From assembly GCA_012840385.1 (NCBI GenBank), contig DULK01000078.1, positions 1 through 64,000 of the forward strand: a stretch of 64,000 nucleotides of DNA. Reading direction: 5' to 3'. A program made the translations under genes and the position numbers. Positions 1 to 64,000 of this stretch are shown piece after piece (position 1 is the first letter of the stretch; every line of letters begins with the position of its first letter). This DNA comes from Syntrophomonadaceae bacterium (GTDB lineage: Bacteria > Bacillota > DSM-12270 > Thermacetogeniales > Thermacetogeniaceae). A model generated the notes under the pieces. It saw nothing but the letters and a program-made list of their open reading frames with translations, searched no databases and had not been told where the DNA came from.

Positions 1-772
1 CCCCCCCCCCCCCCCAAGGGTACTTTTTACATTAATGTTATATATAACCATTTTTCCAGCCTCCTTATATTTTAGTTAATTTTCTGTTCTATTGCTATTT
101 TTGACATGAAATTCTTAATTCCTTCTAATTATCCATATTTTTGATCAATTTTTATGATATCCGGTAAATCGGCAAAAGCCGAAAACTTTTGGGGTGCGAG
201 GTCATGGGCTAAATAAATCTGTTTCCTGGCCTTCTGGCTGGAGACGACGCTGGAGTTCAAGCGCAAAAGAGCCGGACTGACAGCTTCCCTCGAGAAATTC
301 GGGAAGTGCTGAACGCAATGAGCTTCGCTGAAGCAGAAATGACGGAAGGAAGCCGTTCATCAAGACAAACGGCACGGAACCCGGCAATAAGCTGCTAAAA
401 TCTTGCGAATAAGCCCCCCCAAAAACGTAACATTGCCAGAGGAGTTTGTCCTTTAATTTTTGGAAAGGGTTGTTTGTAGCACAAAAACGCGCAAAATTCT
501 TTTGAAGAATCACCATCTTAAGGTAGACATAGACAGTTCAACTGCGGTTTTTACTCATATCACAGAGGCGATTTTTTATGGGTTGGGGATGAGGAGTTTT
601 CGGCAAGGGCAAGCACGGTGTTTTGACACTGTCGTTCCGATCTATCTTTTCCACAGCCGCTTTGTATGTTTTGGGAGCAGGCGCTTGTGTCATGTCAGGC
701 AGTTGGGTAAAAGAATAAAACCCCTATTCTTTTTCAATACTATAGCTAAAAGCTCAAGGAGGGGTTTGCTCA
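1..772. other. Non-coding leader region, no gene recognised
   Basis: The stretch begins with 15 consecutive C, then about 160 bases of AT-rich sequence, then more balanced sequence. Several short hairpins are visible, for example CGGCAAAAGCCG near 170, CTTCCC/GGGAAG near 282-305 and GCCGTT/AACGGC near 352-373. The open frames here lack ribosome sites and resemble no family I know. I could not match the hairpins to a known riboswitch class. The last 70 bases form the leader of the CBM gene. Confidence 0.5.
709..767 (+). promoter_or_regulatory. Possible pseudoknot in the 5' leader of the CBM gene
   Basis: AAAAGAATA (709-717) can pair with TATTCTTTT (725-733). The seven-base loop AAACCCC (718-724) is exactly complementary to GGGGTTT (761-767), which overlaps the AGGAGGGG ribosome site. 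The pairing pattern is that of an H-type pseudoknot closing the ribosome site. The first stem followed by T residues could instead act as a weak terminator. Seen in sequence; the regulatory role is inference. Confidence 0.35.
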
Positions 773-1075
773 ATGTACAATTTACATCCGGCTTTTTCTA
801 TTTCACCAACTCCGAGCCGCCTTGGAGACAAGGTAAAGATCACTTACCACGGACTTTTGGCAGGAGCGGGCGCCGATCAGGTATGGCTTCATACCGGTTA
901 CGGCCAGGGGCCGTGGCATAGCATCTACGATTACCCGATGAAAAAAGTCGGAAACGAGTGGGAACGAACCGTAGAAATCACCCGTGAAGGTCAGTTCAAC
1001 TTCTGCTTTAAAGACAGCGCCAATAACTGGGATAATAATAATGGCCTCAACTGGAGCTACCGCATCAGCCGCTAA
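773..1075 (+). CDS. Small stand-alone carbohydrate-binding module protein (CBM25/53-like)
   Basis: A 100-residue protein made of one beta-sandwich-like module. The features D-x-V-x-I-x-Y near residue 20, VWLHTGYG near residue 37, a central W-E-R-T-V strand and a C-terminal F-C-F-K-D...NWDNNNGLNW signature are those of starch-binding CBM25/CBM53 modules, which usually hang on amylases. Here it stands alone with no catalytic domain and no signal peptide, so it would stay in the cytoplasm, perhaps on glycogen-like polymer. The start is ATG 773, nine bases after AGGAGGGG. It is on the plus strand, convergent with the DUF151 gene. Family call is fairly sure; ligand is inference. Confidence 0.75.
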   Translation: MYNLHPAFSISPTPSRLGDKVKITYHGLLAGAGADQVWLHTGYGQGPWHSIYDYPMKKVGNEWERTVEITREGQFNFCFKDSANNWDNNNGLNWSYRISR

Positions 1076-1127
1076 ATAATGTTATAAGCATTACTCTCAC
1101 ATAAGAGGCATTACAGGCATTTACAAT

Positions 1128-1156
1128 AAAGGGGATTCTCCGAAGGAGTCCCCTTA
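1128..1156 (-). terminator. Rho-independent terminator after the DUF151 gene
   Basis: AAGGGGA..CTCC (1129-1141) pairs with GGAGTCCCCTT (1145-1155), with a short loop. Reading the minus strand, the stem is followed by TTTATTGT. It lies 13 bases after the stop of the DUF151 gene. On the plus strand the stem has only a poor T tract, so any effect on the convergent CBM transcript would be weaker. Confidence 0.65.
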
Positions 1157-1168
1157 ATACTTCAATAC

Positions 1169-1648
1169 TTAATGTAGCGACTTCTTATATTCATCAGGAC
1201 TTGTTAGACCGAGGATGTGTCTTAATTCTTCTTGCTGCTCTTCATCTATAAGTTCCTCCACTGCAAGGGTGTAGCCTGCAACCTTCTCGGAAATAAACAT
1301 CTTTGCTCCTGTTCGCAGTGCAATAGCAATGGCATCACTCGGACGGGAATCAACAATGACTTCACCGGTTGTGGTTTGCAAATATATTTCCGCATAGTAA
1401 GTACTTTCTCGGACATCATTGATGATCACCCGTCGAACTGATACACCAAGGTGTTCACAAACTGATTTCATAAGATCATGGGTCATCGGGCGAGGCGCAG
1501 GAGTACCGTGTAAGGCCATTGCAATTGCCTGGGCCTCAAAGGGCCCTACCCAGATAGGAAGGACACGCTTTTTGGTTTCATCCAATAACAGGACCACAGG
1601 ACTTAATGTAAGATCGAAGGCAATCTCCTTCACCTGAACTGGAATCAC
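1169..1648 (-). CDS. DUF151 family bifunctional nuclease
   Basis: A 159-residue member of the DUF151/BFN (bifunctional nuclease) family. The core VLLLDETKKRVLPIWVGPFE near residues 19-38 and the signature DSRPSDAIAIALR near residue 100 are both present and typical. Homologues have been reported to have RNase and DNase activity; the in vivo role in bacteria is unsettled. I place the start at GTG 1648 because GGAGG sits just upstream (GAAGGAGGTAGCAAAGTG). The longer open frame to 1771 would overlap the end of the ComM gene and has no family match. It follows comM on the same strand. Confidence 0.85.
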   Translation of the reverse strand: MIPVQVKEIAFDLTLSPVVLLLDETKKRVLPIWVGPFEAQAIAMALHGTPAPRPMTHDLMKSVCEHLGVSVRRVIINDVRESTYYAEIYLQTTTGEVIVDSRPSDAIAIALRTGAKMFISEKVAGYTLAVEELIDEEQQEELRHILGLTSPDEYKKSLH

Positions 1649-1673
1649 TTTGCTACCTCCTTCCAAAATTAGA

Positions 1674-3230
1674 TTAACCTCCGGTATCAAGCGGGCGGTC
1701 GAAAAGCCGGTACTGGACAGCTTCTGCAAGATGTATAGATTTGATCTGCTCTGATGCATCCAGGTCGGCAATCGTCCTCGCCACTTTCAGGATGCGGTCA
1801 AAGGATCTCATGCTGAGATTTAATTTATGAAAAACATTATATAACAGATCCTGAGATTCCTTGTTCAATTTACAATATTTTTTTATCTGCTTGTTATTCA
1901 TATCCGAGTTTTGAGTAATCCCCTCATCTTGAAAGCGTTCCCGCTGTTTCTCCCTGGCTTTTATCACTCTTTTTCTTATTTCTGAAGAGGGCTCTCCTTG
2001 TTTGCTTTGTACAATATCCTTTAATTCCATCCGGGGTACTTCAACATGCAGGTCAATGCGGTCGAGAATAGGGCCAGAGATGCGGTTGCGGTAACGCTGG
2101 GCCTGGTGAGGCGTACAGATACATTCTCTTTTGGGATCACCTAAATAACCGCACGGGCAAGGGTTCATCGCGCCAACAAAGGTGAAGTTGGCGGGATAGG
2201 TAAAGGAACCGGCAGCCCGGGATACAGTGACAATTTTCTCTTCCAGAGGCTGGCGCAGTGCTTCAAGCACATCCCGGCTGAATTCCGGTAATTCGTCCAT
2301 AAAAAGAATACCGTGGGATGCAAAGCTGACCTCACCGGGATGGGGGATTCTCCCTCCTCCAATAATACTCACTGCAGAGGCGGTATGATGGGGCGCACGA
2401 AAAGGCCTTGTCATTATTAAGGGGCTGTCTTTTGGCAGCAAACCCGCAACGCTGTAGATTTTCGTTACCTCCAGAGCCTCTTCCCAGGTCAAGGGGGGCA
2501 TGATGGAGGGAAGCCGCCTTGCCAGCAGGGTTTTTCCGGTTCCGGGAGGGCCGATTAACAGCACATTGTGACCTCCCGCCGCTGCAATTTCGAGGGCGCG
2601 TTTCACCTTTTCTTGCCCCTTCACATCCGCGAAATCGGGATATCCATTGGATGCTGTGTTAGCTAATGTTTTCATCTTTTCTACAGCAAAATCCGAAATT
2701 CCTTCATGGAGGGACCCTTCACCTCTTAAAAAGCTAATGATTTCACCTAAGCTACTTCCCCCGAGAACCGAAATATCCTCTACCAGTGAAGCCTCTTCCA
2801 GGTTGCTGAGAGGTACGATAAAGGTTGAACCGGTATTTTCCTTTACTATGTTGCCTGCCATCAGAAGAATGCCCGGTACAGGACAAACAGTCCCATCAAG
2901 GGATAACTCGCCCACAAAAATATATCGGGAGGCTTTTTCCTGCGGAACCTGTTCTGTAGCAGCGAGTATCCCTACCGCTATCGGAAGGTCAAAAATAGAA
3001 CCCTCTTTTCTAAGATCGGCCGGTGCCAAATTAACCGTGATTCTTTTGAGAGGGAATTCAAAACCGGCGTTTCTAATTGCGCCCCGTACCCTCTCGGTTG
3101 ACTCCCGAACGGCAGGGTCCGGGAGACCTACGATTGTAAAAGAGGGAAGTCCGGGTGATACATCCACTTCGACCCTCACTAAATGGGTGTCCATTCCCAA
3201 ACAGCAACAACTGTTGATAATCCCCAACAA
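1674..3230 (-). CDS. comM: YifB/ComM family Mg-chelatase-like AAA+ ATPase
   Basis: 518 residues. The N-terminal ChlI-like/Lon-protease-like domain begins with a typical VEVDVSPGLPSFTIVGLPD stretch. The AAA+ module has Walker A GPPGTGKT near residue 225, Walker B-like ILFMDELPEF, and a C-terminal Mg-chelatase domain with the AMNPCPCGYLGD motif. In Gram-negative bacteria ComM is a helicase that helps branch migration in natural transformation; in Clostridia the role is inferred. The start is TTG 3230 (TTG TTG GGG) behind GGAGAGG. The N-terminal sequence then begins M-L-x-I-x-x-S as in relatives. The usual neighbour dprA is not here. Confidence 0.9.
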   Translation of the reverse strand: MLGIINSCCCLGMDTHLVRVEVDVSPGLPSFTIVGLPDPAVRESTERVRGAIRNAGFEFPLKRITVNLAPADLRKEGSIFDLPIAVGILAATEQVPQEKASRYIFVGELSLDGTVCPVPGILLMAGNIVKENTGSTFIVPLSNLEEASLVEDISVLGGSSLGEIISFLRGEGSLHEGISDFAVEKMKTLANTASNGYPDFADVKGQEKVKRALEIAAAGGHNVLLIGPPGTGKTLLARRLPSIMPPLTWEEALEVTKIYSVAGLLPKDSPLIMTRPFRAPHHTASAVSIIGGGRIPHPGEVSFASHGILFMDELPEFSRDVLEALRQPLEEKIVTVSRAAGSFTYPANFTFVGAMNPCPCGYLGDPKRECICTPHQAQRYRNRISGPILDRIDLHVEVPRMELKDIVQSKQGEPSSEIRKRVIKAREKQRERFQDEGITQNSDMNNKQIKKYCKLNKESQDLLYNVFHKLNLSMRSFDRILKVARTIADLDASEQIKSIHLAEAVQYRLFDRPLDTGG

Positions 3231-3438
3231 AGCCTTGTTCCCTCTCCAACTGGCTTCTTATTACTTAAATATCTATTCTTTATTAAAAACGCTGTTTCCT
3301 GCTTTTTAGTACATGCGGATGTCTTCGATGATTGATTAACTGAATTATCCTGTTGACCCGTGGCAGACTAAGGCTAACAGAGAAGGAAGGGGGATGTTAA
3401 TGCGGCCCCTTTGGCGGGGGACAATGGGTTTTATTCTT

Positions 3439-4038
3439 TTACCTAACTGCCTTACACAGGCGCCTGGTCACATTAGCTCCTAAAACGTACAAAGCAGCTG
3501 TTGAAAGATAGTTCGGAGCGACAGCATCGAAAACCATGTTTGCCCTTGCCGAAAATTCCTCATCCCCCAGCCACAAGATAATCGCCACTGTGATATGAGG
3601 AAAAACCGGAATAACAACGCCTGCATCGCCGATTTTCAGTTCAGTAGCGCCGAGAGACTTAGCCACATCGAGCAGTTTGCCCGGCTGCCCCCCGAATATT
3701 TCGGCAAGTGGTTCTACTGCCTCGACCTTAAAAGGGGCGTCATGCAGCATTCCGTTAGGCAGATCCGAAAAGGAAACCCACTTTCCTCTCAGCGGCTGCC
3801 CGGTTGCCTGGCTGAGGTATTGCAACACGAGCGCTTTCTCTTCTATTGTGAGGGGTGTAGATTGCTCCCCTTCAAAGAATTCTCCATCAGGAAAAGATAT
3901 CCTGTAGATTTCATTCAAGTAACTGATGCTGATCAGCTTCTCCTCCGGATCGTACCTGCCCCCGCTCAATTCGGCCATTTGCTCGGGAAAACGACAGGCA
4001 AATTCCTTCTTGGCCTCAAGCAGAACATCAAAATCCAA
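3439..4038 (-). CDS. DUF3786 domain protein
   Basis: 199 residues, soluble, no signal peptide or membrane segment. The length and the blocks FPDGEF, a central G-x-W-x-x-F, and LWLGDEEFSARANMVFDAVAPNYLSTAAL match DUF3786, a family common in anaerobes and often found near corrinoid or redox enzymes. Its function is unknown. Here it lies 24 bases downstream of the iron-sulfur subunit gene of a GlcD/GlcF-type oxidase and is probably co-transcribed with it. A role linked to that oxidase is only context inference. Confidence 0.7.
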   Translation of the reverse strand: MDFDVLLEAKKEFACRFPEQMAELSGGRYDPEEKLISISYLNEIYRISFPDGEFFEGEQSTPLTIEEKALVLQYLSQATGQPLRGKWVSFSDLPNGMLHDAPFKVEAVEPLAEIFGGQPGKLLDVAKSLGATELKIGDAGVVIPVFPHITVAIILWLGDEEFSARANMVFDAVAPNYLSTAALYVLGANVTRRLCKAVR

Positions 4039-4062
4039 AACCCCCTTACCTCCTTGCCTCTA

Positions 4063-5310
4063 TTACTCATCAGCATATGTCATGCTGAGGAGTTCCGCCA
4101 AATGCAGGACCTGCACTTTGGAGTTATTTAGGCCAAGGTTGTGACCTATCTGCATGATGCATGAAGGACAGCCGGTTACCACGATGTCCGCACCAGTCTG
4201 TAAAATATTCTGCACTTTCCGGTGTCCGATCTTTGACGCCAGTCTATAGTGGTCAAGATTAAAGGACCCCGCAGAGCCGCAGCAACGGTCCGGTTCCTTC
4301 ATTTCTATGAATCTAAGCCCCGCTACAGAACCGATTAACCGGCGAGGTGCCTCAACTACCCCCTGTCCTCTTCTAAGGTGGCAGGGATCATGATAGGTGA
4401 CGGTCACGGGTATATCTCTGTCACCGACCCGAAAGGATACGGCCTTATCCAGGAATTCGCTGAAGTCGAGTACCTTGGCAGCAAAATTCTTGGACTCCGG
4501 GGTTCCGAGAAAGTCGGCGTATTTCCTTAACATTTGGCCGCATGAAGCGCAATCGGTTATTACTGCGTCAACCCCTGCATTATTGAAGGATTCAACGTTT
4601 TTTTGCGCAAGTTCGGCGGCAGTCTTTTCGTCCCCGCTGGCCAGAGCCGGTATTCCGCAGCACCACTGTTCCGGAATTACTATGTCCAGTTGTTGTTCTT
4701 GCAGCACCTTTAACACCGCATGGCCGGTGTTGGGAAATACGTAATTGGTAAGGCATCCTGTGTAATAGGCAACTCTCAGCCTCGGCTCCCGGCACGAGAC
4801 GCGGCGGGGAACCTGATTGCGAAAAGGCACCCCTGCCATTCGAGGAAGCAGGCGTTCTTTTTGAGCCAGATCATGTCCCAGCATCTCCAGAATACGGCTC
4901 TTGCGGATTAACCACTGCAGCCCGGATCTCTGGTAGAGATACCCCATTTTCGCAGCGAAACTGAGCCTTCCGTTGTTTTTTAAGAAATGCTGGAACACAT
5001 TTTTCTTGACAAAAGGCATCCCCTTTTTCCGGACAATTTCCGAACGGGCCTGCATCACCAGTTCATCAACGGGGATCTTGTTCGGGCACTGGTAGGTACA
5101 GGCCTTACAGAGCAGGCATAAGCTCATGATCTCCTTCATCTTTGGTGAGAGGTCAAGCTTCCGTTCGAGGTAGTTCTTTAAAAGAAATATCTTTCCTCTG
5201 GCGACAAAAGGCTCGGCCCTGGTTTCTCCGTAGAGGGGACAGACGGCCTGGCAGCTCCCGCATTTGCTGCAGCGGTCCAGATATTCAAAGGCAGCGGCTA
5301 TATTATCCAT
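4063..5310 (-). CDS. glcF: GlcF-like (Fe-S)-binding subunit of a 2-hydroxyacid oxidoreductase
   Basis: About 415 residues. Two 4Fe-4S motifs lie at the N-terminus: CSKCGSCQAVCP near residue 14 and CLLCKACTYQCP near residue 65. They are followed by two CCG domains: CCGIPALASGDE, and the second with CCGSAGSFNLDHY. This is the layout of glycolate or D-lactate oxidase subunit GlcF, which passes electrons from the flavin subunit to the membrane quinone pool or another acceptor. I chose ATG 5310, which follows GGGAG by eight bases and overlaps the glcD stop; a TTG at 5325 is less likely. Substrate (lactate or glycolate) cannot be read from sequence. Confidence 0.88.
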   Translation of the reverse strand: MDNIAAAFEYLDRCSKCGSCQAVCPLYGETRAEPFVARGKIFLLKNYLERKLDLSPKMKEIMSLCLLCKACTYQCPNKIPVDELVMQARSEIVRKKGMPFVKKNVFQHFLKNNGRLSFAAKMGYLYQRSGLQWLIRKSRILEMLGHDLAQKERLLPRMAGVPFRNQVPRRVSCREPRLRVAYYTGCLTNYVFPNTGHAVLKVLQEQQLDIVIPEQWCCGIPALASGDEKTAAELAQKNVESFNNAGVDAVITDCASCGQMLRKYADFLGTPESKNFAAKVLDFSEFLDKAVSFRVGDRDIPVTVTYHDPCHLRRGQGVVEAPRRLIGSVAGLRFIEMKEPDRCCGSAGSFNLDHYRLASKIGHRKVQNILQTGADIVVTGCPSCIMQIGHNLGLNNSKVQVLHLAELLSMTYADE

Positions 5311-6694
5311 TGCTTTCACTCCCAAAGATTTTGCCCGGATTGAGGATGTTATTGGGGTCCAAAGCCTTCTTGATGGCCAGCATTACATCATATCCTGCCT
5401 CCCCTGTCTCCAGTTTGAGATAGGGGGCCTTCATGATGCCTATGCCGTGTTCGCCGGAAAGAGTTCCCCCGAGTTCCACTGCGGCTTGAAAAAGTTCTCC
5501 AATCGCCTTTTCCACCCGCTCCATTTCTTCAGGGTCTCTTTTATCACAGAGTATGTTGGGGTGCAGGTTCCCATCACCCGCATGGCCGAATATCACTAAA
5601 TTCAACCGGTAACGGGAGGCTATTTCCTTCAACTTTCTAACCATGTTGGGAATTTGACTTCTCGGCACGGAAACATCCTCACTGATTTTAGTGGGTTTAA
5701 TCTGTACCACCGCTGCAGAGACTGCCCTGCGTGCCGCCCAAATCTCATCTCTGGTCTTCTCATCCTCCGCCACTTTAACCTCTCGTGCTCCATTAGCCCG
5801 GCAGAGCTCTGCTATTTGTGCCGCCTGTTTTTCAACAAGATCTTTCTGCCCGTCGACCTCAATGATCAGGATTGCTTCTGCGTCGAGGGGAAGCCCCATC
5901 TTGCAGTGTTTCTCCACACAGTGAATGGTCCTGTCGTCCATCAACTCCAGGGTTACAGGAATGATTCCCTTTTTGATGATCATGGTAACATTGTTGGCAG
6001 CGTCATCAAGCCGCTCATAGACTGCCATCAATGTTTTTTTGGCCTCGGGTTTCGGTATCAGGCGCAGGAAGATTTTCGTGATCACACCAAGGGTTCCCTC
6101 TGAACCCGTATATAACCGGGTCAGGTCATAGCCGGTGACGCTTTTAACCGTCTTCCCACCGGTTCTTACAATTTCCCCTTGGGGAGTTACCACCTCCAAC
6201 CCGAGTACGTAGTCCCTCGTTACTCCATACTTAAAGGCACGGGGCCCTCCGGCGCACTCCGCCACATTGCCTCCCAGGGTGGATGTTTTCAAACTTGCAG
6301 GATCGGGGGGATAAAAAAGGCCTCTTTTTTCAACCTCCTCCTGCAGATGTTGGGTAATAACACCGGGCTCAACAACGGCCACCAGGTTCTCCTCGTCGAT
6401 CTCCAAAATCCGATCCATCCTTGTTAAATCCAATACGATGCCGCCTTTGACCGGAAGCGAACCACCGCTCAAACCGGTCCCCGCCCCTCTGGGGAAAACG
6501 GGTATCAGGTGTTTGTTCGCCAGTTTTAAAATCTGCTGGATTTCTCCAACCTCATCGGGGCGAACAACGAGTTCCGGCAGGAACGCTTCGGGGGTGCTGT
6601 CATAGCCGTAGCACAGCCTTTCTTCGAGGGTCGTGAAGACGTTCTCTTCCCCCACAATCCGCTTCATTTCTGCAACGATAGATGCATCGAGCAT
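5303..6694 (-). CDS. glcD: GlcD-like FAD-binding 2-hydroxyacid oxidase/dehydrogenase subunit
   Basis: 463 residues with the PCMH-type FAD fold: FPRGAGTGLSGGSLP near residue 70, then LGGNVAECAGGPRAFKYGV near residue 140, GTLGVITKIFLRL near residue 205, and the C-terminal FGHAGDGNLHPNIL and GTLSGEHGIGIMK motifs of the FAD-linked oxidase C domain. These fit glycolate oxidase GlcD or D-lactate dehydrogenase. The start at 6694 has AGGAGG upstream. The next gene glcF overlaps its end, so the two are translated together. The LarA-like gene upstream suggests lactate as substrate, by inference. Confidence 0.9.
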   Translation of the reverse strand: MLDASIVAEMKRIVGEENVFTTLEERLCYGYDSTPEAFLPELVVRPDEVGEIQQILKLANKHLIPVFPRGAGTGLSGGSLPVKGGIVLDLTRMDRILEIDEENLVAVVEPGVITQHLQEEVEKRGLFYPPDPASLKTSTLGGNVAECAGGPRAFKYGVTRDYVLGLEVVTPQGEIVRTGGKTVKSVTGYDLTRLYTGSEGTLGVITKIFLRLIPKPEAKKTLMAVYERLDDAANNVTMIIKKGIIPVTLELMDDRTIHCVEKHCKMGLPLDAEAILIIEVDGQKDLVEKQAAQIAELCRANGAREVKVAEDEKTRDEIWAARRAVSAAVVQIKPTKISEDVSVPRSQIPNMVRKLKEIASRYRLNLVIFGHAGDGNLHPNILCDKRDPEEMERVEKAIGELFQAAVELGGTLSGEHGIGIMKAPYLKLETGEAGYDVMLAIKKALDPNNILNPGKIFGSESNG

Positions 6695-6724
6695 AATAGA
6701 AACCTCCTTGGCTAAAGTGCTCCC

Positions 6725-7978
6725 TCAAATCTCCAGTTCACCATTAGTAAAAGACAAAGCCCGTCCTTCTCCGTATACTGTCAGATATGGAATTTGTCTC
6801 GCTTCCGCCAAAAGGGCCGAGGAAAAGTCAATCTCTTTAAGTTCCAGGGTATTTTTGATCACAACTATCCTTACATCTTCCGGGTTCCATACTCCCAGGC
6901 TGTCGAGCGCCTTTTTAATGGTAATTTCATCGGTAGGAAAATGCATGGGTATCATGGCCCGCTGGGTAAAGGTGGTGGTCAGGACATTCAGATATGTGGC
7001 TTCCCAGTCAACCTTTGCCAGCAGTCTGTCTGTAGTAAAATCTGCCAGTCCTATGCCGGCGGCGTTCCCCTCCGAACCCTCCGCCAGGTCGAGCACGGCA
7101 ATCCGCCTGATCCTTGGGTGTTCAGGCTCTTTCTCCCCCTGTATGCGCAGCCGGCCGATGATGTTGGTATCCATGCCGGTCCCGCTGAAGCATTTCCCCA
7201 TTTCCCTGACAACCAGCAGGTCTATGTCCTGAAAAGGAAGCCGGGGCATCAGCGAACGGGCTTTCTCAAGAAGCTCCTTTTCCTTTTCGTAAAACTCCTG
7301 GGGTTCCAATCCCTCGATCAGAGCGGTCTTATCGTATGCATTCTCTACAATGGCAATGCCAAACAGAACAGGCAGTTTTCTAATGATATGGCTGGCTACC
7401 AGCGGAATATTTTTGCGCAGGCCGGAAGGCCCGAATTTATGCAGAGTGTCAGCACCCTGAGGATTCCCCAGGCCGACGGCGAGCATCTTCATGAGCCCGC
7501 TTTCAATGGGCCCATGGAAGGAAGTGTGCGGTTTGACCCGGTTGATTAAGATAATGCCGTCACAGTCCAGAGCAAGGCGATTGCAATAAACCGGGACTTC
7601 AGGGGCAACATGGCCGATAATGACCGCATCCCCGCTGGCCTTAATGGGAACCCCCACAGTCTCCTCGGTAATCCCCAGACCGGCAAGAACCTTGCGCTGT
7701 CCTTCAGCCGTTCCTCCACCGTGGGAGCCCATTGCGGGTATGACGAAAGGACGATATCCTTTATCTTTTAACATGCTGATAACAGTCCTCAGCACCGGAA
7801 CAATATCGGAAATGCCCCGGCTTCCTACCGCAACCGCAATGCTGGCACCGCTCTCAATCCGGTTCCAGAAAGCAGCCTTGCTGAAAACCTCCCAGACCCG
7901 CGCCGGAACATCCTGCACAACAGGCCCGCTGAATTCTAATAACCCCCGGTACATTAAAGGCAATTCCATCAAAATCAC
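6725..7978 (-). CDS. LarA-like (lactate racemase N-terminal/DUF2088 superfamily) protein
   Basis: 417 residues. The sequence has PAMGSHGGGTAEG near residue 81, in the place of the His-containing loop of nickel-pincer lactate racemase LarA, and INRVKPHTSFHGP near residue 145, giving the conserved Lys/His pair. It is a distant relative rather than LarA itself, and no larB, larC or larE cofactor genes are in the window. Being 30 bases upstream of glcD-glcF, it may racemise or otherwise handle a 2-hydroxyacid fed to that oxidase. Start GTG 7978 follows AAGG closely; the ATG at 7969 is possible. Family call moderate, reaction unknown. Confidence 0.6.
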   Translation of the reverse strand: MILMELPLMYRGLLEFSGPVVQDVPARVWEVFSKAAFWNRIESGASIAVAVGSRGISDIVPVLRTVISMLKDKGYRPFVIPAMGSHGGGTAEGQRKVLAGLGITEETVGVPIKASGDAVIIGHVAPEVPVYCNRLALDCDGIILINRVKPHTSFHGPIESGLMKMLAVGLGNPQGADTLHKFGPSGLRKNIPLVASHIIRKLPVLFGIAIVENAYDKTALIEGLEPQEFYEKEKELLEKARSLMPRLPFQDIDLLVVREMGKCFSGTGMDTNIIGRLRIQGEKEPEHPRIRRIAVLDLAEGSEGNAAGIGLADFTTDRLLAKVDWEATYLNVLTTTFTQRAMIPMHFPTDEITIKKALDSLGVWNPEDVRIVVIKNTLELKEIDFSSALLAEARQIPYLTVYGEGRALSFTNGELEI

Positions 7979-8115
7979 TACCTTACCACAATATAAAACC
8001 GTACCCTTGTCTTAAAACACCAGGCACGCTTGCTCTTTTTTCATATTAGCATAAGCAAAGTAATTAAAAAAAGAAATATTCTCCCGGCATGTATACCTTA
8101 TTCACATAGGGTGGT

Positions 8116-8475
8116 TCAAAAAACCCCTTTTAAATGCTCAATGTCAAAATCACCTGTTTTCGAATACAGTACAGCGATCACGTCAAAACGGACCGGCTTC
8201 TCTTCCAACCCTCTGGAAAGCAAAAAGTTTTGAGCAAGCCGCCTGATCTTTGTCTGTTTTGAACAGCCGACTGCCTCCTGTGGTAACCCGAAAAGGCAAC
8301 TGCTCCTTGTTTTCACCTCTATAAAAACAACAGTTTTGCCATCCTCCACGATCAGGTCTATTTCCCCGAAGCGACAGCGGTAATTTTTCTCAAGCAGGCG
8401 ATATCCTTGTTTCAACAGGTAAGACAGTGCCACCTCTTCCCCAGCGGCACCAAGGCGTCTGCGATAGAAACTCAT
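8116..8475 (-). CDS. yraN: YraN family (UPF0102) predicted endonuclease
   Basis: 119 residues, the usual length for the family. It has a restriction-endonuclease-like core: G-E-x-D-L-I near residue 38 (Asp40) and FIEVKTR (Glu53, Lys55), the D...E-x-K metal site. YraN proteins are thought to be Holliday-junction-resolvase-like nucleases; the true role is not settled. Its ATG overlaps the stop of the HD-GYP gene (ATGA), so the two are coupled. In many Firmicutes YraN follows rnhB-ylqG-ylqH, as here after one extra gene. Confidence 0.88.
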   Translation of the reverse strand: MSFYRRRLGAAGEEVALSYLLKQGYRLLEKNYRCRFGEIDLIVEDGKTVVFIEVKTRSSCLFGLPQEAVGCSKQTKIRRLAQNFLLSRGLEEKPVRFDVIAVLYSKTGDFDIEHLKGVF

Positions 8476-9596
8476 AAGGCTTTATCCTCTCTCTGAGAGC
8501 CGGCGCCTCCCCTTGACATCCAATTCAGACTTATTACTCTTGTGATGAAGACTGTGGGATTCTCCATGAGGTCCATTTCATCCCCCGAAGGCACATAGCT
8601 TTCTCCATGCCTGACTAACTTTCTTACCTTAGGCCTGATAGGAAGCATTTTATTTACAGACGTTACGACAGCCAGGCTGCCATCGTTCAGCTCGACAATA
8701 CATCCGACAGGGTAGATTTCCACGTTATCGAGGAGCAGGTTCACCAGTTTAGGGTTAAATCCCTGACCACTCATGGCTATCAATATTTCCACCGCCTCGT
8801 AGGGCTTCAGTTTGGAACGGTAACTCCGGTCTGAGGTGAGAGAATCATATACATCCGCTATAGCCACCAGTTGAGCAAACTTATGGATGGCATCCCCTCT
8901 CAGGCCCCGGGGATACCCATCTCCCTGATACCGCTCATGATGCTCATAAGGTATTAAGGCAGCATTTATACCGATTTCAGGTTCTTGACAGAGGAGGTGA
9001 AAGCCATGGGCAGGATGTTTGCGGACAATTTCTATCTCCTCTTCATTAAGTGGTCCCGGTTTATTCAAAACATCACCTGGAATAATCACTTTTCCCAGAT
9101 CATGTAGAAGTGCCCCAGTCCCCAGCTCCAAAAGTTCCGCTTCAGTGTACCCGCTGGCAATACCCAGACTCAAAGCCAAGACACAGACATTGACAGAGTG
9201 AGTGAAAGTGTAATTATCTAGAGCCCGGATATCCGCCAATTTCAAAAAAGTATAATTTCTTTTTGAAAGCTCCTCCAGGATTGTTTCTACCGTGCTTTTT
9301 ACACGGGCGATGTGAATACGGCCGCCTTTCCTAACCTCTTCCCATATATCCTTAATGGTCTGTTCGGCTTTAAGTCTGATCTCTTCGGATATAATATCCA
9401 CTTCTTGGGAACCACCCGCTAAGGCCTGCATGTCCCACTCACTTTCAACTTCTATCTCCAGTATACCGCGTTTTTTGAGGGCATTAATTGTTGCAGGAGT
9501 AAGAACAGTGCCTGCTCTTAAGAGCACCTTTCTGCTTTTATAAACATTCTCGGCGAGTTTCATCCCCGGTTTTGCATAAACAATAGAAATTCGCAC
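8472..9596 (-). CDS. HD-GYP domain protein, probable c-di-GMP phosphodiesterase
   Basis: 374 residues. An N-terminal module of about 120 residues (M-R-I-S..KPGMKLAENVY) is of the sort often found before HD-GYP. It is followed by the HD motif LLHDLGKV (His165-Asp166) and the diagnostic EHHERYQGDGYPRG (219-231), so all metal and GYP residues are present. HD-GYP enzymes degrade cyclic di-GMP. No receiver, PAS or membrane segment is visible, so the input signal is unknown. Start GTG 9596 has GGGGG ten bases upstream. It sits between an FlhB-like gene and yraN, an extra gene in an otherwise common order. Confidence 0.88.
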   Translation of the reverse strand: MRISIVYAKPGMKLAENVYKSRKVLLRAGTVLTPATINALKKRGILEIEVESEWDMQALAGGSQEVDIISEEIRLKAEQTIKDIWEEVRKGGRIHIARVKSTVETILEELSKRNYTFLKLADIRALDNYTFTHSVNVCVLALSLGIASGYTEAELLELGTGALLHDLGKVIIPGDVLNKPGPLNEEEIEIVRKHPAHGFHLLCQEPEIGINAALIPYEHHERYQGDGYPRGLRGDAIHKFAQLVAIADVYDSLTSDRSYRSKLKPYEAVEILIAMSGQGFNPKLVNLLLDNVEIYPVGCIVELNDGSLAVVTSVNKMLPIRPKVRKLVRHGESYVPSGDEMDLMENPTVFITRVISLNWMSRGGAGSQREDKAL

Positions 9597-9616
9597 AGGT
9601 TCATTGCCCCCTTCCC

Positions 9617-9892
9617 TTAACTGAAGGATTGAGGCTTTTTATCCAGTTGGTAAATGAAAACAAGCACCTCTGCCACCGCACGATACAATTCAGGAGGTAT
9701 TTCAGCATTCAACGGCAGGCGCATAAGCAGGTCCACCAGATCATGATCCTCATAAAGCGGTATCCCGTGCCTGGCAGCTTCTTCAATGATACGCCGGGCA
9801 AGTTCGCCCCGTCCGGCAGCAACCACGCGAGGAGCACGATCTTCATTTTTCCGGTATCTCAAGGCAACCGCTTGTTTTTCTTTACCTGACAT
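9617..9892 (-). CDS. FlhB C-terminal-like (YlqH type) small protein
   Basis: 91 residues matching the cytoplasmic C-terminal domain of flagellar export switch protein FlhB/EscU: AVALRYRKNEDRAPRVVAAG followed by A-R-R-I-I-E-E-A..GIPLYEDHDLVDLL. The autocleavage motif NPTH of true FlhB is replaced by K-N-E-D, so it should not self-cleave. No transmembrane part is present. Bacillus subtilis YlqH has the same form and place, downstream of rnhB and ylqG. Function unknown. The gene lies 20 bases downstream of the FliK-like gene. Confidence 0.8.
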   Translation of the reverse strand: MSGKEKQAVALRYRKNEDRAPRVVAAGRGELARRIIEEAARHGIPLYEDHDLVDLLMRLPLNAEIPPELYRAVAEVLVFIYQLDKKPQSFS

Positions 9893-9912
9893 TTAGTACC
9901 ATGCATCCTCTC

Positions 9913-11085
9913 CTAAACGGTCAGATCCAGTGTTTTATGGATTTTGTCGCCCAAGCACCCCTTTTGTAAATCACGGAAGAAAGACTTGACTATACCCACT
10001 TTGCACCCCGACCAGATTAAACTGTATCTCAGGTCTTTTAATACCTCGGCCAATTGAGGCCAGGATTTGTCAATCAGCAGCTTGGCAGTCTGTTCCTCAA
10101 CAAGCATCCCTACTTTCAGCAGGCTGTCCTGTAAGGTCAACTCCACCTGGATCCATCCCAGGTAACAGGTGGCAAGGTTCAGAAGAAAACGCGTACAGGT
10201 GGCTCCCCTCGATATCTCAGGATAAATTAATATTTCTCCATCTGGGTGATCTTCGCCCTTGAAAAGCGCAAAGAGCGGAATGTAATAAAACGGCTTCTGC
10301 TCTTCTATATTCCACTGCCCACAGGTGAAAAGCTGTCCCCCTACCAGGAGCTTTCTCTCATCCCCTTCTCCGCTACTTAAACGCTGCAGTTCCTCTATCG
10401 GGGTGGAGCTGGATTTATCGACCAAACGACGAAGCATTCCCTGAAGCATATCGAAGGCCTCTTTTAACCGAAAACCAAGGATAGCAGGCCTGTTATCCTC
10501 TCCATTCAGCCCTGTTAGCTTTTCGCGACCATCAGCCATGCTTCCGCCATTAGCCTTTTTTAATGAGTCGGTAGCAACTGTAATTTTTTCAACGAAAGGG
10601 GTCAGTAATTGCAGCAAAAGTTCGAAAGAAATACCGAGTTTAAGGGAGGTTATAGCAACCATTAAATTAGTAGGGTTAAACCCACCTGACTTTTCCATTA
10701 GGCGCTGAATTTTATGAAGGTTTTCCTCCGTGATAGGAAGCCCTGCTTTACTTAAAGCATTTATAATAGCATTGTTTTCCGGAACCTCAGGGAGACCAAA
10801 TCTCGCCAGAACAGACTGTGGGGTTGACTCCGTAACCTCCCGGATCAAATGCCAGGTTACCGTTTCACCATCCTTTTGCGCCCTTCTCACTAAAAACACC
10901 TGTCCGGGCACAAGAGGAACCCGTGATGTAACTTCCAGGCAGTCCCCGTTTACCGAGACAACCACCGTTTCTCCCTTGACTTCAACTACTTTAATAATGA
11001 AAGTATCCTGGCGCATACCCCGGTCCCAGTTATTCAATTTTGAAGTGTTAACCTGCTCAAAAAGAGCATTCAACCTGATGTTCAC
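9913..11085 (-). CDS. FliK C-terminal-like (YlqG type) hypothetical protein
   Basis: 390 residues, no signal peptide. Residues about 27-80 look like a small beta domain (VKVVEVKGE..VSVNGDCLEV). The C-terminal part, about residues 290-360 (GWIQVELTLQDSLLKVGMLV...LAEVLKDL), resembles the FliK hook-length control C-terminal domain. The following gene is FlhB-like, so the pair mirrors the FliK-FlhB partnership of the flagellar export gate, though no other flagellar gene is near. Start GTG 11085 follows GGAG and overlaps the rnhB end by 29 bases. Bacillus has the equivalent ylqG-ylqH pair. Function unknown. Confidence 0.65.
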   Translation of the reverse strand: MNIRLNALFEQVNTSKLNNWDRGMRQDTFIIKVVEVKGETVVVSVNGDCLEVTSRVPLVPGQVFLVRRAQKDGETVTWHLIREVTESTPQSVLARFGLPEVPENNAIINALSKAGLPITEENLHKIQRLMEKSGGFNPTNLMVAITSLKLGISFELLLQLLTPFVEKITVATDSLKKANGGSMADGREKLTGLNGEDNRPAILGFRLKEAFDMLQGMLRRLVDKSSSTPIEELQRLSSGEGDERKLLVGGQLFTCGQWNIEEQKPFYYIPLFALFKGEDHPDGEILIYPEISRGATCTRFLLNLATCYLGWIQVELTLQDSLLKVGMLVEEQTAKLLIDKSWPQLAEVLKDLRYSLIWSGCKVGIVKSFFRDLQKGCLGDKIHKTLDLTV

Positions 11086-11740
11086 TATCCATCTCCTTTA
11101 CGCCCCGAAAAGTACGGCGATGCAAAAAACAGGGCCCGTACCTGGCAATAGCTTCTAGGTGGGCAGGGGTTGGGTATCCCTTATTCTGTTCAAAACCGTA
11201 TTTCGGGAAGAGCAGCCCATAGTATGACATTATAGCATCCCTGGTTGTTTTTGCCAGTATTGAAGCAGCAGCTATAACGGCACTCCGTGTATCCCCTTTA
11301 ACAATGGTAGTTTGGGGAACCGGGACGTCTCTAACAGGCCAACACCCGTCTATCAGGATGTGATCGGGTTTTACCTTAAGTTGTTCCAAGGCCTTTTTCA
11401 TGGCCAGAATCGATGCTTCGTGAATGTTGTATTTTTCAATCCAACCGACCGGCACTATTCCTACAGCCCAACCTGCCGCTTTCCGCTTGATTTCCCGGGA
11501 TAAAGCAGCGCGAAGCGCAGGATTTACAAGCTTGCTGTCGTTTAAACCAGGAAGCAAGAGTTCCTCCTTTATAACAACTGCAGCTGCCACTACAGGTCCT
11601 GCAAGCGGCCCACGCCCGGCTTCATCAACACCGGCAATCAACACGGCACCGTTTTTCCATAGTTTTTGCTCGAATAGATGTATTCTCTTCAAGCGATCAT
11701 ATTCTTCTTCATCTAAAATGCGAGTTTTTCCCCTACTCAA
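11057..11740 (-). CDS. rnhB: Ribonuclease HII
   Basis: Removes RNA from RNA-DNA hybrids and single ribonucleotides from DNA. The RNase HII signature IAGVDEAGRGPLAGPVVAA holds the Asp-Glu-Asp-Gly active site, with LNDSK and the second acidic motif ILIDGCWPV further on; the C-terminal YPTPAHLEAIARYGPC block is typical. I choose TTG 11740, preceded by AGAGGG. The frame stays open to TTG 11806, but that would start inside the T tract of the ylqF terminator. The start is therefore not certain. Downstream it overlaps the FliK-like gene by 29 bases. Confidence 0.85.
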   Translation of the reverse strand: MSRGKTRILDEEEYDRLKRIHLFEQKLWKNGAVLIAGVDEAGRGPLAGPVVAAAVVIKEELLLPGLNDSKLVNPALRAALSREIKRKAAGWAVGIVPVGWIEKYNIHEASILAMKKALEQLKVKPDHILIDGCWPVRDVPVPQTTIVKGDTRSAVIAAASILAKTTRDAIMSYYGLLFPKYGFEQNKGYPTPAHLEAIARYGPCFLHRRTFRGVKEMDSEHQVECSF

Positions 11741-11803
11741 CTTGCCATCAATCCCTCTTCTTCTTTTATTACATTTTCTATACCACAAATCCTGCCAGGA
11801 TAA

Positions 11804-11834
11804 CAAAAAAGCCCTAAATTAATAGGGGCTTTTG
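11804..11834 (-). terminator. Rho-independent terminator after ylqF
   Basis: On the minus strand AAAAGCCCC pairs with GGGCTTTT over a short AT-rich loop and ends in TTTTTTG. Plus-strand arms are 11807-11814 and 11826-11833. It separates the ylqF transcript from rnhB and argues against the most upstream rnhB start. Confidence 0.65.
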
Positions 11835-12009
11835 CTATTTTTTAAATACTCTTATTCTTGAGCTTGATCCCGGCCTGGGTTGAAATAACCGGCTCCGGTG
11901 ACATATTTACGTATGTCTTGATATGTCGAGCCCGAGCGATACGACCTTCAATTCGTGTTATCCTCACTATGATCAGGTCAAGACATTGAAGATTGAGACG
12001 CATAAAGGT

Positions 12010-12846
12010 CTACGCAGGCAATTCAAAGGTAACCCGGCCGAGCTTACCGTTTTTAAATAACTTTATCAGGTAACCGGCAGTACGGTGGAGATCGGGCATG
12101 CCTTCAGGTAAAATGAAATTTTTATGCCGAGCAAGAATTTCTAGAGTTAAAGGCCCTTCCCGGCTTGTCCCAAGATATTTTGCGATGTTTTCCGGATAGT
12201 TTTCCTCCAGGAAGTTAATTATTTGCTCACCGACTCTTTCCGGTTCGTACTCGATATAATCCACTGCGCCTATTGAAATCAGTTTGAATACATCTCCTTC
12301 TTTAATCTGCGGCGGCAATACTCCAGGGGTATCAAGAACAGAAATCCTCCCCTTCAAGTGCACCCATTGGGGGCCTTTTGTTATACCCGGGCGGTCACCC
12401 GTGGCTGCCGTTCGCCTGCCCACAAGTCTATTTAAGAAACTTGACTTCCCGGTATTCGGTATACCAACCACCGCCGTCCGCAATTCCCTGGCAAGACGTC
12501 CTTTTTCCTCCAGGCGTTTTTTTAGCTCACTCTCGTATCCAGCCAGATGTCCCCATAGCTCCCTGAAACCGCTCCCCTGCCGCGAGTCCACAGCAACGGC
12601 AGTGATACCTGTGGCTGCAAAATAGTCAAGCCACCTTCCGGTAGCCTGGGGGTCGGCGAGGTCGGCTTTATTTAGGATTAATATTTGCTGCTTATGTTTA
12701 ACCAGTTGCCGGACCAGCGGACTGCGGGAGCTTACAGGACAGCGTGCATCCACCACTTCAAAAACCAGGTCAACGACCCTTAGCCTTCTAATAAGTAGAT
12801 TTTTTTTCTTCCCTTGAACAGCAGGCGTTGTTTCCGGTGATGTCAT
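12010..12846 (-). CDS. ylqF: YlqF/RbgA family ribosome biogenesis GTPase
   Basis: 278 residues, circularly permuted GTPase: the G4 motif LNKADL comes first (near residue 58), then G1 GIPNTGKSSFLNRL (near residue 128) and G3 DTPG (near residue 172), with a helical C-terminal domain. RbgA acts in late 50S assembly. The almost universal N-terminal W-F-P-G-H-M-A-K-A motif is not visible; the protein begins with about 12 unrelated residues and then GKKKNLLIRRLRVVDLVFEVVDAR, aligned to the usual post-motif sequence. The start overlaps the lepB stop. It is followed by a clear terminator. Confidence 0.88.
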   Translation of the reverse strand: MTSPETTPAVQGKKKNLLIRRLRVVDLVFEVVDARCPVSSRSPLVRQLVKHKQQILILNKADLADPQATGRWLDYFAATGITAVAVDSRQGSGFRELWGHLAGYESELKKRLEEKGRLARELRTAVVGIPNTGKSSFLNRLVGRRTAATGDRPGITKGPQWVHLKGRISVLDTPGVLPPQIKEGDVFKLISIGAVDYIEYEPERVGEQIINFLEENYPENIAKYLGTSREGPLTLEILARHKNFILPEGMPDLHRTAGYLIKLFKNGKLGRVTFELPA

Positions 12847-13367
12847 TTCAAAATTCCCATACGCCCAGGCGGCCAGTAGATAAAAATAGCTTTTCCAATT
12901 ATGTATTTTTTAGCCAGAGGGCCCCAGATGCGGCTATCCTCGCTGTTGTTCCGGTTGTCACCCATTACAAACACATAACCCTTCGGCACTTTATAAGGAC
13001 CATAATTCGCCATCATTTCGTGGGGGATATAGGGTTCTTCCAGCCGTTTTCCGTTGATATAAACATAACCTTGCCGGATTTCGATGGTTTCTCCCTCAAG
13101 GGCAATTATCCTTTTAATAAAATCTCGTGACGTGTCCAACGGAAATTTAAAAACGACAATGTCCCCTCGTTCAGGAGGATGAAACCGGTACACAGCTTTG
13201 TTTACGATAATCCTATCATGAGGATAGAGAGTCGGTTGCATCGAAGGTGAGGGGATGTAAAAGGGTTCGAACAACCATATCCTGATAACTGCGGCCAGAA
13301 TAACTGCAAGGACAACCGACTCCAAAATCTCGCGCCAAAAGGATGATTTATCTTGCTCCTGGGCCAA
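12843..13367 (-). CDS. lepB: Signal peptidase I
   Basis: 174 residues. It has one N-terminal membrane anchor (about residues 15-32) and an extracellular catalytic domain. The nucleophile lies in FYIPSPSMQPTL (Ser42) and the general base in RDFIKRIIA (Lys85); box E is VMGDNRNNSEDSR. It cleaves signal peptides of exported proteins at the outer face of the membrane. It lies between rplS and ylqF and overlaps ylqF by four bases, a common Firmicutes arrangement. Confidence 0.95.
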   Translation of the reverse strand: MAQEQDKSSFWREILESVVLAVILAAVIRIWLFEPFYIPSPSMQPTLYPHDRIIVNKAVYRFHPPERGDIVVFKFPLDTSRDFIKRIIALEGETIEIRQGYVYINGKRLEEPYIPHEMMANYGPYKVPKGYVFVMGDNRNNSEDSRIWGPLAKKYIIGKAIFIYWPPGRMGILK

Positions 13368-13376
13368 ATATCTCCC

Positions 13377-13718
13377 CTACTTCCGTTCTCTAATCCGTGC
13401 TGCCTTCCCAACCCTGTCCCGAAGGTAATAAAGCCTTGCCCGTCTCACTCTTCCTTTTCGCACAACCTCGATTTTATCCAGGCGGGGTGAATGGACCGGA
13501 AATGTTCTTTCGACACCTACACCGTAAGACACCCGGCGTACCGTAAAGGTTTCGTTTAGTCCACTCCCCCTCCTCCGAATCACTATCCCTTCAAACACCT
13601 GTGTTCTCTCCCGGTTACCTTCAATAACCTTAACGTGAACCCTCACCGTATCACCTGGACGAAAGGGGGGAATCTCTTTTTTTAGATAATCTTGTTCAAC
13701 TGTTCTTAACAAGTCCAC
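13377..13718 (-). CDS. rplS: Large ribosomal subunit protein bL19
   Basis: 113 residues, the family length. It begins [19 protein letters not shown] and carries [20 protein letters not shown] and the C-terminal [20 protein letters not shown] block. The protein sits at the 30S-50S interface. The start is GTG 13718 with GAGGAGG ten bases upstream. A clear sigma-A type promoter lies 60-90 bases upstream, so rplS-lepB-ylqF can be transcribed apart from trmD. Confidence 0.97.
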
Positions 13719-13776
13719 GATGAATATGCCTCCTCAACTGTCAATTTATCTCATTACTAGATCAACACTGCCGTTA

Positions 13777-13805
13777 ATTATAGCACAGCAACTGGTAAAT
13801 CACAA
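13777..13805 (-). promoter_or_regulatory. Sigma-A-type promoter for rplS
   Basis: On the minus strand TTGTGA (13805-13800) is followed after exactly 17 bases by TATAAT (13782-13777). It lies in the 118-base gap between trmD and rplS. Confidence 0.7.
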
Positions 13806-13836
13806 TGAACTCATAGGAGCGGTTCTGACGGCAGGA

Positions 13837-14562
13837 TCATTCTGTAAGAAACAGCTCAGTTATTGTTTTCCGGTCATCCTCGCTCCAGCTTCCCTCCTGG
13901 AGCAGATCCGGACGCCGGAAAAAGGTTTTTGCAACCGCCTGGGCCCGGCGCCAGCGGGCGACCGCCTGGTGATCTCCGCTTAACAGAATATCCGGAACAT
14001 CCATTCCCCGAAAAGAGCGAGGACGGGTATACTGGGGGTATTCCAGCAACCCGAGACTAAAGGACTCTTCAACCAGGGAGGTTTCAGCTCCAACCACTCC
14101 TGGAATCAAACGCGCCACACAATCCACGATGGTTAATGCTGCGATCTCACCTCCGGTTAAAATGAAATCACCTATAGAAATTTCTTCACAGGCGAGAGCC
14201 TTCACCCTTTCGTCGATCCCCTCATAATGCCCGCAGATTATGATTATCTCCTCTTTCCCCGCCAGTTCCTGGGCCTTTTGCTGGTTAAAAACTGCTCCCT
14301 GTGGAGATAGCAAAATGGTATGCACCTTACGGTTACCGGCGATTTCTTCTATACATGTAAAAAACGGCTCCGGCTTCATCACCATACCCGCCCCACCACC
14401 ATAGGGGTAGTCATCCACCTTGCGGTGTTTGTCCCGGGAGTAATTCCTGAGATCCACAATGTTAACCTCCAGTAACCCCTGCTCCTGAGCGCGTTTAAGA
14501 ATACTGGCTTGCAGGGGTCCGGAGAACATCTCAGGGAATATCGTAATAATTGTGATAACCAT
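13837..14562 (-). CDS. trmD: tRNA (guanine-N1)-methyltransferase
   Basis: 241 residues; methylates G37 of tRNAs using SAM and prevents frameshifting. It starts MVITIITIFPEMF, has the trefoil-knot motifs LLSPQGAVFNQ, ICGHYEGIDERV and the SIGDFILTGGEIAAL SAM-binding loop, and ends in a helical domain. I use ATG 14562 because GAGGAG lies directly upstream; a longer frame to 14601 would overlap rimM and adds residues without family match. The start overlaps the rimM stop region, so the two genes are coupled. Confidence 0.95.
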   Translation of the reverse strand: MVITIITIFPEMFSGPLQASILKRAQEQGLLEVNIVDLRNYSRDKHRKVDDYPYGGGAGMVMKPEPFFTCIEEIAGNRKVHTILLSPQGAVFNQQKAQELAGKEEIIIICGHYEGIDERVKALACEEISIGDFILTGGEIAALTIVDCVARLIPGVVGAETSLVEESFSLGLLEYPQYTRPRSFRGMDVPDILLSGDHQAVARWRRAQAVAKTFFRRPDLLQEGSWSEDDRKTITELFLTE

Positions 14563-14566
14563 ACTC

Positions 14567-15091
14567 TCACTCCTCAAGGAGACCGGGTAGCAGGTTGACA
14601 ACGATGCATCTCTCTTTTAAATCAACCTTTTTAATTACCTCTTTGGTAGCCGGTAACAGGATCTCCTTCCCCTTTTCCGGATCTTTTACTAAATAAACAT
14701 CGTTGCTTCCGGTATTTAATATTTCATCCACCTTTCCAATCAGTTTTCCGTCAAGGGTATAGACCGGGAGCCCGACAATCTGAAAATAATAGTAAGAACC
14801 CTCCGGCAGCGCCCTGACCTCCTCCGGCGGAACTTGAAGCAAAGCACCCCGGAACTTGCCTGCCTCTTCCGGGGTATTGATACCAGCCAGCTTGATAATG
14901 ATCCTGTTATCCTTGATGTATGCTCTTTCTACCAGTTTTTCGAGAAAAAGAGTGTTTTGACGGATAAACAGGCGCTTCGTTGTCAGGAAGCGATCAGGGA
15001 AATCTGTATAGGGGATTACCCTAACCTCACCACGCAAACCGTAAGGTTTGCTGATCTGCCCGACGGTGATGTAACTCTCCACTGATACCAT
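14567..15091 (-). CDS. rimM: 16S rRNA processing protein RimM
   Basis: 174 residues. The N-terminal RimM domain has the typical VGQISKPYGLRGEVRVIPYTDFPDRF start, and the C-terminal PRC barrel has GSYYYFQIVGLPVY and ILNTGSNDVYLV. It helps mature the 30S head domain together with bS16 and uS19. It stands in the conserved order rpsP-khpA-rimM-trmD-rplS. The ribosome site before ATG 15091 is weak (only ACGGGA), so GTG four codons in is an alternative start. Confidence 0.95.
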   Translation of the reverse strand: MVSVESYITVGQISKPYGLRGEVRVIPYTDFPDRFLTTKRLFIRQNTLFLEKLVERAYIKDNRIIIKLAGINTPEEAGKFRGALLQVPPEEVRALPEGSYYYFQIVGLPVYTLDGKLIGKVDEILNTGSNDVYLVKDPEKGKEILLPATKEVIKKVDLKERCIVVNLLPGLLEE

Positions 15092-15113
15092 TCCCGTTGT
15101 TTCGCCCGTTTAT

Positions 15114-15344
15114 TTAGGAAAGGATCTCTACAAGAACCTTGGTGCCGGTTTTGGCCGCCTTCGCCTTGGCCAGGGTACGAATCGCCCTTGCAATTTTCCC
15201 CTGTTTTCCTATTACTTTTCCCATGTCTTCAGGAGCGACCTTTAACTCGACAACAACCCCTTTTTCGTCCTGAAACTCCGCCACCTCTACGTCTTCCGGT
15301 TTATCAACCAGAGACTTTGCAATCAGTTCGATCAGTTCTTTCAT
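15114..15344 (-). CDS. khpA: KH-domain RNA-binding protein KhpA (YlqC)
   Basis: 76 residues forming one KH domain with the GxxG loop in MGKVIGKQGKIARAIRTL. KhpA proteins bind RNA, often with KhpB/EloR, and affect cell division and small-RNA metabolism in Gram-positive bacteria. It lies 25 bases downstream of rpsP and just before rimM. The start ATG 15344 has AGGGGAGG upstream. Confidence 0.93.
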   Translation of the reverse strand: MKELIELIAKSLVDKPEDVEVAEFQDEKGVVVELKVAPEDMGKVIGKQGKIARAIRTLAKAKAAKTGTKVLVEILS

Positions 15345-15369
15345 GAAATACCTCCCCTGTTTGGGGTAA

Positions 15370-15648
15370 CTATTCTTCTACAGCAGCGTTTTTAGCGGTA
15401 CGCTTTTCCCAAATCCCGGTTTTTTTGAGAAGTGCCCTGACGGTGTCAGAAGGCTGCGCCCCGCGGGAGAGCCAGGTTAGGGCCTTTTCCTCATCGATCT
15501 TGATGACCTCGGGGTTGGCGGTAGGCTGGTAATATCCCAGCTCTTCGATAAAACGCCCATCCCGGGGAGAACGTGAATCCGCCACCACCACCCGGTATGC
15601 GGGCTTTTTCTTTGCTCCGATCCTTTTCAATCTAATCCTTGTTGCCAA
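15370..15648 (-). CDS. rpsP: Small ribosomal subunit protein bS16
   Basis: 92 residues. The start [20 protein letters not shown] and the blocks [19 protein letters not shown] and [15 protein letters not shown] are diagnostic. It is needed for assembly of the 30S subunit. It lies 22 bases after ffh in the usual SRP/ribosome operon. Confidence 0.97.
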
Positions 15649-15669
15649 TACTCTACATCCTCCTATCCT

Positions 15670-17022
15670 TTAAAAAGGGAATTTAAATGATTTTAGTTTA
15701 CGGGTGCTTTTCCCCGAACTTAACTCGCTGAACTGTTTCATAATTTTACGTGTCTGTTCAAACTGTTTAAGCATCCGGTTGACGTCCTGGACGCTCGTCC
15801 CGCTCCCCCTCGCTATTCGCCTGCGCCTGCTTCCGTTGATAATTGAGGGGTTTCTCCTTTCCTCAGGGGTCATGGAATTGATGATTGCTTCGAGATAAAC
15901 AAATTCTTTCTCATCAAACTCTTCCTGAAGTTTTTTCAGCTGTTTCGCCCCGCCCAAACCGGGAATCATACTCAATACCTGTTCTAAAGGACCCATGGAA
16001 CGAACCTGTTTGATCTGTTCGACGAAATCCTCAAGAGTAAATTCCTGTTTCCGCAATTTCCTTTCGAGTTCCCGGGCCTTCTCCTGATCGAAAGCCGCCT
16101 GAGCCTTCTCAATCAAACTCAGGACGTCACCCATACCGAGAATGCGCGATGCCATCCGGTCGGGATGAAATGGCTCCAGGGCATCCAGCTTTTCGCCTGT
16201 ACCGATAAATTTAATAGGGCAACCCGTAACTGCTTTCACCGAGAGGGCAGCACCGCCCCGCGTATCGCCGTCAAGCTTTGTCAGGATTATGCCGCTCAGT
16301 TCCAGTTCCTCATGAAAGCTTTTGGCAACGTTTACTGCGTCCTGACCGGTCATTGCATCAACCACAAGAAGGATCTCCTGCGGTTTGAGCACATTCTTCA
16401 GGCGCTTTAGCTCCTCCATCAGTTCCTCATCAATATGGAGCCTCCCGGCGGTGTCGATGATAATTAAATCACAGCCCTGAGCTTTGGCATACCCCAGAGA
16501 CTCCTCGGCTATTCTCACCGGATCTGCCTGCTCGCCGAGGCTGAAGAAGGGTATATTGATCTGTTTGGCGAGAACCTCCAGCTGTTTGATGGCCGCCGGC
16601 CGGTAAACATCGGCTCCCACCAGGAGCGGACGCCTGCCCTGTTTTCTAAACAAGAGTGCCAGCTTTCCGGCAGTGGTGGTTTTTCCGCTTCCCTGCAGTC
16701 CCACCAGCAAAAAAATGCTGGGCCCGGCAGGGTTGAAATTGATTTTACTCACATCCCCTCCCATCAGGGAGGTGAGCTCATCGTTAACGATTTTTATGAC
16801 CTGCTGAGCCGGAGTGAGGCTTTCCAGAACCTCTACCCCCAGACACCGCTCCTTTATCCGTTGCGTGAACTGCTTTACAACCGCCAGATTCACATCCGCT
16901 TCAAGCAGTGCCAGGCGCACTTCTCTAAGGGCTTCGTTGATATCACTCTCTGTCAGCTTGCCTTTTCCCCGCAGTTTCTTGAAGGTGTTTTGTAGCCTTT
17001 CTGCCAACCCCTCAAAAAGCAA
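15670..17022 (-). CDS. ffh: Signal recognition particle protein Ffh
   Basis: 450 residues. An N-terminal helical bundle is followed by the SRP GTPase with G1 GLQGSGKTTTAGK (residues 108-120), DTAGRLHID, and G4 TKLDGDTRGG. The C-terminal M domain has the hydrophobic groove region and RRRRIARGSGTSVQDVNRML, which binds SRP RNA. Ffh delivers nascent membrane proteins to FtsY at the membrane. It follows ylxM in the same operon. No SRP RNA (scr) gene was seen in this window. Confidence 0.97.
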   Translation of the reverse strand: MLFEGLAERLQNTFKKLRGKGKLTESDINEALREVRLALLEADVNLAVVKQFTQRIKERCLGVEVLESLTPAQQVIKIVNDELTSLMGGDVSKINFNPAGPSIFLLVGLQGSGKTTTAGKLALLFRKQGRRPLLVGADVYRPAAIKQLEVLAKQINIPFFSLGEQADPVRIAEESLGYAKAQGCDLIIIDTAGRLHIDEELMEELKRLKNVLKPQEILLVVDAMTGQDAVNVAKSFHEELELSGIILTKLDGDTRGGAALSVKAVTGCPIKFIGTGEKLDALEPFHPDRMASRILGMGDVLSLIEKAQAAFDQEKARELERKLRKQEFTLEDFVEQIKQVRSMGPLEQVLSMIPGLGGAKQLKKLQEEFDEKEFVYLEAIINSMTPEERRNPSIINGSRRRRIARGSGTSVQDVNRMLKQFEQTRKIMKQFSELSSGKSTRKLKSFKFPF

Positions 17023-17043
17023 GTATCATCACCACTCTTCAGT

Positions 17044-17298
17044 TCAGTCGCCTTCCGCGCTCTTCTTCGAGTCCCCCTCAAGCAGACCCAACTTCCTTTC
17101 GTACTTCTCCAGTGCCTGTTCAGAGCGTTTCAGGATGTCATAAACCGCCTGGCGGGTGATCTTCAATTCTTCGGCGATTTCACCAAGGGATAAATCTTCT
17201 TCATAATAGAGCCGCACGACTTCCTGCTGCTTCGGAGTTAACAGCTTCCCGTAAAAGTCATACAGAAGTACCATGCGGCCTGCTTTATGCAACAGCAC
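17044..17298 (-). CDS. ylxM: YlxM family helix-turn-helix protein (UPF0122)
   Basis: 84 residues. The sigma-70 region-4-like helix-turn-helix shows as LTPKQQEVVRLYYEEDLSLG and IAEELKITRQAVYDILKR. YlxM is usually encoded just upstream of ffh and has been linked to SRP function in streptococci. A TTGACA-17-TAAAAT promoter stands upstream, so ylxM-ffh can start independently of the mtn genes. Confidence 0.92.
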   Translation of the reverse strand: MLLHKAGRMVLLYDFYGKLLTPKQQEVVRLYYEEDLSLGEIAEELKITRQAVYDILKRSEQALEKYERKLGLLEGDSKKSAEGD

Positions 17299-17337
17299 TC
17301 TGCGCCACCCGATCTGTCAAGGACTAAACCTTAACAT

Positions 17338-17366
17338 ATTTTAAACCAGGCCCCGCTCGATGTCAA
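17338..17366 (-). promoter_or_regulatory. Sigma-A-type promoter for ylxM-ffh
   Basis: On the minus strand TTGACA (17366-17361) and TAAAAT (17343-17338) are 17 bases apart. The site lies between the end of the amidohydrolase gene and ylxM and is 40-70 bases before the ylxM start. Confidence 0.72.
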
Positions 17367-17379
17367 ATACAATCCGGAT

Positions 17380-18681
17380 CTAGTTGAACCCGGAAGTCAG
17401 TCTTCTGGCGCACCTCTCCACTTCGTCCAAGACTCTTTCTTCGTCAATGGTCAGGATTTTTCGGTTCTCCATGATGATCTCACCGTCAATAATAACGAGA
17501 TCCACATCCCCCGCTCCGGCGGCGTAGACGGCATGCGCCACCAGGTTATGCCTGGGGTGATAATGGGGCTGTTTCAAGTCCACCAGGATCAGGTCGGCCT
17601 TATAACCCGGTTTAAGAACTCCAATTTCATCCCCCAGGCCCAAGGCCCGCGCCCCATCACCTGTTGCCATCCTGAGCACCTCCAGTGCCGGCATCACCAG
17701 CGGGTCTTCATTAAAGACTTTGTGCAGCAATGCAGCCGTACGCATTTCCCCGAACATGTCCAGATTATTGTTGCTTGCAGCACCGTCCGTGCCGATTCCA
17801 ACAGTGATCCCTGCCCCCCTAAGCTTGACCACCGGAGCAACCCCGCTGGCGAGTTTCATATTGCTCTCGGGGTTGTGGGCGACGGCGACTCCCCTCCTTG
17901 CAAGAAGGGAAATGTCGTCACCGGTAAGGTGAACGCAATGAGCGGCCAGTACGGGAAATTCAAAAACACCCAACTCTTCCAAATATGTCACCGGGGTTTT
18001 AGAATACCGTTCATTGATAATTCTGATCTCATCCCGGGTTTCCGCAACATGGATGTGGATTCCCGTTTCGTACTCCTTCGCCAGGGACAGTACCTTTTTA
18101 ATATAGCCTGGAGGGCAGGTATACGGGGCATGCGGCCCCAGCCAGATCCGGATCCTGCCTTTGGCTCCCCCCTGCCACTTTTCAATGAGTTTGCGGCTCT
18201 CTTTAAGGCCGACTCTGGCGGTTCCTCCGACTCCTACCAGCCCACGGGACAGGCATGCCCTGATTCCGATCTTTTCAACAGCCTGGGCCACCTCGTCCAT
18301 AAAAAAATACATGTCGTTAAATGTGGTGGTGCCGGACCTGATCATCTCCATCATTGCCAGCAGGGATCCCCAGTATACATCTTCTCCCGTCAAACGGTTT
18401 TCTACGGGCCAGATCTTCTTTTCCAGCCAGTGCATCAGGGGGAGATCATCGGCATAGCTCCTGAGAAGGGTCATGGCGGCATGGGTATGGCAGTTGATCA
18501 GACCAGGGAGGCAGAGATAGTTACCTCCGTCGATAACCCTCTCCGGCTGCCAGCCAGGTGGAAGCGCTCCTTCACTTCCCACCTTCACCAAACGGCTTCC
18601 TTCAATAGCGACATCCCCCAGAATAATAGGGGATTCACTATCATCGCAGAAAATATGGCAATTCTTAATTAATATGTTCAC
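17380..18681 (-). CDS. mtaD: MtaD/DadD-type deaminase (MTA/SAH/5'-deoxyadenosine)
   Basis: 433-residue amidohydrolase. Metal and catalytic motifs: GLINCHTHAAMTLLRSYADD near residue 62, HIHVAETRDE near residue 214, AAHCVHL near 244, and IGTDGAASNNNLDMFGEM near 298. This is the subfamily that deaminates 5'-methylthioadenosine and S-adenosylhomocysteine, or 5'-deoxyadenosine in archaea. It is last in the set mtnP-mtnA-aldolase-mtaD, all for by-products of SAM. Whether it feeds inosine forms to the MtnP-type phosphorylase or serves SAH recycling cannot be told from sequence. Confidence 0.88.
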   Translation of the reverse strand: MNILIKNCHIFCDDSESPIILGDVAIEGSRLVKVGSEGALPPGWQPERVIDGGNYLCLPGLINCHTHAAMTLLRSYADDLPLMHWLEKKIWPVENRLTGEDVYWGSLLAMMEMIRSGTTTFNDMYFFMDEVAQAVEKIGIRACLSRGLVGVGGTARVGLKESRKLIEKWQGGAKGRIRIWLGPHAPYTCPPGYIKKVLSLAKEYETGIHIHVAETRDEIRIINERYSKTPVTYLEELGVFEFPVLAAHCVHLTGDDISLLARRGVAVAHNPESNMKLASGVAPVVKLRGAGITVGIGTDGAASNNNLDMFGEMRTAALLHKVFNEDPLVMPALEVLRMATGDGARALGLGDEIGVLKPGYKADLILVDLKQPHYHPRHNLVAHAVYAAGAGDVDLVIIDGEIIMENRKILTIDEERVLDEVERCARRLTSGFN

Positions 18682-18684
18682 CTG

Positions 18685-19350
18685 TTAACTTTCCCTCCCC
18701 GTTATCTGTCCGTAACTTTTCAGAAAACTGCAGCGCAGTGCCTTGACTTCCTCTTCACTAAAAGTATAGGGATTACCGGTCAACTTCGCCAGGAGGTAAA
18801 CCTGCGCGGCCTTTTCGACCACCTGGCATACCACCAGTGCTTCCTTGAGGTTGCGGCCAACTCCCACCATGCCGTGGTTGGCCAAAAGAACCGCCTGTCG
18901 GTCTCGGAGGGCGGAAACGGCAAAATCGGCAAGCTCCGGAGTTCCCGGCGGGGCGTATTCCGCTACCTGGACTGACCCCCCGATCAATTGTGCCACTTCA
19001 TCGAGAACGGGCGGGATTTCTTTCCTGTTAACGGCGAAAACGGAAGCAAAGGGGCTGTGTGTGTGAATAATGCCGTTAACGTCCTGTCGGCGCCGGTAGA
19101 TCGCCGTATGAAGCATGACCTCGGATGATGGACGGAGTCTTCCCTCCAGGCGTTGACCATTCTCATCCACCAGGACGAGATCCTCCGGCTGCAAATCAGG
19201 ATAAGGTACCCCGCTTGGGGTAATCATGATGCCTCCCGTATCCTGACTGCGAACGCTGACGTTGCCCGTTGTCCCTACAACGAGCCCTTCTTGAAGCAGT
19301 GCGTGGCCAATCTTGAGAATTTCTTCGGCATCGCTGGACGGAATCAACAC
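18685..19350 (-). CDS. Class II aldolase (fuculose-phosphate aldolase-like, candidate Ald2)
   Basis: 221 residues. The zinc site of class II aldolase/adducin proteins is complete: Glu in RPSSEVMLH, the pair in IIHTHSPFASVF, and a third His in LLANHGMVGVG. The N-terminal TTGNVSVR and ITPSGVPY motifs bind the phosphate. MtnB dehydratases share this fold, but the aldolase-type Glu is kept here. Placed 19 bases after mtnA, it is a good candidate to cleave 5-(methylthio)- or 5-deoxyribulose-1-phosphate to DHAP and an aldehyde, as known for Ald2 in the DHAP shunt. That substrate is inference. Confidence 0.82.
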   Translation of the reverse strand: MLIPSSDAEEILKIGHALLQEGLVVGTTGNVSVRSQDTGGIMITPSGVPYPDLQPEDLVLVDENGQRLEGRLRPSSEVMLHTAIYRRRQDVNGIIHTHSPFASVFAVNRKEIPPVLDEVAQLIGGSVQVAEYAPPGTPELADFAVSALRDRQAVLLANHGMVGVGRNLKEALVVCQVVEKAAQVYLLAKLTGNPYTFSEEEVKALRCSFLKSYGQITGRES

Positions 19351-19368
19351 CCTGCTGCCCTCCCGCCG

Positions 19369-20397
19369 TCAAGATATTTTTTCAACCAAGTTGTTGTAAG
19401 GAGGTTTCAAGATCCCCCGCTCGGTGATGAAGGCCGAAACAAATTCATGGGGGGTTACGTCAAAAGATGGGTTCAGGACAGGAGAATCAGCAAGGGTGAG
19501 CAGGGTTCCCCCGATGCTTCTGACCTCTTCGGGGGCCCGCATTTCTACCGGAATCTCTTCCCCTGTTGCCAGGTTTTTATCAAAAGTGCTGGTGGGAGCT
19601 GCTACGTAAAACGGACGCTTGTGGTATGCGGCAAGCACCGCTAAACTGTAGGTGCCGATCTTATTTGCAAAATCACCATTGGCAACGATCCGGTCGGCAC
19701 CCACAATCACCAGGTCGATCTGCCGCCTGCCGAAAAGGTATCCGGCCATATTATCGGTAATGAGGGTGTAGGGAACACCCGCCTGGTGCAATTCCCATGC
19801 CGTGAGCCGCGCTCCCTGGAGGACAGGCCTTGTTTCTGAAACGTAAACATGGACGTTTTTCCCCTGGCGATTTGCCATCAGGATGATCCCCAGAGCAGTG
19901 CCCCAGCCTGCGGTGGCCAACGCCCCTGTGTTGCAATAGGTTAAGATTCGAGCTCCATCCGGGATGAGCCCGGCGCCAAAGGAGCTGATTCTTTCATCAC
20001 GGTGGCGTTCTTCGTCAAAGATCTGCTGCGCCTCCGCCAGAAGGGTTTCCCGGATCTGATTTAGCGGCAAACCCTTTATCTTTTGATATTTCATCCCCAT
20101 CCTCTCGAGGGCCCATCCCAGGTTGACCGCGGTGGGACGTGTGGCCCTCAACTCTGCCGCCGCCCTGGAGAGGTAATCGTCCATGCTTTGTCCTTCCTTA
20201 TCTGAAAAATTAAAAGCGGCCAGTGCATATCCGAATGCTGCAGCAATTCCGATGGCCGGAGCACCGCGAACCCGTAATTTCCGGATAGCTTCAGCCACTT
20301 CCCTGTAATGTCTGCACAGAATATAACTGACCTGGTGGGGAAGTTTGGTCTGGTCCAGGATCATCAGGCCTTCATTTTTCCAGACAAGGACTTCCAT
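19369..20397 (-). CDS. mtnA: Methylthioribose-1-phosphate isomerase
   Basis: 342 residues. It converts methylthioribose-1-phosphate (or 5-deoxyribose-1-phosphate) to the ribulose form. It is eIF2B-like, with the MtnA motifs VRGAPAIGIAAAFGYALA, the catalytic Cys in TYCNTGALATAGWGTALG, and the catalytic Asp in IVGADRIVANGDFANKIG. I use ATG 20397, ten bases after AAGGAG and seven after the mtnP stop. A longer frame to 20496 overlaps mtnP and lacks family sequence. Confidence 0.93.
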   Translation of the reverse strand: MEVLVWKNEGLMILDQTKLPHQVSYILCRHYREVAEAIRKLRVRGAPAIGIAAAFGYALAAFNFSDKEGQSMDDYLSRAAAELRATRPTAVNLGWALERMGMKYQKIKGLPLNQIRETLLAEAQQIFDEERHRDERISSFGAGLIPDGARILTYCNTGALATAGWGTALGIILMANRQGKNVHVYVSETRPVLQGARLTAWELHQAGVPYTLITDNMAGYLFGRRQIDLVIVGADRIVANGDFANKIGTYSLAVLAAYHKRPFYVAAPTSTFDKNLATGEEIPVEMRAPEEVRSIGGTLLTLADSPVLNPSFDVTPHEFVSAFITERGILKPPYNNLVEKIS

Positions 20398-20404
20398 ACT
20401 GCTC

Positions 20405-21214
20405 TTACTCCTTTTTATCAGTTTTGCGTCCAAGGCTTCCCAGTTCATCTGCGGCTGAAGCACAGGAACAGTTGCGCTCTTCGCGCAGCTGTTCAACCGC
20501 GCTGAATATCAAACGCCGCAGGACCTCCTGGGCCCTCTCCATCGCCTCAAGGACTTCGCGGTGCGAGAGAGGATGAGGGGAGATCCCCGCGCCGTAATTT
20601 GTTATGAGAGCGAGGGCTGCATAACAAAGGCCTGCTTCCCGGGCCAGTACCACTTCCGGCACGGAGGTCATCCCCACAACATCTCCCCCGAGCTTGCGCA
20701 GCATCCTCACCTCGGCAGGGGTCTCGTAGCGGGGGCCCTCCGTACACGCATAGGTTCCGCACCGGTGTACCGGGATCCGGCTGCGTGACGCTATTTGGAA
20801 AATTTCCGAGCGAAGTTCAGGACAATAGGGATGGGTCATATCTACGTGCAAGACGCCGGCCTCCCCTCCCTCAAAAAATGTCTGCGGCCTGCTTTTCGTA
20901 AAATCGATAAACTGATCCACCAGCACAATATCCCCGGGACGCATATCTTCATTCAGAGAGCCGACCGCGGCGGTGGCAATAACCTTGGTTACACCGGAAG
21001 AGTGGAGCGCCCAGATATTGGCCCTGTAATTGACCAGATGGGGTGGCACCGTATGTTTTACCCCGTGCCGGGCGAGAAACACCACCTGCCGGTCCTTATA
21101 CCAGCCGGTCTTTAAATTCACATCACCATATGGGGTGCGAAGGACCTCATCCTTTTCATTGTCTAAAAGACCGGGTTGATAAAACCCAGTCCCACCGATG
21201 ATCCCAATCTTCAT
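20405..21214 (-). CDS. mtnP: 5'-methylthioadenosine/methylthioinosine phosphorylase
   Basis: About 269 residues, PNP/UDP phosphorylase superfamily of the MTAP branch. It starts [15 protein letters not shown], with the phosphate-site [27 protein letters not shown] near residue 175, and [20 protein letters not shown]. It splits 5'-methylthioadenosine, or related 5'-deoxynucleosides, by phosphate to give the base and sugar-1-phosphate for MtnA. ATG 21214 overlaps the ftsY stop (ATGA), so it is coupled to ftsY. Base preference (adenine or hypoxanthine) is not certain. Confidence 0.93.
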
Positions 21215-22137
21215 TCCCATCTATCCTCCCCGAATAAGGCCGCAACGAACTCGCTTCCATTGAAATCTTTCAAATCTTCGCTTTTCTCCCCAATTCCTAC
21301 CAGCTTGACAGGTATCCCGAGTTCCTCCTTGATGGCCAGGACAATTCCGCCTTTCGCCGTTCCGTCCAGTTTGGTCAGAGCGATCCCCGTGACATCTGTG
21401 GCATCTTTGAACAGCTCCGCCTGACGGAGGGCATTCTGTCCCGTAGTGGCATCGACCACCAGGAGCACCTCATGGGGGGCGCCGGGCAGTTCCCGTCCCA
21501 CCACCCTTTTGATCTTGCGCAACTCCTCCATAAGATTTACCTTCGTATGAAGCCGCCCTGCCGTATCGATGATCACCACATCGGTACCCCTGCGGCGCGC
21601 CGCCTGAAGGGCGTCAAAAACTATTGCTGCAGGATCGGAACCCGGCTGGTGTTTCACTATATCCGACCCCGTGCGTGCGCTCCAGATCTCCAGTTGCTCG
21701 ATGGCACCTGCCCTAAAGGTGTCGGCAGCAGCCAGCAGGACTTTTTTCCCCTCCTGGCGAAAGCGGTGTGCCAGTTTCCCGATGGTCGTGGTTTTTCCGA
21801 CGCCGTTGACGCCGACCACCAGGATCACGGTGGGTGGGGTATCGCTCCACCTGACAGGCACCGGATCCCCCAGAAGTTCCACCATCTTTTCCCGCAACAG
21901 GGTCTTTACTTCACCGGGTTCGCTTATTTTTTTCTGCCTGACCGATTTGCGGATCTCCTCCAGAAGGCGCTGGGTTGCGGCTATCCCTACATCTGCCTGG
22001 ATTAAAACTTCTTCAAGTTCCTCAAAGAGCTCCTCGTCAATCTTGCTGTGAACGGCAACCAGTTGAGATACTTTTTCAATAAAACCCTGCCTCGTTTTCA
22101 CAAGGCTTTCTTTTAACTTAGAAAAAAAGGAAACCAT
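21211..22137 (-). CDS. ftsY: Signal recognition particle receptor FtsY
   Basis: 308 residues, short form without a long acidic A domain. The NG GTPase has G1 [15 protein letters not shown] (109-123), DTFRAGA, DTAGRLH and [10 protein letters not shown]. It docks Ffh-ribosome complexes at the membrane translocon. It follows smc as in other Firmicutes, but instead of ylxM-ffh the mtn genes come next and overlap its stop codon. Confidence 0.97.
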
Positions 22138-22204
22138 GAAAGTCCCTCTTTTTTATAGATTTATATGTATTTTATCATAAAGCGGAGAAATTACTCAAAA
22201 AGGG

Positions 22205-25200
22205 TTAGGAGGCGGTATTTCTCGCTTCATCTAAGAATTCCCAATCGCTCAGCCTGACCGAAACAACCTTAGATACCCCGGGTTCTTCCATGGTTACTCC
22301 ATAGAGGGTGTCGGCAACCTGCATTGTTTGGTAGCGGTGTGAAATCAGGATCAGTTGGTGATCCTCTCCCATCCTCTTAAGAAAATCGGCAAAGCGGCAG
22401 AGGTTCGCTTCATCAAGGAAGGCCTCGATTTCGTCAAGCAGATAAAAGGGGCTCGAGTGGGTTTTTAGCAAGGCGAAGAGAAAAGAAATTCCCGCCAGCG
22501 CCCTTTCTCCACCCGATAAAAGCGTAAGGTGGCGGGGTTTTTTACCCCGAGGTTTTACCGTTATGTCCAGCCCGGTCGTCAACAGGTTCTTTTCATCCGT
22601 TAAAAGGAGATCGGCCTTTCCCCCTTCGCATAAAGACGAATAAATTTCCTCGAAATTTTTTCTGACTTCCAGGTAGGTTTTATGAAAGCGGCTGGCCACA
22701 ACACCGTCCATCTCTTTGATCATGTTATCAAGCCTTTTCCTGCCCTCTTCAAGATCCGTTTTTTGCTGCATTAGAAAGCCGTATCTTTCCTCCAGTTCTT
22801 GTAATTCTGCTGGAGCCGTGAGATTTACTTCTCCAATGGCTTCCAGTTTTTCTTTGTATTCGGCGATACGGTTTTTTATTTCGGCTTCTTCCTGGCGGCT
22901 TAGCTCTCCGACCAGTGCATCGGGACTCAAGGCAAAACCCAATTCCTCTGCCCTTGCTTCAATTTGTTCCATCTGTTCTCCGAGGTGCTCCAGCTGGCCT
23001 TCAATGTTGCGCACCTCGTGCTGACGGCGCCAGGTTATCTGTTTTAACTTAAAGTAGCGCTTTTCCTTGGCATGATAAAAAGCCTCTTTAGAGGCTACCT
23101 GCCGCCGTTTCCTTTCGAGTTCGTGCTCATAAAAAGATTCCCGGCCGGTAAGTTCGGTTAATCTTCTTTTCTGGATTTCATCCTGTGCCTGAAGACCGGC
23201 GATCTCTGAGCAGATCTTTTCCAGTTCCTCCGCTGCGCTGCTCTGGTTCTCCTGGCGTTGCTTTATTGTATTTCGCAGGTCCTGCCTCTTCTGTTCCAGG
23301 TGCTCCAGTTGCTGATCTAACTTGACGAGCCCAATCTTGAGATCCGCCAGATGCTTTTGAATTTCCTGTAGCCTGGACTCACACCGGTTTCGCTCTTCTT
23401 CAAGCTCTGTCTTTTTCGATAAGAGGCTTTGTTCAATCTGCAGGACACCGGCAAGCTCCTCCTGCAGGCCGGAGAGTTGTTTATCTAAATCTTCCGAATG
23501 ATAACCATCCTCTTTTCCCTTGAGCAGAAAACCTTCGATGAAATCGCTAAACTGATTCAATTCCTGCTTCAACGCAGCGATTTCCTGCCGGAGCATGTTT
23601 TTCTTCAATTCCCCCTGATGACAGCAGGCATCAAGTTCCCTGAGGCTACCTTCAACTGTACCTGTTTCAGTTATCAATTGCTCTTCCCGTTTTCTCAGTT
23701 CAGAAAGGCACTTCTCCTGGTCTGAAATACCTGAAAGCAATACGGCCATCTCTTTTTTCCGTTGATGCGGGTAGCTAGCCGGCGCCGCCTTTCCTCCTGT
23801 AATCAGCCCGCCGGGCTGGATCATATCCCCGTCCAGGGTAACCACACGAACCTTGTAGTGATTGCTTTCTGCGAAAATCCTGGCAGATTTCAGGTCTTCG
23901 GAAAAAAAAGTACGTCCAAGCAAAAATTCCGCTATGTTTCTGTACCTGGAATCACAGTTTACAAGCTCCGAGGCGCGCCCTATAATTCCCGCTCCTTGAA
24001 GGACAGAGGAGGGTGATTGGTGCTTAGCCCAGCAATCGACTGCTGTGAGAGGGAGAAAACTCGCCCTCCCCAGCCCCCGTTCCTTTAAATAAGCAATGGC
24101 GCTCTGCGCAGCATCTGGAGATGTGCATACCAGGTAATGGCTTGCCCGGCCTAAAGCCGTTTGTAGAGCTGTTTCGTATTCAGGGTCAATGGATAAGAGA
24201 TCTTCGACCAAACCTATTATTCCCTTACAGGAAGAGTGTCCGTTTGCCATCGCCCGCAGTATTGCTTTGACCCCTTTTTGATAACCGTCTTTATTCTTCT
24301 CGGCTTCCTTCAGAATATTGATGCGTGTCCGGTCCCTCTCGATCTGTTGCAGAGCCTGCCGGATAGACTCCGCTATTTCATCTCTTTCTCTTTGCAATTC
24401 CTTAAGACGCGAGCGCAACTGCTCCCTTTCTCTTAATAATTCCTGTAAGGCAATAACCTGCTTCTCTAAAAGCCTTTCTTTTTCATTAATTTGCTCGGCA
24501 AGTTGAGCAATCCGTCTGTTTCCGTCTTCGGCTCTTTTTTTTAGGTTTTCCAACTGGCGGGCTATAATATCCTTTTTGTTTTCCACCTCGTGGATTTTGC
24601 TAAGTAAAGCTGTTTTCTTATGAAGCGTGTCAAATATTTCGGCATTATTTACCTCAATAGCCTGGTCAAGCGCGCTCTTTCTGCTTTCCCACTCTTCCCT
24701 TTGCTTTTCTACAATGCCATGATCCTTTTCAATGCAGCCCTTTGACTGCAAACAGCTCTTGTATGCATCTTCTACTAACCGCAATTCCTCCGCGACCCGT
24801 CCGTCCCTCTCAGAAAAGCTGTTGAGACGGGCCTCAAGCTCTTTTTTACGGAACAGGAGGGAAGCAAGCTTCTCCTCGAAACGCACCTTTAAAATACTGA
24901 TCTCCTGTTTTTCTTTCTTGATCTGCAACAATTCCCGTTCGAGCTCGCCGATCCTTTTTTTCCTTGTCTGAATCCCTATTGCTAACTCATTCAGTTCATC
25001 TTCCATACTGGCGATTTGCTGCTGCTCCTGCTTTATGGCGAATAATAATTTTTGTTGCGCGGCAGTCGACAGACTCTTTTTTTTCCTGATTTTGCAAAGC
25101 TGGCCCTCCAGCAGTCGCCGTTCCAGGTCCCTTAAATTATTCTTATAAAGGTTATATTGCTTCGCCATGCGAGCCTGTTCAGCCAGAGGTGCGCGCTGAC

Positions 25201-25798
25201 GTTCAAGCTCATTTAATATATCCTGAATGCGAACAAGCGCCTGTTCTGTTTCACCAAGTTTTACAAGGGCGTCAGACTTGCGCTGCCTGTACCTGCCCAC
25301 CCCTGCTGCTTCTTCTAAATAAACCCGCCTTTCCTCCGGCTTTACCGACAAAAATTCATCGAGTTTTCCCTGGGCGACAATAGAAAAAGCCGCACGCCCA
25401 ATACCACAGGAGGCCAGCAACTCCTGAATATCGCGCAGGCGGCACGGTGTTTTATTGATCAAATATTCGCTCTCCCCGGACCTGTAAACACGACGCGTAA
25501 TACTGACTTCCTCAAAGGCAAGAGGTATGCGTTTTGCACTGTTGTCAAAGACAAGAGATACTTCTGCCATGCCAAGCGGACGGCGCCTAGAAGTGCCAGA
25601 GAAAATAACGTCGTCCATTTTGTAACCCCGCAAGGCTCTTGGGCTTTGCTCCCCTAACACCCATTGTACAGCCTCGGTCAGGTTACTTTTTCCACATCCA
25701 TTTGGACCAACAATAACCGTGATGCCGGGCCCGAATTCGATCTCAATCTCTTCGGCAAATGATTTAAACCCCTGTATTTCTAAGCGCTTTAGATGCAT
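22205..25798 (-). CDS. smc: Chromosome segregation ATPase SMC
   Basis: 1197 residues, full length. Walker A GPNGCGKSNL is at 31-40. Two long coiled coils flank a hinge near residues 520-660 (GIIGLVEDLL, RASHYLVC, GDMIQPGGLITGGK). The C-terminal head has the signature LLSGGERALAGISFLFALL and Walker B FYLLDEIEAFLDEANL. SMC with ScpA/ScpB forms the bacterial condensin; scpAB are not in the window. It lies between spoVS and ftsY. Confidence 0.97.
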   Translation of the reverse strand: MHLKRLEIQGFKSFAEEIEIEFGPGITVIVGPNGCGKSNLTEAVQWVLGEQSPRALRGYKMDDVIFSGTSRRRPLGMAEVSLVFDNSAKRIPLAFEEVSITRRVYRSGESEYLINKTPCRLRDIQELLASCGIGRAAFSIVAQGKLDEFLSVKPEERRVYLEEAAGVGRYRQRKSDALVKLGETEQALVRIQDILNELERQRAPLAEQARMAKQYNLYKNNLRDLERRLLEGQLCKIRKKKSLSTAAQQKLLFAIKQEQQQIASMEDELNELAIGIQTRKKRIGELERELLQIKKEKQEISILKVRFEEKLASLLFRKKELEARLNSFSERDGRVAEELRLVEDAYKSCLQSKGCIEKDHGIVEKQREEWESRKSALDQAIEVNNAEIFDTLHKKTALLSKIHEVENKKDIIARQLENLKKRAEDGNRRIAQLAEQINEKERLLEKQVIALQELLREREQLRSRLKELQRERDEIAESIRQALQQIERDRTRINILKEAEKNKDGYQKGVKAILRAMANGHSSCKGIIGLVEDLLSIDPEYETALQTALGRASHYLVCTSPDAAQSAIAYLKERGLGRASFLPLTAVDCWAKHQSPSSVLQGAGIIGRASELVNCDSRYRNIAEFLLGRTFFSEDLKSARIFAESNHYKVRVVTLDGDMIQPGGLITGGKAAPASYPHQRKKEMAVLLSGISDQEKCLSELRKREEQLITETGTVEGSLRELDACCHQGELKKNMLRQEIAALKQELNQFSDFIEGFLLKGKEDGYHSEDLDKQLSGLQEELAGVLQIEQSLLSKKTELEEERNRCESRLQEIQKHLADLKIGLVKLDQQLEHLEQKRQDLRNTIKQRQENQSSAAEELEKICSEIAGLQAQDEIQKRRLTELTGRESFYEHELERKRRQVASKEAFYHAKEKRYFKLKQITWRRQHEVRNIEGQLEHLGEQMEQIEARAEELGFALSPDALVGELSRQEEAEIKNRIAEYKEKLEAIGEVNLTAPAELQELEERYGFLMQQKTDLEEGRKRLDNMIKEMDGVVASRFHKTYLEVRKNFEEIYSSLCEGGKADLLLTDEKNLLTTGLDITVKPRGKKPRHLTLLSGGERALAGISFLFALLKTHSSPFYLLDEIEAFLDEANLCRFADFLKRMGEDHQLILISHRYQTMQVADTLYGVTMEEPGVSKVVSVRLSDWEFLDEARNTAS

Positions 25799-25821
25799 TT
25801 ATTTCCCCGAATGCTTGTTTT

Positions 25822-26082
25822 TTATCTGGGCTCAACAATAAATTTAATCGCGGTTCTTTCTTCTCCGTCGATTGAAATTTCGACGAAAGCCGGTACCGCA
25901 ACCAGATCGATCCCATTCGGGGCAATAAACCCCCTCGTAATCGCTATCGCTTTAACGGCTTGATTCACTGCACCGGCACCGACAGCTTGAATTTCCGCTG
26001 TCCCTTTTTCTCTCAAAACAGCAGTAAGTGCACCAGCAACGGACTTTGGATTTGATTGGGCAGATACCTTGAGCACTTCCAC
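25822..26082 (-). CDS. spoVS: Stage V sporulation protein S
   Basis: 86 residues, the family length. It begins VEVLKVSAQSNPKSVAGALT and is highly conserved throughout (RGFIAPNGIDLVAVPAFVEI). SpoVS is a small Alba-like protein that affects septation and spore coat stages. I take GTG 26082 with GGGGG seven bases upstream. A sigma-H-like promoter lies 55-83 bases upstream, agreeing with the sigma-H control of spoVS known in Bacillus. Its place between rnc and smc is unusual compared with Bacillus. Confidence 0.95.
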   Translation of the reverse strand: MEVLKVSAQSNPKSVAGALTAVLREKGTAEIQAVGAGAVNQAVKAIAITRGFIAPNGIDLVAVPAFVEISIDGEERTAIKFIVEPR

Positions 26083-26136
26083 AATATTTCCCCCTTCAAA
26101 TCTACGATAAGAAGAATTTGACATTTGCGTAAATAT

Positions 26137-26165
26137 ATATTCGTTTGAAAAGGGAAAATTCCTGC
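26137..26165 (-). promoter_or_regulatory. Sigma-H-like promoter of spoVS
   Basis: On the minus strand GCAGGAATT (26165-26157) fits the -35 consensus RnAGGAWWW. AACGAAT (26145-26139) fits the -10 consensus RnnGAAT. The spacing is 11 bases, within the 11-12 seen in Bacillus. It stands in the gap between rnc and spoVS. Confidence 0.6.
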
Positions 26166-26190
26166 CTGATTGGTAACCGTTTCTATATTT

Positions 26191-26928
26191 TCATGCAGGA
26201 GAAATATTTTTTATCTTGCCCAGGTGCTTTAAAGCTGCACATGCAGCTTGCTGCTCCGCTTCCTTTTTTGATCTCCCGGTTCCTTTTCCCAACAGTTGAC
26301 TGCGCCAGATAACCCCTGAAACAAACTGTTTCGCATGATCGGGCCCGGACTCTTCCAGTAGAACATAATGCAACTTTTCGTTCCCCTGCTGCTGGATAAT
26401 CTCCTGCAGGCATGTCTTGTAATCGATATAACAACCTCGCGCGGTTCTTTCTATTTCATCTTTTAAGAATTCGCCCAAGAATTGCCTTGTCCGTTCCCAT
26501 CCCTGATCCAGAAAAATTGCCGCCGTCAAGGCCTCAAAGGCATCCGCTAAGGTGGAAGCACGCCTCCTCCCCCCAGACAATTCCTCTCCTCTCCCGAGAC
26601 GCAGAAAACTGCCCAAGTTCAAAGAATTGGCCAGGCGGGCAAGAGTCGCTTCACAAACCACAGCAGCCCTCATCCTGGTAAGCTGCCCTTCCGGGTGCTC
26701 CGGGTATTGATGATAAAGGTAATCTGCCACTACCGAACCCAATATGGCGTCACCCAGGAACTCCAGGCGCTGGTTGTGCATTTTCTCGTTGGGATGCTCT
26801 GCCAGGTAAGATGGATGAGTTAGCGCAGCTACCAGGAGTTCCGGCTTGTTAAAAAAAACATTGATCGATTTTTGAAATTCGAACAGTTTATCAAAATAGC
26901 GCTTGTTGCCTTCTTCCCGTCTCTCCAT
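26191..26928 (-). CDS. rnc: Ribonuclease III
   Basis: About 245 residues. The catalytic signature NQRLEFLGDAILG lies near residue 52, and the second acidic cluster LADAFEALTAAIFLDQG near residue 130. A C-terminal double-stranded RNA-binding domain follows (YKTCLQEIIQQQGN...GTGRSKKEAEQQAACAAL). It cuts double-stranded RNA in rRNA maturation. I use ATG 26928 (MERREEGNKRYF), which has AGAGG six bases upstream and overlaps fabF by 38 bases. The longer frame to 27051 lies inside fabF and is not family-like. Confidence 0.94.
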   Translation of the reverse strand: MERREEGNKRYFDKLFEFQKSINVFFNKPELLVAALTHPSYLAEHPNEKMHNQRLEFLGDAILGSVVADYLYHQYPEHPEGQLTRMRAAVVCEATLARLANSLNLGSFLRLGRGEELSGGRRRASTLADAFEALTAAIFLDQGWERTRQFLGEFLKDEIERTARGCYIDYKTCLQEIIQQQGNEKLHYVLLEESGPDHAKQFVSGVIWRSQLLGKGTGRSKKEAEQQAACAALKHLGKIKNISPA

Positions 26929-28198
26929 TTGCAACCTCTGAACAATTACCGACATATTTTTTAAAAACCAGCACCGCGTTGTGGCCCCCAAAACCGAATG
27001 AGTTGCACAGGGCCACATTGACAGGCACTTCTCTCGCCCGATTGGGAACATAATCGAGATCGCACTCCGGGTCCGGAACCCGGTAGTTGATTGTAGGCGG
27101 AACCCAGCCGGTTGAAATGGTCATTACCGTAGAGATCGCCCCCACGGCTCCTGAAGCCCCCATCAGGTGCCCGATCATCGATTTTATAGAACTGACAGGC
27201 ACCCGGTAGGCGTGGTCCCCCAGGGCCTTTTTGATGGCCATCGTTTCTATCCTATCATTCAACTCTGTTGAAGTCCCGTGTGCGTTGATATAATCCACGC
27301 TTTGAGGGGAGATCCCGGCATCCTGCAAGGCGAGCGTGATTGCCCTGGCAGCTCCTGCGCCCTCCGGATCGGGCGCTGTTATGTGATAACCGTCGGCAGT
27401 GGTTCCATAGCCGGCAACCTCGCAGTAAATCGAAGCCCCCCGCCTGATCGCATGGGAAAGTGTTTCCAGAATCAGGATTCCTGCTCCCTCGCCTATCACA
27501 AAACCATCCCTGTTTTTGTCAAATGGACGGCTTGCAAAGGTCGGTTCATCATTAGAGGTGGACATCGCCCGCATGGAACAAAATCCGGCGAAGGCTATTT
27601 CCGTTATAGGCGCCTCAGTGCCACCGGTGAACACCACTTCCACTTCTCCTCTTTGAAGCATCCGAAAGGCTTCTCCGATGGCATTTGTCCCCGATGCGCA
27701 AGCGGTAACCACTGTAAAATTGGGGCCCTTTAGTCCCAGGGTAATCGCCATCTGCCCCGCAACCATGTTGTTGATCATCATCGGGATTAAAAACGGGCTG
27801 ACCCGGCCGGGGCCCCTGGCAACAAGGACACGCACCTGCTGCTCCAGGGTTTCAATACCGCCAATTCCAGAACCGATAACCACACCAACCCTTTCGGGAT
27901 CCACTTCTTCGAGTTTCAGGCCGGCGTCCTCGACGGCCATTTTGGCAGCTGCCAGCCCGAATTGAGCAAACCGGTCCATTCTTTTGGCTTCTTTTTTGTC
28001 AAAGAAACTCTCGGGATCAAAGTCCTTTACCTCTGCGGCTATTTTACTGGGATATGGGGTAGAATCGAAACGGGTCACCCGGCCAATCCCTGATTTTCCT
28101 TCGATCATAGATGCCCAAAATGATTGCTTCCCTATCCCGACAGGTGAAATTACCCCCAGCCCTGTTACTACAACCCTGTTTTTTATCTCCTCTACCAT
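26891..28198 (-). CDS. fabF: 3-oxoacyl-ACP synthase II
   Basis: About 435 residues. It carries the thiolase-fold KAS II active site: Cys in VVTACASGTNAIGEAF, His in YINAHGTSTELND, and His in SIKSMIGHLMGASGAVG. It elongates acyl-ACP with malonyl-ACP. I use ATG 28198 (MVEEIKNRVVVTGLG), which has AAAGGAT upstream. The C-terminus runs about 20 residues past the usual VLVFKKY end and overlaps rnc by 38 bases. It belongs to the fab operon. Confidence 0.95.
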   Translation of the reverse strand: MVEEIKNRVVVTGLGVISPVGIGKQSFWASMIEGKSGIGRVTRFDSTPYPSKIAAEVKDFDPESFFDKKEAKRMDRFAQFGLAAAKMAVEDAGLKLEEVDPERVGVVIGSGIGGIETLEQQVRVLVARGPGRVSPFLIPMMINNMVAGQMAITLGLKGPNFTVVTACASGTNAIGEAFRMLQRGEVEVVFTGGTEAPITEIAFAGFCSMRAMSTSNDEPTFASRPFDKNRDGFVIGEGAGILILETLSHAIRRGASIYCEVAGYGTTADGYHITAPDPEGAGAARAITLALQDAGISPQSVDYINAHGTSTELNDRIETMAIKKALGDHAYRVPVSSIKSMIGHLMGASGAVGAISTVMTISTGWVPPTINYRVPDPECDLDYVPNRAREVPVNVALCNSFGFGGHNAVLVFKKYVGNCSEVANGETGRRQQALF

Positions 28199-28268
28199 GG
28201 AATTATCCTTTCCCCGGCATTTATCAAATGAACTCAGAAAGTCCCGTAGCTTCCCACGGGACCCCGGA

Positions 28269-28520
28269 TTATTGATTCTCTTTAATGTATTCAATGACTG
28301 CACTTACTTTCTGGAGCTTTTCCGCGTCTTCGTCGGGAATCTCCATATCAAATTCCTCTTCGAGCGCCATAATCAGCTCGACGATATCAAGGGAATCGGC
28401 ATTTAGATCCTCAAAAGACGTGTCTGGAGTCACTTCATCGGCATCCACTCCGAGTTGCTCCACAATAATTGATCTCACTTTTTCGAAAATCTCCTGTTCG
28501 TTTAATTCAGCCACCCGCAT
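28269..28520 (-). CDS. acpP: Acyl carrier protein
   Basis: 83 residues. The phosphopantetheine site is Ser43 in [19 protein letters not shown]. It carries the growing acyl chain during fatty acid synthesis. It stands between fabG and fabF as in most Firmicutes. An AGGAGGTG ribosome site precedes the start. Confidence 0.97.
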
Positions 28521-28541
28521 TCACCTCCTCTCTCGCTGTAA

Positions 28542-29288
28542 TCACAACACCATTCCCCCATCCACGTGTATGGTCTGTCCAGTAATATAATCTGCACTGT
28601 GCGACGCTAAAAATACAACCACTCCGGCCACATCCTCGGGCCTTCCAGGACGCCCCAGCGGAATACTCTTCAAGAACTGTTCTTTTGCCCGGTCTGATAC
28701 CTTCCCGGTCATCTCTGTTTCGATATAGCCTGGCGCAATCGCATTTACCGTTATACCCCGGCTGGCAACCTCCCTGGCCAGTGACTTTGTAAAACCGATT
28801 ACTCCTGCCTTTGCAGCAGCGTAATTGGCCTGGCCTGCGTTCCCGGTGATCCCGACCACCGAAGCAATGTTGATGATCCGTCCCCACCTGTTTTTCAGCA
28901 TGGGTTTTAAAGCTGCACGGGAACAGTAAAAAACCCCTGTCAGATTGGTGTTCAGGACACTGTGCCAATCCTCGTCCCTCATCCGCAGCAGTAACTGGTC
29001 ACGGGTAATACCTGCGTTGTTGACGAGAATATCCAGCGATCCAAAGTGCTCCAGAACTTGAGCAATCATTGCTTCGACATCGACCTTATTGGATACATCC
29101 GCTCCAACCATGATGCACTCGCTGCCCGAGCTTTTTATTTCGTCTACTACCTGCCGGGCCCTATCGATCTGATCAGGGTAATAATTTACTGCAATTCTGG
29201 CACCCGCCCTTGCCAGAGCCAGGGCAATGGCACGGCCAATTCCCTGGGAAGCGCCGGTTACCAGTGCTACCTGATTTTCTAAAAACAT
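28542..29288 (-). CDS. fabG: 3-oxoacyl-ACP reductase
   Basis: About 248 residues, short-chain dehydrogenase. It has the NADP-binding motif VTGASQGIGRAIAL at the N-terminus, NNAG near residue 88, Ser and the Y-x-x-x-K pair in NYAAAKAGVIGFTK, and a C-terminal ITGQTIHVDGGM. It reduces 3-oxoacyl-ACP. ATG 29288 has GGGAGG ten bases upstream and lies just after the fabD stop, so I prefer it to the start at 29315. Confidence 0.96.
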   Translation of the reverse strand: MFLENQVALVTGASQGIGRAIALALARAGARIAVNYYPDQIDRARQVVDEIKSSGSECIMVGADVSNKVDVEAMIAQVLEHFGSLDILVNNAGITRDQLLLRMRDEDWHSVLNTNLTGVFYCSRAALKPMLKNRWGRIINIASVVGITGNAGQANYAAAKAGVIGFTKSLAREVASRGITVNAIAPGYIETEMTGKVSDRAKEQFLKSIPLGRPGRPEDVAGVVVFLASHSADYITGQTIHVDGGMVL

Positions 29289-29289
29289 T

Positions 29290-30231
29290 TTAAACAGTCC
29301 TCCCATCTTGCGCAAGCATCTTTTCCAGAGAAGCCTGATCCCCTACCTGTGATACCTTACAGTTAGGTATAATTCGTTTAACAAGGCCGGAAAGAACCTG
29401 GCCTGGGCCAACTTCAGTAAAATGGATAAAGCCATCCGAAGAAAGCTTATTCATTGCCTGCTCCCAGCAGACCGGAGAACTAACCTGTTCTATCAGATAG
29501 TCTTGAATTCTTTCTGGATCGGAAACGTAGTCTCCGGTCACGTTCATCACCAGGGGGATATCCGGCTCCTTGAAGTTAAAATTCTTTATATATTCCTTTA
29601 ACGCTTCACCCACTTTCTGCATTAAAGAAGAATGAAAGGGACCGCTTACAGGCAAGGGAATCACCCTCCTGGCGCCGGCCTGACGGGCAAGACCGGCTGC
29701 TTCAGCAAGCCCTTCCCTGGTACCGGAGATGACGACCTGGCCCGGTGCGTTATAATTGGCCGGCTGCACTATCCCTTTCGCGCTTGCAACCCTGCAAACC
29801 TCCTCTACCTTTTCCCGATCAAGTCCCAGCACAGCCACCATCCCCCCCTGACCGGGAGGCATGGCATCATCCATCAGTTCGGCCCGTCTCTGCACGATCT
29901 TCAAGGCATCCGTAAAACTCAAGACACCCGCCGCCACCAGTGCCGAGTATTCCCCAAGGCTGTGTCCGGCAACGGCGTGACAGGCGATCCCCTTTTCCTT
30001 TAAAACTTCCAGGACTGCGATGCTTGTGGTCAAAACGGCAGGTTGGGTGTACTTGGTACGGGAGAGTTGCCCGGACGGACCCTCAAAACAAAGCTGAGAA
30101 AGGGGGAACCCCAGTACTCGATCGGCCTCATCAAAGACGTTTCTTGCACTTGGATAGTTTCGGGCAAGATCCGCACCCATTCCCACATACTGAGAGCCCT
30201 GCCCGGGGAAAAGAAAGACCCTTTTATCCAT
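29290..30231 (-). CDS. fabD: Malonyl-CoA:ACP transacylase
   Basis: 313 residues. It starts FLFPGQGSQYVGMG, has the nucleophile in AVAGHSLGEYSALVAAG, and the second active-site His in PVSGPFHSSLM. It loads malonyl groups onto ACP. Its start overlaps the fabK stop by eight bases and fabG follows at once, so this is a tight operon. Confidence 0.96.
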   Translation of the reverse strand: MDKRVFLFPGQGSQYVGMGADLARNYPSARNVFDEADRVLGFPLSQLCFEGPSGQLSRTKYTQPAVLTTSIAVLEVLKEKGIACHAVAGHSLGEYSALVAAGVLSFTDALKIVQRRAELMDDAMPPGQGGMVAVLGLDREKVEEVCRVASAKGIVQPANYNAPGQVVISGTREGLAEAAGLARQAGARRVIPLPVSGPFHSSLMQKVGEALKEYIKNFNFKEPDIPLVMNVTGDYVSDPERIQDYLIEQVSSPVCWEQAMNKLSSDGFIHFTEVGPGQVLSGLVKRIIPNCKVSQVGDQASLEKMLAQDGRTV

Positions 30232-31168
30232 TTACCACAGCCCCCAGCCTCTTCAAAACCTCCTCGGCTTCACCGGCTATGGAGCGGACGATCTCGACCG
30301 CCGGTTCAATCTTTTTCACCAGGGCCGCACTCTGCCCTGCCATGACAGAACCATAAATGACATCTCCATCAACAACCGCCGCTCGCAGTTTGTTTACCCC
30401 CAGTTGGTTCAACTCTTCTTCGGTCGCACCCTGCCGGATCAGTTCCTCGTACCGACGGGTCAGCTTGTTCCTCAATACCCTAACGTAATGCCCTGGATAA
30501 CCGGTGACCGTTGTGTCCCGGTCTCCGGCGGCAATAATAGCATTTTTGTAACGGGTATGGGCAGTACACTCCGTAGCGCAGATAAAACGGGTCCCGATCT
30601 GCACACCGACCGCGCCCAGGGCCAGTGCTGCAGCGAGCCCCCTGCCGTCTGCAATGCCGCCTGCCGCAATAACGGGGATGCTGACGGCATCGACAATCTG
30701 GGGAACAAGGGCCATTGTGGTAATTTCTCCGATATGCCCGCCAGACTCCATACCTTCCGCTATCAAGGCATCCACCCCTGCCCGCTCAAGGCGCTTTGCC
30801 AGGGCTACCGAAGCAACTACCGGAATCACCTTGATGCCTGCTTCTTTTAACTGCGGCAGATACTTACCGGGATTTCCCGCACCGGTAGTGATTACCGGAA
30901 CTCGCTCGGCAACAACAAGCTCCATCAAACCGTCAACATGGGGAGAAAAAAGGCCGATATTTACTCCGAAAGGACGCTTCGTAAGGGATCGCACCTTTCT
31001 AATTTCAGCCTGAACAGTTTCGGGAGAGGCGCCGCCGGCTGCAATAATTCCCAAAGCTCCCGCTTCCGATACGGCAGCGGCCAGCTCGGCGGTGGCCACC
31101 CACGCCATTCCACCCTGCAAAATCGGGTAATCGATCGACAGCAGATCACACAACACGGTTTTGATCAT
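30224..31168 (-). CDS. fabK: Enoyl-ACP reductase II (FabK)
   Basis: 314 residues, FMN-dependent TIM-barrel of the nitronate monooxygenase/FabK group. Motifs: YPILQGGMAWVATAELAAAV, GVNIGLF, GMESGGHIGEITTM, and PVIAAGGIADGRGLAAALALGA. Its place between fabH and fabD supports FabK, the triclosan-resistant flavoprotein that does the last reduction of each elongation cycle, instead of FabI. No fabI is seen here. Confidence 0.92.
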   Translation of the reverse strand: MIKTVLCDLLSIDYPILQGGMAWVATAELAAAVSEAGALGIIAAGGASPETVQAEIRKVRSLTKRPFGVNIGLFSPHVDGLMELVVAERVPVITTGAGNPGKYLPQLKEAGIKVIPVVASVALAKRLERAGVDALIAEGMESGGHIGEITTMALVPQIVDAVSIPVIAAGGIADGRGLAAALALGAVGVQIGTRFICATECTAHTRYKNAIIAAGDRDTTVTGYPGHYVRVLRNKLTRRYEELIRQGATEEELNQLGVNKLRAAVVDGDVIYGSVMAGQSAALVKKIEPAVEIVRSIAGEAEEVLKRLGAVVNG

Positions 31169-31179
31169 GGAACTTTCAC

Positions 31180-32175
31180 CTACCAGCGCAAAGTGCAGGC
31201 GCCCCAGGTATAGCCCGCTCCGAAGGCGGTCAAAACCACAATTGACCCTTCCTTGAGCACGCCCTGTTCTTCCGCTTCGGTTAAGGCGACAGGAATTGAG
31301 GCGCCGGAAATGTTTCCATATTTCTCAATGTTGACAAACACTTTTTCGGGTGGCAGGCCCAGCCTCTTGCGGGCGGCCTCGATTATCCGCAGGTTGGCCT
31401 GGTGCGGTATGAGCAGATCTACATCTTCCGGTTTTAAACCCGCCCGGGCCAGGCTGTCAATGGCCGCATCCGGCATGGATCGCACTGCAAACTTATAAAC
31501 CTCGGGGCCGTTCATATGAATTGTGTGAAGACGCCTTTCAACACTTTCATGAGATGCAGGGCAGCGCGACCCTCCTGCGGGAATCTTTAAAAACTCCCCG
31601 CCAGACCCGTCTATGCCCAGGGAGAAAGAAAGAAATCCCTGATCATTGGGGCACGGCTGCAGCACGGCGGCTCCTGCCCCATCACCAAAAAGCACACAGG
31701 TCTTGCGGTCCTCCCAGTTGATGATCTTGCTTAAGGTATCTGCGCCGATGACAAGGACACAATCGTACATGCCTGTTGCAATGAACTGGCTGCCGACTGC
31801 GCAGGCATAGACAAAATTGGGACATGCCGCCTCCAGGTCAAACCCGGCAGCGTTCTTTGCCCCCAAACCGGCCTGTACCAGACAGGCGGTGGACGGAAAA
31901 AACATATCCGGGGTGACGGTCGCCACAATGATAAGATCAATCTGCTCCGGTTCAACTCCTGCACGCGCCAGCGCTTTGCGTGCCGCCTGTAGGGAAAGAC
32001 TCGAGGTCGTTTCGTCCGGGCCCGCAATGTATCTCTCCTTCATTCCGGTGCGGGTAACGATCCATTCGTCGCTCGTATCCACCATTTTTTCCAGATCGGC
32101 ATTGGTGAGCTTACGCTCCGGAAGGTGTTTCCCCAAGCCGGTAATGCGTACTCCCCTTATTTTCCCCTTATGCAT
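31180..32175 (-). CDS. fabH: 3-oxoacyl-ACP synthase III
   Basis: 331 residues. The catalytic triad is visible: Cys in DLEAACPNFVYACAVG, His in LLIPHQANLRIIEAA, and Asn in KYGNISGASIPVAL. The usual C-A/S-G-F after the Cys is C-P-N-F here, a small change that could affect primer choice. It starts fatty acid synthesis from acyl-CoA. The start overlaps plsX by eight bases. Confidence 0.95.
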   Translation of the reverse strand: MHKGKIRGVRITGLGKHLPERKLTNADLEKMVDTSDEWIVTRTGMKERYIAGPDETTSSLSLQAARKALARAGVEPEQIDLIIVATVTPDMFFPSTACLVQAGLGAKNAAGFDLEAACPNFVYACAVGSQFIATGMYDCVLVIGADTLSKIINWEDRKTCVLFGDGAGAAVLQPCPNDQGFLSFSLGIDGSGGEFLKIPAGGSRCPASHESVERRLHTIHMNGPEVYKFAVRSMPDAAIDSLARAGLKPEDVDLLIPHQANLRIIEAARKRLGLPPEKVFVNIEKYGNISGASIPVALTEAEEQGVLKEGSIVVLTAFGAGYTWGACTLRW

Positions 32176-33169
32176 GATGATCGCCTATAGATCCTTTCTT
32201 AAGAGATTCCATAAACCCCGACTGCGCGGTTTCCTGCGCAAAACGTATGGCGTTCCGAATTGCCTTGGCTTTGGAACTTCCATGACAGATAATACTTATT
32301 CCCATTATCCCCAAAAGCGGCGCCCCGCCGTATTCCGTATAATCCAGTTTTCTAAAGAGATCCCTAAAGCCCGGTTTAACCAAAACACCCCCCAACAGAC
32401 GCAGCGGGTTTCTCTTCAGTTCCTCTTTCACCATCTTCATCATCGTTGTTACCAGGCCCTCTGTGAGTTTAAGAACAACGTTACCCACAAAGCCGTCGCA
32501 GATGATCACATCCACATCGGCCGTTAAAAACTCGCGGCCTTCAATATTACCCGAAAAATTAATCTCTTTATCCTGGGCCAGTTCTCTATATGCCTCTTGT
32601 ACCACTTCGGTTCCCTTGTTCGGTTCGCTTCCCACATTCAACAAGGCTACCCGCGGCCTTTCAACCCCAAGCACATTACGGGAGTAGAGACTTCCGAGAT
32701 GTGCGAACTGAATCAGGTTCCGGGATTTGACGTCCACATTCGCACCGGAGTCCAGCAGCACCTTCGGGCCCTTGGGTGAGGGAAACACTGTGGCAATACC
32801 CGGCCGGTCAATTCCCGAGACCCGTCCTAAGATGAAAATGGATGCTGCCATTTGGGCACCGGTATTCCCCGCCGAAACAACGGCGCTTGCCACACCATCC
32901 TTCACGAGCTTAGTAGCGATGACGATAGAGGAGTCCTTCTTGTGCCTGACCGCGGAAGCGGGATGTTCGTTCATGTCAATGACTCCAGGAGCATGAAATA
33001 CGGCAATTTTCTCCGGCGGGTAACTGTATTTTCTCAGCTCTGCTTCAACCTTTTCCTTCTGGCCGACTAACACTATCTCAATGCCGTCCTTGACGGCAGC
33101 TTCCACAGCCCCGTTCACGATTTCAGCCGGGGCGTAATCACCTCCCATCGCATCAACGGCAATCCTCAA
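32168..33169 (-). CDS. plsX: Phosphate acyltransferase PlsX
   Basis: 333 residues. It starts MRIAVDAMGGDYAPAEIVNGA, with SIVIATKLVKDG, AVVSAGNTGAQMA and VIICDGFVGNVVLKLTEG. It makes acyl-phosphate from acyl-ACP for PlsY in phospholipid synthesis. Its start overlaps the fapR stop by four bases, as in the classic fapR-plsX-fabD-fabG cluster. Confidence 0.96.
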   Translation of the reverse strand: MRIAVDAMGGDYAPAEIVNGAVEAAVKDGIEIVLVGQKEKVEAELRKYSYPPEKIAVFHAPGVIDMNEHPASAVRHKKDSSIVIATKLVKDGVASAVVSAGNTGAQMAASIFILGRVSGIDRPGIATVFPSPKGPKVLLDSGANVDVKSRNLIQFAHLGSLYSRNVLGVERPRVALLNVGSEPNKGTEVVQEAYRELAQDKEINFSGNIEGREFLTADVDVIICDGFVGNVVLKLTEGLVTTMMKMVKEELKRNPLRLLGGVLVKPGFRDLFRKLDYTEYGGAPLLGIMGISIICHGSSKAKAIRNAIRFAQETAQSGFMESLKKGSIGDHHA

Positions 33170-33744
33170 AGGTCGTTCAACTCCTTTGCAATTACTGTAA
33201 ATTTTCCTTTAAAAACGTCCGTATTACCGACTCGTGAGTTTGTTTCTATGAAATAACTGCTACCTTTTCGGTTAGTAACATGGGCATATGCGATCACTTT
33301 ATCTCTTAACAAGACTGGTTTTAGAAAACGAACTTCTGCCCTACCGGTCAAGACAACCTCGGCATTGATCAAAGCAACCGCAAGGGAATTTGCCTGAGCA
33401 AAGAGATAGTGCCCCCGGAGGATTTTTGTTTTTCCGAAAACCATGTCAGGCCTTACTTCAAGAACAGAAACACCCCTGTTACCGATTTCAATATCCACCA
33501 GATCGCCGATCAGTTCGCCCGTTCCGAGAGAACGTATCTTGCCGTAAAACTGTTCGGCGACCTCTTTTGTACGGACCCTTAATTCGGGAATACCCAGCTC
33601 CAGCCGATCCAGCCTGATGGTGGGAACACTGACTCCCAACATCTCTGCAAGTTCTTCATCTGTTAAAAACGGGTTTTCGTCCAGAGAGGCAATCAGCTTC
33701 TGCTGCCTTTCGTATTTGGTTTGATTTCTTTTTAAAGCCCCCAT
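33166..33744 (-). CDS. fapR: Fatty acid biosynthesis repressor FapR
   Basis: 192 residues. The N-terminal helix-turn-helix contains LTDEELAEMLGVSVPTIRLD RLELG, a near copy of the Bacillus FapR recognition region. The C-terminal hotdog domain (GHYLFAQANSLAVALIN) binds malonyl-CoA, which releases the repressor. It is the first gene of the fab operon, and a FapR-type operator lies 32-48 bases upstream of its start, so it most likely represses itself. Confidence 0.95.
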   Translation of the reverse strand: MGALKRNQTKYERQQKLIASLDENPFLTDEELAEMLGVSVPTIRLDRLELGIPELRVRTKEVAEQFYGKIRSLGTGELIGDLVDIEIGNRGVSVLEVRPDMVFGKTKILRGHYLFAQANSLAVALINAEVVLTGRAEVRFLKPVLLRDKVIAYAHVTNRKGSSYFIETNSRVGNTDVFKGKFTVIAKELNDL

Positions 33745-33775
33745 CTGATAACCCCATCTTCATTATAAGCTCGTA

Positions 33776-33792
33776 TTATTACCAGGTATTAA
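33776..33792. promoter_or_regulatory. FapR operator
   Basis: TTATTACCAGGTATTAA matches the 17-base FapR palindrome TTAGTACCTRRTACTAA at most positions (outer TTA..TAA and inner TACC..GTA kept). It lies between the rpmF terminator and the fapR start. A TTGGCA-like -35 with a -10 falling inside the palindrome can be drawn on the minus strand. Confidence 0.75.
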
Positions 33793-33811
33793 TTAAGATA
33801 AGTATAATATG

Positions 33812-33860
33812 CCAAAATAAAAAAGACAAGAATGTTTTAAAAACATCTTGTCTTTTTCAA
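33812..33860 (-). terminator. Rho-independent terminator after rpmF
   Basis: AAAAAGACAAGATGTTTT and AAAACATTCTTGTCTTTTT (minus strand) form a long stem with one bulged base, followed by T-rich sequence. It ends the DUF177-rpmF transcript just before the fapR promoter. Confidence 0.8.
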
Positions 33861-33882
33861 ATAATTTCAAGTTTTTTATTTT

Positions 33883-34056
33883 TCACTTCTCAATAACTTT
33901 TTGATCCCTGTAATAGCCGCACTCCGGACATACGCGATGCGCCATTTTGGGTTCATGACATCGGGGGCAGAAAACAATGGTCGGCCCGCTGACCTTGATC
34001 ATCGCCCTGCGCCGGTTCTTTCTCGCTTTAGAAGTTCTTCGCTTCGGTACACCCAT
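33883..34056 (-). CDS. rpmF: Large ribosomal subunit protein bL32
   Basis: 57 residues; I translated it directly. It starts MGVPKRRTSKARKNRRRA and holds the zinc form of bL32: CPRC then CPECGYY. It is 15 bases downstream of the DUF177 gene, the usual pair. A TTAAAAGATGG context and AGGTTT upstream give a moderate ribosome site. The gene is followed by a strong terminator. Confidence 0.96.
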   Translation of the reverse strand: MGVPKRRTSKARKNRRRAMIKVSGPTIVFCPRCHEPKMAHRVCPECGYYRDQKVIEK

Positions 34057-34071
34057 CTTTTAAACCTCCAC

Positions 34072-34590
34072 TTAATTCTTGTTTGTTTCCTTGAAAAAAT
34101 CCTTTAGCACCGCAAGCCGCGGGTCCAAAGCCTGGGGAAGACAGGAACAATGCTGGTAATTTAGATCACACCCGCAAACAGGGCACAGTCCCTTGCAATC
34201 AGGCCTGCACAGGGGCTTCATCGGAAGAGTCAGAATAAGCCCTTCCCGGATAACATCGCTCAGGTCAATTTCATCCCCCTGGTAAGTGCGCACAATTCCC
34301 CCGCTGCTTTGGACACCCTGTTCACCCTGACGATAGTAGGTCTCCTCGAAAAGAAACTGCACTTCGAGAGAAAAAGGCGCCAGGCAAAGACTACAGGTGC
34401 AATCTGCCATCGCTTTGACTTTACCCTTTATATAGATACCATTGCCCGTGTTGGTTGCATTTCCTGAGACATCTATATCTCGAAAATTTACCTCTATACC
34501 CTGCAGTTCAATGCTCAGAGAGGGAATATTACCGGAAAATTGCTCTGTCCGGCCCTTCGTCTTTCGAAGCTCGCTGACGTAGATTTTCAT
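34072..34590 (-). CDS. DUF177/YceD family protein
   Basis: 172 residues. Two Cys pairs are typical: CTCSLCLAPF in the middle and CRPDCKGLCPVCGCDLN near the C-terminus. The family is almost always found next to rpmF; its plant and bacterial members are linked to 23S rRNA accumulation. I use ATG 34590 (MKIYVSELRKTKGR), ten bases after GAGGAG. A perfect consensus promoter stands 30-58 bases upstream. Confidence 0.9.
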   Translation of the reverse strand: MKIYVSELRKTKGRTEQFSGNIPSLSIELQGIEVNFRDIDVSGNATNTGNGIYIKGKVKAMADCTCSLCLAPFSLEVQFLFEETYYRQGEQGVQSSGGIVRTYQGDEIDLSDVIREGLILTLPMKPLCRPDCKGLCPVCGCDLNYQHCSCLPQALDPRLAVLKDFFKETNKN

Positions 34591-34619
34591 AAAAAAACCA
34601 CTCCTCACAACCACCCCAA

Positions 34620-34648
34620 ATTATAACGGTGGTTAAACACAATGTCAA
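34620..34648 (-). promoter_or_regulatory. Consensus sigma-A promoter for DUF177-rpmF
   Basis: On the minus strand TTGACA (34648-34643), 17 bases, then TATAAT (34625-34620): a full match to the vegetative consensus. It begins directly after the T tract of the ackA terminator. Confidence 0.85.
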
Positions 34649-34680
34649 TTAAAAGGGAAGGTGCTTTTACACCTTCCCCC
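34649..34680 (-). terminator. Rho-independent terminator after ackA
   Basis: GGGAAGGTG (34655-34663) and CACCTTCCC (34670-34678) form a perfect nine-pair stem with a six-base loop. The minus strand continues TTTTAATT. It lies 23 bases after the ackA stop. Confidence 0.85.
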
Positions 34681-34702
34681 AAACAATTTATCGGTATTCT
34701 TT

Positions 34703-36052
34703 TCAATTAGGCTGTCCGGGTATCTTTGCCCTTGCTATTGCCAGTTCAGGCCTTTTCTGCATCTGCTTTGCAAGCTCCTCTTCCCGCAGCTTGTTTCGGT
34801 AAGCGGGGTCCTGGAACGAATACTTGAAGTTGGTGTGCACATCGTAACGGTTTTCGAGAAGGGCAACAACATCTTCTACGAAGACAAGCTCTTCGTCGGT
34901 CGGGATGACAAAAATCTTCACTTTGGAATCAGCCGCTGAAATATCGGACTCCTGATTTCTGGTCCGGGCGGCGTTGTTCTTTTCCGGATCGAACTTGATC
35001 CCCATGAATTCCAGGCCTTCCATTGCACGCGCCCTAATGTCCGCCGCCATTTCCCCAACACCGGCTGTCCAGACGATAGCATCAACTCCGCCCAGGGCTG
35101 CCGCATATGCACCGATGTATTTCTTGATGCGGTAGCATTCCATCTCGAAGGCCAGCTTCGCCCGTTCGTCACCCTTAGCCATTGCCTCAAGCACATCCCG
35201 GCGGTCGGTGTATTGGCCGGTGATACCCAGAAGACCGCTCTTCTTGTTGAGGATGTTGTCCATCTCCTTGGGGCCAATACCGAGCTTTTGCATCATGTAG
35301 AAGTCAAGGGCTGCATCATGATCGCCGGCCCGGGTCCCCATTACGAGGCCCTCAAGGGGTGTAAAGCCCATGCTGGTATCGAACGAAACCCCTTTCTTTA
35401 CAGCGTTGGCACTTACACCGTTGCCTATGTGGAGACTGATCAGGTTTACGTCAAAGGGGTCCTTCCCCAGCAGAACCGCGGCACGCTTGGCTACATATAA
35501 GAGGGAGGTGCCGTGAAATCCATAACGGCGAACCTTATATTTCTCGTACCATTCATAGGGAACCGCATACATGAACTGCGGAGGCTGCATGGTCTGGTGC
35601 CAGGCGGTGTCCATTACGGCCATGTGCGGCACGTTGGGCAGAACCGCTCTTGCAGCTTCAATGCCTAAAATGTTCGCAGGGTTATGCAGAGGTGCCAGAT
35701 CCTGAATTTCTTTAAAGGACTTGATCACTTCATCATCGATAATAACCGATTTTGCAAACTTTTCGCCCCCATGAACAACCCGGTGGCCCACTGCATTTAT
35801 CTCTTTAACATCCTTTAAAACCCCATATTCGGGACTTACGAGGAGTTCCAGAATAAGGCTGACCGCTTCCTTGTGAGTTGGGCAATCTTTTTTGATCGTA
35901 ACCTTATCGCGCCCCGTAACCTCATGCTCACAGAAGGAATCGCCGATGGTAACACGTTCCACAATACCCTTGCACATGATCTCCTTGTTTTCCCAATCAT
36001 AGACCATGTACTTGGCAGAGGAACTTCCGCAGTTCAGAACCAATATTTTCAT
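34703..36052 (-). CDS. ackA: Acetate kinase, with C-terminal extension
   Basis: 449 residues against about 400 for the family. The kinase is complete: LVLNCGSSSAKY at the N-terminus, VGHRVVHGGEKF, YGFHGTSLLYVA, LHIGNGVSANA, MGTRAGDHDAAL, and IPTDEELVFVEDV near the normal end. It then has about 50 extra, charged residues (YSFQDPAYRNKLREEELAKQ and so on). It converts acetyl phosphate and ADP to acetate and ATP. It lies 23 bases downstream of pta and ends at a strong terminator. The role of the tail is unknown. Confidence 0.95.
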   Translation of the reverse strand: MKILVLNCGSSSAKYMVYDWENKEIMCKGIVERVTIGDSFCEHEVTGRDKVTIKKDCPTHKEAVSLILELLVSPEYGVLKDVKEINAVGHRVVHGGEKFAKSVIIDDEVIKSFKEIQDLAPLHNPANILGIEAARAVLPNVPHMAVMDTAWHQTMQPPQFMYAVPYEWYEKYKVRRYGFHGTSLLYVAKRAAVLLGKDPFDVNLISLHIGNGVSANAVKKGVSFDTSMGFTPLEGLVMGTRAGDHDAALDFYMMQKLGIGPKEMDNILNKKSGLLGITGQYTDRRDVLEAMAKGDERAKLAFEMECYRIKKYIGAYAAALGGVDAIVWTAGVGEMAADIRARAMEGLEFMGIKFDPEKNNAARTRNQESDISAADSKVKIFVIPTDEELVFVEDVVALLENRYDVHTNFKYSFQDPAYRNKLREEELAKQMQKRPELAIARAKIPGQPN

Positions 36053-36075
36053 TAATCTTTCCCGCCCTTCTTAAA

Positions 36076-37119
36076 TTAATCTCTTGACTCTCCATATGGC
36101 ACCATCGCCTTGACGGCTACGATAGCAGCCACATTGACGATATCTTCAGCCTTGCAGCCGCGAGACAGGTCGTTGATCGGTTTCGCCAGTCCCTGGAGCA
36201 GCGGCCCGTAGGCCTCGGCATTGGCCAGGCGTTCGGTTAATTTATATGCAATATTCCCTGCATTTAGATCCGGGAAAATAAGAATATTTGCCCGTCCTGC
36301 TACAGGACTGCCCGGAGCCTTTTTCTTGCCAATCTCAGGAACAAGAGCGGCATCTCCCTGCAACTCACCGTCGATCAGGAGATCGGGGCGCTTCTGGTTG
36401 GCGATCTTTGTTGCTTCAATGACCTTGTCGACAATCGGATGTGAGGCGCTCCCTTTCGTAGAGTAAGATAACATTGCTGCACGCGGCTCTTCTATCCCGA
36501 AGATATTCTTAGCTGTTATGCACGTGGTGATGGCGATATCAGCCAGTTCCTCAGCGGTGGGATTGGGATGGCCTCCGGAGTCAGCATAAAGGAAAAAGCC
36601 GTTTTCTCCGTACGGACAGTTAGGAACGATCATAGCAAAATAAGCGGACGCAATGGAGATCCCTTTGGCAGTCTTAATAATCTGGAAGGCAGGTCTTTCG
36701 ACGTCGGCAGAAGTGTTCACGGCCCCCGCTACCATACCGTCGGCATCGTCAAGCTTAACCATGGTAACCCCAAAATAAAGGTAATTCTTTAAAAGATTTC
36801 TGGCATCATCGACAGTAGGGATTTTACCTTTTCTGATCTCGAAGAGCTTTTGGGTATACTCGTCTATTTTTTCATATTTATCAGGATCGACTACTGGTAT
36901 ATTGTCGATGTTTGCTCCAACTTCCTTTGCCCTCTTTCTGACCTCGTCTTCCTTACCGATCAGAGTGACTTTGCCCAGCCCGGCTTCTTCGATCATTTCC
37001 GCGGCGTGCAGTGTCCGCTCATCCTCAGTTTCCGGCAGAACGATTCTTTTTTGCCCCTGACGTGCCTTTTCCCAGATGCGCTCCATGATGGCATTTTTCG
37101 GAGCTACTCTAGCCATTAC
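36076..37119 (-). CDS. pta: Phosphate acetyltransferase
   Basis: About 347 residues, short Pta form without the DRTGG domain. Motifs: RIVLPETEDERTLHAAEMI, DGMVAGAVNTSADVERPAFQ, MLSYSTKGSASHP, and GRANILIFPDLNAGNIAYK. It interconverts acetyl-CoA and acetyl phosphate, with ackA downstream. I start at ATG 37119 (MARVAPKNAIMERI), which follows GGGAGGG; the frame upstream to 37191 is unlike the family. Confidence 0.95.
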   Translation of the reverse strand, partial: VMARVAPKNAIMERIWEKARQGQKRIVLPETEDERTLHAAEMIEEAGLGKVTLIGKEDEVRKRAKEVGANIDNIPVVDPDKYEKIDEYTQKLFEIRKGKIPTVDDARNLLKNYLYFGVTMVKLDDADGMVAGAVNTSADVERPAFQIIKTAKGISIASAYFAMIVPNCPYGENGFFLYADSGGHPNPTAEELADIAITTCITAKNIFGIEEPRAAMLSYSTKGSASHPIVDKVIEATKIANQKRPDLLIDGELQGDAALVPEIGKKKAPGSPVAGRANILIFPDLNAGNIAYKLTERLANAEAYGPLLQGLAKPINDLSRGCKAEDIVNVAAIVAVKAMVPYGESRD

Positions 37120-37152
37120 TTTTCCCTCCCCAAAAAGTAATATTTTAAGTTT

Positions 37153-37181
37153 ATTATATATCGATGCTATTCTCTTGAAAA
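37153..37181 (-). promoter_or_regulatory. Possible promoter of pta-ackA
   Basis: On the minus strand TATAAT (37158-37153) is preceded, after 17 bases, by TTTTCA (37181-37176). The -10 is perfect, the -35 is weak. It lies in the gap divergent from ylbJ. Confidence 0.4.
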
Positions 37182-37316
37182 GCACCGACATTTTTATCCA
37201 TGTTAACCCGGAAACAGCTTAGGAAAGAGAATTTCGAGTCTATTTTCTACATCATGTATGTATAATCCTTCCTGGACATAATTTTTTATTAAAGACAAGG
37301 AGGTTTTGGTTTCCCG

Positions 37317-38573
37317 GTGCCACTTCGCCACCTGTTAATAATTAAGATCAAACAAGCCGGGTCCTTTCGGGAAGCTGCCGTTCCCTTTTTTTGGCTAATA
37401 CTATGCCTGGCTTTTGGAACAGGTATGGTCTGTTTTCCTGCCATTGTCTTTACAGCAGCAAAACGTGGTTTGCAAACCTGGTGGGAAATCGTGCTTCCCA
37501 GCCTGCTCCCCTTTTTCATCATATCAGAACTCCTGATGAATCTTGGTTTCGTATCTTTACTGGGGAGAATCCTGGAACCGGTCATGAAACCGCTCTTCAA
37601 TCTGCCGGGATGCAGCGGGTTTATACTGGGAGTGAGCTATTTATCGGGGTTCCCGTTGTGCGCCATATTAACTGCCCGCTTGCGGAAAGCGGATCTCTGC
37701 ACCAAGGACGAGGGAGAGCGCCTCGTCGCTTTCACAAGCAACGCCAGCCCCCTCTTTATGCTGGGGGCGGTGAGCGTTGGAATGTTTGGCAACCCTGCGC
37801 TGGGCCCATTTATTGCCCTCATCCATTACGCTTCAAATCTGTTATGCGGATTTTTCTTAAAACTTTTTGCCAAGGCAAAGCCTTACAAGAAAGAAATCAA
37901 AACTAATAGAAGCAGCCTGAACTGTTCTATCAGGGATTTTTTCAAGGGTTGCTCCCACCTGAAAGGTTCAAGTTTTGGTTCTTTGCTGGGGGAGACGGTA
38001 AGGAATGCGAGCACAACACTTCTGACCATCGGGGGTTTCATAACTCTGTTTTCAGTGCTCATAGAAATCATGCAGGCAACCGGCATCTTTCCGCTCATTC
38101 TCAAGCTTTTGGTCCCGTTTGCCAGAATGTCGAATATCGATGCTTCTTTAGTACGTTCCCTACTTTATGGTTTTTTTGAAATGACGGTAGGCATTAATGA
38201 AGTAAGTAAAAGTTCGGCAAGCTTGCTGCAACAACTGATCGTTATTGAGGCAATCCTTGCCTGGAACGGTTTATCAATTCATGCTCAGATTGCTGGGATG
38301 ATGCTGGGAACGGATCTATCAATCTTTCCCTACCTTACAACCCGAATACTACAGGTTCCCCTTGCGGTATTGCTAACTTACCTTTTCTTCCCACTTTTAT
38401 CCCGACAGCATATAGCTACCGCGACGTATCCTCCGGCATCAGACCGAGTATGGTACAACCTGACGCTAACCATATGTGCTGTCTTACTTGTTTTGTTTTT
38501 GTCATCAGTAGTCTATCACTTTGGCAAATGTATCTTTGAGTATTGCCGGCAAAAGAAATATATTATCCACTAG
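37317..38573 (+). CDS. ylbJ: Sporulation integral membrane protein YlbJ
   Basis: 418 residues with about eight hydrophobic segments and two nucleoside-recognition (Gate) domains. The first has LPSLLPFFIISELLMNLGF, then YLSGFPLCAILTARL and a mirror-like second half with LYGFFEMTVGINEVS. YlbJ is a spore-forming family protein needed for spore cortex formation in Bacillus. Start GTG 37317 follows AAGGAGG. It is divergent from pta. Its stop codon shares the bases CTAG with the stop of the convergent coiled-coil gene. Confidence 0.9.
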   Translation: MPLRHLLIIKIKQAGSFREAAVPFFWLILCLAFGTGMVCFPAIVFTAAKRGLQTWWEIVLPSLLPFFIISELLMNLGFVSLLGRILEPVMKPLFNLPGCSGFILGVSYLSGFPLCAILTARLRKADLCTKDEGERLVAFTSNASPLFMLGAVSVGMFGNPALGPFIALIHYASNLLCGFFLKLFAKAKPYKKEIKTNRSSLNCSIRDFFKGCSHLKGSSFGSLLGETVRNASTTLLTIGGFITLFSVLIEIMQATGIFPLILKLLVPFARMSNIDASLVRSLLYGFFEMTVGINEVSKSSASLLQQLIVIEAILAWNGLSIHAQIAGMMLGTDLSIFPYLTTRILQVPLAVLLTYLFFPLLSRQHIATATYPPASDRVWYNLTLTICAVLLVLFLSSVVYHFGKCIFEYCRQKKYIIH

Positions 38574-39022
38574 CCGATTTTCATATGGTTAAGTTCCTCT
38601 CTCGCCTTTCGGATGACTGAAAGGTTTTGGTCGATACTGTTTTCAAGCTGTTTCAAAATTTCATCTGCATATTCTGTTGCCCCGCTCTTTATTTCTTTGG
38701 CCAGGCGTTTTGCCTGAGTAATAATTTCTTCTGAAGCGGTCTGGGCCTGGCGGACCAATTCACTTTCACTGACCAGGTGGTTTGCCTGCTCGCGTGCCTC
38801 ACCGATAATACGCTCAGCCTCCTCCCGGGCCTCTTGTATGACCCGCTCCCTTTCTTTGCTCAGCCATTTTGCTTGATGGATTTCATCCGGGAGGATCGTT
38901 CTAATCCGGTCCAAAAAATCAAGTATAACCTCTTCGCTCAACATCACCTTACCCGTAATCGGGACTTTCTTGCTATTTTTAACCAGTTCCTCAAGTTCAT
39001 CAAGAATTTTAAAGATATCCAT
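38570..39022 (-). CDS. Coiled-coil protein (DivIVA/ATP-synthase-b-like)
   Basis: 150 residues, mainly helical. Residues about 55-110 (KERERVIQEAREEAERIIGE and following) form a long charged coiled coil like the stalk of ATP synthase subunit b or DivIVA; a short N-terminal part (MDIFKILDELEELVKN) is predicted globular. Genes like this are often found next to coaD and rsmD in Clostridia and are annotated as ATPase or hypothetical. Function unknown. It is convergent with ylbJ and downstream of coaD. Confidence 0.75.
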   Translation of the reverse strand: MDIFKILDELEELVKNSKKVPITGKVMLSEEVILDFLDRIRTILPDEIHQAKWLSKERERVIQEAREEAERIIGEAREQANHLVSESELVRQAQTASEEIITQAKRLAKEIKSGATEYADEILKQLENSIDQNLSVIRKAREELNHMKIG

Positions 39023-39046
39023 CTCCCTGCCTCCCCCATCAACCCT

Positions 39047-39532
39047 TCATCTATTATTCAAAAATTTTTCCTTTAACCGCAGAGCGACATAATCAGAAAC
39101 CAATCCTTTAACATCACCGCCAAAACTGGCAATTTCCTTGACAATACTGGAGCTTAAAAAGGAATACTCGGGCTTGGCCACCAAAAAAACGGTTTCCGCA
39201 TAAGGGTTCAGTTTGCGGTTCATCAGGGCCATCTGAAACTCGTATTCAAAATCAGAGATCGCCCTTAATCCTCGAACAATTGCGTGTGCCCCCTGTTCCC
39301 TCACAAAGTCGCTTAACAACCCCTTAAAGGAACAGACAACTACGTTCGATAAATAAGCGCACTCCCGGGCTATCATTTCCGTCCTTTCGCTCATAGAGAA
39401 AAGGGGCTGCTTACCCGGGTTAATGCTGACGGCAACCAAAACCCTGTCAAAGATTAGGGAAGCCCTTTCAATAATATCCAGATGTCCGAACGTAATCGGG
39501 TCAAAGCTGCCAGGATAGACCGCAATCTTCAA
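39047..39532 (-). CDS. coaD: Phosphopantetheine adenylyltransferase
   Basis: 161 residues. The nucleotidyltransferase start YPGSFDPITFGHLDIIERA contains the T/H-x-G-H motif. KPEYSFLSSSIVKEIASFGG near the end is the second conserved block. It makes dephospho-CoA from phosphopantetheine and ATP. It lies just downstream of rsmD, the standard pair. Confidence 0.97.
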   Translation of the reverse strand: MKIAVYPGSFDPITFGHLDIIERASLIFDRVLVAVSINPGKQPLFSMSERTEMIARECAYLSNVVVCSFKGLLSDFVREQGAHAIVRGLRAISDFEYEFQMALMNRKLNPYAETVFLVAKPEYSFLSSSIVKEIASFGGDVKGLVSDYVALRLKEKFLNNR

Positions 39533-39558
39533 AGACGCACCTCCTTCTTTCGGATCCT

Positions 39559-40116
39559 TTATTCCTTTTCTCCTTGGTAAAACCTCAAGATGCTGTCACC
39601 ATATCTGCCTTCTCGCACCGGAACTCTCTGCACTAGATTTTCTTCTCCAAAGGCGCTGCGTGTTATGATTAATCCATCCGGCAGCAAAAGCTCAAACTCG
39701 GATATTTTTTCTAAAACCGTTCCCAAAAAACCCTTTCTGAAAGGGGGATCCACAAAAATAAGATTAAAACGGCAACCTTTATTTGCCAGCAAGGAAATTG
39801 CTTTAAATACATCACAGGTATACACTTCCGCCTGATCAAGAAAACCGGTCAGAGCAAGATTTTCTTTGATCAAGGCGGCGTTTTGGGGATCCTTTTCTAC
39901 GAAAACAACTTTTTTAGCACCGCGACTCAAGGCCTCTATTCCGATGCCTCCGCTACCTGCAAACAGATCTAAAAAAACACTGTCCGGAACTTTTCTAACC
40001 AAAATATTGAAAAGAGCCTCTTTTACATAATCAGTAGCAGGTCGAAGATTCTTCGCCTTTCTTGTCTTAAGCCGTCTACCTTTTGCAATTCCGCCAATAA
40101 CCCTGATACCGCTCAT
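39559..40116 (-). CDS. rsmD: 16S rRNA (guanine966-N2)-methyltransferase
   Basis: 185 residues. It starts MSGIRVIGGIAKGRRLKTRK, has the SAM motif FLDLFAGSGGIGIEALSRGA and the catalytic motif LIFVDPPFRKG (D-P-P-F). It methylates G966 of 16S rRNA. The 361 bases upstream hold no gene but several strong hairpins. Confidence 0.95.
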   Translation of the reverse strand: MSGIRVIGGIAKGRRLKTRKAKNLRPATDYVKEALFNILVRKVPDSVFLDLFAGSGGIGIEALSRGAKKVVFVEKDPQNAALIKENLALTGFLDQAEVYTCDVFKAISLLANKGCRFNLIFVDPPFRKGFLGTVLEKISEFELLLPDGLIITRSAFGEENLVQRVPVREGRYGDSILRFYQGEKE

Positions 40117-40270
40117 TATTTCTGATTTTCCCGCCAGAATTAAGATTCTGAAAAGATTATAACATAAAAAACAGGAAAACTCTTCCCAGATGACTTTCTC
40201 GATTCAAGACGAATAATTCTATGGTATTAATTACCATTAAATTAGATGTATAAAAAAGCTTGAAATGTAC

Positions 40271-40492
40271 AAAATAGGTAATGGCTAAAGGGTCTTCATG
40301 GGGAGGGGGACCCGTAACAGTTACCTCAAACAATTATGAAGCAAGGGTAACAGAAAACCCTCCCCCATGAGCTCTTCCTCCAGTTTCTCCTCTCCCACGC
40401 CATTGAGTATGTCCTAAGTGATCTACTCAATGGCGACGAAAAGGAAAGGGGCTGTCCCAAAGAAAAGAGGATAGCCCCTTATTTTGTTTTAT
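40271..40492 (+). ncRNA. Candidate structured non-coding RNA or small inverted-repeat element
   Basis: The gap between rsmD and the uracil-DNA glycosylase gene contains several nested inverted repeats: TCATGGGGAGGG (40296-40307) with CCCTCCCCCATGA (40358-40370), enclosing GTTACC/GGTAAC (40320-40325/40346-40351); a perfect 12-base stem CGCCATTGAGTA/TACTCAATGGCG (40398-40409/40424-40435); and a 12-pair stem at 40446-40457/40469-40480 followed by TTATTTTGTTTT. The two ends (AAAATAGG near 40271 and TTATTTT near 40480) are also partly complementary. No open frame fits. The plus-strand terminator suggests a plus-strand RNA. No known family recognised. Confidence 0.4.
40446..40492 (+). terminator. 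Strong hairpin terminator, plus-strand T tract
   Basis: AAGGGGCTGTCC (40446-40457) pairs with GGATAGCCCCTT (40469-40480), 12 pairs with one G-U, loop of 11, then TTATTTTGTTTT. On the minus strand the same stem overlaps the stop codon of the uracil-DNA glycosylase gene and is followed only by TTTCCTTTTC, so it could serve both directions but fits plus better. Confidence 0.65.
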
Positions 40493-41057
40493 ACAGTTCC
40501 TTGATTTTCTTAAAATCCTGCCATACCGCCTTCTTTTTATTCGGATCTCGCAGCAAGGCTGCGGGATGATATGTAGGAATGATTTTTATTCCACCCTTTT
40601 CAAAAACCTGTCCACGAACGGCCGTTACCCTTGCTTCCCGGTGAACAAGAAATTGGGTGGCCAGGGTTCCCAGGCAAACAATCAGGCGGGGCTGAATCAA
40701 TTCAATCTGCCGTACCAGATAAGGAAAACAGGATTCCGCCTCCTCTTTTTTGGGAACTCGATTCCCCGGCGGACGGCATTTGGCTATGTTTGTTATATAA
40801 ACATCCTCCCGGACAATTCCGGCAGCGCCAAATATTCTATCCAAAAGTTTACCCGCGGCACCAACAAAAGGCCGGCCCAGGCGGTCTTCCTCGGCCCCGG
40901 GCGCCTCTCCCACAAACATCAAATCCGAATTCTCGTTTCCCTCTCCAAAAACCACCCCTTTTACATTTTCGCGTAACCCGCAGGACCGGCACTGGAGACA
41001 GAGCTCTTTCAATTCCTGAAGATTATTGCAATGATCCAACTCCGGTAGCCAATCCAT
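40479..41057 (-). CDS. Uracil-DNA glycosylase, family 4
   Basis: 192 residues. The family 4 active site is VGEAPGAEEDRLGRPFVGAA, and the second motif is TYHPAALLR. Iron-sulfur cysteines are seen in CLQCRSCGL, TNIAKCRPPGNR and EAESCFPYL. It removes uracil from DNA made by cytosine deamination. It is preceded on the opposite strand by gpr. The family is common in thermophiles and anaerobes. Confidence 0.93.
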   Translation of the reverse strand: MDWLPELDHCNNLQELKELCLQCRSCGLRENVKGVVFGEGNENSDLMFVGEAPGAEEDRLGRPFVGAAGKLLDRIFGAAGIVREDVYITNIAKCRPPGNRVPKKEEAESCFPYLVRQIELIQPRLIVCLGTLATQFLVHREARVTAVRGQVFEKGGIKIIPTYHPAALLRDPNKKKAVWQDFKKIKELYKTK

Positions 41058-41155
41058 GAAATCACCTCAGGATAAAGGCTTGAGTTGTATAAAATACTGA
41101 AAAATGTTAATCCTAACAAGAGAGCTTAATATCCAAAATCCAGGAGAGAAGGATC

Positions 41156-42118
41156 TTGGCACTGTATGAATTTTTGCACAGTAACTCAATCAAGATTGAT
41201 CTCGCCCTCGAAGCCAGAGATCTCATTCGAGGCGCCACAGGCCGGGAAATACCGGGCGTTATTGAAGAGAAACAAACGTTCCGGCATGGTACGGTTACCA
41301 TTATCAAAATTATGGACCCAAAAGCAGAGGCAATAATGGGAAAACCGCAGGGGACTTATATAACAATCGAATCCCCGGATCTCAGATTCAAATCACCAGA
41401 AGTCCAGGAAAGCGTCGGTGATGTACTTGCTCAGCATCTCAAAAATCTCCTGAAGATCTCGGAGCAGGCCACAGTATTGATTATCGGCCTGGGCAACTGG
41501 CAGGCAACGCCGGATGCCCTGGGACCAACGGTTGTTAAATACTCTCTTATCACCCGACACCTTCATCTGCACATGCCTCAAATGGTGGAAAATTACCGCT
41601 CTGTCTGTGCATTTGCGCCGGGCGTTTTGGGAATTACAGGGATTGAAAGCGCCGAAATAATTCAGGGAATCGTGGAAAAGGTGCGGCCAAGCGTGATCAT
41701 AGCCATCGATGCATTAGCGGCTACAAATATCTCACGACTCGGCACAACCATCCAGATTGGGAACACGGGTATTGCACCAGGCTCTGGTGTTAATAATAAA
41801 CGAATAGGAATAAATTTTCAAACTATGGGAGTACCCGTTATAGCCATTGGAGTTCCAACCGTAGTTAATGCAGCGGTAATCGCCCAAATGGCCGTGGAAA
41901 ATCACAACAAGATAACAGGCAACAGAACCCCTGTAAACTCTATACAGATAGGTCAGCTCATTCAAGAACTCTTTAAGCCTTTTGAGGGCTCACTCATTGT
42001 TACACCAAGAGAAATAGATGACTTAATACTCAATGCGGGACGCGCCATAAACCGGGGGATTACTCTTGCGCTCCATCCCAGGGTAGCAAGGGAAGATCTG
42101 GAAGCAGTGCTTTGTTAA
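41156..42118 (+). CDS. gpr: Germination protease
   Basis: 320 residues. It has the aspartic-type GPR fold with VLIIGLGNWQATPDALGPTVV, APGVLGITGIESAEIIQGIV, IAIDALAATNISRLGTTIQI, GNTGIAPGSGVNNKR and the C-terminal VTPREIDDLI. GPR degrades alpha/beta SASPs during spore germination. A short N-terminal piece before IKIDLALEARDL is the likely prosequence removed to activate the enzyme. Start TTG 41156 has AGGAG nine bases upstream. It is convergent with two SASP genes, its own substrates. Confidence 0.94.
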   Translation: MALYEFLHSNSIKIDLALEARDLIRGATGREIPGVIEEKQTFRHGTVTIIKIMDPKAEAIMGKPQGTYITIESPDLRFKSPEVQESVGDVLAQHLKNLLKISEQATVLIIGLGNWQATPDALGPTVVKYSLITRHLHLHMPQMVENYRSVCAFAPGVLGITGIESAEIIQGIVEKVRPSVIIAIDALAATNISRLGTTIQIGNTGIAPGSGVNNKRIGINFQTMGVPVIAIGVPTVVNAAVIAQMAVENHNKITGNRTPVNSIQIGQLIQELFKPFEGSLIVTPREIDDLILNAGRAINRGITLALHPRVAREDLEAVLC

Positions 42119-42119
42119 A

Positions 42120-42147
42120 ATAAAGAGCGGACGACAGACGTCCGCTT
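42120..42147 (-). terminator. Terminator between gpr and the first SASP gene
   Basis: AGCGGACG (42126-42133) pairs with CGTCCGCT (42139-42146) over a five-base loop. The minus strand continues CTTTATTTTAAC, the plus strand has no T run, so it most likely ends the SASP transcript. Confidence 0.65.
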
Positions 42148-42172
42148 CAGATAGTGAGATTCGGTTTCATTC

Positions 42173-42424
42173 CTATCGAAGTGTAGTTGTGGTTGGGGAT
42201 GCCTGCGGGCTCTGGCTTACTAAATTCTGCTGATAAGCCTGAATCATGCGCCGTACCATGGCACCCCCAACTGCTCCACAATCACGGGACGATATATATC
42301 CCCAGTAGTCACCCTGAATCTGGTTCTGAATGCCGACCTCGTTGGCCATTTCATACTTAAACTGGTACATCGCCCTACTCGCTTCCGGCACAAGCAGCTT
42401 GTTGCTTTTTTGTCCCTGACCCAT
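42173..42424 (-). CDS. Alpha/beta-type small acid-soluble spore protein
   Basis: 83 residues. The DNA-binding core GDYWGYISSRDCGAVGGAMV and VRRMIQAYQQ fits alpha/beta SASPs, which coat spore DNA and protect it from UV. The place of the GPR cut site reads YEMANEVGI, a variant of the usual Y/F-E-I-A-x-E-F. It has a strong AAGGAGGG ribosome site. A near-identical copy lies directly upstream (42465-42731). Cys inside the core is unusual compared with Bacillus proteins. Confidence 0.92.
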   Translation of the reverse strand: MGQGQKSNKLLVPEASRAMYQFKYEMANEVGIQNQIQGDYWGYISSRDCGAVGGAMVRRMIQAYQQNLVSQSPQASPTTTTLR

Positions 42425-42464
42425 TTTTATCCCTCCTTCTTTTAAGTGATAGAACTAACGGAAC

Positions 42465-42731
42465 TTAAGGAACGTTTGGTGTGGATTGGGTTGCTGCAAG
42501 CAAGTTGCCGGGGCTACCCTGCTGCGCCAGAGTCTGTTCGACACTCTGGATCATCCGGCGAACCATACCCCCTCCTACGGCACCACAGTCCCGGGAAGAA
42601 ATGTAGCCCCAATAATCACCCTGAATTTGGTTTTCGATACCAACCTCCCGGGCCAGTTCGTACTTGAACTGGTACATCGCCTTGTTTGCCTCGGGAATAA
42701 GCAAATTGTTTCTTTTTTGTCCTCGACCCAT
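42465..42731 (-). CDS. Alpha/beta-type small acid-soluble spore protein
   Basis: 88 residues, close paralogue of the downstream SASP: same LLIPEANKAMYQFKYELARE start region, same GDYWGYISSRDCGAVGGGMV core, different C-terminus (EQTLAQQGSPGNLLAATQ). The GPR site here reads YELAREVGI. Tandem duplication is the likely origin. A possible forespore-type promoter lies upstream. Confidence 0.92.
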   Translation of the reverse strand: MGRGQKRNNLLIPEANKAMYQFKYELAREVGIENQIQGDYWGYISSRDCGAVGGGMVRRMIQSVEQTLAQQGSPGNLLAATQSTPNVP

Positions 42732-42756
42732 CCTTATCCCTCCTTTCTTTTGTTCT

Positions 42757-42786
42757 TAGTATTAACGCCTTAAAGTTTTTTATCCT
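42757..42786 (-). promoter_or_regulatory. Possible sigma-G/F-type promoter of the SASP genes
   Basis: On the minus strand AGGATAA (42786-42780) resembles the TGnATAA -35 and AATACTA (42763-42757) the CATnnTA -10 of forespore sigma factors, 16 bases apart. The match is partial. Confidence 0.3.
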
Positions 42787-42879
42787 AGTAAGTCTTTCCC
42801 AAGGAACCTTTTGTTATACAACTTTCCTGTCTTTATTTATTATTCTGAGCGAAACACTTTGTAATAATACGCGAAAATT

Positions 42880-42917
42880 AAACCAAAAAGCCTCGTTTTT
42901 CAACAAACGAGGCTTTC
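42880..42917 (-). terminator. Rho-independent terminator after recG
   Basis: AAAGCCTCGTTT (42887-42898) and AAACGAGGCTTT (42905-42916) form a perfect 12-pair stem with a six-base loop. The minus strand goes on TTGGTTTAATTTT. It lies 21 bases after the recG stop. Confidence 0.85.
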
Positions 42918-42937
42918 GAAGATTATTTGTAAAAAAA

Positions 42938-45001
42938 TTAATATTTGCATACATAGGAAAGTGTTGGAAAGCGATAATTTATTTCCAGGACGACTTCATC
43001 TTCCAGGTTGTATTGGTATTTATTAACATATTCTGTTATTTTATTCAAATACATGTAATCCCGAAAAATATCGACGACACGGAAATCGGAAACACCATGC
43101 TGTCTGGTACCGACCAGTTCCCCCGGCCCCCTGAGCATCAGATCCTTCTCGGCAACCTGAAAACCGTCAGAGCACTTGACGAGTGTTTTTATACGCTCAC
43201 GGGCTTCACGGGTCTGGGGGTTCCCGATTAAAACACAATGGCCCTGGTATTTCCCCCTTCCAACCCGACCGCGCAACTGGTGAAGCTGTGCCAAACCAAA
43301 CCGTTCCGCTCCTTCAATAATAATTAGAGTAGCATTAGGAACATCGACGCCGACCTCGATTACAGATGTAGCTACGAGAATCTGAATTTCACCCCGGCGG
43401 AAAGCATCCATCACCCTCTCCTTTTCCTCAATTTTCAACCTTCCGTGCAAAAGGCCGACCCTGTACTCCGGAAATTCCACCGTTAACTCCGAAGACCTTT
43501 TAACCGCAGCTTCGACTTCCAGTTTTTCCGATTCCTCTATTAGCGGACAGACCACATATGCCTGTCTACCCCTACCCAGTTCCTCTTTTAAAAAATGATA
43601 TACTCTTCCTTTTTCCTTGACGGGAAGGAAGTAAGTCTTAACCCCCTGCCTCTGAGACGGCAGTTCATCTATTACAGAAAGTTCCAGGTCACCGTATACC
43701 GTCAGGGTCAAACTCCGGGGAATCGGCGTGGCAGTCATAATCAGAACGTCGGCGCTCTCGGCTTTGTTAGTCAAAAGATCGCGTTGGTTAACCCCAAAAC
43801 GATGCTGCTCGTCGATAACAATCAGCCCCAGGTTCTTAAAAACAACCTCTCTTTCAAGCAAGGCATGGGTACCCACCACGATATCGATTTCTCCGGACCG
43901 CAATAGGGCAAGCTGTGTATCCCGCTCTTTTTTTGTTAGCGAACCCGTAAGCAGCCCCACGCGCACCCCGAAGGATTCCGCAGTTTTACGCAGATAAAGG
44001 TAATGCTGCTCGGCCAATACTTCTGTAGGGGCCATCAGCACTCCCTGATAGCCGGCTGCTACCACGAAGAAAAGGGCATAAAGCGCCACAACAGTCTTGC
44101 CGCATCCAACATCACCCTGCAGCAAACGGTACATACGCCGTTTGCTCGTTAAATCCTTTTCGATTTCGGCGATCACCCGCCTTTGAGCACGAGTTAAGGG
44201 AAAAGGCAGGGAATTTAAAAATTTTTGCGGTAGATCGGAGCGAGGGATGTGCTCTACACCCTGGCTTTGTACTCTTTTCCTTACCCTTGATAACCCGCTC
44301 AGGAACAGAAAAAGCTCTTCTATCACCAGGCGTTCTCTGGCCTTTTTTAACCGCTCAAAATCATCGGGGAAATGCACTTGAAAGAGTGCTTCCGGAAGAG
44401 GCAGAAGGTCAAAAGCAGCCTTCAATTGGGGAGGCAGAATGTCTTTGGCCCATACCGAAAAGTTTTTTACGCACTGGAACATGATCCTCCTTAAATAGCG
44501 CTGGCTTAAATCCTCGGTGGCTCCATAAATGGGTACAATGCGCCCTACATGCAGAGGATACCTGGAAGATCCCACCTCGTAATCTATAACCGAAATTTCG
44601 TAACCGAACAGATTCCGGTCAACTTTACCCGTTACACTCAAGGGCAAACCCTTGCGCATACTTTTTTTTAAAAAGGGCTGATTAAACCAGATCGCTGTGA
44701 CAGTCTCCGAATCGCAACCTATCTTGACACGCAGCAGAGAGAGGCCGCGCCTTAAAGAATGCTCCTCAACATCTAAAATTGTACCTTTAACCGTGGCAAT
44801 CTGGCCTGCTTCCAGGCTGCTTAAAGGCCCCTGGTGAAGGCGCCTGTCCTCATACCGTCTGGGCAGGTAATAAAGCAAATCAAATAAATTCCTTATTCCC
44901 AGTTTCCTTAACAGCCTCGCCCGAACCTCGCCAATTTGGGGTAAATCGGAAATCTCAACGGCACCTAATTGTCTCCCGGACAGTTGCCTATTAGCACTAA
45001 T
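42938..45001 (-). CDS. recG: ATP-dependent DNA helicase RecG, probable ATT start
   Basis: RecG rescues stalled forks by branch migration. Motifs: Walker A LLQGDVGCGKTVVALYAL, DEQHRFGVNQR, TATPIPRSLTL, and QLRGRVGRGKYQGHCVLIG. From the first ATG/GTG/TTG-type codon (TTG 44878) the protein has 646 residues and lacks the wedge-domain start. The frame continues upstream and encodes SDLPQIGEVRARLLRKLG and so on, the expected RecG N-terminus. The only well-placed start is ATT 45001, eight bases after GGAGAGG and just after the yloV stop, giving about 687 residues, the usual size. The start is inference; the identity is sure. Confidence 0.9.
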   Translation of the reverse strand: MSANRQLSGRQLGAVEISDLPQIGEVRARLLRKLGIRNLFDLLYYLPRRYEDRRLHQGPLSSLEAGQIATVKGTILDVEEHSLRRGLSLLRVKIGCDSETVTAIWFNQPFLKKSMRKGLPLSVTGKVDRNLFGYEISVIDYEVGSSRYPLHVGRIVPIYGATEDLSQRYLRRIMFQCVKNFSVWAKDILPPQLKAAFDLLPLPEALFQVHFPDDFERLKKARERLVIEELFLFLSGLSRVRKRVQSQGVEHIPRSDLPQKFLNSLPFPLTRAQRRVIAEIEKDLTSKRRMYRLLQGDVGCGKTVVALYALFFVVAAGYQGVLMAPTEVLAEQHYLYLRKTAESFGVRVGLLTGSLTKKERDTQLALLRSGEIDIVVGTHALLEREVVFKNLGLIVIDEQHRFGVNQRDLLTNKAESADVLIMTATPIPRSLTLTVYGDLELSVIDELPSQRQGVKTYFLPVKEKGRVYHFLKEELGRGRQAYVVCPLIEESEKLEVEAAVKRSSELTVEFPEYRVGLLHGRLKIEEKERVMDAFRRGEIQILVATSVIEVGVDVPNATLIIIEGAERFGLAQLHQLRGRVGRGKYQGHCVLIGNPQTREARERIKTLVKCSDGFQVAEKDLMLRGPGELVGTRQHGVSDFRVVDIFRDYMYLNKITEYVNKYQYNLEDEVVLEINYRFPTLSYVCKY

Positions 45002-45015
45002 TTCGTGTTCCTCTC

Positions 45016-46653
45016 CTACTCAACACTGATTAAATAGTAATATACCGGCTGCCCACCGAAATGAGTCTCTACTTCCATTTCCGGATGGGCCGCCCGAATT
45101 TTTTCCAAAATTCTATCCGATTCTTCCGGGGAGACATCGGCGCCAGAATACAGAGTAACCAGTTCGTCCTGGGGGCCGATAATTTGGTCGGTCAACCCGC
45201 AGACAACATCCTCTAAAGAAGAACCTACAGCAATAATCTTTCCCTGATAAAGGCCTATAAAGTCCCCTTCTTTTATCTTTCTACCGTCAATAGATGCATC
45301 CCGCACCGCGTAGGTGACCTCACCGACCTTTATCTGATTTAATAGCTGGGTCATTCTTTCCCTGTTTTCGGCAACACCCAGGCTCGCGTTAAAGGTTAAC
45401 ATTGCTGCCAGCCCCGCTGGGATACTGGTTGAAGGGACAATTTCTACTTTTTTGCTAACCAGATCTTTGGCCTGTTCCGCTGCCAGGACTAAATTTTTAT
45501 TGTTAGGAAGGATGATCACCTCTCGGGCATTTACTCTTTCAATGGAATTTACGAACTCCTCAACGGGCGGGTTCATTGTTTGTCCACCTTCTATAATTTC
45601 GTGAACTCCGAGGCTTTCAAACAGTCTCTTAATTCCTTCACCGGCGGCTACTGCAACTATTCCGATTTCCGTCTGTTCTGCGGCTTCCGGTTCTTCCCCG
45701 CAGCTCGCCTTTTCGGTTGCCCGGTTCTCCTCCCATTGATCACGCATATTGGCAATCTCTATGTTGTGAAGGGTACCGTACTTCTGACAACATTCCAGGA
45801 CTCTGCCGGGAGAGTTTGAATGCATGTGGAGTTTGATAACATCCCCAACTCCACCGATGACAATACTGTCACCCAAAGGATTGAGTTCATCCCGAATCCG
45901 GTTTGCGAAGGATGCATCTGCTTCAAGCAGCAAACTGACGCAGTAAAGGTAAGAGAAGTCTCCATCTTTTTGCAAAGGTGATTGCCCCAGCACAGCAGTG
46001 CTCTTCTCTTTTTTCAAAGAGGATTGGGCTCCGATCCCTTCCCTCAGCGCCTGCAAACCGCCTTCGAGGATTACGAGCAAACCCTTTCCCCCGGCGTCCA
46101 CAACCCCTGCTTTTTTCAAAACAGGCAGCATATCGGGTGTTTTCTGAAGAGTTTTATAACCCTCTTTAATGGCCGTAGCCATTACGATTTCCAGGCTTTT
46201 CTCTCTTGCGGCCGCTTCATTGATGCTGCGGGCAAATTCCCTGGCAACTGTCAGCATCGTACCCTCAACCGGCTTAATTACAGCGCGGTAAGCTGTGGCG
46301 GCCGCCGTTTGCCAGGCCCGGGCAAATTCCTGTACCGAAATGCTCTCCTTCCCCTTGACTGCTTCAGCGAAGCCGCGGATTAATTGAGATAGAATAACAC
46401 CGGAATTTCCCCTCGCCCCCAAAAGCGAACCCTTGGCAACTGCCTCGCTGACACTTCCTACACTTAAGGAATTTATTTTATTCAATTCTTTTACTGCCGA
46501 AACCATAGTAAGATATAAATTTTTTCCAGTGTCGCCATCAGGAACCGGATAAACATTCAGTCGGTCAATCTCCTGCTGGTGCTCGGTAAGAGCCGCTAAA
46601 CCACCTTCAAAGATCTGTTTAACCCGTTCCCCGGTTATAACATCCAAATCCAA
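45016..46653 (-). CDS. DAK2-domain protein YloV/FakA-like (fatty acid kinase type)
   Basis: 545 residues. The N-terminal DAK2 (DhaL-like) nucleotide domain has PVPDGDTGKNLYLTM near residue 36 and GARGNSGVILSQLIRG near residue 78. A middle domain includes GGVGDVIKLHMHSNSPGRVL, and a C-terminal DegV-like/YloV domain has EEFVNSIERVNAREVIILPN NKN. FakA partners with a FakB protein to phosphorylate exogenous fatty acids; no fakB is in this window. It lies in the usual order asp23-yloV-recG. Confidence 0.9.
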   Translation of the reverse strand: MDLDVITGERVKQIFEGGLAALTEHQQEIDRLNVYPVPDGDTGKNLYLTMVSAVKELNKINSLSVGSVSEAVAKGSLLGARGNSGVILSQLIRGFAEAVKGKESISVQEFARAWQTAAATAYRAVIKPVEGTMLTVAREFARSINEAAAREKSLEIVMATAIKEGYKTLQKTPDMLPVLKKAGVVDAGGKGLLVILEGGLQALREGIGAQSSLKKEKSTAVLGQSPLQKDGDFSYLYCVSLLLEADASFANRIRDELNPLGDSIVIGGVGDVIKLHMHSNSPGRVLECCQKYGTLHNIEIANMRDQWEENRATEKASCGEEPEAAEQTEIGIVAVAAGEGIKRLFESLGVHEIIEGGQTMNPPVEEFVNSIERVNAREVIILPNNKNLVLAAEQAKDLVSKKVEIVPSTSIPAGLAAMLTFNASLGVAENRERMTQLLNQIKVGEVTYAVRDASIDGRKIKEGDFIGLYQGKIIAVGSSLEDVVCGLTDQIIGPQDELVTLYSGADVSPEESDRILEKIRAAHPEMEVETHFGGQPVYYYLISVE

Positions 46654-46665
46654 CCCGTTTCCCCC

Positions 46666-47028
46666 TCACGATTGCTGAAAAACTCTAACACCTACCACGT
46701 TAACATTGACTTCTACAGCACGCAGCCCTGTCATCTTTTCAATTTCGTAACGAACGGTCTCCATTACGCTGTGAGCAACTTCAGCTATATTAACCCCGTA
46801 ACACATGACCACCCAGAGATCGATCTTCACTTCGTCCCCTTCCAGGGAAACTTCCACGCCCTGCCCTAAAGCATCCTTTCCCAGGATTTCTGCGACTCCC
46901 TGCCGTATCCCCCGGGGAACCATTCCCACGATACCGTAACAACGGACGGCGGCGGCTCCTGCAATATTTGCAAGTGCCTCACGGGCGATCTCTATGTTAC
47001 CGTAATCGGTTTTGCGGTTTTCGCTCAT
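46666..47028 (-). CDS. Asp23/Gls24 family envelope stress protein (YloU)
   Basis: 120 residues. It begins MSENRKTDYGNIEIAREALA and has VSLEGDEVKIDLWVVMCYGVNI and the final TGLRAVEVNVNVVGVRV, typical for Asp23. Members are cytoplasmic and membrane-associated; YloU-type copies next to yloV are near-universal in Firmicutes. I use ATG 47028 after AAGGAGG; the frame open to 47127 carries no family sequence. Confidence 0.92.
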   Translation of the reverse strand: MSENRKTDYGNIEIAREALANIAGAAAVRCYGIVGMVPRGIRQGVAEILGKDALGQGVEVSLEGDEVKIDLWVVMCYGVNIAEVAHSVMETVRYEIEKMTGLRAVEVNVNVVGVRVFQQS

Positions 47029-47233
47029 CTGTTCAGCCTCCTTATGTGGCCTCACAAAACTGCCACTCAAACCTAAATTCGCCAGGCTTACCGGAATTCC
47101 CTCCAAATTATATCCTTTAATCCCCAAAAAGAAAAGTTAGCCGCCAGGAAAGAAAGATTCCTTTACACAACACACATGGGGCCGGAAAATTGGAACACAG
47201 ACATAAAATAATAACGAGAAATGCCTGTTTTCC

Positions 47234-47262
47234 TTGTCATGAGATCCTCTTTTTGTTAGAAT
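47234..47262 (+). promoter_or_regulatory. Sigma-A-type promoter of rpmB
   Basis: TTGTCA (47234-47239), 17 bases, TAGAAT (47257-47262) on the plus strand. It ends 27 bases before the rpmB start, so the leader is short. Confidence 0.7.
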
Positions 47263-47289
47263 AGGGCTTGTGAGAAAGGAGGATATCAG

Positions 47290-47478
47290 ATGGCAAGATG
47301 TGCTATATGCGGAAAAGGGGTTAGGGTTGGGATGCAAGTAAGCCACTCCCATATTCGCACAAAAAGAACCTGGTCTCCCAACTTACAGCCCGTCCGGACC
47401 GTCATTAATGGAAGACCGGTTCGCATGCAGGTCTGCACCCGTTGTCTGAAATCGGGAAAAGTAAAACGAGCCCTTTAA
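47290..47478 (+). CDS. rpmB: Large ribosomal subunit protein bL28
   Basis: 62 residues. It begins [20 protein letters not shown] with a CxxC, and continues [14 protein letters not shown] and [11 protein letters not shown], giving the second CxxC of the zinc form. AAGGAGG lies upstream. It is divergent from the asp23-yloV-recG operon, the standard Firmicutes arrangement. The gene ends one base before the end of the convergent phosphoesterase gene. Confidence 0.97.
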
Positions 47479-47479
47479 T

Positions 47480-48034
47480 TTAGAATGAAGCTTCCTGAAT
47501 GATCTCCCGGGTTTCGATGTCGACCAAGTAAGTGCGTCCGGCTTCCAGGATAGCAACTGTTCGCCTTTTTTGAGGGTCTTTAGAGAGTGAAGGGGAACCC
47601 GGATTGATGAGAATTATTTCGTTTTTCTTTAAAATTTCCGGGACATGCGAGTGCCCAAAAATGAAAAACTGAACCCCATGACGTTCAGCCTGCGTCTGCA
47701 TATCATGTGGCGCCAGCCGGTGCCCATGATTCACCAAAAAGCGCAGGCTTTCTATTTGCAGAAAAGCATATGGGGATTGCAACGGCCATGCCACCAGCAT
47801 CTGATCGATTTCGGCATCACAATTCCCCCTGGAGATAATGATCGGGATCCTGGAAGAATTGATAGCCGCGGCCAGCTTCTGGGGATCATATCCGTCCGGC
47901 AGGGGGTTACGCGGACCGTGATACAAAACATCCCCTGCATGGATGATCAAATCCACATCTTTAAAAACAGAAGAAATAACCTTTTCCCAGGCAGAAATCG
48001 ACCCATGGGTGTCGCTGATAATTCCAATCCGCAT
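47480..48034 (-). CDS. YfcE/MJ0936-type metallophosphodiesterase
   Basis: 184 residues. Calcineurin-like motifs are complete: IGIISDTHG (residues 3-11), HAGDVLYHG, ISRGNCD, VNHGH and FIFGHSHVP, ending in INPGSPSL. YfcE enzymes hydrolyse phosphodiesters in vitro; the true substrate is not known. The gene follows ribH by 25 bases, so it may be transcribed with the rib operon. Confidence 0.9.
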   Translation of the reverse strand: MRIGIISDTHGSISAWEKVISSVFKDVDLIIHAGDVLYHGPRNPLPDGYDPQKLAAAINSSRIPIIISRGNCDAEIDQMLVAWPLQSPYAFLQIESLRFLVNHGHRLAPHDMQTQAERHGVQFFIFGHSHVPEILKKNEIILINPGSPSLSKDPQKRRTVAILEAGRTYLVDIETREIIQEASF

Positions 48035-48058
48035 CAGGATTCCCCTTTACACCTGTAT

Positions 48059-48544
48059 TTACACCTGTATTCCCGAATTCCCTCTTAATTCTTTAAAAAG
48101 GTTGATCATTTCCAGAACAGTGAGGGCAGCATCAGCACCCTTGTTGCCTGCTTTTGTTCCCGCCCGTTCAATGGCCTGTTCCAGGGTATCGGCGGTGATC
48201 AAGCCGTAGACCACCGGAACACCTGCCTCGAGACCCACCTGGGCAATCCCTTTCGTAACCTCGCTGGCAATATAATCAAAGTGAGGAGTGGCCCCCCTGA
48301 TCACCGCACCGAGGCAGATAACACCGTCATAGCCGCGCCCGATCATTTTTTTAGCAGCAAGAGGAATTTCGAAAGCACCCGGTACCCAGGCTATTTCAAT
48401 CAGATCGTCCTCTACCCCATGCCTGTACAGCATATCAAGAGCTCCACTGAGCAGTTTGCTGGTGATAAACTCGTTAAACCTTGCCACAACGATCCCAATC
48501 CGCAGTCCCTGTCCCAATAATTTTCCTTCAAAGGTTCTTACCAT
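48059..48544 (-). CDS. ribH: 6,7-dimethyl-8-ribityllumazine synthase
   Basis: 161 residues. Motifs: [53 protein letters not shown], and [14 protein letters not shown]. It condenses the ribBA product with the ribD product to make lumazine. It is the last rib gene of the operon ribD-ribE-ribBA-ribH. Confidence 0.97.
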
Positions 48545-48559
48545 GAAACATGCTCCTTT

Positions 48560-49774
48560 CTATTTTCTCAGGGCAAGTAGATGCCCTAATTTTTCCTTTT
48601 TCGTTTTCAGGTACCGCTGATTCTCGGCAACGGGTGGAATCTCAATAGGCACTCTTTCCACAATTTCGAGCCCGTAACCCTCGAGACCTGCTATTTTCCT
48701 CGGGTTGTTTGTGAGCAGCCTGATTTTTTTCAACCCCAGGTCCACAAGAATCTGCGCCCCGAAACCGTAATCCCTCAGGTCAGGTGGAAAACCGAGCAGT
48801 TCATTGGCCTCCACCGTGTCGCACCCCTTGTCCTGAAGATTGTAAGCGCGAATCTTATTCAACAAACCAATCCCCCGGCCCTCCTGACGCATGTAGAGGA
48901 TGACACCGGTTCCCTCTTTGGCAATCATCCGCAGGGCCTGGGCCAGCTGTTCGCCACAGTCGCACCTGAGAGAGCCGAACACGTCCCCAGTCAAACACTC
49001 GGAATGGACCCTGGTCAGGACGGGGCGATCCGGGGTAATCTCCCCTTTAACCAGGGCAATGTGACAGTTGTGATCAAGGATGGTTTCATAGGCAACGGCG
49101 GTAAAATCGCCGTACTTTGTCGGGAGATGGGTGGTTGCAACCCTGCGAATCAACTTTTCCGTGCGGCGGCGGTATTCGATGAGATCTGCAATGGTGATGA
49201 TTTTCAGGCCATGTTTTCTTGCAAACTCAAAGAGGGCAGGAACCCGCGCCATGGTGCCGTCGTCATTCATTATTTCGCAGATTACTCCTGCAGGATAGAG
49301 CCCCGCCAGGCGGGCCAGATCCACCGCAGCCTCGGTATGCCCGGCCCTCCTCAAAACACCCCCCTCTTTGGCCCGGAGCGGGAAAATATGGCCCGGCCGC
49401 CGGAGGTCGTGAGGCTTTGTTCTGGGATCTATGATCGTTTTCACCGTAAGGGCCCGTTCAAATGCGGAGATCCCTGTGGTTACCGTGGCCGCGTCCACCG
49501 AAACGGTAAAGGCAGTTTCGAGGCTATCCGTGTTCTGAGCCACCATCGGCTGTATTTCCAGTTCGTCCAGGCGTTCTCCTGTAACAGGCATGCAGATCAG
49601 GCCTTTGCCGTAGGTGGCCATAAAGTTAATCGCATCGGGAGTAACCTTCTCTGCTGCTATAACCAGATCCCCTTCATTTTCCCTGTCCTCGTCGTCCACC
49701 ACTATGACCATCCGGCCCGCCTTGATTTCCTCAATAGCCTCTTCGATGGTGTTAAACTTGAAATTACCTGCCAT
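48560..49774 (-). CDS. ribBA: Bifunctional DHBP synthase/GTP cyclohydrolase II
   Basis: 404 residues. The N-terminal RibB half has [18 protein letters not shown] and [18 protein letters not shown]. The C-terminal RibA half has [20 protein letters not shown] with the zinc cysteines, [17 protein letters not shown], and [11 protein letters not shown]. It supplies both precursors of riboflavin, from ribulose-5-phosphate and GTP. It is third in the operon. Confidence 0.97.
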
Positions 49775-49802
49775 ATTTACTCCCTCCTAAGGGTAACAAA
49801 GG

Positions 49803-50459
49803 TTAGAAGAATCCGTGTTCAACCAGAAACTCCGGCGTTATCCTCTTTTTCTCTACTCTTCCCCTTTTTGTGAATAAATGATAGATGTACTTGCCCAGCA
49901 CGTCGGCTTCAATATTCACTTTATCCCCGGCCCTCCAGGAACCAAGGGTGGTTATCTTTTGGGTATGGGGAATCAGGCTGACCATGAAAGCGTCCGGGCT
50001 CAATGCTGCAACGGTCAAGCTAACGCCATCTACAGCTACAGATCCCTGCGGAATAAAATACTTTTCCATTCCCTCCGGGATGCTGATCCAGATTTCTGCC
50101 GCAATGCCGCGATCCCTCCGGCTGAGGACGGTGCCGGTGGCATCCACATGTCCGGTAACAAAATGGCCGTCTAACCTGTCTCCAACCTTTAAAGCCCTTT
50201 CCAGGTTAACCCGGCTTCCTTCGTGCAACTGGCCGAGATTTGTTTTGGCGAGGGTTTCCGCCATCACGTCGACGGTAAAGTTGTCTCCCGAAAAACCCGT
50301 TACCGTCAGGCAGACTCCGTTTACGGCAATGCTGTCCCCCTCCTCTAATTCATCCAAAACCTTGCCTGCCTTTATGGTCAGCAAAGCTGATAGTTGGCTT
50401 TTTACTACGCTTCGAACAATCCCTATTTCTTCAACCAGACCCGTAAACAAGGATGTCAC
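49803..50459 (-). CDS. ribE: Riboflavin synthase alpha chain
   Basis: 218 residues made of two lumazine-binding repeats: FTGLVEEIGIVRSV with SIAVNGVCLTV, then GHFVTGHVDATGTVLS with SVAVDGVSLTVAAL. It dismutates lumazine to riboflavin. The start overlaps the end of ribD by four bases. Confidence 0.96.
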   Translation of the reverse strand: MTSLFTGLVEEIGIVRSVVKSQLSALLTIKAGKVLDELEEGDSIAVNGVCLTVTGFSGDNFTVDVMAETLAKTNLGQLHEGSRVNLERALKVGDRLDGHFVTGHVDATGTVLSRRDRGIAAEIWISIPEGMEKYFIPQGSVAVDGVSLTVAALSPDAFMVSLIPHTQKITTLGSWRAGDKVNIEADVLGKYIYHLFTKRGRVEKKRITPEFLVEHGFF

Positions 50460-51568
50460 TCCTCAGTCGGCTTTGCCGGATAACAGACCAGCATCAGATC
50501 CGACCCAATCTTTTCCCAGCTTAATTCCTTAATCTCGATGGCGTCATTTAAGAAATTTATCCCTGTGCCGCCAAAGGGGCCGGGAGCACCCTTCCCCCCA
50601 ATAATCTTGGGAGCATAAAAGAAGATAAACTTGTCAACGATCCCCGCAGCCAGGGCAGCGGCGTTCAAAGTTGAGCCTCCTTCCAGGAGAACGCTCAAAA
50701 CACCTCTCTTCCCCAGTTCCTCCAGCAACGAACAAAGGCCGACCCTCCCCTCCTCTTCCGGCAGTTCCCACACCTCCACACCCGCAGACTCCAACTTCTC
50801 TTTTTTCTCAGCCTGACATTTCCCTTTGGCAGCCGCCACCACCGTTGGCACCTCCCGGGCCGTCCGAACCAGGCGGGACGTCAATGGTATACGCAGGCCG
50901 CTGTCTACCACAAGGCGGAGCGGCTTCCTGTCTTCCCCCGGAAGCCTGACGGTAAGAAGCGGATCATCGGCCAGAACGGTTCCGATCCCCACCATGATGG
51001 CGTCGTTTTCCGCCCGCAGCCTGTGAACATATTCCCGTGCCTCCACTCCGGTAATCCACTTGGAATCACCGCTGGAGGTAGCGATCTTTCCATCAAGGCT
51101 CATAGCCGCTTTAAGGGTAACAAAGGGGCGCCTTTCCACCATATACTTGAAAAACGCCTCATTAAGACGGCGTGCCCGTGCCTCTAACATGCCCAGGCTT
51201 ACCTCAATTCCGGCATCCTGCAATGCCTGTATTCCCTTGCCCGCCACCAGGGGATTGGGATCCTTCACGGCTACTACGGCTTTTTTAATACCTGCGCGGA
51301 TAATTGCATCGGTGCAAGGCGGAGTTTTACCATAATGGCAGCAGGGCTCTAAAGTGACGTAAAGCACGGCGTTCTTAGCTTTTTCGCCGGCCTGGCGGAG
51401 AGCATGGATCTCGGCATGAGGAGTTCCCGCTTTTTGGTGATATCCTTCCCCGACTATTTCTCCATCCCGCACCACAACCGCTCCAACCAGCGGATTCGGG
51501 GAAGTCCTGCCCCGCGCCATGGCAGCTAATTCCAGCGCTCGCTCCATATAAGCGGTATCCTCTGACAT
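50456..51568 (-). CDS. ribD: Riboflavin deaminase/reductase
   Basis: 370 residues. The N-terminal deaminase has GTPHAEIHALRQAGEKA and LEPCCHYGKTPPC (zinc site). The C-terminal RibD reductase has KAAMSLDGKIATSSGDSKWI and LLEGGSTLNAAAL. It performs two steps after GTP cyclohydrolase II. It is first in the rib operon, behind an FMN riboswitch and terminator. Confidence 0.97.
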   Translation of the reverse strand: MSEDTAYMERALELAAMARGRTSPNPLVGAVVVRDGEIVGEGYHQKAGTPHAEIHALRQAGEKAKNAVLYVTLEPCCHYGKTPPCTDAIIRAGIKKAVVAVKDPNPLVAGKGIQALQDAGIEVSLGMLEARARRLNEAFFKYMVERRPFVTLKAAMSLDGKIATSSGDSKWITGVEAREYVHRLRAENDAIMVGIGTVLADDPLLTVRLPGEDRKPLRLVVDSGLRIPLTSRLVRTAREVPTVVAAAKGKCQAEKKEKLESAGVEVWELPEEEGRVGLCSLLEELGKRGVLSVLLEGGSTLNAAALAAGIVDKFIFFYAPKIIGGKGAPGPFGGTGINFLNDAIEIKELSWEKIGSDLMLVCYPAKPTEE

Positions 51569-51594
51569 GAGTCTCCCCCCATCCCACAGATGTG

Positions 51595-51633
51595 AAAAAT
51601 AATAAAACCCGCTGATGAAGGGCCGGGTTTAAA
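51595..51633 (-). terminator. Intrinsic terminator between FMN riboswitch and ribD
   Basis: Minus strand AAACCCG (51630-51624) pairs with CGGGTTT (51611-51605), then TATTATTTTT. It lies 26 bases after the aptamer and before ribD, so FMN binding most likely acts by transcription termination. Confidence 0.75.
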
Positions 51634-51658
51634 GAAAGGGTATAAACATAAAAAGCTC

Positions 51659-51793
51659 CCTTCTCCCTTCCAGACTTTTACTGTCGGCCCCGGATTCTCA
51701 CCGGGTCAACCCGGCCTTGCTAACCGGGCTCGCGGGCTCGCCTCCTCTGCCGGAGACACACCGCCGGTGCGGAATTTCACCGGCCCCCGAAGG
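51659..51793 (-). ncRNA. FMN riboswitch (RFN element)
   Basis: Minus-strand sequence has the RFN marks in order: CCTTCGGGGGCCGGTGAAAT at the 5' side, CCGCACCGGCGGTG, then GACCCGGTGAGAATCCGGGG, CCGACAGTAAAAGTC and the closing GGAAGGGAGAAGG. P1 pairs CCTTC (51793-51789) with GAAGG (51663-51659). It binds FMN and controls ribD-ribE-ribBA-ribH; the downstream hairpin gives the off state. Confidence 0.96.
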
Positions 51794-51810
51794 AACCTTC
51801 ATGCAAATAA

Positions 51811-51840
51811 ATTGTATACCTGCCGGTTAAAACTCGTCAA
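51811..51840 (-). promoter_or_regulatory. Promoter of the rib operon, inside the rpe 3' end
   Basis: On the minus strand TTGACG (51840-51835) is followed by TATACA at 51818-51813 (16 bases) or TACAAT at 51816-51811 (18 bases). The -35 lies within the last codons of rpe, directly before the riboswitch. Confidence 0.6.
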
Positions 51841-52522
51841 CCTTTCTCCTGTGAATACAGCAAACCTTCTCCGCCGTCTTTCGATACTCCCGAACCATCC
51901 CTGCCAAATCGGCCCCCTTGAAAAGAGCGGAACCTATTACAAGAGAATCGGCTCCGGCTGCGACGACGCTTTCAATGGTTGACAGATTGATACCACCGTC
52001 AACTTCCAACTCCACCTTAAAACCGGAGTCGTCGATCATCCTTCTCATTTTCTCGATCTTCCGGCATACCTGCTGGATAAACGCCTGTCCTCCCCACCCG
52101 GGATTTACAGTCATTAACAGCACCAAATCCACCTGATCCAGAACATACTCCATAACATGCAAAGGTGTGGCAGGGTTTAAAGCAACCCCAGCCCGCAGAC
52201 CCAGGCCCTTGATGCTTTGAACCACACGATACAGATGAGGACAAACCTCCGCATGAACCGTCAGAATATCTGCCCCCGCATCGGTAAATGGCTCGAGAAA
52301 ATGCTCAGGCTCCTGCACCATGAGGTGTACATCAAAGGGCAGGCCTGTGACTCTCCGGAGAGATTTTACGACAGGAGGACCAAAAGTCAGGTTCGGTACA
52401 AATTTCCCGTCCATCACGTCTAAATGAAGGTAATCGGCTCCACCTGCTTCGAGAAGGTGAACCTGGGGAGCCAGATTGGCAAAGTCGGCACTCAAAATAG
52501 ACGGCGCAATCCTTATTTTCAT
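51827..52522 (-). CDS. rpe: Ribulose-phosphate 3-epimerase
   Basis: About 231 residues, TIM barrel. It begins MKIRIAPSILSADFANL and has YLHLDVMDGKFVPNLTFGP, DVHLMVQEPE, VLLMTVNPGWGGQAF and EVDGGINLSTI, holding all metal ligands. It interconverts ribulose-5-phosphate and xylulose-5-phosphate. ATG 52522 overlaps the rsgA stop (ATGA); the longer frame to 52585 is inside rsgA. Confidence 0.96.
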   Translation of the reverse strand: MKIRIAPSILSADFANLAPQVHLLEAGGADYLHLDVMDGKFVPNLTFGPPVVKSLRRVTGLPFDVHLMVQEPEHFLEPFTDAGADILTVHAEVCPHLYRVVQSIKGLGLRAGVALNPATPLHVMEYVLDQVDLVLLMTVNPGWGGQAFIQQVCRKIEKMRRMIDDSGFKVELEVDGGINLSTIESVVAAGADSLVIGSALFKGADLAGMVREYRKTAEKVCCIHRRKVDEF

Positions 52523-53394
52523 TCGTAGATTCGCTCCCTGGCCATAACCTCCGCTAGGAAGGTCACGTAGTTCTGATAACGGCACCGGCTGATGATCCCC
52601 TTATCAATGGCGGCCTTGACGGCACAGTCCGGTTCCTGGTAATGTAAGCAGTCCAAAAAACGGCACTGCCCTGCCAGATCGCTTATTTCGGGAAAATAGC
52701 GACCCAGTTCCGTCCTTTTCATGTCAGGAAGGTAAAGATTGCTGAAGCCGGGAGTATCGGCGATAAAACCGCCGGCAACAGGAAGCAGTTCCACATGTCG
52801 TGTTGTGTGCCTTCCCCTTTTCAGCTTGGAACTGATCTCCCCGGTTTTCAAAGCCATCCCCGGTTCCAGGGCATTGAGGAGAGTAGACTTCCCCGCACCG
52901 GAAGGCCCCGCCACCACAGATATCTTTCCCTTTACCTTTTCCCGCAGGCTCTCTATGCCCGTTTTTTTAACGGCAGACGTAAAGATTACCTCATAACCTG
53001 CACTCCGGTAGATACCGGCAAGCTCTGAAGGGAACCGTCCGGAGACCAGATCCGCTTTATTAAAACAGATCAGAATACTTATTCTTTCTACTTCGCACAA
53101 GATGAGAAGCCGGTCCAGCAACTTTAGGTCCGGTTCTGGGTTGGCCAGAGCAAATACCAGTATCGCCTGATCCACATTGGCCACAGGAGGGCGGCTCAGG
53201 GTGTTTTTGCGCGGCAAGACCCTTTCGATGACGCCGGATCCATTTTCCACCAGGGTAAAGAGAACATGGTCTCCTACCAGGAGGGATTGTTCACTCATTT
53301 TCAGGCGCCCGCGCCCCCTGCACCGGCAGATCCCTCGATCCGACTGCACGAAATAAAAACCGCCGTACCCCTTTACAATCAGACCCTGATGCAT
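52519..53394 (-). CDS. rsgA: Ribosome small subunit GTPase RsgA
   Basis: 291 residues. The OB fold is followed by a circularly permuted GTPase with FNKADLV first and G1 GPSGAGKSTLLNAL near residue 170, then DTPGFSNLYL, and a C-terminal zinc motif in CRFLDCLHYQEPDC. It checks late 30S assembly. It lies between the PASTA kinase gene and rpe, as in Bacillus. Confidence 0.96.
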   Translation of the reverse strand: MHQGLIVKGYGGFYFVQSDRGICRCRGRGRLKMSEQSLLVGDHVLFTLVENGSGVIERVLPRKNTLSRPPVANVDQAILVFALANPEPDLKLLDRLLILCEVERISILICFNKADLVSGRFPSELAGIYRSAGYEVIFTSAVKKTGIESLREKVKGKISVVAGPSGAGKSTLLNALEPGMALKTGEISSKLKRGRHTTRHVELLPVAGGFIADTPGFSNLYLPDMKRTELGRYFPEISDLAGQCRFLDCLHYQEPDCAVKAAIDKGIISRCRYQNYVTFLAEVMARERIYE

Positions 53395-53410
53395 GAATAC
53401 CTCCCTTGAA

Positions 53411-55240
53411 TTATTCTACCGGAATTGTTCGCTTTAGCTGGTCCTGGAAGTAGATTAATATTTCTCCCGAACCATACACAACAAATTCTTTCTCAATTTT
53501 ATCCCCGGTCAGGTGTTCCCCTTCGTAGGCAACCCGGCTCCCGCGGGAGTCGTTTATTACCACTTTTACCACACCGGGGCTATTCACCTTGAATTGCAGT
53601 GGAACAGTATGCTGCATCGGGCCGGGACCCTGACTAACCCCAACATCAACCGTATCACCGGCCTTAACGGGAGTTCCCTCGCTTATGCTCTGACTGGAGA
53701 TGGTCCCCTGCGGATACTGGCTGCTCGATTCTTCTCTAATCACCCCTAAACTTAATCCCATCCTCGAGAGTATGGTTCTGGCCTGTTCGACCGTCTGCCC
53801 CAACAGGGAAGGCATGACCAGGTTGGCGGGGCCTTTACTGACTATGAGCTTAACCTCGGTTCCCTCCTTAACGTTCCGGTCACCGGGAGGCTCTTGGGAA
53901 ATAACAGTGTCTGCTTTGACCGTATCGCTGTTGACTTCGGTCACGGTAACCCGGAATCTGCCCTCTCTTTCCTCGAGCATCATTTTCGCTTCACTCAGCG
54001 GGAAACCGGTAACATCGGGCAGCCAGACAAGGCGTGCCCCCTTGCTCACCCACAGGTTGACGCCGCTGCCCTTTTTCGCCCTGAAGTTGCCCACCGGGTC
54101 CTGCCTGAACACAACACCGGCAGCGATATCGGCATTAAACACCTCAACGATTTTTTGCACCCGAAAACCTGCTTCCTTCAGTTTTGCCTCTGCCTGTGCC
54201 AACTGCATATGGGTCACATCGGGAACGACTGCATCTTCGACGAAAAACCACTTAGAAAAAGCCCATAAGCCTGCGGCAACCAGAAGCAGGAAGAAGATAC
54301 CTAAAGCAACCCATGCGGCGGGATGGAGACGCCGCCTGCTCCTGGAAGCACTTAGTTCATTTTCGGGATCGATGTGGAGGAAACGGGTGCGCTCATTTTC
54401 ATCGAACCCATTCTGCTCCACAACAGAGCCCCCCGCCAGAGCGTTTTGCATCTCCCGGGCAGAGGCAAAGCGTTGGTCCGGATCTTTGGCCATAGCCTTG
54501 AAAATAATCTCCTCCAGACTGCGGGGGACGGTCGGGTTTTCTTTGCGGAGTGAAGGTGGTTGTTCCTGTAAGTGTTTCAAAGCAACCGATATCGGGTTGT
54601 CGCCTTGAAAGGGCACATGCCCGGCAACGGTTTCATACAGAACAACCCCGAGGGAATAGAGGTCCGACTTAGGGCCCACCTCCTCACCCCTGGCCTGTTC
54701 CGGTGCAAAATAATGAACGGATCCCATCACCGTCCCCGACTGAGTTACCGTGGCAGCCGGCAAAGACAGGACCCGGGCCAAACCGAAATCCGCCACCTTT
54801 ACCCGCCCACCGGGCATAACCAGTATATTATGGGGCTTGATATCCCTGTGAATAATCCCCTTTTCGTGGGCGTGTGCCAGGGCGGCACACACCTGGATGC
54901 CTATGTTGATGGTTTCTCCCGGAGACAGCTTTCCCTCCCGTTTGATAATCTCTTTCAAATTAAAGCCTTCCACGTATTCCATCACCAGGTAGGGAAGACC
55001 GCCTTCCTCCCCCACATCATAGATGCTCACTATGTTTGGATGAGACAGGCTGGCGACCGCCTGGGCCTCGAGCTGAAAACGCCGTACAAAATCCTTGTCT
55101 TCAGCCAGTTCACCGCGCAGGATCTTGACCGTGACAATCCGGTTCAGGACCCTGTCTTTTGCCTGGTAAACGTTGGCCATCCCCCCTGAACCGAGCTTGG
55201 CGATAATTTCATACCTGTTGCCGAGAATTTTTCCAACCAT
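53411..55240 (-). CDS. prkC: Ser/Thr protein kinase with PASTA domains (PrkC/PknB type)
   Basis: 609 residues. The kinase domain has the glycine loop LGSGGMANVY, Lys39, HRDIKPHNIL (Asp133) and DFG (151-153). One membrane span lies near residues 309-330 (ALGIFFLLLVAAGLWAF). Three extracellular PASTA repeats follow, near residues 338-405, 405-475 and 475-545, with a further beta domain at the end. PASTA repeats sense peptidoglycan fragments. Usually a PP2C phosphatase gene stands upstream; here pbpA does. Confidence 0.95.
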   Translation of the reverse strand: MVGKILGNRYEIIAKLGSGGMANVYQAKDRVLNRIVTVKILRGELAEDKDFVRRFQLEAQAVASLSHPNIVSIYDVGEEGGLPYLVMEYVEGFNLKEIIKREGKLSPGETINIGIQVCAALAHAHEKGIIHRDIKPHNILVMPGGRVKVADFGLARVLSLPAATVTQSGTVMGSVHYFAPEQARGEEVGPKSDLYSLGVVLYETVAGHVPFQGDNPISVALKHLQEQPPSLRKENPTVPRSLEEIIFKAMAKDPDQRFASAREMQNALAGGSVVEQNGFDENERTRFLHIDPENELSASRSRRRLHPAAWVALGIFFLLLVAAGLWAFSKWFFVEDAVVPDVTHMQLAQAEAKLKEAGFRVQKIVEVFNADIAAGVVFRQDPVGNFRAKKGSGVNLWVSKGARLVWLPDVTGFPLSEAKMMLEEREGRFRVTVTEVNSDTVKADTVISQEPPGDRNVKEGTEVKLIVSKGPANLVMPSLLGQTVEQARTILSRMGLSLGVIREESSSQYPQGTISSQSISEGTPVKAGDTVDVGVSQGPGPMQHTVPLQFKVNSPGVVKVVINDSRGSRVAYEGEHLTGDKIEKEFVVYGSGEILIYFQDQLKRTIPVE

Positions 55241-55243
55241 GCG

Positions 55244-56644
55244 CTATAACCCCCTTCGGGCTAAGGCAGTTCTCATCAATTCCCTGGCGATGGGGGCAGC
55301 CGCTCTCCCGCCCTGTCCCCCGTGTTCAATTATAACGCTTACAACCACCTGGGGATCCCGGGCGGGAGCAAAAGCCACAAACCAGGCATGGGTTTTTCCG
55401 GTCGGATTCTCCGCCGAACCGGTTTTCCCCGCCACCTCAATCCCGGGAAGGGCTGCCGCGGTCCCTGTCCCGTTTCTCACAACCTCTATCATGGCATCCC
55501 GTACCTTGGCAGCTATTTCGGGAGATACAGCCAATCTGAATATTTGAGGCTGCGCCTTCCAGATAACAGATCCTTCATGGCTTCGAATCTCTCGCACAAG
55601 GTAGGGTTTCATCATAACGCCGTCATTGCCGATGGCTCCGGCCACCATGGCCATAAACAAGGGACTGACTACGATCTTACCCTGTCCTATGGCAGCCTCC
55701 GCAAGTCCTTCGGGTTTAGAGAAACTCTCCCTGGGAAGGGGAATTGTTTGTGTCGGCACTTCCAGTGCATAATCCTGACCCCAGCCAAAAGCAGCAAGGC
55801 CATCCGCGAAATCGCCTGCTCCCAGGCGAAGGCCGAGATTGGCAAAATAACTGTTACAGGACACCGCCAGGGCGCGTTTTAAATCCACCAATCCATGAGA
55901 GCGCAGGTCCTTTAAAATTCTACCATGAATTTTTATTTCCCCACGACAATCATATACACTGTCCTCAAGACCGGGAAACTTTTTCAACCCTGCGGCAGCA
56001 GTGACAATTTTAAGAATCGAACCAGGGGGGTACAACCCAACGGTTGCCCTGTTAACAAGAGGGCGACCGGGCTCCCTTTTTACCGTCTCCCAGTTTTTCT
56101 CCAGATATAAAGGATCGGGATCGAAACTCGGCGAACTCACCAGGGCGAGTATCTCTCCGTTCTTAGGATTCAGAACGACCGCCGCCCCGGTATATGGTGA
56201 GAGCAGATCCCATGCCTTCAACTGGAGCTGATGATCGACTGTAAGGTAAAGGTCGTTTCCCCTGATTCCCCTGACACCCCAGCGCACTTCGAGGCTTTTC
56301 TTGAGAGAGCCTTTCAATCCCAACAGTTGGTCATCGTAGGAGCTCTCCAGCCCTGTCTTTCCCAAACGTTTCGATTCATATCCGGTGATCTGGGCATAGA
56401 TCCTCCCATAATAGTATTTTCTGGTAAAATGCTCCCCAACGGGAAGACTCTCCGCTATCTTTTCGCCCCCTCTCGCAAAAATTCCTCCTCTCTGGATACG
56501 ACTCTCAAGGATCCATGGGCGAGGGTTGGCACCTTTCCGGTTAAGGACGGGGGCCCTCCAGACAACAAAATAAATAAGGTAAATTGCATACAGGACGAAG
56601 CATCCGATTATAAAAAACCTGAACCCTTTTATGGCCTTCTGCAT
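55244..56644 (-). CDS. Class B penicillin-binding protein (PbpA/PBP2 type)
   Basis: 466 residues. One N-terminal span (residues 8-28) is followed by a short dimerisation domain and a transpeptidase domain with SxxK at Ser209-Lys212 (GSILKI), SxN at Ser262-Asn264 (SCN) and KTG at 407-409. It cross-links peptidoglycan and is expected to pair with the FtsW/RodA-type glycosyltransferase encoded just upstream. The short length and order fit actinobacterial PbpA rather than FtsI. No PASTA domain is present. Confidence 0.92.
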   Translation of the reverse strand: MQKAIKGFRFFIIGCFVLYAIYLIYFVVWRAPVLNRKGANPRPWILESRIQRGGIFARGGEKIAESLPVGEHFTRKYYYGRIYAQITGYESKRLGKTGLESSYDDQLLGLKGSLKKSLEVRWGVRGIRGNDLYLTVDHQLQLKAWDLLSPYTGAAVVLNPKNGEILALVSSPSFDPDPLYLEKNWETVKREPGRPLVNRATVGLYPPGSILKIVTAAAGLKKFPGLEDSVYDCRGEIKIHGRILKDLRSHGLVDLKRALAVSCNSYFANLGLRLGAGDFADGLAAFGWGQDYALEVPTQTIPLPRESFSKPEGLAEAAIGQGKIVVSPLFMAMVAGAIGNDGVMMKPYLVREIRSHEGSVIWKAQPQIFRLAVSPEIAAKVRDAMIEVVRNGTGTAAALPGIEVAGKTGSAENPTGKTHAWFVAFAPARDPQVVVSVIIEHGGQGGRAAAPIARELMRTALARRGL

Positions 56645-56647
56645 CTT

Positions 56648-58306
56648 CTATTCCCCTTCGCCGATTTTGGTCAGTATTCCAAATAAAAAACAGTTAGAAA
56701 CAAAGGAACTTCCTCCATAGCTCAGGAAGGGCAAGGGAATACCCGTCAGCGGTATCAGGTTGGTCACTCCCCCCAGAATGATCAACGCCTGCAGGGCCAA
56801 GAGGGAACTGCATCCAAATGCCAGCAGGCGCCCAAAATCATCGGGGGTAATCAGGGCAATTTGCAGCCCCCTCCAGATCAAGACGGCGTAAATAAAAACA
56901 ACACCCAGGGCGCCGGCCAGGCCCATTTCCTCCCCCAGAAGAGGAAATATAAAATCAGTGTGCACAGCAGGTATCAATTCAGGAAAACCGCTCCCCAAAC
57001 CCCAGCCAAACACACCACCGCCTCCCAGGGCAAAGAGGGATTGGATGATCTGGTAGCCCCCGCTATCAGAAAACTTCCAGGGGTTGAGATATACCGCTAT
57101 CCTTTCCTGGACGTGTGGAAATATGAGAAACATGAGCCAGGCGCCGGCAGCAAAGAGCAAAACCCCGCTCAACAGGTAAGAGAGGCGCCCGGTTGCAGCA
57201 TAGACCATTGTCAAAAAGATCGCAAAAAACAGAAGGGCCATCCCGAGGTCGCGCTGGAAGACCAAAAGCAGAAGAGACAGCCCGCATGCCGCCAAAAGCG
57301 GACCCAGATAAGGCCAGTCGGGAATTAAAAAAGGCCCGAACCGCCTGGTCCCCCGGGTGAGAATCTCCCGGTTTTCATCGAGGTAGCCTGCCAGATAGAT
57401 AACCATAAATATTTTCACCAATTCGGAAGGCTGAAAGCGGAAAGAGCCCAAAGAGAGCCAGCTCCGGGCCCCGCCCGCTTCGGTTCCCAACAATATGGTC
57501 AATAAAAGAAAAAGAACCCCAAGGGCCATAAATAAATATTTGTACTCGGTTAACCTTTCATAATGACGCAAGAAAATACGCGCAATCCAGAAGGCGGCGA
57601 TACCCGTCAGGACCCAGTAAGACTGCCGAAGCCCAAAAGCAGGATTGATCCTGTACAAAAAGATCAGTCCCAGAGATGACAGGATTCCTATCAGCAAAAA
57701 AATAAGCGGATCCCCTCTCCCCTTGATAAAAGAAAACAGAGAACCCATGCTGAGAAAAAATGCTACACTCAGTAATGCGGCAAAGTGGTGCGGGGAAAGA
57801 AATCTATTCAGGTAAAGGGCTACACCCCCTGCAGCGAGGATCAGGCCCGGATAAAGAAACAAAGAAGAGATGCCCCGGTCTTCCCGGATCCGCGAGGGGG
57901 GATTGAAGCCGAACACCACCCGGCCAATCCTCAGCCTATCCCCGGGTTTGACAGGTGTGGGACCCACAACCCGCTCGCCATTTAAGAAAGTGCCGTTCCT
58001 GCTGCCCAAATCCTCCGCCATGTAAATCCCGCTTACCTTAAAGATCCTTGCATGTCGCAAGGAAACATAAGGATCCGGTATGCTGATCGGGCAGCCCGGG
58101 TCCCTCCCGATAACCGTTTCGTTTTCTACATCCCACTCTCTTCCCACCTTCACCGAAAAGCAGCCGGAAGCAAGTACCGCAAGGGAGTGTTTGGGGTTTT
58201 TTACCTTAATACCGGCGTGTTGTTTCAAGTACAGGAGCAGGGCAATAAAAAAAATGTAAAGCAGCAAGAGAACCACATACCTCAGGGCGAGTATGATCCA
58301 GAGCAC
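56648..58306 (-). CDS. FHA-domain fused to FtsW/RodA-type glycosyltransferase
   Basis: 552 residues. A membrane span at residues 5-28 is followed by an FHA domain at about 48-135 with Gly-Arg 67-68, Ser82-His85 and Asn104-Gly105, the phosphothreonine-binding residues. About ten membrane spans of the SEDS family then follow, with GAQ-like and LPFLSYGGSSF motifs near the C-terminus. SEDS proteins polymerise peptidoglycan. The first part looks like actinobacterial FhaB (anchor plus FHA) joined to RodA. The frame is open throughout, so it is one protein. The kinase encoded two genes downstream could phosphorylate a partner bound by the FHA domain. Confidence 0.9.
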   Translation of the reverse strand: MLWIILALRYVVLLLLYIFFIALLLYLKQHAGIKVKNPKHSLAVLASGCFSVKVGREWDVENETVIGRDPGCPISIPDPYVSLRHARIFKVSGIYMAEDLGSRNGTFLNGERVVGPTPVKPGDRLRIGRVVFGFNPPSRIREDRGISSLFLYPGLILAAGGVALYLNRFLSPHHFAALLSVAFFLSMGSLFSFIKGRGDPLIFLLIGILSSLGLIFLYRINPAFGLRQSYWVLTGIAAFWIARIFLRHYERLTEYKYLFMALGVLFLLLTILLGTEAGGARSWLSLGSFRFQPSELVKIFMVIYLAGYLDENREILTRGTRRFGPFLIPDWPYLGPLLAACGLSLLLLVFQRDLGMALLFFAIFLTMVYAATGRLSYLLSGVLLFAAGAWLMFLIFPHVQERIAVYLNPWKFSDSGGYQIIQSLFALGGGGVFGWGLGSGFPELIPAVHTDFIFPLLGEEMGLAGALGVVFIYAVLIWRGLQIALITPDDFGRLLAFGCSSLLALQALIILGGVTNLIPLTGIPLPFLSYGGSSFVSNCFLFGILTKIGEGE

Positions 58307-58309
58307 GGT

Positions 58310-59086
58310 TCAGCCCCCTTCGATCTGCAGCAAGTTCTCCCCGATCTGAATTTGATCACCGATCTCCACGCTTTTCTGGTCAATCCCGCTGCCGTTAACA
58401 AAGGTACCGTTCCTGCTGTTTAAATCGATGAGGTAGAGCTCTCCGTTCCGGTATTCCAGAAGAGCGTGCTCGCGAGATGCATTTATATCCGAAAGAACGA
58501 CATGATTTGTGCTTTTACGTCCGATCATAAAGGGGCCCTCCCCTTCAAGGGTAAATTTTTTGCCCTGATCGGGGCCTTGTATTACGCTGAGAATGATCTT
58601 TCTCCGTTCCGGGAACTCTTTTTCTTCTTTCCTAAAGATCATGGTATGATCAAAACGCTGAACATCACTGCGCTCCGGCTCGGGAACGTTTTCCTCGCTA
58701 TTCGGCGCAACTGTAGCATTATCCGTTGCAGCATAACTGGAGCGAACCCGAATTTCCCCAATTCCAAGAGTTCGATCTTCTTCGAAAGAAACCCTTGGCC
58801 TGCCGATCAAGGTAAATCCCTTTTCGGCCGCTTTATAGCTGATGTGCTCCTCCAGTTCCTGACTGAGCGCAGCTTGCAGGGGTGCGGTTTTCTCAAAATC
58901 ATCGGCTCCCAGACTGATTGTAAAAATATTTGGGGCATAGATGCGGGATACGCTGACACGTCTTTGCTGGGCCATTTCCCGGATAAGGGCGCGCGCCATT
59001 TCAACCGGTTGTACCTGGCGGGATGATTTCAAAAAAATGCCTTCCCAAAAGTTGGACAACAGGCGTTCCAGGTCCTGCAAACCCAT
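58310..59086 (-). CDS. FhaA-like protein: DUF3662 plus FHA domain
   Basis: 258 residues. The N-terminal DUF3662/FhaA domain (residues 1 to about 115) starts MGLQDLERLLSNFWEGIFLK and has RVSVSRIYAPNIFTISLG. A linker rich in Glu and Asn follows, then a C-terminal FHA domain at about 165-250 with IGRKSTNHVVLSD, SREHALL and LNSRNGTFVNG. FhaA binds phosphorylated kinase targets in cell-wall control in actinobacteria. It is the first gene of the cell-wall block, four bases after rsmB. Confidence 0.9.
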   Translation of the reverse strand: MGLQDLERLLSNFWEGIFLKSSRQVQPVEMARALIREMAQQRRVSVSRIYAPNIFTISLGADDFEKTAPLQAALSQELEEHISYKAAEKGFTLIGRPRVSFEEDRTLGIGEIRVRSSYAATDNATVAPNSEENVPEPERSDVQRFDHTMIFRKEEKEFPERRKIILSVIQGPDQGKKFTLEGEGPFMIGRKSTNHVVLSDINASREHALLEYRNGELYLIDLNSRNGTFVNGSGIDQKSVEIGDQIQIGENLLQIEGG

Positions 59087-59090
59087 TGTC

Positions 59091-60485
59091 TCACCTACCC
59101 TTCTCTGTCTTGCGCAAGCGTGCTATAAAAAAACCATCGGTTCCGTGCCGGTGCGGCAGCAACTGGAGATAACCGGATCTTGCCGTCCGGCAATCCTCTT
59201 CATAAACAAGCGGAAAGGGGATCAGGCCTGTTATATCCTCGAGCTGAAATCCCTCCGTTTCCCTTAAAAATCGGGCAATCACATCCTGATTTTCCTCCGG
59301 TTCTGTGGAACATGTGCTATACACCAATACACCGCCTGTTTTCAAAGTGATTGCTGCGCCTTTAAGAATCTCCAGTTGTTGTTGGGAGTAAAGTGATAGA
59401 TCATCAGGCGCCACCCTCCAGCGCAGGTCAGGGCGCCTCCTGATCACACCGAGTCCGGAGCAGGGTGCATCAACTAGGACATAGTCCGCCTTTCCCCGCA
59501 ACTCCTGAGGGATCAACCGGGCGTCCAGCAGCTGCCTCTCTATAATAGTAATACCCAACCGTTCAGCCGTTTCGGCAATTAACTGCAGTCGATGTTCATG
59601 TACGTCAAGGGCTAAGATTTTTCCTCTATTATTCATAATTTGGGCCAGATGCGTCGTCTTACCCCCGGGACCGCTACAGGAGTCGATAACAAAGGAACCC
59701 GCTCTTGGGTTCAGGACGAGAGAGGCAAGCATGGAGCTTTCGTCCTGTACAACAAAATAACCATCCCTAAAAAAGGGTAGCTCTGGCAAAGAAGTTATGT
59801 GCGACACCCTTACTCCCTCCGGGATATAGGGACTGGGTGCAGCCTCTATATTATTTTTTTTCAGTTCCCGGCAGAGCTTTTCCGGTGTTGTCCTCAAGGT
59901 GTTGCATCGCAAAACAAAGGGCGGTCTCTCATTATCGGCCTTGCACAACGATCTTGTTTCCTCTTCCCCAAAGCGCTTCAGCCAGCGCTCCACGAGCCAG
60001 TGAGGATGGGAGTATTTGATGCTTATGTGGAGACCGGGGTTTTCTCTTAAAGGTGGATAAACGATCTGATCCCGGTTTCGAACAACACTGCGTAAGATTC
60101 CGTTTACAAAGCCGGCCAGCCGCTCCAGCCCCCACGCCTTTGCCAGCTTTACCGACTCGTTGCAGGCCGCGGACGGGGGAATGCGTTCCAGGAAAAGCAA
60201 CTGGTAAACACCCATTCGCAGTATATTGCGAACAATATAATTCATCCTGTCGACAGGCAGTTTGCTGAATTGGTTGATCACCCAGTCAAGATTATTTCGC
60301 CAGCGTAGGGTACCGTAAACCAGTTCTGTTAGCAAAGCAGTATCGGAGGGCTTCATCCTGTGCTTGGAGTGAAGCTTCTGCAGAGCAAGGTTGGCGTAGG
60401 CCCCTTCCTTTTCTACCGCTAGCAGCACCCGCAGCGAACCGTCCCTGGCCGAATAAACGCGATGGAATAGATCCTGCTCCTTCAA
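59091..60485 (-). CDS. rsmB: 16S rRNA (cytosine967-C5)-methyltransferase
   Basis: 464 residues. The N-terminal NusB-like domain covers about 1-140 (LRMGVYQLLFLERIPPSAAC). The methyltransferase domain has the SAM motif VIDSCSGPGGKTTHLAQIM, VDAPCSGLGVIRRRPDLRW (catalytic Cys) and VYSTCSTEPEENQDV. It methylates C967 of 16S rRNA. Usually rlmN and a PP2C gene follow in Firmicutes; both are absent here. Confidence 0.96.
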   Translation of the reverse strand: MKEQDLFHRVYSARDGSLRVLLAVEKEGAYANLALQKLHSKHRMKPSDTALLTELVYGTLRWRNNLDWVINQFSKLPVDRMNYIVRNILRMGVYQLLFLERIPPSAACNESVKLAKAWGLERLAGFVNGILRSVVRNRDQIVYPPLRENPGLHISIKYSHPHWLVERWLKRFGEEETRSLCKADNERPPFVLRCNTLRTTPEKLCRELKKNNIEAAPSPYIPEGVRVSHITSLPELPFFRDGYFVVQDESSMLASLVLNPRAGSFVIDSCSGPGGKTTHLAQIMNNRGKILALDVHEHRLQLIAETAERLGITIIERQLLDARLIPQELRGKADYVLVDAPCSGLGVIRRRPDLRWRVAPDDLSLYSQQQLEILKGAAITLKTGGVLVYSTCSTEPEENQDVIARFLRETEGFQLEDITGLIPFPLVYEEDCRTARSGYLQLLPHRHGTDGFFIARLRKTEKGR

Positions 60486-60515
60486 CGGTGATGATCCACC
60501 TCAATAAATTGAGTT

Positions 60516-61283
60516 TTAGCCATTAGACATGGGAACAGATTTTAAAAAGTACAGCACCGCTTCTTCCACCTTCAGAAGATTTACACGGGTATTGAAGCAG
60601 GGCCCGTTGGGCCGTTCGTTGAGAATTCCAAGAACAGGCAGCGGGTTGGTGTCTTGAATCCCGCTTGCCAGATCTCTTTCACAGGCAATGGCGATAATAG
60701 CACGCGGTTTGTAGATCTGTACAAAGCGGCGCGCCAGGGTTCCACCTGTAGCAAAGGAAAGATTTATTCCATACCTGTCCCGCAGCGATAGCAGTTCACT
60801 CACCTGGCACTTTCCGCACCTTTTACAATTATCGGCGTGCAGCGTAATTTTGTGGGGGCATTCGGCGTTCTGGAGGCAGTGGGGAGCTAAAACCAGAATC
60901 TGGTCTGCCGCAAAGACCTCCCGCCGTGCCCGTACCAGTTGATTATTTACCTCGATAAAGGAGCCCCGTATTCTCTCCTGGCTGATTCCAAGGATTCTCC
61001 CCAGCATCAGGGCAACCGGAAACAAAAGATTGAGGGTTACCCGCATAGAATGCCGCAGGGATGGTATTGTCCTGGCGCTCCAGATGGTAAGAACGATACC
61101 CGCAATTCCGGAAGAGATCACTCCTAAAATAACAATTATCAACAGGCATACGATTAAAAGAATGATACGATTGATGGGTTGATCCCAGTTTATCATCAGG
61201 TAAGTTATAAAAATAAGCAGGATCAGGATCAACCCTACTGCCGCGCCCAGCAAACCTATAAACAGCCGCTTCTTGACGCGCAC
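60516..61283 (-). CDS. DUF116 membrane protein
   Basis: 255 residues. Two or three N-terminal hydrophobic spans (residues 8-30, 38-70) are followed by a cytoplasmic domain with a Cys-rich ITLHADNCKRCGKCQVSELL segment and AIIAIACERDLASGI, typical of DUF116. The Cys residues may bind a metal or iron-sulfur cluster. Function unknown. It regularly stands between fmt and rsmB in Clostridia, as here. Confidence 0.85.
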   Translation of the reverse strand: MRVKKRLFIGLLGAAVGLILILLIFITYLMINWDQPINRIILLIVCLLIIVILGVISSGIAGIVLTIWSARTIPSLRHSMRVTLNLLFPVALMLGRILGISQERIRGSFIEVNNQLVRARREVFAADQILVLAPHCLQNAECPHKITLHADNCKRCGKCQVSELLSLRDRYGINLSFATGGTLARRFVQIYKPRAIIAIACERDLASGIQDTNPLPVLGILNERPNGPCFNTRVNLLKVEEAVLYFLKSVPMSNG

Positions 61284-61292
61284 GGCAACCGC

Positions 61293-62231
61293 TTACTCTC
61301 CCAGCAGGAAACCCCGAAATATTTTATAGCCGCGAACAAATTCGGCACCGCTCATATGAGAACGGCCGGCCGGCTGCACTTCGGTGATTAAAAGCCGCCC
61401 ATTACCCGTTTGCACAGTAAAACCCGTCTTCGGATCGGCATCCACAACCTGACCGGGCCTGAAATGCTCACTAACGCCGTCCTCTGGCCTTGCGCGCCAT
61501 ATTTTGAGATTATTTCCTCTAAACAAAGTATACGCCCCAGGCCGGGGATTCATACCCCTGATCAGGTTGTAGATCCTTTTGGCGCTGCGGGTCCAGTCGA
61601 TTCTTTCTTCCTCCGCTTTAAGCGGAGGAGCGTAAGTCGCCCGGCTATGGTCCTGGGAAAGGCGCGGCGCTTTCCCCTCTTCGATCAGGGTTAAAGTCTT
61701 GAACATGAGAGCGGCACCTCTTTTCGCTGCCAGGCTTGCAAATTCACCGTAAGTCTCATCCTGGCCAATTTCAATTTCTTCCTGCAGGATGATATCTCCG
61801 GCGTCCATCTCCTCGTTTAAGTACATTGTGGTGATCCCGGTCCTGGTTTCTCCATTGATAATCGCTCTCTGCATGGGAGCAGCCCCGCGATATGCGGGAA
61901 GCAGGGATGGATGAAGATTGATACATCCTAACGGTGGTGTTTTCAAGATCTGGGAAGAGAGCAGCCGGCCATAGGCAACGACTACGATGACGGCAGGTTT
62001 TATCTGCCCGCTTGTGAGAATTTTCGCAAGTTCCCCGGAAGATCCCGGCTGGTAAACGGGAATTCCCGTTCCCTCCACATATTGCTTAACGGGAGGTGCA
62101 GCCAGTTTTCGCCCCCTTCCCCGGGGTCGATCGGGCTGGGTGACCACCCCCAGAAGAGGCCATCTGCTGTTCCGGAGCATCTCCAAAGTTGGTATTGCAA
62201 ATTCCGACGTTCCCATAAACAGGATGTCCAA
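61293..62231 (-). CDS. fmt: Methionyl-tRNA formyltransferase
   Basis: 312 residues. It starts MDILFMGTSEFAIPTLEML, with LHPSLLPAYRGAAPMQRAII (catalytic Asn-His-Asp region), MYLNEEMDAGDIILQ, and a C-terminal OB-type domain. It formylates initiator Met-tRNA. It lies 15 bases after def, the common pair. Confidence 0.97.
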   Translation of the reverse strand: MDILFMGTSEFAIPTLEMLRNSRWPLLGVVTQPDRPRGRGRKLAAPPVKQYVEGTGIPVYQPGSSGELAKILTSGQIKPAVIVVVAYGRLLSSQILKTPPLGCINLHPSLLPAYRGAAPMQRAIINGETRTGITTMYLNEEMDAGDIILQEEIEIGQDETYGEFASLAAKRGAALMFKTLTLIEEGKAPRLSQDHSRATYAPPLKAEEERIDWTRSAKRIYNLIRGMNPRPGAYTLFRGNNLKIWRARPEDGVSEHFRPGQVVDADPKTGFTVQTGNGRLLITEVQPAGRSHMSGAEFVRGYKIFRGFLLGE

Positions 62232-62246
62232 TTTGTTCTACGCCCC

Positions 62247-62708
62247 TCAGGATTCTTTGCTGTCGATGAACCTGATCGCCTTGTCGATAAAGAGAATACC
62301 GTCAAGGTGATCGATCTCGTGTTGAAGCGCACGCGCCAGTAAGCCGTTGGCTCGAACTTTGACAACTTTTCCAGCACGGTCCAAACCCTTGACTTCTACC
62401 TGTTCGGCACGCTTGACCTCTCCGGCTACCCCCGGGATGCTCAGGCAGCCCTCTACCGCAATATCTTCCCCACGACTGCCGATTATCTCAGGATTAACAA
62501 GCTCCAGCAGGCCATCTCCGGCATCCACCACGATAACCCGTTTGGAAATACCGATCTGGGGAGCAGCCAAACCCACCCCCTTTGCAGCATACATGGTATC
62601 GGCCAGGTTATCCAGCAGCTTGAGGATGTTCTTGTTAATCACAGGAACCGGACGTGCCTTTTCGCGCAGCACCTGATCCCCCAGCTCCACAATTCTGTAT
62701 ACCGCCAT
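62247..62708 (-). CDS. def: Peptide deformylase
   Basis: 153 residues. Motif 1 [10 protein letters not shown] (44-53), motif 2 EGCLSIPG with Cys88, motif 3 QHEIDHLDG with His130, Glu131 and His134 bind the metal. It removes the formyl group from new proteins. It stands between priA and fmt. Confidence 0.97.
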
Positions 62709-62750
62709 AGTTTTTGAGACACCTCGCAGCGCAAAATCTAATGCAATTTA

Positions 62751-64000
62751 TTAAAATCCATAAGGATCAACTTCAATACCAATTATAACATTAGTTTTTT
62801 TCCGGTAGCCCTGAATGCATGCACGAAGCTTGCCGTGAATGCCGCTACAATCCCCCTTCAGGATTAGCTGCCACCTGAAGCGGTTTTTCACACGCCGGAC
62901 AGGAGATTGGGCAGGCCCCAGGACGGTCAGGTTTTCGTTTTGAAATATACTTCGCAGGTCCTCCGCCAGGGCCATCGCCAACGAGGCAACCTCCTGTTCT
63001 TTTTCTCCGGTAAGTCGCAAGCGTATTAAATCCCCAAAAGGGGGATACCCGAGAAATTCCCGGGACCGGGCTTCCTCCTTGTAGAACACATTATAGTCAT
63101 TGCTGCAGGCTGCCACAATACTATAATGGTCAGGGAAATAAGTCTGCACAACAACCTCCCCGGGCAATTGGCCGCGGCCGGCCCGGCCGGCAACCTGGGC
63201 AAGCAGTTGATAGGTTCTCTCTGCAGCCCGGTAATCGGGAAGATTCAGGGCCAGATCTGCATTCAATACTCCTACCAGGGTTACCCAGGGGAAATCATGA
63301 CCCTTTGCCACCATCTGGGTACCAAGCAGGATGTCGGTTTCTCTTCTTGCAAATTCGCCTAATATTCTGGAAAAAGATCCTTTTTTTCGGGTCGTATCAA
63401 AATCAAGCCGCTGCAGGCTTGCACCGGGATACAAACTTCTGATTTCCTGTTCGACCCTTTGGATCCCGGTTCCCAGAAAAGATAACCTCTTTGAACACCC
63501 ACACCAGGGGCAGCGGTCCGGCAGGGAAGTTTTATGGTTGCAATAGTGGCACTGCAGGCTTCGGGTAGCTTGATGATAAACAAGAGATATGGAGCAGTGT
63601 TTACACCTTAACACATAGCCGCACTCAGAACAGAAGACGAGTGGTGCATACCCCCGGCGATTGAGAAACAGGATCACCTGTTCTTTTCGTTCCAGGCGGA
63701 GCGCAATCTGCTCCCGCAAATACCGGCTTATCAAACCAGAACTCCCTGCCCGGTGTTCAGATCTGAGATCAATAACAGTGATCCGGGGCAACTTACGTCC
63801 TGAAGGTCTCTGGTGCATGGTCAACATCCTGTAATTGCCTTTGACGGCATGCGTAAAGCTTTCCAGGGAGGGAGTGGCACTCCCGAGCACAAGGACCGCC
63901 CTGTTGTAACGGGCGCGCTGACAGGCAACGTCACGGGCATGGTAGTAAGGCTGTTCCTGCTGTTTGTAAGAGGGATCGTGCTCTTCATCAACGATAATCA
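62751..64000 (-). CDS. priA: Primosomal protein N' (PriA helicase), partial
   Basis: The C-terminal 416 or so residues are in the window; the start lies beyond position 64000. Visible motifs: LIIVDEEHDPSYKQQEQPYY (D-E-E-H), LVLGSATPSLES, zinc cysteines in CSECGYVLRCKHC and CHYC..CPWCG, ILLGTQMVAKGHDFPWVTLV, and VAGRAGRGQLPGEVVVQTY. PriA restarts collapsed replication forks. An apparent start at 63890 is only an internal GTG. It is upstream of def-fmt, a frequent order. Confidence 0.95.
   Translation of the reverse strand, partial: IIVDEEHDPSYKQQEQPYYHARDVACQRARYNRAVLVLGSATPSLESFTHAVKGNYRMLTMHQRPSGRKLPRITVIDLRSEHRAGSSGLISRYLREQIALRLERKEQVILFLNRRGYAPLVFCSECGYVLRCKHCSISLVYHQATRSLQCHYCNHKTSLPDRCPWCGCSKRLSFLGTGIQRVEQEIRSLYPGASLQRLDFDTTRKKGSFSRILGEFARRETDILLGTQMVAKGHDFPWVTLVGVLNADLALNLPDYRAAERTYQLLAQVAGRAGRGQLPGEVVVQTYFPDHYSIVAACSNDYNVFYKEEARSREFLGYPPFGDLIRLRLTGEKEQEVASLAMALAEDLRSIFQNENLTVLGPAQSPVRRVKNRFRWQLILKGDCSGIHGKLRACIQGYRKKTNVIIGIEVDPYGF

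Follow-up and report, generated by a model that had tools for sequence, protein, structure and literature searches.

In the Thermacetogeniaceae, an FHA domain and a SEDS peptidoglycan polymerase are encoded as one protein, and this fusion very probably arose when the phosphatase gene pstP was lost from between fhaB and rodA while the PASTA Ser/Thr kinase was retained. The Thermacetogeniaceae, to which the genome analysed here and the genus Thermacetogenium belong, are called the family throughout; the window denotes the whole stretch of 64,000 nucleotides that was analysed. The fused gene of the window and its parts are as follows.

56648..58306, minus strand: fused gene fhaB::SEDS (rodA-like), a single frame of 552 amino acids with a GTG start
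58214..58303, minus strand: FhaB-type N-terminal membrane anchor, residues 2–31 (model helix and hydropathy peak of 2.70)
57923..58117, minus strand: FHA domain, residues 64–128 (Pfam PF00498, E = 7.7e-19)
57866..57901, minus strand: junction or linker, residues 136–147 (alignment with the ends of outgroup FhaB and RodA)
57725..57865, minus strand: two additional membrane helices upstream of the canonical SEDS core, residues 148–194 (model and hydropathy)
56663..57664, minus strand: SEDS glycosyltransferase core, residues 215–548 (Pfam PF01098, E = 1.5e-79)
56954..56956, minus strand: catalytic Asp451 (alignment with Asp255 of T. thermophilus RodA)

The frame contains no internal stop codon, and its GTG start, preceded by a GGGGG stretch, lies 3 bases past the end of fhaA. 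The initial annotation had read it as an anchor, a whole FHA domain and a full SEDS polymerase in one open frame, which was borne out by Pfam searches, hydropathy and structure modelling. The FHA domain scored 68.3 bits with PF00498 (cut-off 20.7) and the polymerase 268 bits with PF01098 (curated cut-off 26.4), which places them in the respective domain families. An AlphaFold2 model of moderate confidence (mean pLDDT 69) comprises a helix (residues 2–31), an all-beta domain (residues 40–135) and a bundle of membrane helices starting at residue 148. Foldseek searches with this model matched the polymerase part to RodA/FtsW structures and the FHA part to GarA-type FHA domains (TM 0.8–0.9 by target); these closest solved folds belong to GarA/OdhI proteins, soluble metabolic regulators which, unlike the fusion, carry their own phosphorylated N-terminal tail. 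Asp451 is invariant in 18 fusions, and the anchor helix aligns in all fusions of the family. The junction consists of the FhaB end followed by the N-terminal tail of RodA, and outgroups carry a PP2C at that point. The alignment with T. thermophilus RodA begins only at profile position 200, i.e. without the two extra helices, and these helices also occur in unfused outgroup homologues.

The existence of the fusion in the family is near certain. Full-length fusions were found in 18 of 20 family genomes with 55–97% identity to the window protein, those of the same genus being 91–97% identical in a search of 80 relatives. Neither exception (G009, where a contig end cuts the gene, and G004, whose gene lacks the FHA domain) encodes fhaB and rodA as two genes, nor does any other of the 20 genomes. 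The family genomes are mostly drafts, and an assembly or sequencing error could in principle have joined two genes; this explanation has a negligible probability and is refuted by the relatives, as the same single frame recurs in 18 species, one of them represented by an isolate genome in one contig. This genome of 2,939,057 bases, taken as that of Thermacetogenium phaeum, encodes a fusion of 568 amino acids and lacks a PP2C of the Stp type. No ambiguous N bases occur at the loci of the window genome and of T. phaeum.

The distribution of the fusion was surveyed by a profile search of 399 Bacillota genomes covering 141 family codes, with matches listed to about 1e-73. Among the matches listed, proteins with both an FHA and a FTSW_RODA_SPOVE domain in one frame, for which a search had been proposed, were confined to the Thermacetogeniaceae; other listed matches extending into the FHA region are interrupted by a stop, and their examined loci consist of two genes. 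A search of genome contigs for related loci returned two near relatives and otherwise unrelated SEDS proteins only, and a search of a plasmid collection yielded one near-full-length match, from Monoglobus, with its two genes separate. In this record, which is filed as a plasmid (L176, NZ_OY725743.1), genes for an FHA protein, a SEDS protein and a PBP stand in tandem and unfused. Titles, abstracts and passages of the literature searched contained no report of an FHA-SEDS fusion. The parts are each of a known kind; what is, to our knowledge, new is their joining and the disappearance of the phosphatase alongside a retained kinase.

Several candidates were rejected. Long open frames such as those of 700 amino acids in G004 and 568 in G045 were re-read one by one and not counted as fusions, as stop codons interrupt them or the FHA domain is absent; in G045, G212, G242, G367 and others, a stop codon separates the neighbouring fhaB and rodA genes. 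A PP2C::SEDS fusion in G219 (L160:6190-8628) was not accepted, as its frame spans an ambiguous base at the junction. At three loci of other families (L108, L156 and L157), fhaB and rodA lie about 10 bases apart and share a reading frame that is interrupted by one stop codon, and thus a single change could fuse them; the genes nonetheless stay separate.

The fused gene is part of an operon-like array which reads fmt, DUF116, rsmB, fhaA, fhaB::rodA, pbpA, pknB, rsgA and rpe, all on the minus strand. The relevant neighbours were assigned as follows.

59091..60485, minus strand: rsmB, conserved flanking gene (domain search, family and outgroup loci)
58310..59086, minus strand: fhaA, with an FhaA_N domain (residues 3–115) and an FHA domain (residues 187–249) (domain search)
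55244..56644, minus strand: pbpA, class B PBP with PBP_dimer_2 and transpeptidase domains, presumed partner of the SEDS protein (domain search)
53411..55240, minus strand: pknB, PASTA Ser/Thr kinase with three PASTA domains (NF033483, 599 bits, cut-off 450)
52519..53394, minus strand: rsgA, conserved flanking gene (domain search, family and outgroup loci)

With fhaA, fhaB, rodA, pbpA and the PASTA kinase in this order, the window has the make-up of a PASTA-kinase operon; the PP2C expected of a PASTA-kinase/PstP operon was found neither between fhaB and rodA nor elsewhere in the window genome. Two further differences in gene content were observed. The gene rlmN, which follows rsmB in most outgroup operons, is absent between rsmB and fhaA (59086-59091 in the window) and from the operons of the whole family; it is also missing genome-wide from most family members examined, including the one-contig G005, and a full copy is located elsewhere in G003. 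DUF116 was undetected in the interval from fmt to rsmB in roughly half of the family (L079, L081, L082, L086, L087 and L090-L093).

Gene order around the kinase-cluster SEDS was compared by annotating 20 loci of the family and 42 of outgroups. The typical outgroup operon reads fmt, DUF116, rsmB, rlmN, fhaA, fhaB, PP2C, rodA, pbpA, pknB, rsgA, rpe. A PP2C gene separates fhaB from rodA at 26 outgroup loci, which agrees with the earlier proposal that the fusion point coincides with the site of pstP; fhaB directly precedes an unfused rodA at nine loci, and the remaining seven have no recognised separate fhaB. The actinobacterial order from which this proposal had started, fhaA-fhaB-pstP-rodA-pbpA-pknA/B, was recovered in the NCBI annotation of Actinomyces oris (fhaA, FHA protein, PP2C, FtsW/RodA, PBP2, kinase, PknB). 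As many Bacillota show the same ancestral order, the comparison with actinobacteria is not required for the argument.

The phosphatase is missing from more than the operon. A PP2C of the Stp1/PstP type (NF033484) was detected in each of the 61 genomes from other families and in two of the 20 Thermacetogeniaceae genomes, G006 and G018, in neither of which the gene lies inside the operon. The other 18, including the window genome, have no such phosphatase and keep the PASTA kinase; the broader PP2C_2 model (PF13672) also gave no match in the window genome. G006, which lacks the operon pstP, contains a separate module that encodes FHA proteins, kinases and PP2Cs, two of each (L122, G006:C34:1-17000). 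Synteny and the absence of a PstP/Stp-type phosphatase from the whole genome thus support the suggestion, already made in the initial annotation, that the loss of pstP created the fusion, and we regard this origin as highly probable. In outgroups the PP2C gene overlaps fhaB or directly adjoins it, and the distance from there to rodA is mostly no more than a few tens of bases, so that one deletion of about 0.7 kb would suffice to make the fusion. In the alignment, the fusion retains FhaB up to the last FHA strand, drops its short tail and enters the N-terminal tail of RodA. The family occupies a single branch of the SEDS tree (support 99), which is most simply explained by one origin. We infer that a single deletion of this size, from the end of fhaB to the start of rodA, would have removed pstP in an ancestor of the family and joined its neighbours in frame, leaving the FhaB part with its anchor and whole FHA domain and the polymerase with almost its entire N-terminal tail.

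The polymerase had been named RodA by the initial annotation. The assignment as a SEDS protein was right, but the protein is not the only RodA candidate, as the window genome encodes three SEDS proteins: one between murD and murG (the place of FtsW/SpoVE), one beside minD (the place of RodA) and the fused one. The fused SEDS scored 241 bits with the RodA equivalog TIGR02210 (cut-off 336.7) and 264 with the FtsW model (cut-off 337.5); it is a SEDS protein that falls outside the RodA equivalog defined by this model. Judged from sequence, it is the SEDS of the kinase cluster paired with a PbpA-type PBP (PBP_dimer_2). Since it is the third SEDS of its genome, general elongation is not necessarily its task; sporulation and outgrowth are other candidate roles.

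A plausible function follows the order of signalling. PknB would phosphorylate threonines of its own activation loop and, probably, a conserved threonine in the linker of FhaA:

58643..58645, minus strand: Thr148 of FhaA within a DHTMIF linker, candidate kinase site and FHA ligand (FhaA alignment)

The FHA domain of the fusion would bind one such phosphothreonine, so that the SEDS-PbpA pair would be docked on the signalling complex and positioned or switched on there; with PstP gone, the phosphothreonine mark would presumably be long-lived. We consider it probable, on the basis of gene order and conserved residues, that a phosphothreonine provided by PknB recruits or gates SEDS-PbpA via the fused FHA domain. 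In mycobacteria, FhaA and FhaB recognise phosphothreonine, and depletion of PstP raises the phosphorylation of the PknB activation loop (PMC6554272, PMC11898655). The loop between the anchor and the next helix contains 18 Lys/Arg and 12 Asp/Glu residues; this FHA loop is the most positive soluble region of the protein. The N-terminus of SEDS proteins is cytosolic in known structures; together with the positive charge of the loop, this suggests a cytosolic FHA domain that would be turned towards the kinase domain. The choice of ligand and an effect on polymerase activity are likewise deduced.

The linker threonine of FhaA is present in all 19 family sequences and in 27 of 28 outgroup sequences (46 of 47), in an otherwise variable linker. 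A phenylalanine occupies the +3 position in 19 of 19 family sequences, where the motif is TMIF, and phenylalanine or tyrosine does so in many others; a comparable motif, TSVF, occurs in the tail by which GarA binds its FHA domain. The threonine may instead serve the FHA domain of FhaA itself, a reading suggested by G004, which keeps a TMVF motif although its polymerase has no FHA domain.

How far the FHA domain matters to the polymerase can be judged from its conservation. Its binding-site residues G67, R68, S82, H85, N104, G105 and T106 are invariant in the alignment of the 18 fusions. Pairwise dN/dS values are mostly 0.08–0.19 for the FHA domain (0.31 in one very close pair) and mostly 0.09–0.15 for the SEDS domain, and are often higher for the linker and the pre-FHA part; the FHA domain evolves about as slowly as the polymerase. 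The gene of G004 (L078:8605-9939), which contains no N, joins a FhaB-like anchor directly to the SEDS domain. G004 forms the earliest family branch in the SEDS tree, with weak support (83), and either the FHA domain was lost there or a larger deletion arose independently. As anchor and polymerase are kept in G004 without it, the FHA domain can be dispensed with, and this gene provides a useful natural control. If the FHA domain were a mere passenger, the deletion would have been fixed by drift, only the polymerase would matter and the FHA domain would be tolerated in no controlling role. Its in-frame absence from G004 with the anchor kept would fit, as would the linker, which is free to vary in length and sequence; we nevertheless hold this explanation to be unlikely, since all phosphothreonine-contact residues persist in sequences that diverge from the window protein down to 55% identity, dN/dS of the FHA domain is as low as that of the polymerase, and fhaB travels with rodA in many families.

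The latter point bears also on the ligand. Where kinase and PP2C are encoded elsewhere in other families, fhaB, rodA and pbpA are often found together (L108, L111, L115, L156, L157, L159), and this cohesion away from the kinase points to a partnership of FhaB and SEDS; adjacency alone does not select for fusion, as in several families fhaB directly precedes rodA and the two remain unfused. Such clusters would also be compatible with a ligand unrelated to PknB and FhaA, e.g. a lipid II flippase or a precursor regulator, through which polymerisation would be coupled to precursor supply, and mycobacterial FhaA binds phosphorylated MviN and CwlM (PMC11898655). A ligand of this kind appears rather unlikely to us; the kinase adjoins the fusion and pbpA at every family locus examined. 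Translation of the frame into both the complete fusion and an unfused SEDS protein, the latter from a start within the linker, is very unlikely. At residues 143–144, a TTG codon with a weak AGGT-type site is present in five genomes belonging to two genera, and a TTG candidate lies at 147 in T. phaeum. The family as a whole nevertheless shares no internal start close to the junction: this region contains none in the genera of G003/G010/G014 and of G006/G011/G015, and the sole candidates in the genus of the window lie inside the last FHA strand.

Recruitment or gating of SEDS-PbpA by a PknB-derived phosphothreonine would have consequences beyond the family. The gene for FhaB, a protein whose role is poorly understood, neighbours rodA in Bacillota and in Actinobacteria such as Mycobacterium. 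That a natural fusion has been maintained across a bacterial family suggests an action of FhaB on the SEDS polymerase, and this would provide a direct, testable route from the PASTA kinase to cell wall synthesis. PstP is essential in mycobacteria, and the Thermacetogeniaceae represent a natural PstP knockout with the kinase retained. Tentatively, and with some doubt, one can speculate on a phosphatase-free, hard-wired circuit from kinase to polymerase, with no dedicated eraser and with the polymerase carrying the reader of the mark. If this were true, the signal would be turned over via dilution, proteolysis or other phosphatases, and FhaB would generally be a subunit of the SEDS-PBP complex of the kinase cluster in Bacillota and Actinobacteria. 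Thermacetogenium phaeum, a rod-shaped spore former, is a cultured family member with a closed genome and is open to study.

Among known systems, FhaB (FipA, Rv0019c) of the actinobacterial fhaA-fhaB-pstP-rodA-pbpA-pknA-pknB cluster likewise has an N-terminal anchor and one FHA domain at the same place of the operon, but it is a stand-alone protein of about 155 residues, whereas the window version runs on into the polymerase. Residues 55–132 of the window protein scored 77.5 bits with the FhaB/FipA equivalog NF049868 (cut-off 125); the FhaB part is homologous to FhaB/FipA by place and architecture and lies outside the mycobacterial equivalog. RodA and other SEDS proteins of known structure (T. 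thermophilus RodA, 6BAR/6PL5; E. coli RodA, 8TJ3; P. aeruginosa FtsW, 8BH1) share the SEDS core and the aligned catalytic aspartate with the window protein, and RodA of the actinobacterial cluster has, as in the window, a class B PBP encoded next door. In contrast to known RodA and FtsW, the window protein has an FHA domain and an anchor in front as well as the two extra helices, and is the third SEDS of its genome. Fusions of SEDS with a class B PBP (about 840–912 amino acids; L114, L161, L162, L164, L170 and L171) were observed in four other families (f55, f121, f117 and f124); these also join operon neighbours around SEDS, but at the transpeptidase end and not at the FHA end.
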